DNA of 32,882 nt. Source: Thermoleophilia bacterium. Its GTDB lineage: Bacteria > Actinomycetota > Thermoleophilia > UBA2241. The position numbers and the translations under genes were made by a program. Shown here one piece after another: positions 1 through 32,882 of this stretch. The stretch is taken from contig JAFGAW010000048.1 in assembly GCA_016933475.1 (NCBI GenBank), positions 1 to 32,882 of the forward strand, written 5' to 3'. Numbering within the stretch: position 1 is the first letter of the stretch; each line of letters opens with the position of its first letter. Under the pieces are notes generated by a model. The model was given only the letters and a program-made list of their open reading frames with translations. It did no database searches and had not been told where the DNA came from.

Positions 1-30
1 GGAACGCCCGCCGCCGGAGAGGAGCCCCAC

Positions 31-972
31 GTGATACGCCGTTCTGCCCTGCCGCTCACCCTGCTCGCCCTGCTCTTCGCGCTGCTCGCACTCTCCCTCG
101 TGTCGGGCGGCTGTTCCGAGGGGGACACCGTCGTCGAGGATCAGGCTGCGACCGCGAGCCCGGCTCCGGCCATGGCCCCGGCGCCGACCTCGACCCAGGT
201 CAGGCTGGTGATCAGCCGTGACTACGGGGCCGCCAGCCTGAAGGACGTGCTGGTCGAGATCGATGAGCCGACCGACGTCATGCGCGTCCTCACCGAGAAC
301 GCCGAGGTGGAGAGCGCGGACGGGTTCGTGAGCGCCGTCGACGGACTGGCGTCCACGGATACCGCCGCCTGGTTCTACGCGGTCGACGGCCTGCTCGCCG
401 ACATCGGTGCCGCTGAGTACACGCTCGACGGCGGCGAGACGGTGTGGTGGGACCACCACCGCTGGGACGGCGCCATGTTCGCCGGCACCGCAGTGCACGC
501 CTTCCCCGTGCCTTGGGCGGGCCGGTCGCTGCCCGTCACGAGCGATACCGACTTCGCCGGTCTGGCCGAATGGGCGGCTGCGGGCAGTCTCGAGCTCGGC
601 GCCCGTCGCGGCCTCAGTGCGGGACTCCCCGACGACGGGCTCGTGGTCTGCACCGCCGAGGAGGCGTGGGCGACGCCGTGGCTCGTCGAGCTTCTCTCGG
701 CCGAGGCGGCTGCCTCCCCCGTCGCCGTCGATGGTGGCGTGCTCTCCGCGCTCGACATGTACGGCACGCCTGTGGCGACCGGGAGGGCCGCGATCGTCGC
801 GTTGCCCAACGCAGCCGACCCGGAGCGGCCGCTCCTGCTCGTGCTGCTCTCCGGCGCCGACGCCGCCGCGGAAGCGTTCGAGCTCCTCACGCCGGCCGCG
901 CTCGGGGGACGTCACGCCGTGGGCGTCGTGGACGGCGACGTGGTGGTCCTGCCCCTCCAGGCCGCGCCGTGA
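31..972 (+). CDS. Lipoprotein with DUF4430 (transcobalamin-like) domain
   Basis: Predicted secreted lipoprotein of 313 residues. The N-terminus is a basic start (MIRR), a Leu/Ala-rich hydrophobic stretch (about residues 7-25) and a lipobox-like SGGC with Cys28 as the probable lipidated residue. A Pro/Ala linker follows. Residues about 55-150 then resemble the DUF4430 / transcobalamin C-terminal-like fold: the segments WFYAVDGLLADIGAAEY and VWWDHHRW are typical of that family. DUF4430 domains often occur in surface proteins that bind cobalamin or are attached to transport systems, but no ligand can be deduced here. The C-terminal half (about 165-313) is not recognised. The GTG start at 31 is preceded by a GGAGAGGAG-like ribosome site. 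The gene is the first in the window, so its operon partners upstream are unknown. Family call fairly sure; function unknown. Confidence 0.75.
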   Translation: MIRRSALPLTLLALLFALLALSLVSGGCSEGDTVVEDQAATASPAPAMAPAPTSTQVRLVISRDYGAASLKDVLVEIDEPTDVMRVLTENAEVESADGFVSAVDGLASTDTAAWFYAVDGLLADIGAAEYTLDGGETVWWDHHRWDGAMFAGTAVHAFPVPWAGRSLPVTSDTDFAGLAEWAAAGSLELGARRGLSAGLPDDGLVVCTAEEAWATPWLVELLSAEAAASPVAVDGGVLSALDMYGTPVATGRAAIVALPNAADPERPLLLVLLSGADAAAEAFELLTPAALGGRHAVGVVDGDVVVLPLQAAP

Positions 973-1007
973 CCCGGAGGCCGGGGCAGATGCCTCGGCC
1001 TCCGGGT
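972..1007 (+). terminator. Stem-loop at the stop of the lipoprotein gene
   Basis: A perfect 12-bp inverted repeat (972-983 with 996-1007, sequence ACCCGGAGGCCG) begins at the last base of the TGA stop and closes a short loop. Two more inner G-C pairs are possible. No T-tract follows, so it could be a weak terminator or an mRNA 3' stabiliser. Confidence 0.35.
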
Positions 1008-1069
1008 CGGCCCGCTCCGGCGCCCTGGCGGGTCCGGCGGCGGCGCGGTGGCACTCCCGCACCCGCCGC

Positions 1070-1126
1070 GCCGGCCAGGGTGACCGTCTCCGGCGGTGCG
1101 CCGGCGAGGGTCGCCGTCTTCGACGG
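1070..1126. repeat. Imperfect 27-bp tandem-like direct repeat in the 973-1301 gap
   Basis: Positions 1070-1096 and 1100-1126 are two copies of a 27-bp unit (22 of 27 identical) offset by 30 bp. They lie in the 329-bp non-coding gap between the lipoprotein and yggT genes. Apart from the stem-loop at 972-1007 and the promoter candidate at 1172-1200, I see nothing else in this gap. Confidence 0.4.
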
Positions 1127-1171
1127 CGTGAGGGCGGGCCGCGCCGGGGTCGTCCCTCACGCCTGCGCGGA

Positions 1172-1200
1172 TTGTCGGCACCGGCGGCGGCCGCTAAGCT
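1172..1200 (+). promoter_or_regulatory. Candidate promoter for yggT-MFS
   Basis: TTGTCG (1172-1177) and TAAGCT (1195-1200) are separated by exactly 17 bp and fit the actinobacterial TTGnnn-N17-TAnnnT pattern. Transcription would start near 1207, about 95 nt before the yggT start codon. Pattern match only. Confidence 0.4.
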
Positions 1201-1301
1201 GGGCGAGTCGGCCGGCCTCGCGCCCGGTCCGCGCGCGGCGCCTGTCGGGGTGCTGCGCGGGCCGGACACGCGCCGCACCCCCACCCCTCTGAGGAGCGCC
1301 C

Positions 1302-1571
1302 GTGGACGTCATCATCGACTTTGTGATCCTCGGCCTGCAGCTCTACATGTGGGTCATCATCGCGCGCGCCCTCCTGTCGTGGTTCCCGCAGCGGTACGGC
1401 ACGCCGCTCTACAGGGTGAACCGCCTGCTGGTCGCGGCGACGGAGCCTTACGTCGGGCTCTTCCGCCGCTACCTGCCCCTGGGGCGCTTCGGCGCCGTGG
1501 GGCTCGACCTGAGCCCGCTGGTCGCGCTCTTCGTGCTCTTCATCGTGATCCGCCTCCTCCTGCGCCTCTAG
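1302..1571 (+). CDS. YggT family membrane protein
   Basis: A protein of 89 residues made mostly of two hydrophobic segments (about residues 3-25 and 66-88). The connecting part contains the family hallmark (WFP followed by NRLLVAATEPYVGLFRRYLP). YggT proteins are small inner-membrane proteins; in Gram-positives they are often encoded near cell-division genes (YlmG), but no ftsZ or sepF is present here. The GTG start at 1302 has a clear GAGGAG ribosome site at 1291-1296. The next gene begins 3 bp after the stop, so the two are probably co-transcribed. Function of the family is not firmly known; roles in osmotic tolerance and division have been proposed. Confidence 0.88.
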   Translation: MDVIIDFVILGLQLYMWVIIARALLSWFPQRYGTPLYRVNRLLVAATEPYVGLFRRYLPLGRFGAVGLDLSPLVALFVLFIVIRLLLRL

Positions 1572-1574
1572 ACC

Positions 1575-2879
1575 GTGGGCGCCGACCGCCCTCGGCAGAT
1601 GCTCGAGCGGACGTTCCGCTCGCTGCGCATCCGCAACTACCGCCTCTACTTCATGGCCCAGACGGTGTCGATGAGCGGCACCTGGCTGCAGTCGGTCGCG
1701 CTCTCGTGGCTCGTCCTCGAGCTCACGGACAGCGCCGTGGCGCTGGGCTCGATCGTGGCGGTGCTCTTCGGACCGATCCTCGTGCTTGGCCCGTGGGCCG
1801 GGGTGCTCGCCGACCGAATCGACAAGCGCCGGCTGCTGATCGCGACGCAGACGTCCGCGGGCGTGTTCGCGCTGGCCCTCGGGGTCGTCACCGCCGCCGG
1901 CGTCGTCGAGCTCTGGATGGTCGGCGGCCTGGCGCTGCTCACCGGTGTCGCGCTCGCCCTCGACATGCCGGCCCGGCAGAGCTTCGTCATCGAGATGGTC
2001 GGGCCCGACGACGTCGCCAACGCGGTCGGCCTCAACTCGGTGATCGTCAACGCGTCGCGGATCGTCGGGCCCGCCGTCGCCGGCGTCCTCCTCGTCTACG
2101 TGGGCATCGCCGCCTGCTTCTTCGTCAACGCGGCGTCGTTCATCGTCGTGATCGGCGGGCTGCTGCTGATGCGGGTCGAAGAGCTGCGCCGGGCGCCGAC
2201 CGTGTCGCGGCGCCCCGGGCAGCTGCGCGCCGGGCTGCGACACGCCTGGGGGGCGATCAACCTGCGCGTGCCGCTCCTCATGATGGCCGTCGTCAGCACG
2301 CTGGGCTACAACTTCTCCGTACTGCTCCCGCTGCTGGCCGTACGTGCGTACGGACGCGGCGCCGGGAGCTACAGCTCGCTCTCGGTGGCGATGGGCGTGG
2401 GCGCCCTCGCGGGCGCCCTCCTCGCCGCCTGGCGGGCGCGCCCGTCCCGGCGCCTGCTCGTGGTCTCGACGCTCGCCTTCGGGCTGTTCAGCGTCGCGGT
2501 GGCGGCTGCACCCGGCTTCGTCTCCGCGCTCCTGCTCCTGCTGCCCATGGGAGCCGCCGCGGTCCTCTTCGTCTCGACCACCAACGCGATGCTGCAGCTG
2601 AACGCGGCGCCGGCGATGCGCGGCCGCGTGATGGCGCTGTGGGCGATGCTCTTCCTCGGCAGCACGCCGATCGGCGCGCCGATCGCGGGGCTGCTGGCGA
2701 GCGCCGTCGGCGCCCGCTGGGCAGTCGCTCTCGGCGGCCTCGCGACGCTGGCCGCCGGCGCCGGCGGGGCGTGGGCCCTGCACCGGCGCCACCTCGCGGA
2801 GGGCTCCTGCGAGGTGCCCTGGTGTCTCCCCGAGACCGAAGAGGCCGGCGCCGTAGCCGAGAGCGCACCGGTCAGGTGA
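1575..2879 (+). CDS. MFS transporter, MFS_3 (EntS-like exporter) type
   Basis: A 434-residue major facilitator with about 12 predicted membrane segments. The N-terminus (FRSLRIRNYRLYFMAQTVSMSG) and the loop 2-3 motif GVLADRIDKRRLL are typical of the MFS_3 group that includes the enterobactin exporter EntS and many drug exporters. The DMPARQSFV segment after TM4 is a further family hallmark. The substrate cannot be told. It starts only 3 bp after yggT, at GTG 1575, without a visible ribosome site, so translation is probably coupled. An ATG at 1599 (MLERTFRSLR) is an alternative start. The protein is a distant relative of the MFS_3 protein at 31340-32713. Confidence 0.88.
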   Translation: MGADRPRQMLERTFRSLRIRNYRLYFMAQTVSMSGTWLQSVALSWLVLELTDSAVALGSIVAVLFGPILVLGPWAGVLADRIDKRRLLIATQTSAGVFALALGVVTAAGVVELWMVGGLALLTGVALALDMPARQSFVIEMVGPDDVANAVGLNSVIVNASRIVGPAVAGVLLVYVGIAACFFVNAASFIVVIGGLLLMRVEELRRAPTVSRRPGQLRAGLRHAWGAINLRVPLLMMAVVSTLGYNFSVLLPLLAVRAYGRGAGSYSSLSVAMGVGALAGALLAAWRARPSRRLLVVSTLAFGLFSVAVAAAPGFVSALLLLLPMGAAAVLFVSTTNAMLQLNAAPAMRGRVMALWAMLFLGSTPIGAPIAGLLASAVGARWAVALGGLATLAAGAGGAWALHRRHLAEGSCEVPWCLPETEEAGAVAESAPVR

Positions 2880-2893
2880 GCGTGCCGCCGCCG

Positions 2894-2905
2894 GTGTCGT
2901 AACAT
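2894..2905 (+). promoter_or_regulatory. Possible extended -10 element upstream of the DUF4388 gene
   Basis: TAACAT at 2900-2905 is preceded by TG at 2895-2896 in an otherwise GC-rich spacer. There is no convincing -35 box. It would place a start site about 70 nt before the TTG start at 2981. Confidence 0.25.
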
Positions 2906-2980
2906 ACGGGGGCAGGAAGGACCGGAGGGCGCCGCAGCCGTGCCGCCACGCCCGGCCGGGCACGAGATGAAAGGCCGCCG

Positions 2981-4288
2981 TTGCTGCTGCAGGGCAACCT
3001 CAAGGAGTTCAGCCTCCCGAACATCTTCCAGCTCGTGAAGATGAGCGCCAAGAGCGGCGCCCTCACGATCCGTCGCGACGAGGCCTGGGGCAAGATCTAC
3101 TTCACCAACGGCCTGATCAACTACGCGTTCTCGATCCCGCAGCAGCTGCCGCTCGGCGAGCGCCTGGTGCAGGCGGGTCTGCTCAAGCCGGCGCAGCTCA
3201 GGCAGGCCCTCTCGGCGCAGAAGAAGGCGGGCAAGGAGGGGCCGCGCATCGGCACGATCCTGCTCGAGAAGGAGTTCATCGCCCGGGCCACGCTCGAGGA
3301 GGCGATACGCGAGCAGATCCAGGACGCCGCCTTCGACTTCTTCAGCTGGGCCGACGGCGAGTTCTCGTTCAGCGCCGAGGAGCGCCCCGACGACCAGGAC
3401 GTCCTGGTCGAGATGAACGTCGAGAACGTCATCATGGAGGGCTGCCGGCGCATCGACGAGTGGGAGCTCATCTTCGAGCACCTGGGCTCGCTCGAGCGTA
3501 TCCCGCACCTCGCCTACAACGAGGGCGTCGAGGACCGCGGCGAGGTGCGGCTCACCCCCGACGAGTGGCGCGTCGTCGTGCACATCGACGGGCGCGCCGA
3601 CATCAACACCATCCTGCGCGACTGCGGTCTCGACCGGTTCCACGGCGCGAAGGTCATCTACAGCCTGTTCTCCAGCGGGCTCGTCACCGTCTCCGAGCCC
3701 GTCATCGACGGCATCGCCAAGGGTGTCAGCGTCTGCGTGCGCGGGCCGATCGACTTCTACAACGAGGTCTTCCTCACGACGCTGACCGACTCCAACGTCA
3801 CCAAGCAACTGCGCGTCGAGCTCATCGACGAGAGAGAGGTCGAGGTGCCGATCGTGGCCGGCACGCTGACCACGGTCGAGGGCGAGTCCGAGGACGATGA
3901 AGTGCTCGTCGCGACCGCCGAGGTGCTCGTCTACACGTCGGTCGGCCTGGTGTCTGATGCCGCCTGGGCACGGGTGGCCCGCGACGCCTCGGCTTTCGTC
4001 GTGCTCGTCAACGCCAACGACGCCGACAGCCTGCGGGCCGGCCGCCGCGACGTCGACTTCGTGAAGAAGTCGGACGGCGCGCCCTTCGTCCTCGCCACGT
4101 ACACCTCGATGGCCGAGGACGCCGTCGAGCCCGACGCCGTACGCAAGGCGCTCGGCGTCGACCACGGCGTCCCCGTCCACGTCTGCAGCCTGCGCGACCG
4201 CACGTCGGTCATCGGCGTCGTGCGCGCGGCGGTCGACCTGGCCCGGGGTGCGGAGCGCCCCACCCACACGATGAAAGGACGGGGGTAG
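2981..4288 (+). CDS. DUF4388 (PATAN-type) protein with degenerate MglA/COG2229-like GTPase tail
   Basis: A 435-residue cytoplasmic protein. Residues 1-110 form a DUF4388 domain, opening with LQGNLKEFSLPNIFQLVKMS and containing GALTIRRDEAWGKIYF; these domains occur in bacterial regulatory and motility-related proteins. Residues about 45-140 also carry a helical stretch like the N-terminal domain of type II secretion ATPases (GERLVQAGLL, GTILLEKEFI). From about residue 245 to the end the pattern follows small GTPases of the COG2229/MglA group: a segment at the P-loop position (VCVRGPIDFYNEVFL), then FVVLVNA, PFVLATY and VPVHVCSLRDRTSV. However, the P-loop lacks GK[ST] and the NKxD motif is missing, so it is probably a pseudo-GTPase. 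The TTG start at 2981 follows GAAAGG (2969-2974). The same GATGAAAGG sequence recurs before hemB, which starts directly after this stop. Confidence 0.8.
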   Translation: MLLQGNLKEFSLPNIFQLVKMSAKSGALTIRRDEAWGKIYFTNGLINYAFSIPQQLPLGERLVQAGLLKPAQLRQALSAQKKAGKEGPRIGTILLEKEFIARATLEEAIREQIQDAAFDFFSWADGEFSFSAEERPDDQDVLVEMNVENVIMEGCRRIDEWELIFEHLGSLERIPHLAYNEGVEDRGEVRLTPDEWRVVVHIDGRADINTILRDCGLDRFHGAKVIYSLFSSGLVTVSEPVIDGIAKGVSVCVRGPIDFYNEVFLTTLTDSNVTKQLRVELIDEREVEVPIVAGTLTTVEGESEDDEVLVATAEVLVYTSVGLVSDAAWARVARDASAFVVLVNANDADSLRAGRRDVDFVKKSDGAPFVLATYTSMAEDAVEPDAVRKALGVDHGVPVHVCSLRDRTSVIGVVRAAVDLARGAERPTHTMKGRG

Positions 4289-5260
4289 ATGTACTACCCG
4301 AGCTACCGGATGCGCCGCCTGCGCCGCACCCCCACGGTGCGCCGCATGCTGCGCGAGACGACGCTCTCCCCGGACGACCTGATCTACCCACTGTTCGTGA
4401 TCCACGGCGAGAACGTCAACAACCCGATCGTCTCGATGCCCGGTTGCGCCCAGCTCTCGATCGGCAACCTGCTGGCTGAGGTGCGCGAGGTCGCGCAGCT
4501 CGGCATCCCGGCGGTCCTGCTCTTCGGTATCCCCGCGCACAAGGACGCGGCCGCGACGGCCGCGTACGACCCCGAGGGGATCGTCCAGCTCGCCGTCAAG
4601 GCGATCAAGGACGAGGCCCCAGACCTGCTCGTCATCACCGACGTCTGCCTCTGCGAGTACATGGACCACGGGCACTGCGGCGTGGTCCAGGACGGCGAGG
4701 TGCTGAACGACGTCACGCTCGAGTTGCTCTCGAAGATGGCGATCACCCACGCCGAGGCGGGCGCCGACGTCGTCGCCCCCTCGGACATGATGGACGGGCG
4801 CGTCGCCGCGATCCGCAACGCGCTCGACGACGAGGGGCTGGTCGACGCCGCCATCATGGCCTACTCGGCCAAGTTCGCCTCGGCCTTCTACGGCCCGTTC
4901 CGTGACGCCGCCGAGTCGGCGCCGGCCTTCGGCGACCGCAAGACGTACCAGATGGACCCACCCAACGGCGAGGAGGCGGTGCGCGAGGTGCTGCTCGACA
5001 TCGAAGAGGGCGCCGACATCGTCATGGTCAAGCCGGCGTTGCCCTACCTCGACGTGATCCGCGCGGTGAAGCAGGAGACGCGCTTCCCGCTCGCCGCCTA
5101 CAGCGTGAGCGGCGAGTACGCGATGCTCAAGGCGGCGGCCGAGAAGGGCTGGCTCGACGAGGAGCGCTGCGTGCTCGAGGCGATGACCGGCATCAAGCGC
5201 GCCGGCGCCGACCTCATCATCACCTACTGGGCCAAGGACCTGGTCCGCTGGCTCGGATGA
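4289..5260 (+). CDS. hemB: Delta-aminolevulinic acid dehydratase (porphobilinogen synthase)
   Basis: HemB condenses two 5-aminolevulinate molecules to porphobilinogen in the cytoplasm, an early step shared by heme, siroheme and cobamides. The 323-residue length is normal. The zinc-binding cysteines Cys120, Cys122 and Cys130 (DVCLCEYMDHGHCG) are present, and the two catalytic lysines are Lys195 (AYSAKFASAFYGPF) and Lys248 (MVKPALPYLD), so it is a zinc-type enzyme. The start ATG at 4289 immediately follows the stop of the DUF4388 gene and is preceded by AAAGGACGGGGG. The stop overlaps the next gene, ahbD, by ATGA, so the two are translationally coupled. HemL, which makes its substrate, lies 2.4 kb downstream on the same strand. 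Confidence 0.97.
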   Translation: MYYPSYRMRRLRRTPTVRRMLRETTLSPDDLIYPLFVIHGENVNNPIVSMPGCAQLSIGNLLAEVREVAQLGIPAVLLFGIPAHKDAAATAAYDPEGIVQLAVKAIKDEAPDLLVITDVCLCEYMDHGHCGVVQDGEVLNDVTLELLSKMAITHAEAGADVVAPSDMMDGRVAAIRNALDDEGLVDAAIMAYSAKFASAFYGPFRDAAESAPAFGDRKTYQMDPPNGEEAVREVLLDIEEGADIVMVKPALPYLDVIRAVKQETRFPLAAYSVSGEYAMLKAAAEKGWLDEERCVLEAMTGIKRAGADLIITYWAKDLVRWLG

Positions 5261-6396
5261 GGCGGGAGACGGGCGTGGGTCACCCGGGCCCTGCGGGTGA
5301 GGCGACGACGCGCGGCAGCGGCGAGCCGCCGCCGCCGCGCGTCATCGCCTGGGAGGTCACGCGCAGCTGCAACCTGGCCTGCAGACACTGCCGGGCCTCG
5401 GCCGTACGCGGGCCCTACGAGGGCGAGCTGAGCACAGCCGAGGCCTTCGACCTGGTCGACCAGATCGCCTCGTTCGCGAACCCGATCCTCATTCTGACCG
5501 GCGGCGAGCCGTTGATGCGCGCCGACGTCTTCGACATCGCGGCACGCGGCGTCGAGCGCGGCCTGCGCGTCGTCATGTCACCCAACGGCACGTTGGTCAC
5601 GCCTGAGGTCGCGCGGCGCATGAAGGAGGTCGGCATCGGGCGCATCAGCGTCTCGATAGACTTCCCGGGCGCCGCCGAGCACGACGCGTTCCGCGGCGTG
5701 CCCGGCGCCTTCGACGGCGCCGTGCGCGGCATCCGCAACGCCCTCGCCGCCGGGGTCGAGGTACAGGTCAACTCGACGATCACGAAGATGAACGTGCACC
5801 ATCTGCCGGCCCTTCTCGCCCTGGCCGAGAAGCTCGGCGCGGTCAGCTTCCACCCCTTCATGCTGGTGCCGACAGGGCGTGGCAAGGATCTCGAGGAGCA
5901 GGAGTTGCCCCCGGAGGAGTACGAGCGCGCCCTCGAGTGGATGTTCGACGCCCAGCAGGAGTCGGCACTCTTCCTCAAGCCCACCGACGTGCCGCACTAC
6001 TGGCGCGTCATGCGGCAGCGGGCGAAGGCCAAGGGCAAGAAGATCGAGGTGCACCCGCACAGCCACGGCGGTCTGCACACGCTCACTCGCGGCTGTCTCG
6101 CGGGGATCGGCTTCTGCTTCATCTCGCACCGTGGCGAGGTACAGCCCTGCGGCTACTTCGACAAGGTGGCGGGGGATGTGCGTAAGACCCCGTTCCCCGA
6201 GATCTGGCGCTCGTCGCCGCTCTTCGTCGAGTTGCGTGACCTCGACGGTCTCAAGGGCAAGTGCGGGGTCTGCGAGTTCAAGAAGGTCTGCGGCGGCTGC
6301 CGTGCCCGCGCCTACGAGGCCACCGGCGACTACATGGCCGAGGAGCCCTATTGCGCCTACGTGCCGCGGGCCTGGTGCCCGCCGGCCGCGCCCTGA
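5257..6396 (+). CDS. ahbD: Radical SAM heme b synthase, AhbD/NirJ family
   Basis: A 379-residue radical SAM enzyme. The cluster motif is Cys38-x3-Cys42-x2-Cys45 (EVTRSCNLACRHCRAS), with the GGEP motif at LILTGGEPL. A C-terminal SPASM-like Cys-rich region holds about six cysteines (Cys336, 339, 345, 348, 366, 374; KCGVCEFKKVCGGCRAR) for auxiliary iron-sulfur binding. The N-terminal context RVIAWEVTRSCNLAC is characteristic of AhbD, which decarboxylates the two propionates of Fe-coproporphyrin III to give heme b in the siroheme-dependent pathway; AhbC and NirJ are the close alternatives. It overlaps hemB by 4 bp (ATGA), which supports a heme role. A GTG at 5275 with a GGGAG site (5264-5268) is an alternative start. 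This route is used by sulfate reducers and archaea and works without oxygen. Confidence 0.85.
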   Translation: MRRETGVGHPGPAGEATTRGSGEPPPPRVIAWEVTRSCNLACRHCRASAVRGPYEGELSTAEAFDLVDQIASFANPILILTGGEPLMRADVFDIAARGVERGLRVVMSPNGTLVTPEVARRMKEVGIGRISVSIDFPGAAEHDAFRGVPGAFDGAVRGIRNALAAGVEVQVNSTITKMNVHHLPALLALAEKLGAVSFHPFMLVPTGRGKDLEEQELPPEEYERALEWMFDAQQESALFLKPTDVPHYWRVMRQRAKAKGKKIEVHPHSHGGLHTLTRGCLAGIGFCFISHRGEVQPCGYFDKVAGDVRKTPFPEIWRSSPLFVELRDLDGLKGKCGVCEFKKVCGGCRARAYEATGDYMAEEPYCAYVPRAWCPPAAP

Positions 6397-6513
6397 CGGC
6401 GCCGACCGCACCCCGCGATCTCCTGTGCCCCGGCTGCTGGCGCGCCTGCACGGCCCCCGCGGGCGCTCTCCATCGCCAAGACGACGAAGGCCGGCGCTCG
6501 CCCACGCTCCCGG

Positions 6514-7071
6514 TCACGTCTCGTCGATGAAGTGCCGCTGCAGGCAGACGAGCTCGTCGGTGAGCCCGGCGCGCCGGTAGACGCGCTGCGCGCGCCGGTT
6601 GTCGCCACTCGTGATGACGCCGATCTCGGCGCAGCCCTCGGCGACCAGGCGGCGCATCGCCTCGCGCACGAGCCCTTCGCCGATGCCGGTGCCCTGCGCC
6701 TCCCGGGTCACGCCCACGTCCTCGATCTCGCCGGCCGGCGCCGCGTGATACAGGTCGAGGGTGACCGAGTACGACAGGAGGCCGACAGGCCCGTCCGCGC
6801 GCACGGCGAGCAGGATGTGGGCCCCGGGTTGCTCGAGGTAGCTTCGTACGAAGGCTTCGTCGATCGTAGTGCCGTGGGCGAAGTCGCGACCCATCTCGAC
6901 GACGAGACGAACGACGGCCGCCTCGTCGCCGGGGCCGGCCTCGCGGAGCGTCACGCCTGACGGGAGGCCTCTCCTGCGGAGGCTCGCCTCCGGCGTCGGG
7001 TGAGGCGTCTCGCCGGAGACCGCCGACGTACGGCGCGGTCTCCCCGGGCGCCTCTCGCGCGAGGGGCTCAC
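6514..7071 (-). CDS. GNAT family N-acetyltransferase (second of a tandem pair)
   Basis: A 185-residue GNAT protein. The acetyltransferase fold spans about residues 40-180: an N-terminal TLREAGPGDEAAVVRLV strand-helix and the acetyl-CoA loop GVTREAQGTGIGEGLV (the Q/RxxGxG/A type site). It ends with YRRAGLTDELVCLQRHF. The first ~38 residues are Arg/Pro-rich and unlike the family. The GTG start at 7071 overlaps the TGA of the upstream gene (GTGA) and has a GGAGAGG ribosome site, which supports it. It is clearly a diverged copy of the neighbour at 7068-7502. The substrate is unknown. It converges with ahbD across a 117-bp gap in which I see no clear terminator. Confidence 0.85.
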   Translation of the reverse strand: MSPSRERRPGRPRRTSAVSGETPHPTPEASLRRRGLPSGVTLREAGPGDEAAVVRLVVEMGRDFAHGTTIDEAFVRSYLEQPGAHILLAVRADGPVGLLSYSVTLDLYHAAPAGEIEDVGVTREAQGTGIGEGLVREAMRRLVAEGCAEIGVITSGDNRRAQRVYRRAGLTDELVCLQRHFIDET

Positions 7072-7502
7072 AGGTGCCTCTCCAGCAGCAGCGAGGCGTC
7101 GGTGAAGCCGAGCCGTCGGTAGAGGCGCTGGGCACCCTCGTTCTCGAGCCCGGTGGAGATGCCGATCTCAGCTACGCCGAGCCCTTCGAGGTGCGCCATC
7201 GTACGGCGGAGCAGGGCGGTCCCGATTCCTCGCCCGCGGTGCCCCGCGGTCACGATCGCCTCGTCGACAGTGGCGCAATGCGCGGCGTGGTAGAGCCCGG
7301 GGAAGAGGAACCAGGTGACGACCCCGACGGCCGCGTCGCCGTCGTCGGCGACGAAGGCGCCGGCGTCGTCGCGGGCGAGGAAGGCCTCGACCCAGGCGGG
7401 CTCGACCGGCGAGCTCTCTCCGAAGGTCGCGGCCATCTCGCGGATCAGGCCGGCGATGGCGACGGCGTCGCCGGCGCCGGCCGCACGGATCGTCGCGTTC
7501 AC
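7068..7502 (-). CDS. GNAT family N-acetyltransferase (first of a tandem pair)
   Basis: A 144-residue single-domain GNAT protein, typical length. It begins MNATIRAAGAGDAVAIAGLI; the acetyl-CoA binding loop is VTAGHRGRGIGTALLRR, and the end is YRRLGFTDASLLLERHL. The GTG start at 7502 is preceded on the minus strand by GGGAGAAGG. It shares the LYHAA motif, the VAEIGI/CAEIGV strand and the RLYRRLGF region with the downstream copy, so the pair arose by tandem duplication. Its upstream region is shared, divergently, with hemL and contains the Rex-like operator at 7557-7574, so either side could respond to Rex. The acetylated substrate cannot be predicted. Confidence 0.87.
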   Translation of the reverse strand: MNATIRAAGAGDAVAIAGLIREMAATFGESSPVEPAWVEAFLARDDAGAFVADDGDAAVGVVTWFLFPGLYHAAHCATVDEAIVTAGHRGRGIGTALLRRTMAHLEGLGVAEIGISTGLENEGAQRLYRRLGFTDASLLLERHL

Positions 7503-7556
7503 TCGCCTTCTCCCTTCGCCGGTGGTCGCACGAGCGCCTTTCTCGAAGGCGGGCCC

Positions 7557-7574
7557 TTGTGCACGCTCTCACAT
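7557..7574. promoter_or_regulatory. Rex operator-like palindrome upstream of hemL-rex
   Basis: TTGTGCACGCTCTCACAT has the TTGTG-N8-CACAA geometry of the Rex-binding consensus TTGTGAAnnnnTTCACAA and matches 11 of its 14 defined positions (mismatches at positions 6, 12 and 18). It lies 59 bp before the hemL start. An AT-rich TAGTATATG (from 7590), a candidate -10 region, follows 15 bp downstream, so bound Rex would sit over the -35 region and block transcription. rex is the second gene of this unit, consistent with autoregulation. Confidence 0.6.
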
Positions 7575-7632
7575 GACCCGCTGACCGCGTAGTATATGAG
7601 GAGTCCGTGAGTCCGTCCTGCTGGAGGAACGC

Positions 7633-8913
7633 GTGAACTTCGAGACCTCTGCCCGCCTCTTCGAGGAGGCGCTCAGGTACATCCCGGGCGGCGTCAACTC
7701 GCCGGTGCGGGCGATGAAGGGCGTCGGCATGCCGCACCCGCTCTTCATCGCCAGGGCGCGCGGCGCCCACGTGTGGGACGCCGACGGCAACGAGTACGTC
7801 GACTTCGTCTCCTCCTGGGGGCCGATGATCCTCGGCTGGGGGCACCCCCAGGTCGTGCAACGCCTGCGCGCCGTGCTCGACGACGGGACCAGCTTCGGCG
7901 CCCCCACGGCGCTCGAGATCGAGCTCGCCCGGCTGATCTGCGAAGCCGTGCCGTCGATCGAGCTCGTCCGCATGGTCAACTCGGGCACCGAGGCCACGAT
8001 GAGCGCCGTGCGCGTCGCCCGCGGCGCGACCGGGCGCGAGAAGATCGTCAAGTTCGTCGGCTGCTACCACGGGCACTCGGACGCCTTCCTCGCCGCCGCC
8101 GGCAGCGGCGTGCTCACGCTCTCGCTGCCCGACAGCCCCGGCGTGACCCGGGGGACGACGGCCGACACCCTGCTCCTCGAGTACAACGATGTCGCCGGCC
8201 TCGAGGCGCTCTTCGAGGAGCGCGGCGAGGAGATCGCCTGCCTGATCGTCGAGCCGGTCGCCGGCAACATGGGCGTCGTGCCGCCGGCGCCCGGGTTCCT
8301 CGAGACGGCACGCCGCCTCTGCACCGAGTACGACGCCGTGCTCGTCTTCGACGAGGTCATCACCGGCTTCAGGGTCGCCTGGGGCGGCGCGCAGGAGCGC
8401 TTCGGGGTCATCCCCGACCTCACGACCCTGGGCAAGATCATCGGCGGCGGCCTGCCCGTCGGGGCCTTCGGCGGCCGCCGCGAACTCATGGAGACCGTCG
8501 CCCCGCTGGGCTCGACCTACCAGGCCGGCACGCTCGCCGGCAACCCGCTGGCGATGGTGGCCGGGGCCGCCACGCTCGGGGTGCTGTCGGAGCCCGGCGT
8601 GTACGAGGGCCTCGAGGCGCTGGCCGCGCGCGTCGAGAGCGGGCTTCGCGCGGCCGTCGGTGAGACCGCGGTCACGATCAACCGCGTCGGAGGGATGCTG
8701 ACGATGTTCTTCTGCGAGGGACCGGTCGCGAGCTGGGCCGACGCGAAGCGCGCCGACACGACCGCCTACGCGCGCTACCACCGGCACATGCTCGAGCACG
8801 GGGTCTACCTGGCACCGTCACAGTACGAGGCCACGATGGTCTCGCTCGCTCTGACCGATGACGACCTGCGCCGCGCGCAGGAGGCCACCGCCGCGTTCTT
8901 CGCGGCGGCCTGA
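7633..8913 (+). CDS. hemL: Glutamate-1-semialdehyde 2,1-aminomutase
   Basis: HemL isomerises glutamate-1-semialdehyde to 5-aminolevulinate, the last step of the C5 route and the source of HemB substrate. The 426-residue length is standard for this PLP fold-type I enzyme. The PLP lysine is Lys268 (TLGKIIGGGLPVGAFGG). Other hallmarks are YIPGGVNSPVRAMKGVG, MVNSGTEATMSAVRVARG, KFVGCYHGHSD, VFDEVITGFR and STYQAGTLAGNPLAM. The GTG start at 7633 follows a GGAGG site (7623-7627). The rex gene starts 14 bp after the stop. Presence of HemL implies glutamyl-tRNA reductase (HemA) elsewhere, as it is not in this window. Confidence 0.97.
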   Translation: MNFETSARLFEEALRYIPGGVNSPVRAMKGVGMPHPLFIARARGAHVWDADGNEYVDFVSSWGPMILGWGHPQVVQRLRAVLDDGTSFGAPTALEIELARLICEAVPSIELVRMVNSGTEATMSAVRVARGATGREKIVKFVGCYHGHSDAFLAAAGSGVLTLSLPDSPGVTRGTTADTLLLEYNDVAGLEALFEERGEEIACLIVEPVAGNMGVVPPAPGFLETARRLCTEYDAVLVFDEVITGFRVAWGGAQERFGVIPDLTTLGKIIGGGLPVGAFGGRRELMETVAPLGSTYQAGTLAGNPLAMVAGAATLGVLSEPGVYEGLEALAARVESGLRAAVGETAVTINRVGGMLTMFFCEGPVASWADAKRADTTAYARYHRHMLEHGVYLAPSQYEATMVSLALTDDDLRRAQEATAAFFAAA

Positions 8914-8927
8914 GGAGGGGGATAGGC

Positions 8928-9569
8928 GTGCGCAACGTCGACAGGAAGGACGTCCCGGCGGTCACCGTGCCGCGCCTCGCGCTGTACCTGCGCAAGCTTC
9001 GCGAGCTGCGTGCCCGTGGCGTCGATCGCGTCTCGTCCAAGGACCTCGCCGAGGCCATCGACCTCAACGCGGCGCAGATTCGCAAGGACTTCTCGTACTT
9101 CGGCGAGTTCGGGACGCGCGGCGTCGGCTACGAGGTCGACAGCCTCATCGACGTCATCACGCACTCGCTGGGCCTGCACCGCACGTGGAACGTCGCCATC
9201 ATCGGCGCCGGGCTGCTCGGCACGGCGCTGGCCCGCTACCGCGGTTTCGGCGAGCAGGGCTTCCATCTGGTGGCGATGTTCGACAGCTCGGCTACGGTCA
9301 TCGGCGCGAGCTACGGCGAGGGCCGCGTGCGCAGTGTCGCCGAGCTCGAGGAGTTCTGCGCCGAGGAGCGCGTCGACATCGCCGTCGTGACCGTCCCGGC
9401 GAGCGAGGCGCAGGCGACGATCGAGCGGCTCGTCGCCGCCGGGGTGCGGGCGATCCTCAACTTCGCCCCTGTACGCGTGCACACGCCCGACGGCGTGCTC
9501 GTGCGCCAGGTCGACCTGTCGAGCGAGCTCATGGCGCTCTCCTTCCACCTCGACCGCGAGTCCGACTGA
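8928..9569 (+). CDS. rex: Redox-sensing transcriptional repressor Rex
   Basis: Rex is a homodimeric repressor that senses the NADH/NAD+ ratio: it binds DNA at low NADH and leaves when NADH builds up. The 213-residue length is normal. Residues about 1-80 are the winged-helix DNA-binding domain, containing the family hallmark NAAQIRKDFSYFGEFGTRGVGY. From about residue 87 there is a Rossmann domain with NVAIIGAGLLGTALARY and the C-terminal swapped helix (SSELMALSFHL). The GTG start at 8928 has a strong GAGGAGGGG site. It is co-transcribed with hemL; in Streptomyces rex is likewise joined to heme genes (rex-hemACD). Probable targets are its own unit and respiratory genes. Confidence 0.96.
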   Translation: MRNVDRKDVPAVTVPRLALYLRKLRELRARGVDRVSSKDLAEAIDLNAAQIRKDFSYFGEFGTRGVGYEVDSLIDVITHSLGLHRTWNVAIIGAGLLGTALARYRGFGEQGFHLVAMFDSSATVIGASYGEGRVRSVAELEEFCAEERVDIAVVTVPASEAQATIERLVAAGVRAILNFAPVRVHTPDGVLVRQVDLSSELMALSFHLDRESD

Positions 9570-9651
9570 CGCAGGGCGCATCCCGAGGAGCCCGTCCGTC
9601 ACTTCCGGCGGCACGACGGCCTTCGCGCCCGCGCCGCGGCCGCAGCTTGTC

Positions 9652-9660
9652 TGCTACTCT
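9652..9660 (+). promoter_or_regulatory. Possible extended -10 promoter for the BMP transporter operon
   Basis: TGCTACTCT (9652-9660) is a TGn-TAnnnT extended -10 element in the 124-bp gap after rex, 33 bp before the ATG at 9694. No good -35 box is visible. Confidence 0.3.
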
Positions 9661-9693
9661 CTGAAGCTCAGGCACGGGACGCGGGAGGCATCG

Positions 9694-10779
9694 ATGCGCA
9701 CAGGTAGGATCCGGAGGAGATCCGGCTCGGCGCTCGTCCTGACGCTGGCGGCCGTTGCGATCACGGCCCTCGGGTGTGGCGGGCGCGAGGAGACGCCGGC
9801 GTCCACGAGCGGCGACGGCGTCAAGGTGACCAAGGTCGCCATCATCGCCCCGGAGAAGGCGAACGATTTCGGCTGGAATCAGCAGGGCGTCGAGGGCGTC
9901 AGGTCGGCCGCCGCGTCGGCGGCCGCCGAGTGCATCGTGCAGGACGGCGCCGGCTACGGCGACATCACGCCGATCCTGAACCAGGTCGCCGCGGAGCAGC
10001 CGCAGCTCATCTTCGCCTGGGCCAGTGGCTACAACACGGTCGCCCCCCAGGTCGCCCGCGAGACGCGGATCCCCACGGTCATCATCGGCGCGGGCGACGA
10101 GGCCAACACGCCCGGGCTGGTGACTGACCTCGAGACGCACGCACAGCACGGGTCGTACCTGGCGGGCATCCTCGCGGCGCGCATGACCAGGTCCGGGACC
10201 GTCGCCATCGTGGTCTCGGCCGAGGACGAGAACTGGACCAAGATGTCCGGCGGCTTCATCGCCGGCGTGCGCGACACCGACCCCGGCACCAAGATCCTCT
10301 ACGTGCAGATCGGGCAAGCCGGGTACGCCGACGCGGCCGGTGGCAAGCGGGTCACCCAGAGCGCGATCGCCGGCGGCGCGGACGTCATCTTCGGCATGGG
10401 CGACGGCTCCTCGTTCGGCATGCTGCAGGCCTGCGAGACCGCGGATCCGCCTGCGGGCTCCGAGAAGGTGTGGTTCATCGACGTGATCGGCGACAAGACG
10501 TCGCTCGACGAGGAGGGCGTCTATCTCTCCTCCGTCCACTGGGACTTCACGAGCATCGACCGGCTGGCCATCGAGCAGGTCGAAGCCGGCACGTTCGGGA
10601 GAGCGACCTACTACCTCGGTCTCGACAACGGCATCTCGCTGCTCAAGACCGCATGGATCCCCGACGGCGTGTGGGCGGAGGTCGAAGCCGCCCGGCAGGG
10701 CATCGGCGACGGCTCCATCGAGGTGCCGCTGACCAGGACCGAGAAGGACGTCCAGGCGCTCCTCAAGTCCGGAGAGTGA
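9694..10779 (+). CDS. BMP family ABC transporter substrate-binding lipoprotein
   Basis: A 361-residue lipoprotein of the BMP/Med (PnrA-like) family, the ligand-binding part of nucleoside-type ABC importers. Arg-rich N-terminus, hydrophobic segment (about 13-26) and ALGC lipobox with Cys28 as the probable acylated residue. The mature part starts KVAIIAPEKANDFGWNQQG, a typical BMP opening, followed by periplasmic-binding-protein features such as LIFAWASGYN and ADVIFGMGDGSS. The GTG/ATG choice is clear: ATG at 9694 has GGGAGG at 9683-9688. It heads a four-gene transporter unit with an aminotransferase at the end. Ligand likely a nucleoside, purine base or purine-derived ureide; the family call is sure, the ligand is inferred. 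Confidence 0.92.
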   Translation: MRTGRIRRRSGSALVLTLAAVAITALGCGGREETPASTSGDGVKVTKVAIIAPEKANDFGWNQQGVEGVRSAAASAAAECIVQDGAGYGDITPILNQVAAEQPQLIFAWASGYNTVAPQVARETRIPTVIIGAGDEANTPGLVTDLETHAQHGSYLAGILAARMTRSGTVAIVVSAEDENWTKMSGGFIAGVRDTDPGTKILYVQIGQAGYADAAGGKRVTQSAIAGGADVIFGMGDGSSFGMLQACETADPPAGSEKVWFIDVIGDKTSLDEEGVYLSSVHWDFTSIDRLAIEQVEAGTFGRATYYLGLDNGISLLKTAWIPDGVWAEVEAARQGIGDGSIEVPLTRTEKDVQALLKSGE

Positions 10780-10781
10780 TC

Positions 10782-12362
10782 GTGGGAGAGGCGCCGGCGG
10801 CCGTCGAGCTCCGCGGCATCTCCAAGTCCTTCCCGGGGGTGCTCGCGAACGACGAGGTGAGCCTCGTGGTACGTCGTGGCGAGGTCCACTGTCTTCTCGG
10901 GGAGAACGGCGCCGGCAAGTCGACGCTCATGAACGTGCTGGCCGGTGTCCATCGACCGGACGAGGGAGAGATCCGTGTCGCCGGCCGCCGGGTCACGATC
11001 GGGTGCCCCCGGGATGCCATCGACCTCGGCATCGGGATGGTCCACCAGCACAGCAGCCTGATCGCCGTCTTCACCGTGCTCGAGAACCTGCTGCTGGGCC
11101 GGGGAGAAGGTCTGCGCCTGAAGACCGGCGAGGCGCTGGCGGCTCTCGAAGAGTTCTCGGCCCTGCTCGGCGTCGCCGTGGACCCGTGGGTCCAGGTCGG
11201 ACGGCTCTCTCTCGGCGAGCAGCAGCAGTTGGAGATCATCAGGGCCTTGTGGCGCGGCTCCCGGGTCCTCATCCTGGATGAGCCCACCTCGATGCTGACG
11301 CCGAAGGGTGTCGAGGACCTGCAGCGGGTGCTCGCGCAGCTGACGCGCCAGGGGCTCGCGGTCATCTTCATCACGCACAAGCTGCGCGAGGCCTTCGACA
11401 TCGGCGACCGTGTGTCCGTCCTTCGCCGGGGCCGCCTCGCGGGCACGATCGACGAGGCGACGATGAGGGGAGGGACCTTCGCGGAGCTCAAGCAGATGGT
11501 CGTCGAGCTCATGTTCCCCGGCGAGGCCGCTCGTCTCGCCCGGGTCGCCGAGATCCGCGGGTTCGAGGGTCCGGCGCGTCGCAGCAGGCGCCCGGCCGCC
11601 GGACCGCCCCTGCTCGAACTCTCCGACGTTCTCATCCCCGGTGCGCGTGGCGAGGTGGGCATCGATGAACCGCTCTCGCTCGCCGTGCACGCCGGCGAGG
11701 TCGTCGGCGTCGCCGGTGTCGACGGCAACGGGCAGCGGCCTCTCGCCGAGGGCATCGCCGGCCAGCGGCGCGCCGCCGCCGGCGACATCAGGCTTGCCGG
11801 CACCACCGTCCGCGCGCTCAGCATCGGCGCCCGCCAGCGCCTGGGTCTGCGCTACGTCACCGACGATCGTCTCGGCGAGGGCGTCGCGCCGCCGCTGAGT
11901 GTCGCCCTCAACCTCGTGAGCAAGCGCATCGGCGCGCCGCCCTTCTGGGTGCACGGCCGGACGAAGAAGGCGGCTATCGAGCGGCATGCCCGCGCGCTGG
12001 TGGAGGAGTACGACATCATGACGCCCACGCTGGACACGCCGGCGGGCTCCCTCTCGGGGGGCACCCTCCAGAAGATCGTCGTGGCCAGGGAACTCTCGTT
12101 CAGCCCGAAGGTCGTCGTCTTCAACAAGCCGACCCACGGGCTCGATGTGAAGACCACCGCCATGGTGAGAGACCGGATCGGACGGCTGGTCGAGGGCGGA
12201 GAGGCCGGGGCCCTCGTGATCTCCACCGACCTCGAAGAGCTGCTCGAGCTGTGCGACCGGGTCGCCGTGCTGTCCCGCGGCCGGCTGATGGGCGTCGTCG
12301 AGAACGTGCCGGGCGCCGAGCAGGAAATCGGCGCTCTCATGATCGGCGGCGGCGATGAGTGA
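10782..12362 (+). CDS. ABC transporter ATP-binding protein (two ABC domains, nucleoside/sugar type)
   Basis: A 526-residue double ATPase of the RbsA/NupO type that powers the import system. Domain 1 (about 5-250) is complete: Walker A GENGAGKST (40-48), signature LSLGEQQQLEII, Walker B LILDEPTSMLT and the His-loop IFITHK. Domain 2 (about 280-520) has a degenerate Walker A (GVDGNGQRPL), an intact LSGGTLQKIVVAREL signature and a Walker B ending in N448-K449 (VVVFNKPTHGLD) instead of D-E, so only one site is likely to hydrolyse ATP, as is usual in this family. GTG 10782 begins 2 bp after the substrate-binding gene and has GGAGAG at 10771-10776; the frame is open further upstream (to 10470) but that part lies inside the preceding gene. 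Confidence 0.93.
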   Translation: MGEAPAAVELRGISKSFPGVLANDEVSLVVRRGEVHCLLGENGAGKSTLMNVLAGVHRPDEGEIRVAGRRVTIGCPRDAIDLGIGMVHQHSSLIAVFTVLENLLLGRGEGLRLKTGEALAALEEFSALLGVAVDPWVQVGRLSLGEQQQLEIIRALWRGSRVLILDEPTSMLTPKGVEDLQRVLAQLTRQGLAVIFITHKLREAFDIGDRVSVLRRGRLAGTIDEATMRGGTFAELKQMVVELMFPGEAARLARVAEIRGFEGPARRSRRPAAGPPLLELSDVLIPGARGEVGIDEPLSLAVHAGEVVGVAGVDGNGQRPLAEGIAGQRRAAAGDIRLAGTTVRALSIGARQRLGLRYVTDDRLGEGVAPPLSVALNLVSKRIGAPPFWVHGRTKKAAIERHARALVEEYDIMTPTLDTPAGSLSGGTLQKIVVARELSFSPKVVVFNKPTHGLDVKTTAMVRDRIGRLVEGGEAGALVISTDLEELLELCDRVAVLSRGRLMGVVENVPGAEQEIGALMIGGGDE

Positions 12363-13479
12363 GCCTGAGACGCGCGTCGCCTCGCCGCCGCCCGCCGCCT
12401 CGGTCAAGGTGCTGAGTGGCGTCTGGCGCGGGCTTGGGCCTATCGTGTACGCGCTCGTCGCCGGGGGCGTCCTGTTGCTCTTGATGGGCCGTGACCCGAT
12501 CGGCTTCTACGCGACGACGATCGAGAGCGGTCTGCTCTCGCAGACGGGGCTCGAGCAGAGCATCATCCGCATGGCTCCCCTGCTCCTCATGTCGGCAGGG
12601 CTCATCGTCGCCTTTCAGGCCGGTCTCTGGAACATCGGCGGCGACGGTCAGTTCCTCATCGCCGCAGCGGTCGTCGCGGGTCTCGGCGCGCCTCTCGTGG
12701 GAGTCTTGCCGTACTCGCTCGCACTCGCTCTGCTCTGCGTCATCGGGTTCGTCGCCGGCGCCGCCTGGACGATCGTCCCCTCGGTCTTGAAGGCGTGGTA
12801 CGGCGTGAACGAGATCATCACCACGCTGATGGTCGGCTTCATCGGCATCAGGCTGGCCAACCTCCTGATCAAAGGGCCGTTCCTGAGCGACCGGTCGCTC
12901 GTCCCTCAGACCGACGTGATCCCTTTCAAGTACCTGTTGCCGTACCTTCCGGGGACGCGCATCCACCTCGGCATCGTGGTCGCCCTCGCTGTGCTGGCGG
13001 CCGTCCACTACATGCAGACCCGCACGAGCTACGGCCTGAGCCTGCGGATGCTCGGCGCCAGCCCCAAAGCCGCTGCGCACGCCGGCCTCGACGTGAAGCG
13101 CGACATCGTGACCGCGTTCGGTCTGAGCGGCGGCCTGATAGGGCTGGCGGCCGCCGTCGAGGTCCTGGGCGTGTGGGGCTATGTCCGCGCCGACTGGAAC
13201 CCGGCGTTCGGGCTGACGCTCTTCGCCCTCGTCTTCCTCGCCCGCCTGAACGTCAAGCTCGTGATCCCGCTGGTCGGGTTCTTCGCCGTACTCTCCATCG
13301 GCGGCCACGAGGCCGCGCGCCGAGCCGGCCTGCCCAACGACTTCCTGCTGCTGCTGATCGGGCTGATCCTGTTCTTCATGGTCTTCACCGAGTGGGCCAG
13401 GACGAAGGGATGGACGGCCGGCATGCGGCTCCGGGCGGCGGGGCGGACCTCGCAGCGAGAGGCAGCGCTCGATGAGTAG
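12355..13479 (+). CDS. ABC transporter permease (BPD_transp_2, nucleoside type)
   Basis: A 374-residue membrane permease with about 8-10 predicted helices, the first of the two membrane subunits of the importer. Family hallmarks include LLLMSAGLIVAFQAGLWNIG, then GDGQFLIAAAV, and the cytoplasmic EAA-like coupling loop MLGASPKAAAHAGLDVKRDI. The gene overlaps the ATPase gene by 8 bp, and the next permease gene overlaps its end by 8 bp, so all are translated from one message. The first ~20 residues are polar and likely cytoplasmic. Confidence 0.92.
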   Translation: MSEPETRVASPPPAASVKVLSGVWRGLGPIVYALVAGGVLLLLMGRDPIGFYATTIESGLLSQTGLEQSIIRMAPLLLMSAGLIVAFQAGLWNIGGDGQFLIAAAVVAGLGAPLVGVLPYSLALALLCVIGFVAGAAWTIVPSVLKAWYGVNEIITTLMVGFIGIRLANLLIKGPFLSDRSLVPQTDVIPFKYLLPYLPGTRIHLGIVVALAVLAAVHYMQTRTSYGLSLRMLGASPKAAAHAGLDVKRDIVTAFGLSGGLIGLAAAVEVLGVWGYVRADWNPAFGLTLFALVFLARLNVKLVIPLVGFFAVLSIGGHEAARRAGLPNDFLLLLIGLILFFMVFTEWARTKGWTAGMRLRAAGRTSQREAALDE

Positions 13480-14407
13480 TCTGCTCACGAGCGAGTTCCT
13501 CGCGGCACTCCTCTCGGGCGCCGTCATCGCCGGGGCGCCTCTCCTGTTCGCTGCGCTGGGGGAGACCGTCTCCGAGCAGGGTGGGGTCCTCAACATCGGC
13601 CTCGAAGGCATGATGCTCTTCGGTGCGTATGGGGGGTTCGTGGTCGCGCACTGGACGGGGTCCTCCTGGATCGGCTTTCTGGCGGCGATCGTCGCCGGTC
13701 TGCTGGTCGCCCTGCTCATGGTGGTCTTCTGCGTGCGTATGGGGCGCGACCAGATCGTCGTGGGCATCGCGATCCTGCTCGCCGTCGAGGGCCTTACCAG
13801 TCTGCTGCACGCGGCGCAGTTCGGCACGAGCTACCCGCGCCTGGGCGCGGTCCCGACGGTCCGCGTGCCGTGGCTCGCCGACGTACCGGTGGTGGGCCCG
13901 AGCTTGTTCGGCCAACCGGCGATCGTCTACATCGGCATCGCTCTCGTCGTCGTCGTCTGGTGGGTGCTCTCCCGCACCAACCCCGGCCTGCACCTGAGGG
14001 CCGCCGGTTGGAAGCCGGCGGCCCTCGACAACGCAGGCGTCGACGTGCTCAGGGTGCGCACGGTCGCCGTCCTCGTCACCGGCGCGCTCGCCGGTCTCGG
14101 TGGCGGCTATATGGCGATCGTCGTGGCCGGCGTCTTCGTGCCGTTCATGACCGGCGGCATGGGCTTCATCGCCATCGTCATCGCCATGCTGGGCAGGGGG
14201 CGGCCTCTGTGGGTCGCGGTGGGCGCGTTCCTGTTCGGGATCGCCCTGTCGAGCGCGACCTCTCTGCAGCTCGCGGGCGTCAACGTGCCGACCGACGTCG
14301 TCCAGATGCTACCGTTCGTCACCGTCATACTGGCGCTCATCATCTTCGCGCGTCAGTCGTATCTGCCGTCGGCTCTCGCGACCCCGTACGTGAGGGGTAG
14401 GCGTTGA
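13472..14407 (+). CDS. ABC transporter permease (BPD_transp_2, nucleoside type)
   Basis: A 311-residue second permease with about 8-9 helices. Hallmarks are APLLFAALGETVSEQGGVLN followed by IGLEGMMLFGAYGGF at the N-terminus, and the coupling loop LHLRAAGWKPAALDNAGVDV. It pairs with the 374-residue permease to form the pore. ATG at 13472 overlaps the previous stop by 8 bp. The following aminotransferase gene starts 25 bp downstream with its own AAGGGGAGAGAG ribosome site. Confidence 0.92.
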   Translation: MSSLLTSEFLAALLSGAVIAGAPLLFAALGETVSEQGGVLNIGLEGMMLFGAYGGFVVAHWTGSSWIGFLAAIVAGLLVALLMVVFCVRMGRDQIVVGIAILLAVEGLTSLLHAAQFGTSYPRLGAVPTVRVPWLADVPVVGPSLFGQPAIVYIGIALVVVVWWVLSRTNPGLHLRAAGWKPAALDNAGVDVLRVRTVAVLVTGALAGLGGGYMAIVVAGVFVPFMTGGMGFIAIVIAMLGRGRPLWVAVGAFLFGIALSSATSLQLAGVNVPTDVVQMLPFVTVILALIIFARQSYLPSALATPYVRGRR

Positions 14408-14432
14408 GCCGTCGCCGGCCAAGGGGAGAGAG

Positions 14433-15605
14433 ATGAGAGGGATCGCGCGTACCGCGGAGTTCATCATGACTGGCGGGCCGGTGGCGCTCTCCGATCGTGT
14501 CAGGAGCGCTCTCGGGGACCAGCTCCTCGTTCACTACTCCGATGAGTTCAGGTCGCTGTTCCGCGAGACGCAGCGGATGTTCGGGGCGTTCTTGCGCACG
14601 GACAACGACATCATCATGCTGCAGGGCGAGGCGCTGCTCGCGCTGGAGGCGGTCTCGGTCTCCGGTCTCGATCAGGGCGATGTCGTCGTGAACGTGGAGA
14701 GCGGTCACTACGGCGAGGGCAACCGCTACTTCCTCGAGAAGTACGGGGCGACTGCGGTCCCGGTGGCGACTGCCTGGGACACGATCGTCCAGCCGGAGCA
14801 ACTCGAGGCGGCGCTCGAGAATCACCCCGAGGCCCGGGTCCTCTGGCTGGTCCACTGCGAGACCCCCTGTGGCACGCAGTGCGACCTCGAGGCGCTCGCG
14901 ACAGTCGGCAAGGAGCACGGCTGTCTCGTCTGCGTCGACGCGGTCTCCAGCTCGGGCAGCACCGAGATCCGGACCGACGAGTGGGGGATCGACGTCATCA
15001 TCGTCGGTTCGCAGAAGGTCCTCGGCGCGCCTCCCGGCCTCAGCGCAATGGCTGTCTCCGAGGCCGCGTGGGAGCGTTTCCGCTCCGTCAGGGCGCCGAA
15101 CAGATACTCCTACTTCAGCATCCTGGACTGGAAGGAGCTCTGGCTCGAGAAGGAGATCTGGCCCTACACGCCCTCCGTCTCCGACGTGGCGGCGCTGCAC
15201 GCGGCGGTGAGCGAGTACCTCGAGCTCGGCCATGAGGAGCACTTCCGCCGCTACGCCGAGGTCGCGCGCGCCACGCGCGCCGGCGTGCGGGCCATGGGAC
15301 TCGAGCTCTGGCCGGACGAGGACGCGCATGCGTGCGACGTCGTCACGGCCGTCACCACGCCCGACGGCGTCGACGCTGAGGCACTGCGTCGCCACATGCG
15401 CGAGCAGTTCGGGGTGCTGATCTCGGGCAGCCTCGTCAACACGCCGATCCACGGCAAGCTCGTGAGGATCGGGCACATGGGCAAGACGTGCAGCCCGACG
15501 TACGCGGTCGCGGCGCTGACCGCGATGGGCTCGTGCCTGCGGCAGATGGGGTGTCCCGTCGACGTAGGGGCGGGCATCGAGGCCGTGCTGGCCGCTCTGG
15601 ACTGA
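14433..15605 (+). CDS. Class V aminotransferase, alanine/ureidoglycine-glyoxylate type (PucG-like)
   Basis: A 390-residue PLP enzyme of the class V group (serine/alanine-glyoxylate aminotransferase, PucG, pyridoxamine-pyruvate aminotransferase). Hallmarks: an N-terminal GGPVALSDRVRSALG, the substrate-loop ETPCGTQCDLEALA, the PLP aspartate in VCVDAVSS and the Schiff-base lysine Lys195 (GSQKVLGAPPGLS). These enzymes use glyoxylate or pyruvate as amino acceptor. Because it closes the BMP-type importer operon, a role in catabolism of an imported purine derivative (for example ureidoglycine plus glyoxylate) is attractive, but this is inferred from context; no other ureide gene is present. ATG 14433 has a strong ribosome site; an internal ATG at 14466 (MTGGPVALS) is an alternative start. 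Confidence 0.85.
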   Translation: MRGIARTAEFIMTGGPVALSDRVRSALGDQLLVHYSDEFRSLFRETQRMFGAFLRTDNDIIMLQGEALLALEAVSVSGLDQGDVVVNVESGHYGEGNRYFLEKYGATAVPVATAWDTIVQPEQLEAALENHPEARVLWLVHCETPCGTQCDLEALATVGKEHGCLVCVDAVSSSGSTEIRTDEWGIDVIIVGSQKVLGAPPGLSAMAVSEAAWERFRSVRAPNRYSYFSILDWKELWLEKEIWPYTPSVSDVAALHAAVSEYLELGHEEHFRRYAEVARATRAGVRAMGLELWPDEDAHACDVVTAVTTPDGVDAEALRRHMREQFGVLISGSLVNTPIHGKLVRIGHMGKTCSPTYAVAALTAMGSCLRQMGCPVDVGAGIEAVLAALD

Positions 15606-15619
15606 GGATCGGGGAAGCC

Positions 15620-16228
15620 GTGGAGCGAGGCATCGAACGCGTGCAGGCCTTGGTCTTTGAGACGGCCGAGGCGTTCGACCGGCGTCCCGAAGCGGCGCCG
15701 GTCCTGCGCTGGGGACTCCTGTACGCGGCGCTCACCGCATGGAGCGAGCGTGACATCAGCGCCCTCGAGCTCATGTACGAAGGCTACCTGCTGCACTACA
15801 GGGAGAGCCGCGTCGTCCAGTCTCCGGCCGGAGACCTCGAGACGGGGCTGCTGGCCGGCGACGTGTTCTACGCCCGAGGCTTGCGACTGATCGCCACGGC
15901 GGGCGATATCGACGCCGTGGTCCTGCTGACCCGTCTCATGTCGACGTGCTCCGTTCTACGCAGCATCGGGACCCCATTCGAAGCCGATGATGTACTCTGG
16001 GCGTCGGCGACGGCGGGTCTCGTGGCGCTGTCCTCGGAGGTCCCACGAGTCGACACGGTCAAGGTGTTCGACGACGTCGACGCCGGGCTCGAGCGGGGCG
16101 AAGACCTTGACATCGCCGCTCTGGCGCTCGCGGCGGCGCCGCGCCTGCGGCTGCCCGTCCCGGCGCCGCTCCTCGCCGAGCTCGAGAGCGTGGGCGACCG
16201 CGCCACGGCGCCGCACGACGGCGCGTGA
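15620..16228 (+). CDS. Hypothetical helical protein resembling heptaprenyl diphosphate synthase component I
   Basis: A protein of about 202 residues, predicted all-helical and soluble, not confidently assigned. The central part (GLLAGDVFYARGLRLIATAG, then DIDAVVLLTRLM) follows the pattern of the VLAGDYYSGLYY... region of HepS-type (HEPPP_synt_1) proteins, the non-catalytic partner of a trans-prenyl diphosphate synthase. No DDxxD motif is present, so it would not be catalytic. Position supports the idea: it is followed directly (GTGA overlap region) by ubiD and lies in a menaquinone locus that includes a catalytic prenyl synthase at 24559. The GTG start at 15620 sits after GGGGAAG; the frame is open further upstream but overlaps the aminotransferase gene. 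Alternative: an unrelated protein of the aminotransferase operon. Confidence 0.6.
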   Translation: MERGIERVQALVFETAEAFDRRPEAAPVLRWGLLYAALTAWSERDISALELMYEGYLLHYRESRVVQSPAGDLETGLLAGDVFYARGLRLIATAGDIDAVVLLTRLMSTCSVLRSIGTPFEADDVLWASATAGLVALSSEVPRVDTVKVFDDVDAGLERGEDLDIAALALAAAPRLRLPVPAPLLAELESVGDRATAPHDGA

Positions 16229-16245
16229 CACGACCGGAGGTGACG

Positions 16246-17688
16246 GTGGACCTGAGAGCCTTCATCCAGCTGCTCGAGCGCGAGGGCGAGCTGGCCCGCG
16301 TGCGCCCCGAGGTCGACCCGTATCTCGAGATGGCCGAGATCGCCGACCGCGCCAGCAAGGCGCATGGCCCGGCGCTCCTGTTCGAGAGGCCGAAGCGGTC
16401 GGCGGGCGCCGCCGGCCCGGCCGTGCCCGTGCTCATGAACCAGTTCGGCTCCTCTCGCCGGTTGGAGCTCGCCCTCGGCGCTCCGCTGGACGAGCTCGCC
16501 GGGCGCATCGCCGGGCTGCTCGAGCTCCAGGTGCCGAGCGGGCTCGTCGGCAAGGTCAAGGCGCTGGGCCAGCTCAAGGAGTTGGCCTCGTACGGTCCCA
16601 GGCTCGTCAAGAAGGCCGCCTTCCGCGAGGTCGTCGTCGAGCCGCCCGACCTCGGTCGGCTGCCGGTGCTCACGACCTGGCCCGGCGACGGCGGCCCGTT
16701 CGTCACCCTGCCGATCGTCGTGACCAAGGACCGACAGGGGCGCCAGAACGCGGGCATGTACCGCCTCCAGGTCTACGACGACCAGACCACCGGGATGCAC
16801 TGGCACATCCACCACGACGGCGCCGCCAACTTCCGCGAGGCCGACGGCCGCCTCGAGGTCGCCGTCGCCCTCGGCACGGACCCGGCCGTCACCTACGCCG
16901 CCACGGCGCCGCTGCCCCCCGGCATCAGCGAGTTCATGTTCGCCGGGTTCCTGCGCGGCGCCCCCGTCGAGCTCGCGCCCTGCGCCACCGTCGGCCTCGC
17001 CGTGCCCGCCGAGGCCGAGATCGTCCTCGAGGGCTATGTCGACAGGGACGAGCGCCGCCGCGAGGGACCGTTCGGCGACCATACCGGCTACTACTCGCTG
17101 GCCGACGACTATCCCGTCTTCCACGTCACGGCCATGAGCCACCGGCGTGACCCCGTGTACCCGGCGACCATCGTGGGCCGCCCCCCTATGGAGGACGCCT
17201 ATCTCGGCAAGGCGACCGAGCGCCTCTTCCTGCCGCTCCTGCGGCTCGTCCAGCCCGACATCGTCGACATGGACCTGCCCATCGAGGGCGTCTTCCACGA
17301 CTGCGCCATCATCAGCGTCCGCAAGTCGTACCCCGGTCAAGCGCGCAAGATCATGAACGCGGTCTGGGGGATGGGGCAGATGATGTTCACCAAGTTCGTC
17401 GTCGTCGTCGACGAGCACGTCGACGTGCACGACTACAGCGAGGTGACGTGGCGCGTCTTCAACAATGTCGACCCGCGCCGCGACTGCCTCGTCGTCGACG
17501 GCCCCCTCGACGTGCTCGACCACTCGAGCCCGCTGCCGCGCTACGGCGCCAAGATGGGTATCGACGCGACGAAGACGTGGCCCGAGGAAGGACACCCCCG
17601 CGAGTGGCCCGAAGAGCTCGCCATGGACCCGGCCGTCAGGGCGCGCGTGGACGCACGCTGGCGGGAGCTCGGTCTCCCCTTCGGATGA
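16246..17688 (+). CDS. ubiD: UbiD family decarboxylase (menaquinone biosynthesis, MqnL-like)
   Basis: A 480-residue prenylated-FMN-dependent decarboxylase. In the futalosine pathway the UbiD-type enzyme is thought to remove the carboxyl group of the prenylated dihydroxynaphthoate (MqnL in Streptomyces). Hallmarks: N-terminal MDLRAFIQLLEREGELARV, central MHWHIHHDGAANF, the catalytic Glu/Asp motif EGPFGDHTGYYS (Glu about residue 273), and the C-terminal GAKMGIDATKTWP segment seen in UbiD proper. I chose GTG 16246 because GGAGG lies at 16236-16240 and the family normally begins here; a GTG at 16225 overlapping the previous stop (GTGA) is the longer option. It needs the UbiX at 23113 for its cofactor, and the MqnP gene follows one small gene downstream. 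Confidence 0.93.
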   Translation: MDLRAFIQLLEREGELARVRPEVDPYLEMAEIADRASKAHGPALLFERPKRSAGAAGPAVPVLMNQFGSSRRLELALGAPLDELAGRIAGLLELQVPSGLVGKVKALGQLKELASYGPRLVKKAAFREVVVEPPDLGRLPVLTTWPGDGGPFVTLPIVVTKDRQGRQNAGMYRLQVYDDQTTGMHWHIHHDGAANFREADGRLEVAVALGTDPAVTYAATAPLPPGISEFMFAGFLRGAPVELAPCATVGLAVPAEAEIVLEGYVDRDERRREGPFGDHTGYYSLADDYPVFHVTAMSHRRDPVYPATIVGRPPMEDAYLGKATERLFLPLLRLVQPDIVDMDLPIEGVFHDCAIISVRKSYPGQARKIMNAVWGMGQMMFTKFVVVVDEHVDVHDYSEVTWRVFNNVDPRRDCLVVDGPLDVLDHSSPLPRYGAKMGIDATKTWPEEGHPREWPEELAMDPAVRARVDARWRELGLPFG

Positions 17689-17744
17689 CGCTCGCCGCCG
17701 AGTCCACGTTGCCGGAGCGGGCACCGGTCTCTCGCGTCTCCGAC

Positions 17745-17775
17745 TTGACGGACCACCGGCGTCGGGTCCTACACT
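17745..17775 (+). promoter_or_regulatory. Candidate promoter for the small membrane protein-mqnP unit
   Basis: TTGACG (17745-17750) and TACACT (17770-17775) with a 19-bp spacer, slightly long. Transcription would start about 28 nt before the ATG at 17810, leaving room for the GGAG ribosome site at 17797-17800. The 121-bp gap after ubiD thus looks like a real promoter region. Confidence 0.4.
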
Positions 17776-17809
17776 GTCACTGGTCAATCGCGACCCGGAG
17801 CCCACAGCC

Positions 17810-18190
17810 ATGACGGTGCGCCGCACGTTTTGGATATTGTCCATCGCCAACTGGCTGCTGGCCGTGGCCGTGTGGTCCGTCAGCGCCTACCTCGGCATCG
17901 CCCGTCCGACGAGCCTCTTCATCCCGACCACGCTGTTCGTGATCGGCATCTTCGCCGTGCTCGCCGGCACGCTCTGCTGGGTGGTGGCCCGGTTCGGGCG
18001 GCCGCCGGAGCCGGCCGCGACCGCGGAGGCGTCGCCCGAGGCCTCAGCCGTCGAGTCGGCACAGGTGGCGGCGACGGCGGCCGCGGCGGCGCAGGCCAAG
18101 GCGGCAGCTGCCGGGGCGGTCGCAGCCGCCGAGGCGCGCGGCGAGCCGGGGCCCGTCGCCGAGCAGCCCCTGCCGGCCGAAGCCGGATGA
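17810..18190 (+). CDS. Small membrane protein with Ala-rich tail, unknown function
   Basis: A 126-residue protein with two predicted membrane helices (about residues 8-28 and 36-60: WLLAVAVWSVSAYLGIA and FVIGIFAVLAGTLCWVVA) followed by a cytoplasmic tail of about 60 residues that is extremely rich in Ala, Glu and Pro and is probably disordered or a helical linker. No family recognised. The ATG at 17810 has GGAG at 17797-17800. Its stop overlaps the mqnP start (ATGA), and ubiD precedes it, so it may be an accessory of the membrane-bound menaquinone steps. That role is inferred from position only. Confidence 0.65.
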   Translation: MTVRRTFWILSIANWLLAVAVWSVSAYLGIARPTSLFIPTTLFVIGIFAVLAGTLCWVVARFGRPPEPAATAEASPEASAVESAQVAATAAAAAQAKAAAAGAVAAAEARGEPGPVAEQPLPAEAG

Positions 18191-19065
18191 CGGACCCCCA
18201 GGGGGCGACTGCCGGCCGTTCCCGGCCGGCTCTCTTCGCCCGCCTGATCAAGGTCGAGCACAGCGTCTACGCCCTGCCGTTCGCCTACGCGGGCGCGTTC
18301 ATGGCCGCCGGCGGACTGCCGTCGTGGAGCGACCTGGTCTGGATCACCGTGGCCATGGTCGGTGCGCGCAGCGCGGCGATGGCGCTGAACCGCCTCATCG
18401 ACGCCGAGCTCGACGCACGCAACCCGCGCACGGCCACACGCGAGCTGCCGTCGGGGCTCCTGCGCCGCGGCGAGGTCGTGGTGTTCACCGCCGCCTCCCT
18501 GGGCTTGCTCGTGCTCGCCGCCTTCAACCTCTCCGAGCCCTGTCGTTACCTCTGGCCTCTCCCGGTCGCGGCGTTCATCGCCTACCCGTACACGAAGCGC
18601 TTCACCTGGGCGTGTCACTACGCTCTTGGGCTCACCCTCGGCTTGGCCCCCGCGGCCGCTTGGGTGGCCGTCACGGGCACCGCCGCCTGGCCGGCGGTGC
18701 TCCTCTTCTTTGCAGTGGGGGCGTGGGTCGGCGGATTCGACGCGATCTACGGCATCTTCGACCTCGAGACCGACCGCCGCGAGGGTCTGCACTCGCTGGC
18801 GGCCGCGTTCGGCCCCGCCGGGGCGCTCGGCGCGGCCGTCGTCTCCCACATCGTGGCGGTGGCCCTGCTCGTGGCCGCCGGAGCCCTGGTCGAGCTGGGC
18901 CCCGTCTACTACGCGGGTCTCGTCCCCGTCGCGGCGCTGCTCGCCTGGTCGCACCTCGACATCGCTCGGCGAGGCTTGCCCGAGGTCGGCATGGGCTTCA
19001 TGACCACCAACGGGGCGGTCGGATTGGTCTATGGACTCGTCGCCGTCGTCGCTACGCTCGTCTAG
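18187..19065 (+). CDS. mqnP: UbiA family prenyltransferase, menaquinone biosynthesis (MqnP)
   Basis: A 292-residue integral membrane prenyltransferase with about 8-9 helices. It transfers a polyprenyl chain onto the naphthoate head group (1,4-dihydroxy-6-naphthoate in the futalosine pathway). The two Asp-rich, magnesium-diphosphate motifs are present: N68-R-L-I-D72-A-E-L-D76 followed by ARNPRTATRELPSG, and FDAIYGIFDLETDRREG (Asp185, Asp192, Asp196). The opening LIKVEHSVYALPFAYAGAF is typical of the UbiA/MqnP group. ATG 18187 overlaps the previous stop. The UbiD-UbiA-UbiX set in this locus parallels mqnL-mqnP-mqnM of Streptomyces, supporting MqnP rather than ubiquinone UbiA. Confidence 0.92.
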   Translation: MTDPQGATAGRSRPALFARLIKVEHSVYALPFAYAGAFMAAGGLPSWSDLVWITVAMVGARSAAMALNRLIDAELDARNPRTATRELPSGLLRRGEVVVFTAASLGLLVLAAFNLSEPCRYLWPLPVAAFIAYPYTKRFTWACHYALGLTLGLAPAAAWVAVTGTAAWPAVLLFFAVGAWVGGFDAIYGIFDLETDRREGLHSLAAAFGPAGALGAAVVSHIVAVALLVAAGALVELGPVYYAGLVPVAALLAWSHLDIARRGLPEVGMGFMTTNGAVGLVYGLVAVVATLV

Positions 19066-19157
19066 GCTCTCATCTTCACGGCAACCCAGGTCGTCGCCAC
19101 CACACCGGGCCAAGCCGTCGCGACCGCATTGATCCAGGCCGTCGGCCGGGCGGGCAA

Positions 19158-19172
19158 CGGTTTCTGAAACCG
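19158..19172. promoter_or_regulatory. Palindrome CGGTTTC-T-GAAACCG upstream of the cytochrome genes
   Basis: A perfect 7-bp inverted repeat around a single central T in the 352-bp gap between mqnP and the first cytochrome gene. A one-base loop cannot form an RNA hairpin well, so a protein-binding site is more likely. A 10-bp direct repeat TCTTCACGGC (19073-19082 and 19178-19187) flanks it. Confidence 0.35.
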
Positions 19173-19240
19173 CCTCGTCTTCACGGCCCGTCTGCCTGCA
19201 GGACACGTGGCGACTGCGCCGCCGACGAACCCCGGGTGTA

Positions 19241-19270
19241 TTGACTTGGAGCGCACACTATTGCCACAAT
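19241..19270 (+). promoter_or_regulatory. Candidate upstream promoter for the cytochrome operon
   Basis: TTGACT (19241-19246) and CACAAT (19265-19270) with an 18-bp spacer, in the AT-richest part of the 19066-19417 gap and 83 bp downstream of the palindrome at 19158-19172. Pattern match only. Confidence 0.4.
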
Positions 19271-19364
19271 GGTCCGTGCGCGACGGCTCGGGAGGCCGTC
19301 GACGGGCCGATGGGGATCCTCACGGGCGAGGGGGTGATCGCAGCTTCGACGACCTGACGGTCGG

Positions 19365-19394
19365 TGGACGCGTGCCGTCACTTTCACCTAGCAT
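19365..19394 (+). promoter_or_regulatory. Candidate proximal promoter for the cytochrome operon
   Basis: TGGACG (19365-19370) and TAGCAT (19389-19394), 18-bp spacer. Transcription would start near 19401, just ahead of the first cytochrome start codon. A second, independent candidate to the one at 19241. Confidence 0.35.
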
Positions 19395-19417
19395 TCCCAT
19401 CCGTACCCTGAGGGGCG

Positions 19418-20656
19418 ATGCGGGCGCGGGAGCCGCAGGGGGTAAGCACCTTGAGCGCATGCACGACCTCCGCCAGCGGGGTCGCATCGGCGTTGCCGAT
19501 GTCACCGCCGGCTCTGCCGTGCCCACGCCTGCGCTCGCCCCGTCTTCTCTCCCTCGCCGTCGCCCTTGCTCTCGCCGTGATCGTCCTCACGCTGGTCCCG
19601 GCCGCGGCGGAGGCCCGTGAGGCCTGGGTCCACGGCACGGTCGTCGGCTGTCAGTGTCACTTCATCGCGATGGACGACGTCGCCTGTACGACCTCCTGTC
19701 ACACGGGCTTCAAATCCGTACCCGGCCAGAAGTGCTGGAGCTGCCACGCCCCCGGCAGCGACACGAGTACGCTCTCGTCGAGCGACGAGGCGTGCGCCCA
19801 AGAGTGCCACCTCTACGAGCGCACGATCGACTCTTACGGCTACCTGACGTCATATCAGCATGCCGACGTGCCGCACTTCGGCGCGGAGCCCGAGTACGGC
19901 GGCTGCCTCGAGTGTCATGCCACCGGCGGTCCCACGGGCACATCCTTCGAGAGCGCCCATCACAGCGGCCTGACGCTCGAGGCGCCCGCCTGCGCCCGCT
20001 GTCACGACGGCGTTCTCGCCTCGAAGCAGGGCGACCACGGCCCGCACGAGTGCCTCGAGTGTCACACGGCGATGGACCGGCCGGCGGTGCCGGCGAGCTG
20101 CGTGCCGTGCCACCTCGATACGCCGCTGCCCGCGACCGGCGAGAGTTGCGTCGCGTGCCACGCCGAGCACATCCACACCGGGGACGTCGGCACCTGCCGT
20201 GCCTGCCATCGCCCCTACAGGCGGCACGCCGACGCAGCCGTCGACTGCAGGCGGTGCCACCGCGGCATGGTCCTCTACCACCACGGCTACGAGGTGAGTG
20301 CCGCCAGAGCCTGCCGTGAATGCCACCCCCGGGGCCACGACGGCACCCGGGTCGCCGGGTATCGCTGCAAGTCCTGCCACACCGGCAAGACGCCGCTCGC
20401 CGACCCTTCCGCGCAGCACTCCCGTGACGTCACCAAGCTCTATCGCTGCAGGACCTGCCATCTGAAGACGGTGCACGCCCGGGCGACTCACCCGCGCTAC
20501 ACCTGTCGCACCTGCCACAGGAGCGGGATGCACGCGCTGCAGAAGCTGCCGACCAACGCCACCTGCGTGCGCTGTCACGCGAGTGCCGCCTTCCACACGG
20601 GACCGTTCAAGTGCGTGGTGTGCCACCGTCGCGCCGTTCACGACCGGACCCCATGA
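19418..20656 (+). CDS. Secreted multiheme cytochrome c with 14 CXXCH motifs
   Basis: A 412-residue exported protein. A long N-terminal region leads to a hydrophobic signal segment (about residues 43-66: LLSLAVALALAVIVLTLV, then AAAEA). The exported part contains 14 CXXCH heme c motifs (CWSCH, CLECH, CARCH, CLECH, CVPCH, CVACH, CRACH, CRRCH, CRECH, CKSCH, CRTCH, CRTCH, CVRCH, CVVCH), plus two CX3CH motifs (CTTSCH, CAQECH) and one CQCH that could be unusual heme sites or lost ones. There is no membrane anchor after cleavage, so it is probably a periplasmic or wall-located electron carrier. Start uncertain: ATG 19418 has a GAGGGG only 2 bp away, whereas TTG 19451 has AGGGGG at ideal spacing and ATG 19499 gives a more normal signal peptide. 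The membrane cytochrome gene follows within 20 bp. Confidence 0.87.
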   Translation: MRAREPQGVSTLSACTTSASGVASALPMSPPALPCPRLRSPRLLSLAVALALAVIVLTLVPAAAEAREAWVHGTVVGCQCHFIAMDDVACTTSCHTGFKSVPGQKCWSCHAPGSDTSTLSSSDEACAQECHLYERTIDSYGYLTSYQHADVPHFGAEPEYGGCLECHATGGPTGTSFESAHHSGLTLEAPACARCHDGVLASKQGDHGPHECLECHTAMDRPAVPASCVPCHLDTPLPATGESCVACHAEHIHTGDVGTCRACHRPYRRHADAAVDCRRCHRGMVLYHHGYEVSAARACRECHPRGHDGTRVAGYRCKSCHTGKTPLADPSAQHSRDVTKLYRCRTCHLKTVHARATHPRYTCRTCHRSGMHALQKLPTNATCVRCHASAAFHTGPFKCVVCHRRAVHDRTP

Positions 20657-20675
20657 GCAGGGGCATGGTGCGGGC

Positions 20676-21740
20676 GTGAACTTCCGTCTCACCGTCCGCG
20701 GCCTGACCATCGCCATCGTGGTCATCAGTGTGGCCACGATCGGCATCGGCGCGGCTCTCGCCGGCACCTCGACGAGCGCCTTCTGCGGGCTGTGCAAGAG
20801 TCACGAGCCCTACATCGACGGAGTACGGGCGTCGGGGCACGTCTCGGTCAACTGCGAGCAGTGCCACTCCAAACCGGGCCCCTTCCTCTTCCTCACCGCC
20901 AAGATGGAGGCGCTGGAACAGCCGGTCAAGCAGGTGAGCGGCTACGAGGAGCCGATGCTCGGCACCGTGATGAACCAGTCCTGTCGCCGCTGCCACACCA
21001 ACGACGTCCTCTTCGACATGATCTCGACCAGTGGCATCAACGTGCAGCACCGCCACCTCATCGAGGCCGGCTTCCTCTGCAACCGCTGCCACTCTGCCGT
21101 CGGCCACGGCGACGCGGTGCCCGAGGGCTCGCGGCACGAGCCCACGATGTTCCAGTGCCTGATCTGCCACAACAACCGCTACACCTCGAGCGAGGGCCAG
21201 GTGGCGCTCGCCGACTGCGAGTTGTGCCACACCAAGAAGGACTACGCGGAGACTCCTTCCACGCACGAGACGGCGGCGTGGGAGAAGCAGCACGGCTCGC
21301 TCGGCATCCTCTCGACCTGCGGCGCCTGTCACCACGACAAGAGGATGGCCACGCTCGAGCTGGCCGAAACGGGGGCGCCGGACTGCCGCAGTTGCCACGA
21401 CGGCCTGCTGATGCCGCATCCCAGGTCGTGGCTGCGCCTGCACGGGGAGCGCGAGGCGGCACTCGGCGAGAAGGCGTGCACGACCTGCCATACCTCCGAG
21501 GACTACTGCGAGACGTGTCACCAGTTGGCCATGCCGCACCCCACGGGGTTTGTCGCCTCGCACGCCAAGGCGGCCGAGCGGATCGGCACCGGCTGCATGA
21601 ACTGCCACCGCGCCGACAACTGTCAGGCCTGTCACGGCCAGCACCGTGACGGTGCGCCTCAGGGACACCAGCTCTTCGAGGGTGTCGAGTACGTGCCGCC
21701 CGCCGAGCCCCGCGCCGAGCCGGGCACGACCCTCCGCTGA
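20676..21740 (+). CDS. NapC/NrfH-like membrane-anchored multiheme cytochrome c (11 CXXCH, 1 CXXCK)
   Basis: A 354-residue protein with one N-terminal membrane anchor (about residues 8-30: LTIAIVVISVATIGIGAALAG) and an external multiheme domain. The first motif is CGLCK (FCGLCKSHEPYIDGV), followed by NCEQCHSKPG in the NapC/NrfH arrangement, then nine more CXXCH plus the final CQACH: 11 CXXCH in all, longer than tetraheme NapC/NrfH. NapC/NrfH/CymA-type modules take electrons from menaquinol, so this is a candidate quinol dehydrogenase feeding the neighbouring cytochromes. C-terminal motif pairs are followed by MPHP, as in the next gene. GTG 20676 gives a normal anchor sequence, though its ribosome site is weak; the frame is open upstream inside the previous gene. 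The stop overlaps the next ATG (TGATG). Confidence 0.87.
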   Translation: MNFRLTVRGLTIAIVVISVATIGIGAALAGTSTSAFCGLCKSHEPYIDGVRASGHVSVNCEQCHSKPGPFLFLTAKMEALEQPVKQVSGYEEPMLGTVMNQSCRRCHTNDVLFDMISTSGINVQHRHLIEAGFLCNRCHSAVGHGDAVPEGSRHEPTMFQCLICHNNRYTSSEGQVALADCELCHTKKDYAETPSTHETAAWEKQHGSLGILSTCGACHHDKRMATLELAETGAPDCRSCHDGLLMPHPRSWLRLHGEREAALGEKACTTCHTSEDYCETCHQLAMPHPTGFVASHAKAAERIGTGCMNCHRADNCQACHGQHRDGAPQGHQLFEGVEYVPPAEPRAEPGTTLR

Positions 21741-22954
21741 TGCCGAGGGACCCCGACAAGCAGCCGAAGAGCCGCGTCCTCCTCGAGGTGCGCATCCCAC
21801 GCCTGTGGCTGGGGGGCCTGGCGGCGGCCCTCGTCCTGGTGCTCGTCGGGGGGGTCGCCGGCTTCGCCTCGGTCAACCGCATCGAGACGTGCGAGGCGTG
21901 TCACGTGATCGCGCCCGAGGTGGCGACCTACAAGGAGACCACGCATTTCGCCTCCGGGGTCGGCTGCCAGGAGTGCCACACCAAGCCCGGCGTCTTCTCG
22001 TACTTCGTGCGCAACCTGCAGGGTCTCAGCAACGCCCTCGCCCACGCGACCGACACGTACGAGCGGCCGATCACCGCGTACGTCGGCGCCGACACGTGCA
22101 CCAAGTGTCACTCCAACGAGGAGATCGGTCAGGACCTCGTCGTCGGCAACATCCGCGTCAACCACAAGGGCCTGCGCGAGGCCGGCTACCAGTGCCTCAC
22201 CTGTCACGCCAACATCTCGCACCCGGGCACGCAGATGGAGGTGGCACGGCTCTCGCAGAACGTCATGTCCGTGTGCTCGCGCTGTCACGACGGCGTCACC
22301 CTGCCCGAGGACTGCGACGTCTGCCACCTCGGGGCCGTCCCCGGAGACCACGACCCGGTGACCATGACGGTCCAGATGAACGCGAAGGACTGCCAGGGCT
22401 GCCACGAGGACGAGACCACCTGCCGCCGCTGCCACAACGGTCTCGATATGCCGCACCCGTCGGCGTGGGAGAAGAAGGAGCACGGCAAGGTCGTCCTCGA
22501 CCGCAACGAGTCCGTCTGCGCTCGCTGCCACACCAAGGACGACCCCGACTACTGCATCGACTGCCACGGCCTCGATATGCCGCACCCGAACAGCTTCCGC
22601 AAGGCGCACGGCGACGAGGCCGAGAAGGACCCCGACCTTTGCGCGAAGTGCCACGGCAAGAACGGATGTACGACCTGTCACGGCATCGCCATGCCACACC
22701 CGAGCGGGTTCCTCGCCGGGCACACGAGCGCCGCGAACACTTCGCCGGGAGTCTGCTCGCGTTGTCACAGCGCCGCCTACTGCAACGACTGTCACGGCGT
22801 CGCCCTCCCGCACAGCTCGTCGTTCATCGCCGGCCACGCGACGGCCGTGTACTCAGGCGGCGGGCTCTGCGTGAAGTGCCACGGCAACAGCGGAAGCGGC
22901 ATCGCGGGCTGCTACGGCGGCGAGTGCCACGTGGCCGGCGACGACTTCGACTGA
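21740..22954 (+). CDS. Membrane-anchored multiheme cytochrome c with 15 CXXCH motifs, NapC/NrfH-like start
   Basis: A 404-residue protein, N-terminal anchor at about residues 21-45 (LGGLAAALVLVLVGGVAGFA) and an external domain. It starts with a NapC/NrfH-like pair (CEACHVIAPEVATYKETTHF, then CQECHTKPG). There are 15 CXXCH motifs in total and a terminal CX4CH (CYGGECH). From about residue 210 the chain is built of tandem motif pairs of about 35-40 residues, each ending in a CXXCHG-like motif with DMPHP/AMPHP, which suggests internal duplication. Paralogous to the gene at 20676. Menaquinol oxidation or onward transfer along a heme wire to an external acceptor is likely; the terminal acceptor is unknown. 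The start overlaps the previous stop by one base (TGATG). Confidence 0.9.
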   Translation: MPRDPDKQPKSRVLLEVRIPRLWLGGLAAALVLVLVGGVAGFASVNRIETCEACHVIAPEVATYKETTHFASGVGCQECHTKPGVFSYFVRNLQGLSNALAHATDTYERPITAYVGADTCTKCHSNEEIGQDLVVGNIRVNHKGLREAGYQCLTCHANISHPGTQMEVARLSQNVMSVCSRCHDGVTLPEDCDVCHLGAVPGDHDPVTMTVQMNAKDCQGCHEDETTCRRCHNGLDMPHPSAWEKKEHGKVVLDRNESVCARCHTKDDPDYCIDCHGLDMPHPNSFRKAHGDEAEKDPDLCAKCHGKNGCTTCHGIAMPHPSGFLAGHTSAANTSPGVCSRCHSAAYCNDCHGVALPHSSSFIAGHATAVYSGGGLCVKCHGNSGSGIAGCYGGECHVAGDDFD

Positions 22955-22986
22955 CGGGGCGGTCCGGCGCCGGCGACGACTTCGAC
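22934..22986. repeat. 18-bp direct repeat at the 3' end of the third cytochrome gene
   Basis: GCCGGCGACGACTTCGAC occurs at 22934-22951 and again at 22969-22986, offset 35 bp. The first copy encodes the C-terminal AGDDFD, directly before the stop; the second lies in the spacer. Looks like a short local duplication. Confidence 0.7.
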
Positions 22987-23000
22987 CGAGCCGGCGCCGG
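22964..23000 (+). terminator. GC-rich stem-loop after the cytochrome genes
   Basis: The 10-bp sequence CCGGCGCCGG occurs at 22964-22973 and 22991-23000. It is its own reverse complement, so the two copies can pair around a 17-nt loop. There is no T-tract. It may end or protect the cytochrome transcript before the ubiX promoter. Confidence 0.35.
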
Positions 23001-23074
23001 GGTGGCGGTCGCCATCGTGGCGGCGGCGGGTCCGCCCACGTCACCATCACCGGGCATCGCCGTGGCGCTGCCGA

Positions 23075-23103
23075 TTGACCCCCCCGGCCCCGAGCGGCAT
23101 CAT
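23075..23103 (+). promoter_or_regulatory. Candidate promoter for ubiX giving a leaderless message
   Basis: TTGACC (23075-23080) and CATCAT (23098-23103) are separated by 17 bp. The expected start site, 6-9 bp after the -10 box, falls at 23110-23113, which is the ubiX ATG. No ribosome site precedes that ATG, consistent with leaderless translation, which is common in actinobacteria. Confidence 0.45.
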
Positions 23104-23112
23104 TCGCAGTCT

Positions 23113-23715
23113 ATGGAACGCACCCTCCACCACGTCTTCCTCGGCGTCACCGGCGCGAGCGGCGCCGCCTACGCCTTGCGTCTGGCTCAGGCGCTGACCG
23201 GCGACGGCCTGCGCCTCTCGCTCTCGCTGACCGACGCCGGTGTCCTCGTCGTCGCCCACGAGCTCGAGCTGGCGAGGGGTAGCCGCGGCGAGGTGACCCG
23301 CCGTTTCGTCGAGCTCATCGGCGCCGACGTCGCCGTGCACGAGCCCGGCGACCTGGCGGCGCCGCCGTCGAGCGGCAGCAGCGGGCCCGACGCCGTCGTC
23401 GTCTGCCCGTGCTCGATGTCGAGCGCCGCCCACATCGCCCTCGGGACCTCGCGGCATCTCGTGCACCGCGCCGCCGATGTCGCCCTCAAGGAGCGCCGGC
23501 CGCTGGTCCTCGTGCCGCGGGAGACGCCGCTCTCCTCGATCCACCTCCGGCGTCTCCTCGAGGCGAGCGAGGCCGGCGCCGCGATCGTGCCTGCCATGCC
23601 TGCCTTCTATCACCGTCCCGCGACGCTGCAGGAGGCGGTCGACCACGTCGTCGGCAAGGTGCTCACGACCCTCGGCCTCGAGCAGGCGCTCTTCCCCCCT
23701 TGGGACGGCGGCTGA
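23113..23715 (+). CDS. ubiX: UbiX family flavin prenyltransferase (MqnM-like)
   Basis: A 200-residue cytoplasmic enzyme that attaches a dimethylallyl group to FMN to make the prenylated flavin needed by UbiD. All hallmarks are present: GVTGASGAAYA near the N-terminus, the VVCPCSMSSAAHIALG loop, PRETPLSSIH and MPAFYHRP. Its partner UbiD is 5.4 kb upstream, separated by mqnP and the cytochromes. The ATG at 23113 has no ribosome site, which fits a leaderless start; the frame stays open far upstream within the cytochrome genes, but that part is not UbiX-like. The menG gene starts on its stop codon (TGATG). Confidence 0.94.
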   Translation: MERTLHHVFLGVTGASGAAYALRLAQALTGDGLRLSLSLTDAGVLVVAHELELARGSRGEVTRRFVELIGADVAVHEPGDLAAPPSSGSSGPDAVVVCPCSMSSAAHIALGTSRHLVHRAADVALKERRPLVLVPRETPLSSIHLRRLLEASEAGAAIVPAMPAFYHRPATLQEAVDHVVGKVLTTLGLEQALFPPWDGG

Positions 23716-24485
23716 TGCCGGTGCGTGTCCCCGAGGACGCGCTGGCCCGGGATCCCCAGCGCATCGAGGGAATGTTCAGCGCCATCGTCCCGCGCTACGA
23801 CCTCATGAACCGCCTGATGACGGCCGGTCTCGACCGCCGCTGGCGGCGGCTGGCGGCGGCCGAGGCTGCCCTGCTCCCCGGGGACGAGGCCCTCGACGCC
23901 TGCTGCGGCACCGGCGACCTCGCCCTGACGCTGCTGCGCGACTGCCCGGACTGCCGCGTCACCGGCGCCGACATGAGCGAGGCCATGCTGGCGCGGGCGC
24001 GCGAGAAGGCGGCCGCGGGGTGCGTCGATGCCGCTTGGTGCGCGGCTGCAGTCCGGCCGGGCGAGGCCGCCTCGTGCGTCGACTTCGTCCACGCCGACCT
24101 GCTCGACCTGCCCTTCGCCGCCGACCGCTTCGCCGCGGCCACGGTCGCCTTCGGGGTGCGCAACGTACCCGACCCGAGGGCCGCCTTCGCCGAGCTGCGC
24201 CGGGTGGTGCGGCCGGGCGGCCGCGTCGTCTGCCTCGAGATGACCACCGCGCCTCCCGGCCCCGGGCGCCGCTTCCACGCCCTCTGGTCGGGGCGCATCG
24301 TGCCGTTGCTCGGGCGTCTCGTCGGCGGCGACGCCGGCGCCTACAGCTACCTGCCGGCGTCGGTCGCGACCTTCCCCGACGCCGATGGGCTCGCAGCGGT
24401 CATGGCCGGCGCCGGCCTGACGGCCGTGCGCTACCGGCTGCTCGGGTTCGGCGCCGTCTCGCTTCACGTGGGGGTCGTGCCGTGA
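23715..24485 (+). CDS. menG: Demethylmenaquinone methyltransferase (MenG/UbiE)
   Basis: A 256-residue SAM-dependent methyltransferase that methylates demethylmenaquinone, the last step of menaquinone synthesis. Hallmarks: the N-terminal FSAIVPRYDLMNRLMTAGLD motif of the UbiE family, the SAM-binding DACCGTGDLALTLL, the FGVRNVPDP signature, and the C-terminal YSYLPASVATFPD. About 20 extra residues (some Cys/Ala-rich) sit between motif I and the VHADLLDLPF strand. ATG 23715 overlaps the ubiX stop. A 73-bp gap with no obvious signal separates it from the prenyl synthase gene. Confidence 0.94.
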   Translation: MPVRVPEDALARDPQRIEGMFSAIVPRYDLMNRLMTAGLDRRWRRLAAAEAALLPGDEALDACCGTGDLALTLLRDCPDCRVTGADMSEAMLARAREKAAAGCVDAAWCAAAVRPGEAASCVDFVHADLLDLPFAADRFAAATVAFGVRNVPDPRAAFAELRRVVRPGGRVVCLEMTTAPPGPGRRFHALWSGRIVPLLGRLVGGDAGAYSYLPASVATFPDADGLAAVMAGAGLTAVRYRLLGFGAVSLHVGVVP

Positions 24486-24558
24486 CTTCCGGGGGCCGTC
24501 CCGGTCCTGCGCGAGGATGTGATCGCGTGCACCGTCGACGCGGCAAGGTCGCGGCCGC

Positions 24559-25542
24559 GTGACCGCCCGCGCGACGCTCTCCTGGCGCTCGGCGGCGCAG
24601 AAGCGCCGCTACGTCCGCGGGCTCGACGCCGTGGAGGCGCGGCTCGAGTCCGTTGCCTGGGGCTGCCCGAGTAGGCTCGGCGAGTCGTGCCGCTCGACTC
24701 TCGGCGCCGGAGGCAAACGGCTCAGGCCGATCCTCACCCTGCTTTGCGCGCGACGTGACGCAACCTTCCCTGAGGCGGTCCTGCGTGCGGCCGCCGCCGT
24801 GGAGCTCGTGCACATGGCGACGCTCGTGCACGACGATGTTCTCGACCACGCCGCTCTGCGCCGCGGGCGGCCGACGGTCGTGCGGGCTTACGGCGCCGCG
24901 ACGGCGGTGTCGACCGGGGACTACCTCCTCGCCCAGGCCTTCCTCGAGCTCGCCGGCACGGGCTCGGCTGCGGCCGTCGACGTGCTCAGCGCCGCCGCGC
25001 TGCAGCTCTCCCGGGGCGAGGTGCTGCAGCGCGCCGCCGCGTATAAGGTCACGACCAGCGTCGCCGAGTACGAGGAGCGCTGCGAGCGCAAGACGGCCGA
25101 CCTCTTCGCCGCCGCCTGTACGCTCGGCGCTCAGCTCTCCGGCGTCGGCCCCGAGGCCGCCGCGGGTCTCGCAGTGTACGGTCGTCTCCTCGGCCTCGCG
25201 TTCCAGGTCTTCGACGACATCCTGGACGTCAGCGGGGACGAGGACCAGACCGGCAAGCGGCTCGGCACCGACGTGCGCGACGGCACCGTCACGCTGCCGC
25301 TCATCTTCGCCCTCGAGGCGCGGCCCGAGCTTGCCGACCTGCTCGCCCGGCCGCTGCTCGATGACCCGGAGGTGGCACAGGTGATCGCGGCCGTGCGCGC
25401 CTGCGGTGCCGTCGAGCGTGCCCGCGCCGTGGCGGTGGGGTACATTGAGCAGGCCCGCCAGGCCCTCGACCGGTGCGACGATGGCGTCGAACGCGACCTC
25501 CTCGCCGACCTCGCGGGCCGGGTGGTCGACCGCTACAGCTGA
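24559..25542 (+). CDS. Polyprenyl diphosphate synthase (catalytic subunit, HepT-like)
   Basis: A 327-residue trans-prenyltransferase that builds the long isoprenoid chain for menaquinone. The first Asp-rich motif is D92-D-V-L-D96 (LVHDDVLDHAALRRGRPTV), the second D219-D-I-L-D223 (FQVFDDILDVSGDEDQTGK). GGKRLRPILTLL and GTDVRDGTVTLPLIFAL are further family marks. These motifs fit HepT/IspB/GrcC1-type long-chain synthases; chain length cannot be read off. The GTG start at 24559 has a weak AAGG site. The protein at 15620 is a candidate non-catalytic partner. It is followed after 37 bp by mqnE. Confidence 0.92.
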   Translation: MTARATLSWRSAAQKRRYVRGLDAVEARLESVAWGCPSRLGESCRSTLGAGGKRLRPILTLLCARRDATFPEAVLRAAAAVELVHMATLVHDDVLDHAALRRGRPTVVRAYGAATAVSTGDYLLAQAFLELAGTGSAAAVDVLSAAALQLSRGEVLQRAAAYKVTTSVAEYEERCERKTADLFAAACTLGAQLSGVGPEAAAGLAVYGRLLGLAFQVFDDILDVSGDEDQTGKRLGTDVRDGTVTLPLIFALEARPELADLLARPLLDDPEVAQVIAAVRACGAVERARAVAVGYIEQARQALDRCDDGVERDLLADLAGRVVDRYS

Positions 25543-25579
25543 CCGCCGTGTCCCCTGCGGTGAAAAGGGAGAGGCCCCT

Positions 25580-26698
25580 GTGAAGACTCACGAGATCGAG
25601 CGGCTCGCAGCGCGCAGCGGCCTCGAGCCCATCTGGGAGAAGGTCGAGGAGGGCGCGCGCCTCGACGAAGCCGAGGCGCGCGCCCTCCTCGACTCCCGCG
25701 ACCTTCTCGCCGTGGGTGCGATGGCCGACTTCGCCCGCCGGCGCAGCGCCGGCGACGACGTCTTCTTCATCTGCAACCGCCACATCAACCACACCAACGT
25801 GTGCGCCAACCAGTGCCGCTTCTGCGCGTTCAGCCACCAGGAGGGCGATCCCGAGGGCTTCACGCTCACCGTCGATGAGGTGCTCGAGAAGGCGCGCGAG
25901 ACGCTGAGCGACGGCATCACCGAGATCCACATCGTCGGCGGCGAGCACCCGACCCTGCCCTATGAGTACTACCTCGAGATGTTGCGCGGTCTACGCGACC
26001 TCGCCCCCGGCGTCCACATCCAGGCCTTCACGGCGAGCGAGGTCTCCCACCTCGCCGACATCTCGGGCAAGGGTGTCGACGACGTGCTCGCCGAGCTCAA
26101 GGAGGCGGGCCTCGGCTCGCTGCCCGGGGGCGGGGCCGAAGTCTTCAGCGGCCGCGTCCGCGAGCTCGTCTGCGAGCGCAAGATCTCCGGCGACCGCTGG
26201 CTCGACGTGATGCGGTCGGCGCACCGCGCCGGCCTCAAGTCGAACGCGACCATGCTCTACGGCCACGTCGAGACCTCGGCCGAGCTCGCCGACCACATGG
26301 TGCGCCTGCGCGCGCTTCAGGACGAGACCGGCGGCTTCAACTCGTTCATCCCGCTCTCGTTCCAGCCCGCCAACACCGAGCTCAGCGAGTTGCCGGGCCC
26401 GACCGGCTTCGACGACCTGCTGATGCTCGCCGTCGGCCGGCTCGTGCTCGACAACTTCCGCCACATCAAGGCGTTCTGGATCAACGTCGGCCTCAAGCTC
26501 GCCCAGGTCTCGCTGGCTTTCGGCGTCAACGACCTCGACGGCACCGTCGTCGAGGAGAAGATCAGCCACTCCGCGGGTGTCGACACGGCCCAGGCGCTGA
26601 GCCGCGCCGAGTTGGTCCGCGTGATCCGCGGCGCAGGGCGGGTACCGGTCGAGCGCGACACGCTGTACAACGTCGTCCGCCGCCACGATGACGACTGA
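25580..26698 (+). CDS. mqnE: Aminofutalosine synthase (radical SAM)
   Basis: MqnE joins 3-[(1-carboxyvinyl)oxy]benzoate with the adenosyl part of SAM to form 6-amino-6-deoxyfutalosine. A 372-residue radical SAM protein; cluster cysteines Cys75-x3-Cys79-x2-Cys82 (NVCANQCRFCAFSHQEGDP). Other marks specific to MqnE against MqnC: EIHIVGGEHPTLPYEYYLE, HIQAFTASEVSHLADISG, GLGSLPGGGAEVFS and SNATMLYGHVET. GTG 25580 has a strong AAAGGGAGAGG site; the frame is open upstream but overlaps the previous gene. Its end overlaps mqnA by 11 bp, so the pathway genes are coupled. Confidence 0.96.
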   Translation: MKTHEIERLAARSGLEPIWEKVEEGARLDEAEARALLDSRDLLAVGAMADFARRRSAGDDVFFICNRHINHTNVCANQCRFCAFSHQEGDPEGFTLTVDEVLEKARETLSDGITEIHIVGGEHPTLPYEYYLEMLRGLRDLAPGVHIQAFTASEVSHLADISGKGVDDVLAELKEAGLGSLPGGGAEVFSGRVRELVCERKISGDRWLDVMRSAHRAGLKSNATMLYGHVETSAELADHMVRLRALQDETGGFNSFIPLSFQPANTELSELPGPTGFDDLLMLAVGRLVLDNFRHIKAFWINVGLKLAQVSLAFGVNDLDGTVVEEKISHSAGVDTAQALSRAELVRVIRGAGRVPVERDTLYNVVRRHDDD

Positions 26699-27764
26699 GC
26701 GCTCCGCCGACGACCTGTCCACGACCCGTGCCGGCGAGGCCGCCGACGCGCCCGTCGTCCGCCCCGTCGAGACCGCCGGCCCGCCCGTCGCCAGACCCGT
26801 CGAGGACGAGCGCGCGCCGATCCGCGTCGGCCGAATCGACTTCGTCAACTGCTTCCCGCTCTACCACCACTTCGAGCGCGAGCTCGCCGCCCGCGGCGTG
26901 AGCGCGACCGTCGTCAACGGCTTCCCTTCCGACCTCAACCGGATGCTGGTCGAGGGGGCGATCGACGTCGCCCTGCCCTCATCGATCGCCTTCGCCCGCG
27001 ACGCCGAGGAGCTCGTCCTGCTGCCGCACGTGTCCATCAGCTCGTTCGGCGCCGTCGACTCGATCCAGCTGTTCAGTCGGGTGCCGTCGCACGAGGTCAC
27101 GCGGGTCGCGCTGACCGAGAAGAGTGCGACCTCGGTCTGCCTCCTGCGCATCCTCTGCCGCGAGTGGGGTATCGCCCCCGAGTTCGTCGCCTGGGAGGGT
27201 ACCTTCGCCGAGGTCCTCGCCGCGTGTGACGGTATGCTGCTCATCGGCGACGACGCCCTGCGCGCCCTGCGCGCCGGCGTCTTCCCGTACCACCTCGACC
27301 TCGGCGAGGCGTGGCACGACGCGACCGGTCTGCACATGGTGTACGCGGTGTGCGCCGCGCGGCGCGACTTCGTCGCCGCGCGCCCCGCCGCTGCTGCCGC
27401 CGTGGGCGCGTCGCTGCTCGCCTCGCGTGACGACTGTGCCGCGCAGCCGCAGGCGACGGCCGCCGTCGCGGCGCAGCTGTACGACTTCAGCGCCTCCTTC
27501 CTCGAGCGATACTTCGACCGGCTCAAGTTCGGCTTCGCCCCCGAGTATCGAGCCGGGCTGCGGGAGTTCTATCGGCGCGCCGTCGAGGTCGGCGAGCTCG
27601 ACGGCGCGCCCGATCTCGAGGGCGTCGCGGGTCTCGAGGCCGTCGCGAGTCTCGAGGGCCTCACAGGCCTTGACGGCACACCCGGTAACGCTGCCGCGCC
27701 CGATCCCGACGACGTAGCGAGATCCCCAGCGCCGGGGCCCGTGCGCGAAGGCGGGCTGGCATGA
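26688..27764 (+). CDS. mqnA: Chorismate dehydratase MqnA with unusual N- and C-terminal extensions
   Basis: MqnA dehydrates chorismate to 3-[(1-carboxyvinyl)oxy]benzoate, the entry step of the futalosine pathway. The periplasmic-binding-protein-like core runs from about residue 46 (RVGRIDFVNCFPLYHHF) to about 305, with DLNRMLVEGAIDVALPSSIA and LLIGDDALRA. Of 358 residues, the first ~44 are a low-complexity Pro/Val/Glu extension (VRPVE repeated as ARPVE), and the last ~55 contain four hexapeptide-like repeats (LEGVAG, LEAVAS, LEGLTG, LDGTPG) and a Pro/Asp-rich end. MqnA proteins are usually near 270-290 residues. ATG 26688 lies inside mqnE and no other ATG or GTG start precedes the core. The stop overlaps the next gene (ATGA). 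Confidence 0.93.
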   Translation: MTTERSADDLSTTRAGEAADAPVVRPVETAGPPVARPVEDERAPIRVGRIDFVNCFPLYHHFERELAARGVSATVVNGFPSDLNRMLVEGAIDVALPSSIAFARDAEELVLLPHVSISSFGAVDSIQLFSRVPSHEVTRVALTEKSATSVCLLRILCREWGIAPEFVAWEGTFAEVLAACDGMLLIGDDALRALRAGVFPYHLDLGEAWHDATGLHMVYAVCAARRDFVAARPAAAAAVGASLLASRDDCAAQPQATAAVAAQLYDFSASFLERYFDRLKFGFAPEYRAGLREFYRRAVEVGELDGAPDLEGVAGLEAVASLEGLTGLDGTPGNAAAPDPDDVARSPAPGPVREGGLA

Positions 27765-28264
27765 GCGCCGACCTCACGGGCCTCACGTGGCGCGAGGGCG
27801 AGCCGGCGGACGCCGCCGCCATCGTGCGCGCTCTCGACGAGTGGTGGGAGCAGCGCCTCGAGCACTGCGTGCGGCCGCAGCTCCTCGAGCACTTCGGCGA
27901 CACGACCTTGATCGTCGAGCGCGACGGCGAGCTGGTCGCCTTCCTCGTCGGCTGGTTGTCGCAGCGGTTCCCCGACGCCGCCTACGTCCACTTCATGGGC
28001 GTCCGCCGCGACCACCGCCGGCTGGGCCTTGGCCTCGAGCTCTACCGCCGCTTCGCCGCTCTCGCCCGCGAGCGTGGCCGTACGCGGTTGATGGCCGAGA
28101 CCGGCGGTTTCAACCGCCGGTCGATCGCCTTCCATACGAGCATCGGCTTCACCATCGAGCCCGGCGACGAGGTGGTCGACGGGATCCCGGTGCACCACGA
28201 CACCGGCGGCATCGGCGGCGACTACGTCGTGTTCTCCATGGACCTTCGGGAGGGCTCCCTGTGA
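27761..28264 (+). CDS. GNAT family N-acetyltransferase inside the mqn operon (first copy)
   Basis: A 167-residue GNAT protein. Features: LTWREGEPADAAAIVRALDEWW at the N-terminus, ERDGELVAFLVGWL, the acetyl-CoA loop VHFMGVRRDHRRLGLGLELY, RSIAFHTSIGF and a His/Gly-rich C-terminus (VHHDTGGIGGDY). The pair Trp-Trp near residue 28 and the YVHFxGV strand are shared with the next gene. It overlaps mqnA (ATGA) and the next GNAT gene (GTGA), so it is co-translated with menaquinone enzymes. The substrate is unknown; an involvement with the pathway is only a positional inference. Confidence 0.87.
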   Translation: MSADLTGLTWREGEPADAAAIVRALDEWWEQRLEHCVRPQLLEHFGDTTLIVERDGELVAFLVGWLSQRFPDAAYVHFMGVRRDHRRLGLGLELYRRFAALARERGRTRLMAETGGFNRRSIAFHTSIGFTIEPGDEVVDGIPVHHDTGGIGGDYVVFSMDLREGSL

Positions 28265-28767
28265 GTCGCCCGCGCCTCACGATCCGGCCTGCTGCTCCAG
28301 CGGACTGGGAGCGCATCATGGCGGTGATGGTCGAGTGGTGGGGAGGGCGCGACCTGCGCTCCATGCTGCCCAGGGTGTTCTTCGAGCACTTCTGCTCGAC
28401 GTCGCTCGTCGCCGAGCACGACGACGAGCCGGTGGGCTTCCTCGTCGGCTTCGTCTGCCCCGACCACCCGGGGGAGGCCTACGTCCACTTCGCCGGGGTC
28501 CATCCGGCATGGCGGCGGGCCGGCCTGGGCGCGGAGCTGTACGGGCGATTCTTCGCTCTGGCGGCGGATCACGGATGCACGGTCGTCCGCGCCGTGACCG
28601 CACCTGTGAACAAGGGCTCGGTCGCCTTTCATCGCCGCCTCGGCTTCCGCCTCTTGCCGGGCGCCGACGAGGTCGACGGGCTGCCGGTGTCGGTCGATCC
28701 CGGTCCCTACGGTGAGCACCTGGTGCACTTCGAGCGGCGCCTCGACGGAGAAGGGGGAGGCGGGTGA
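28261..28767 (+). CDS. GNAT family N-acetyltransferase inside the mqn operon (second copy)
   Basis: A 168-residue GNAT protein, paralogous to the preceding one: LTIRPAAPADWERIMAVMVEWW, EHDDEPVGFLVGFV, the acetyl-CoA loop VHFAGVHPAWRRAGLGAELY, SVAFHRRLGF and a C-terminal EVDGLPVSVDPGPYG matching EVVDGIPVHHDTGG in the first copy. GTG 28261 overlaps the previous stop and follows GGGAGGG; the stop overlaps mqnC (GTGA). Both copies keep the acetyl-CoA loop, so both are probably active. They may form a heterodimer, but this is untested. Confidence 0.87.
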   Translation: MSRPRLTIRPAAPADWERIMAVMVEWWGGRDLRSMLPRVFFEHFCSTSLVAEHDDEPVGFLVGFVCPDHPGEAYVHFAGVHPAWRRAGLGAELYGRFFALAADHGCTVVRAVTAPVNKGSVAFHRRLGFRLLPGADEVDGLPVSVDPGPYGEHLVHFERRLDGEGGGG

Positions 28768-29834
28768 GCGGCGGCCCCGGCGCGGAGCCGCCGCTCACCC
28801 GCCTGACCGACGCCGAAGCGCTCGAGCTTCTCGAACACGGCGAGCTCCTCGACGTCGGGGCGGCGGCCGACGACGTGCGCCGCCGCCTCCACCCCGGCGG
28901 CGAGGTCACCTTCATCGTCGACCGCAACATCAACTACACCGACTACTGCGTCTCCGGCTGCTGCTTCTGCGCCTTCTACAAGACCCCGGGGAGCGGCGAG
29001 GGCTACCTCCTCGCCACCGCCGACATCCACCGCAAGATCGAGGAGACGCTCGCACTCGGCGGCACCGCGATCATGATGCAGGGGGGCCTGAGTCCCGACC
29101 TCGACATCGAGTGGTTCGAGGAGGTCTTCAGCGGCATCAAGGCGCGCTTCCCGCAGATCCACCTGCACTGTCTCTCGCCCCCCGAGGTCGCGCACATCGC
29201 CCGGCAGAGCGGTGTCAACATCGAGGAGACGCTGCGCCGTCTGCGGGCGGCGGGGCTCGACTCGTTGCCCGGCGGCGGTGCCGAGGTGCTGGTCGACCGC
29301 GTGCGCCGAGCCATCAGCCCCAACAAGATCCCCACCGACACGTGGCTCGACGTCATGCGTGTAGCGCACGGCCTCGGCATGCGGACCACGGCGACGATGA
29401 TGTTCGGCTCGCTCGACACGCCGGCCGAGCGTGTCGAGCACCTGCGCCGCATCCGCGACCTACAAGACGAGACCGGTGGCTTCACGGCGTTCATCCCGTG
29501 GACCTTCCAGGCAGGCAACACGGCCCTCGAGGAGGGCCACGTGCCCGCCACCGGCGTCGACTACCTGCGCCTCCTGGCCGTGAGCCGGCTCTACCTCGAC
29601 AACGTGCCCAGCGTACAGGCCTCGTGGGTGACGCAGGGTCTCCGGGTCGGGCAGGTCGGGCTCGCCTTCGGGGCCAACGACATGGGCTCGACGATGATCG
29701 AGGAGAACGTCGTCAAGGCGGCGGGGGTGAGTCACACCATCACGGTGGACGAGATGGTGCGTCTCATCCGCGCCGCCGGCTTCATCCCGGTCCAGCGCGA
29801 CACGCTGTACCGCGAGGTGCGCCGGTTCGACTGA
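28764..29834 (+). CDS. mqnC: Cyclic dehypoxanthine futalosine synthase (radical SAM)
   Basis: MqnC cyclises dehypoxanthine futalosine, the step before MqnD. A 356-residue radical SAM protein, homologous to MqnE. Cluster cysteines Cys62-x3-Cys66-x2-Cys69 (NYTDYCVSGCCFCAFYKTPG), with an extra Cys67 inside the motif. MqnC-type features: VDRNINYTDYC, IMMQGGLSPDLDIEWFE, HCLSPPEVAHIA, GLDSLPGGGAEVL and FGANDMGSTMIEENVV. GTG 28764 has GGGGGAGG just upstream and overlaps the preceding stop. It ends the plus-strand run and converges with the MFS gene at 29952. Confidence 0.96.
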   Translation: MSGGPGAEPPLTRLTDAEALELLEHGELLDVGAAADDVRRRLHPGGEVTFIVDRNINYTDYCVSGCCFCAFYKTPGSGEGYLLATADIHRKIEETLALGGTAIMMQGGLSPDLDIEWFEEVFSGIKARFPQIHLHCLSPPEVAHIARQSGVNIEETLRRLRAAGLDSLPGGGAEVLVDRVRRAISPNKIPTDTWLDVMRVAHGLGMRTTATMMFGSLDTPAERVEHLRRIRDLQDETGGFTAFIPWTFQAGNTALEEGHVPATGVDYLRLLAVSRLYLDNVPSVQASWVTQGLRVGQVGLAFGANDMGSTMIEENVVKAAGVSHTITVDEMVRLIRAAGFIPVQRDTLYREVRRFD

Positions 29835-29931
29835 CGCCGACCGGCTCGACCCGATTCCGCCGGCCGGTCCGACTGACGCCCGCCGGCCCGACTGACGCTG
29901 ACCGGCCCTACCCGGTCGCGCGGGTCGACCC
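29828..29931. repeat. Three short direct repeats between mqnC and the convergent MFS gene
   Basis: CGACTGACGCC-type units of about 20 bp start at 29828, 29870 and 29889 (the first includes the mqnC stop codon). They are followed by a small hairpin (GACCGG 29900-29905 with CCGGTC 29912-29917) and the palindrome GGGTCGACCC at 29922-29931. This 117-bp convergent gap may hold a weak bidirectional terminator, but there is no T-tract. Confidence 0.45.
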
Positions 29932-29951
29932 TACCCTGAGCTCTGCGCCCG

Positions 29952-31265
29952 CTACGCGTCGCCCATGACCGACACGGCACCGTCGCCGGGCGCCTCGTGC
30001 CGCACGCGCTCGTAGGCGCGGTAGAGGATCGGCGCCGCGATTGCCAGCCCCAGCAGGTTGACGATGCCACCGACGGCCATGACGTAGCCGCCGATCCAGC
30101 CGTAGATGATGGGCGCCGACAGGGTGCCGAGCCAGCCCGCCAGCTGCATCGACGAGTTCTCCACGCCGAGCAAGGTGCCCAGCCAGCGCCGCACCACCAC
30201 CTGCACGAAGAACGCCTGCTTGGCGGGCCATGAGAAGGCGATAGCGAAGCCTTCGACTACGTTCACGGCGAGGAAGAGGGGCAGGTTCTCGGTCACGCCG
30301 TAGATGACCCAGGCCACCGCCGAGATCGAGTAGCCGATGAACATCAGCAGGAAGCGGTTGTAGCGGTCGGCGAGCACACCCCCGAAGAAGGCCAGCAGCA
30401 TCGGCACGCTGAACGCGATCCAGGTCGCAGCGATGTACGTCATCGAGGCGCCGATCTCCCTCAGGTAGAGGCTCCAGATGACTTCGAAGGCCCCCATGGC
30501 GACGTGGCTGGTGAAGGCCACCAGCAGGAAGGCGAGGACGGCGGGGGTGAGCAGCACCGCACGCGGCGGCAGGAGGCGGCGCCCTTCGGCGCGCTCCTCG
30601 GCGGGGCGCGGTCGTCGCGGAGGCTCCTTGAGCAGGGCGAAGGCGGCCACGGCCGCAACAGCCGAGAGGGCCGCACCGAAGTAGAAGATGAGGTAGAAGC
30701 CGCCCTGGCCCCCGCCTCCGAGGTGGTACAGCGGAGGGGCGAGCGCGGGGCCTGCGATCAGCCCGCCGAACTGCGCGGTCGTCAGCAGGCCGAAGGCCTT
30801 GCTGCGGTCGGCATCACTGCTGACATCGGCGATGAACGCCTGCCCGGCGGGCATCACGGCTGCAGTGCCGACGCCCTCGAGCAGGCGGAAGAGCACGAAC
30901 CACACGGGGTCCGTCGTCCGCGTGAAGAGGAAGGTCGCGACCGCGTAGAGCGCGATGCCCGAGACCAGAACCGGCTTGCGGCCGATCTGGTCGCTCAGCC
31001 AGCCCATGGGCGACGCAAACAGCAGGGTGCCGAGGTAGAGCATCGAGGCGATGAGCCCGATCATGAAGAGCGAGCTGTGCGCCTGCTCCTGCAGGAAGAT
31101 CGGTAGATAGGGCAGGATCGCGCCGAAGCCGGTCCACACGACGAAGCCGCCGGCCGAGATGACGATGATCTGGCCCCACCTCGTGCGGACGATGCCGGCG
31201 CCGCCGGCCGGGCCGCCGCCCGTCGCGCCGTCGATGGGGCGCGTCTCATCCATCGGGGATCCCAC
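29952..31265 (-). CDS. MFS transporter
   Basis: A 437-residue major facilitator with about 12 membrane segments and a central polar loop (about residues 213-230, Arg/Glu-rich: PPRRPRPAEERAEGRR). The loop 2-3 motif is GWLSDQIGRKPVLVSG, a textbook motif A of the drug/sugar MFS groups; a second half-motif GVLADRYNRFLLM follows in the C-terminal half. The GTG start at 31265 has AAGGAG six bases upstream; an ATG four codons in is an alternative. Substrate unknown. The next minus-strand gene upstream is another MFS protein, 74 bp away, so the two may share a transcript. Confidence 0.9.
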   Translation of the reverse strand: MGSPMDETRPIDGATGGGPAGGAGIVRTRWGQIIVISAGGFVVWTGFGAILPYLPIFLQEQAHSSLFMIGLIASMLYLGTLLFASPMGWLSDQIGRKPVLVSGIALYAVATFLFTRTTDPVWFVLFRLLEGVGTAAVMPAGQAFIADVSSDADRSKAFGLLTTAQFGGLIAGPALAPPLYHLGGGGQGGFYLIFYFGAALSAVAAVAAFALLKEPPRRPRPAEERAEGRRLLPPRAVLLTPAVLAFLLVAFTSHVAMGAFEVIWSLYLREIGASMTYIAATWIAFSVPMLLAFFGGVLADRYNRFLLMFIGYSISAVAWVIYGVTENLPLFLAVNVVEGFAIAFSWPAKQAFFVQVVVRRWLGTLLGVENSSMQLAGWLGTLSAPIIYGWIGGYVMAVGGIVNLLGLAIAAPILYRAYERVRHEAPGDGAVSVMGDA

Positions 31266-31339
31266 AGGTCACTCCTTCGCGGCCGGGCGGCGTCGACTTC
31301 GCCACGCCCGGCCGGCGCCCAGAGGCTATCACGCCGCGG

Positions 31340-32713
31340 TCAGGCCTCGCGCAGCGTGCGCGAGAAGAAGCCGACCAGGGCCGGCACGGCGATGATCGCC
31401 CCCGCCACGACGAGCAGCAGGCGGACGTCGACGAACCCGGCGAGCGCGCCTCCGGCCAGCACCGACAACGCGTAGGCGCCCTGGGTGAACGTGAAGCGCA
31501 TGGTCCACACGCGGCCGCGCAGCGCCTCGGGCACGATCGCCTGGACGTACGTGTCGATGGCGATCAGCGCGGCCGCGTTGGCGACACCCGCCGCGGCGAA
31601 GAAGACGCAGGCCGCCCAGACCGTGTCGGTGAGGGCAACGAGACCGTAGGCCGCTCCCGCCGCCGCCAGGCCGCCGAGGATCGCGTAGCCCTTCGGCACC
31701 CGCGCCCCCAACGTCGCCAGGAGGAGCGAGCCGGCGAGGAAGCCGGCGGCGATCGAGGCCTCGAAGAGACCGAACGCCGTCGTCCCCCCGTCGAGCACGT
31801 CGACGGCGAAGAAGAACGTGAGCGGGTAGGTCGCCCCGATCCCCAGGGTCGCGACGATCACGAGCAGGGTGTTGAGCAGCAGGCCGCGGTGACGGCGCAC
31901 GAAGTCGAGACCCTCGCCGATCTCGCGTCGTACCGAGAGCGTGGCGTGTTCCGTCGCCTCCCGCAGCGGCCGCCGATAGCGCATCAGGAGGAAGGCGACG
32001 GCGGAGACGAGGAAGGTCGCGGCGTCGATCCTGAAGGCCGTCGCCGTCGAGACCCACGCGAGGGCGAACCCCGCCGTCGCGTAGCCGACGACCTCGGTGA
32101 GCGTCTCGCCGGTGGCGAGCACGGAGTTGGCGCGGAGGAGCTGGCGTTCCTCGACGACGTCGGGCAGGAGCGCCAGCTTGCACGGGTCGAAGAACACGTT
32201 CACCGATGCGACGAGCAGGGCCAGCCCATATACGGCAGTGAGATCCCAGCTCGCGGCCACCGGAACAAGGGCCACGAGGCCGGCGCGCACGATGTCGGAG
32301 GCGATGAGGAGCCGGCGCTTGTCCGCCCGGTCGATCACGACGCCGGCGAAGGGTCCTATGAAGATGTACGGGAGTGTGTAGAGCGCGAGGATCACGCCCG
32401 TCGACATGGCCGAGCCGGTGCGCTGGTAGATAAGCCAAGGGAAGGCGACCATGGCGAGCCGGTCGCCGACCTGCGAGACGAACTGGCCGACCCAGAGCAG
32501 CAGGAAGTTGCCGTTGCGCGCCAAGCCTCGCGGCGCGGTCTCCGCGACCCTGGTCGTCCTCGCTGCTGCCTCTACGTCCGTCGGCGTGCTCCTGGCTGGC
32601 TGCCTGCGACTAAGGAAAGGGCGTGCGGCTGCGTGAGGTCGGGTGCGTCGCCGCCCGAGAATGCCCGCCCGCCATTCAACCTGCTTGCGGGCGGTCGGGC
32701 AAGACTTGTCCAA
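31340..32713 (-). CDS. MFS transporter, MFS_3 type, N-terminus uncertain
   Basis: A major facilitator with about 12 segments. NGNFLLLWVGQFVSQVGDRL at TM1, GVVIDRADKRRLLIASD in loop 2-3 and FFDPCKLALLPDVVEERQL after TM4 place it in the MFS_3 group (EntS-like, macrolide-exporter-like). The frame is 457 codons when taken from TTG at 32713, but the first ~70 residues are basic and unlike the family, and no ATG or GTG lies between 32713 and TM1. On the minus strand an AGGAG stands 7 bases before an ACG codon (32581-32579), which may mark a non-standard start or an altered ATG. The transport domain itself is intact; the substrate is unknown. Confidence 0.83.
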   Translation of the reverse strand: MDKSCPTARKQVEWRAGILGRRRTRPHAAARPFLSRRQPARSTPTDVEAAARTTRVAETAPRGLARNGNFLLLWVGQFVSQVGDRLAMVAFPWLIYQRTGSAMSTGVILALYTLPYIFIGPFAGVVIDRADKRRLLIASDIVRAGLVALVPVAASWDLTAVYGLALLVASVNVFFDPCKLALLPDVVEERQLLRANSVLATGETLTEVVGYATAGFALAWVSTATAFRIDAATFLVSAVAFLLMRYRRPLREATEHATLSVRREIGEGLDFVRRHRGLLLNTLLVIVATLGIGATYPLTFFFAVDVLDGGTTAFGLFEASIAAGFLAGSLLLATLGARVPKGYAILGGLAAAGAAYGLVALTDTVWAACVFFAAAGVANAAALIAIDTYVQAIVPEALRGRVWTMRFTFTQGAYALSVLAGGALAGFVDVRLLLVVAGAIIAVPALVGFFSRTLREA

Positions 32714-32871
32714 ATTGTGTTGTCCGAGATGGCAACGTCACGTCTACGATTTGCCCCGTATGTCCAAAGGGAAAGTCGGGGACGGTGTTGCCAGATATGG
32801 ATACGCTGCGGGCTGCAATCGTCAACCCAATGTAATCGGCACTTCTGGCCGGAACCTGAAGGGGGATTGAG
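32714..32871. other. AT-richer intergenic region at the right edge
   Basis: A 158-bp gap between the minus-strand MFS gene and the start of the next plus-strand gene. It is visibly less GC-rich than the rest of the window. TTGTCC occurs at 32706-32711 and 32720-32725; TACGAT at 32745-32750 could be a -10 box (19-bp spacer, weak). No riboswitch or tRNA recognised. Confidence 0.4.
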
Positions 32872-32882
32872 ATGCGCCGCCC
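32872..32882 (+). CDS. Start of a gene truncated by the window end
   Basis: ATG at 32872 is preceded by a strong ribosome site AAGGGGG (32859-32865). Only the first three codons (Met-Arg-Arg) are inside the window, so nothing can be said about the product. The basic start would fit an exported protein, but that is a guess. Confidence 0.4.

Follow-up and report, generated by a model that had tools for sequence, protein, structure and literature searches.

The hemL-rex locus

The window analyzed here, a stretch of 32,882 nucleotides from the draft genome of a Thermoleophilia bacterium (G000), carries hemL and rex on the same strand with a 14-base gap between them (Table 1). They are preceded by an intergenic gap that is shared with a divergent pair of genes for GNAT acetyltransferases. 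An earlier note, made from the sequence alone, had named hemL, rex and the divergent GNAT pair facing the gap, and family models confirm all of these identities. It had also described a Rex operator-like site in the gap and a -10-like box 15 bp 3' of it; the box is present at that distance, and its hexamer is retained in the relatives. Further upstream lie hemB and ahbD, the latter encoding a radical-SAM enzyme that scores above the cut-off for the AhbD heme b synthase. Because hemB and a radical-SAM gene of AhbD grade precede the gap, the cell probably makes heme via the siroheme route. The hemA gene is located elsewhere in the genome, between a cytochrome-assembly-like gene and hemC.

Table 1. 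Coordinates of genes and promoter features, in window positions unless a contig is given.
Feature	Position	Strand	Evidence or remark
hemB, porphobilinogen synthase	4289..5260	+	NF006762 above cut-off
ahbD, heme b synthase of the siroheme-dependent pathway	5257..6396	+	TIGR04545 512.3 bits, cut-off 500
Second divergent GNAT acetyltransferase	6514..7071	-	PF00583
Divergent GNAT acetyltransferase	7068..7502	-	PF00583; start ~55 bp from the operator, common gap
Rex operator (ROP), predicted	7557..7574	+	TTGTGCACGCTCTCACAT, inverted repeat with GTG-N8-CAC core
-10-like box of the hemL promoter	7590..7597	+	TAGTATAT; -10-like hexamer in 14/14 f1 hemL-rex promoters
hemL, glutamate-1-semialdehyde 2,1-aminomutase	7633..8913	+	GTG start; TIGR00713 571.9 bits, cut-off 527.3
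rex (rex1), NAD(H)-responsive repressor	8928..9569	+	NF003992 and NF003995 above cut-off
Second Rex-family gene	L034 298-1449 (G000:C72)	-	~180 extra C-terminal residues

Directly 5' of hemB, positions 2981-4288 encode a DUF4388 protein with a c-di-GMP-binding-like motif (NF053729 above cut-off), and a similar gene occupies the equivalent place in the relative G005. Downstream in the window, at 19418-22954, are three consecutive genes whose products resemble multiheme c-type cytochromes and contain 14, 11 and 15 CxxCH motifs. With 11-15 CxxCH motifs each, these three proteins are a large heme sink.

A Rex operator-like site in the hemL promoter

The site reads TTGTG-N8-CACAT, the two pentamers together matching the consensus at 9 of 10 positions, and its right half (CTCACAT) is imperfect. 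It had been described as a TTGTG-N8-CACAA layout with 11 of 14 defined positions; the spacing and the count stand when read off the sequence, and the site ends in T where that layout has A. Rex operators (ROPs) are inverted repeats resembling TTGTGAANNNNTTCACAA, and bound sites deviate from this consensus by up to three mismatches. At 11/14, and with a matrix score inside the range of bound sites, the site falls within this class. It is the sole ROP match with three or fewer mismatches in the window, where shuffled sequences lead one to expect 0.05.

The closest comparison is the rex-hemAC1DB operator of Streptomyces avermitilis, TTGTGCACGCGTTCACAA, which has been DNase-footprinted with protection from -39 to -17 and lies 77 bp from the ATG (PMC5355995). 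The two sites are identical at 15 of 18 positions, including the first ten bases, both overlap the -35 region, and the first base of ours is 76 bp from the hemL start. Its departures from the consensus are no worse than those in sites bound in S. avermitilis: the footprinted nuoA1 site also ends in CACAT, the rex-hem site has C at position 6, and the ectABCD site is still bound with three mismatches (PMC5355995). Since ROPs with three mismatches are bound with lower affinity (PMC5355995), a moderate operator is a fair expectation here. A symmetrised matrix, built from Rex-bound S. avermitilis sites with the rex-hem site left out, gives it a score of 17.9, the highest in the window (next 13.4; P ~3e-7 per position). 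Sites bound in vitro score 13-26 overall, those with three mismatches 13-16.5 and the stronger ones 21-26.

The palindrome also resembles the target of another kind of dimeric regulator. ROP and CRP consensus sequences overlap, and by inspection the TGTGC-N6-TCACA within the site fits the CRP/FNR pattern (TGTGA-N6-TCACA) at 9 of 10 positions. However, the six conserved copies described below all have C or T in place of the A in the left CRP half-site, a near-identical sequence before Streptomyces rex has been footprinted with Rex (PMC5355995), and there is no CRP-type regulator among the neighbouring genes examined. We therefore regard binding by a CRP/FNR-family protein or the like as highly unlikely.

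The site ends 15 bp 5' of the conserved -10 box, a promoter-blocking placement. Given a transcript start predicted near 7602, the operator would cover about -45 to -28.

Conservation and loss of the site among relatives

We compared the draft genome with 14 relatives from its family. Wherever contigs reach, they share the order (hemB-)ahbD-(divergent GNAT)-gap-hemL-rex, with the exception of G005, which lacks hemL before rex; adjacent hemL and rex are found in genomes of three families (f1, f4 and f6). When the 14 f1 hemL-rex promoters were aligned on their -10 box, an operator-like site was present at the same register in six, at another position in two and absent from six. The palindrome stands 33-34 bp before the box in G000, G009, G010, G011, G012 and G013, which represent two genera. 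The alignment of these six has 75 columns, of which only 10 are invariant, among them all six positions of the GTG/CAC core, and the upstream flanks of G000 match those of the other five at 24-27%, which is chance level. The conservation of GTG/CAC at a fixed register is a clear phylogenetic footprint. The matrix scores of the relatives' sites are only 12-16.

In a tree of hemL and Rex the six genomes that keep the site fall in one clade, within which G001/G002, G007 and G014 are without it. The pair G001/G002 belongs to the same genus as G000 and is its sister in this tree; in G007 and G014 a different sequence occupies the operator position. Inspection of the aligned operator position also found the site absent from G004 and G006, where no alternative operator-like sequence was found in the hemL-rex promoter. 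G003 and G008 carry a different operator-like sequence, ATGTACYTKCAATCACAA, just after the -10 box, with a score of 13-14. The note had proposed that the idea be abandoned if close relatives sharing the gene order had lost the site. This objection applies in part: such loss is seen in G001, G002, G007 and G014, and the site is kept at the same register in the six genomes that include G000. That same-genus relatives and further kin lack it despite an unchanged gene order indicates that the operator is labile.

These losses also bear on whether the site is a chance match or a functionless vestige. About four matches of 11/14 quality are expected by chance in the 2.49-Mb genome, and several relatives that share the gene order do without the site. 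Against this, the expectation for such a match inside the 130-bp gap is ~2e-4, and lower by the matrix, and the core does not vary across six genomes whose upstream flanks have diverged. We consider a site of no function very improbable.

Outside f1, the f4 hemL-rex promoters keep TTTTCACAAG, or a form that differs from it by one base, immediately 5' of the box (GTGGTAGATT or ATGGTAGATT; GGTAGATT). With the Streptomyces matrix this element reaches only 5.5-9.9, so we call it half-site-like rather than a proven ROP. In f6, most genomes have hemL after hemB, with a promoter-like gap that is small or missing. In G005 (L124 3160-3345), hemL is missing between the old promoter and rex, and rex stays downstream of that promoter. 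A ROP-like match before this rex (L124:3207, TTGTGAAGACAGACACAT) was rejected as a remnant of hemL start codons, GTGAAGACAGACACATC.

Rex proteins and the proposed control of heme supply

Members of the Rex family combine a winged-helix N-terminus with an NAD-binding Rossmann domain, and Rex1 scores above the cut-offs of PF06971, PF02629, NF003992 and NF003995. Its closest solved relative by sequence is Thermotoga maritima Rex (5ZZ5/7WB3, E 4e-49), in which R48, K49, R60 and G61 contact bases, and the GxGxxG motif and Y100 contact NAD (PMC8836258). The base contacts are kept in Rex1 as R52, K53, R64 and G65 and the NAD contacts as GAGLLG and Y104; Y68 is also among the contact residues kept. 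Unlike in T. maritima Rex, two DNA-contact positions are changed (K43 to N47 and E34 to K38). The wing, GTRGVGY, is canonical.

The genome encodes a second Rex-family protein, whose C-terminal extension has a weak match to DRTGG (E 0.02-0.09, below cut-off). Its gene is followed by one for a HATPase_c_2 protein, an arrangement conserved in most family members. The paralog's promoter holds a near-perfect ROP, TTGTGAATCGATTCACAG, the best found in G000 and stronger than the one before hemL; the paralog is possibly a Rex fusion that regulates itself. Several relatives show the same combination of paralog and ROP, and it is conceivable that the site before hemL is real and is bound mainly by this protein, or shared by both. 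However, rex1 adjoins the site and encodes a canonical wing, whereas the wing of the paralog (SGSPNKGY) does not keep the R60/G61 minor-groove contacts. We judge it unlikely that the paralog is the main binder or a partner at the hemL promoter.

The earlier note had called for a genome scan with a Rex motif. With the loose pattern TTGTG-N8-CACAA at two or fewer mismatches there is no genome-wide enrichment (111 matches against 121 in the control), and the counts that follow therefore come from the stricter pattern alone. With this pattern the draft genome is enriched at three or fewer mismatches (13 ROPs against 3 in the control), and at two or fewer the 15 genomes together contain 35, about 12-fold more than the 3 of the reversed control.

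The likeness to a footprinted operator, the matrix score, the phylogenetic footprint, the hemL-rex linkage, the canonical Rex and the enrichment of ROPs agree in supporting a Rex operator of the hemL-rex unit. The site probably overlaps this promoter in its -35/upstream part, where Rex would repress its own unit until relieved by NADH. By analogy with known Rex behaviour, at a low NADH/NAD+ ratio Rex would occupy the operator over the -35 region and block RNA polymerase. When NADH accumulates, as in a shortage of electron acceptors, NADH-bound Rex would be released and hemL and rex would be transcribed together, and hemL expression would provide more 5-aminolevulinate for heme by the AhbD route. 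Because rex belongs to the transcribed unit, the circuit would be a negative feedback loop. Control of heme precursor supply by NADH/NAD+ status through an autoregulated Rex, as originally suggested, is thus supported in silico as far as the operator goes; that Rex1 itself closes the loop is what we infer, given the second paralog. A search of the hemA loci found nothing of operator grade, the best scores being 10-12.5 and within coding sequence, so Rex control would reach the pathway through hemL only.

Rex is linked to heme genes in Streptomyces, as the note had stated: rex is co-located with early heme genes in the Rex-repressed rex-hemAC1DB of S. avermitilis and rex-hemACD of S. coelicolor (PMC5355995). 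In contrast to those operons, hemL here precedes rex, hemA and hemC are elsewhere, the neighbours are hemB and ahbD of the siroheme route, and the operator is not stably kept by close relatives. To judge from its gene content and operator, the locus is very probably a new case of the known Rex-autoregulated rex-heme operon, with hemL beside an AhbD heme route. We found no paper linking hemL and Rex in the open-access literature, a weak sign of novelty. On this reading, heme synthesis would be under Rex control not only in Streptomyces but also in an uncultured lineage of Thermoleophilia type with genes for multiheme cytochromes, and the control point would have moved from hemA to hemL. The unexpected part is the ready loss of the operator among close relatives: its turnover is fast, whereas hemL and rex remain paired.

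At least seven genomes also have a ROP before a second Rex-family gene, and others occur near cooS, a formate-tetrahydrofolate ligase gene, a sulfhydrogenase-beta-like gene and an HdrA-like gene. Their enrichment and their position near genes of anaerobic energy metabolism suggest that Rex operators are in use in the clade. In the draft genome, a ROP-like CTGTACAATCCTTCACAA (L102 1501-1518, G000:C89) lies ~120 bp before a formate-tetrahydrofolate ligase gene (1638-3017). Together with the cooS-adjacent sites in G007 (L093) and G011 (L112), it suggests Rex control of Wood-Ljungdahl and CO genes. A broader and rather doubtful proposal is that the two Rex proteins share one operator set and jointly make heme supply (through hemL and the AhbD route) respond to the NADH state, along with genes of the Wood-Ljungdahl pathway, CO dehydrogenase genes and hydrogenase-like genes. 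Finally, several relatives carry TTGTGTAACGCTGCACAA or near copies of it next to a cupin-like gene (L113 29-46, L114 96-113, L116 1520-1537 and L090 1501-1518), in what looks like a conserved operator.
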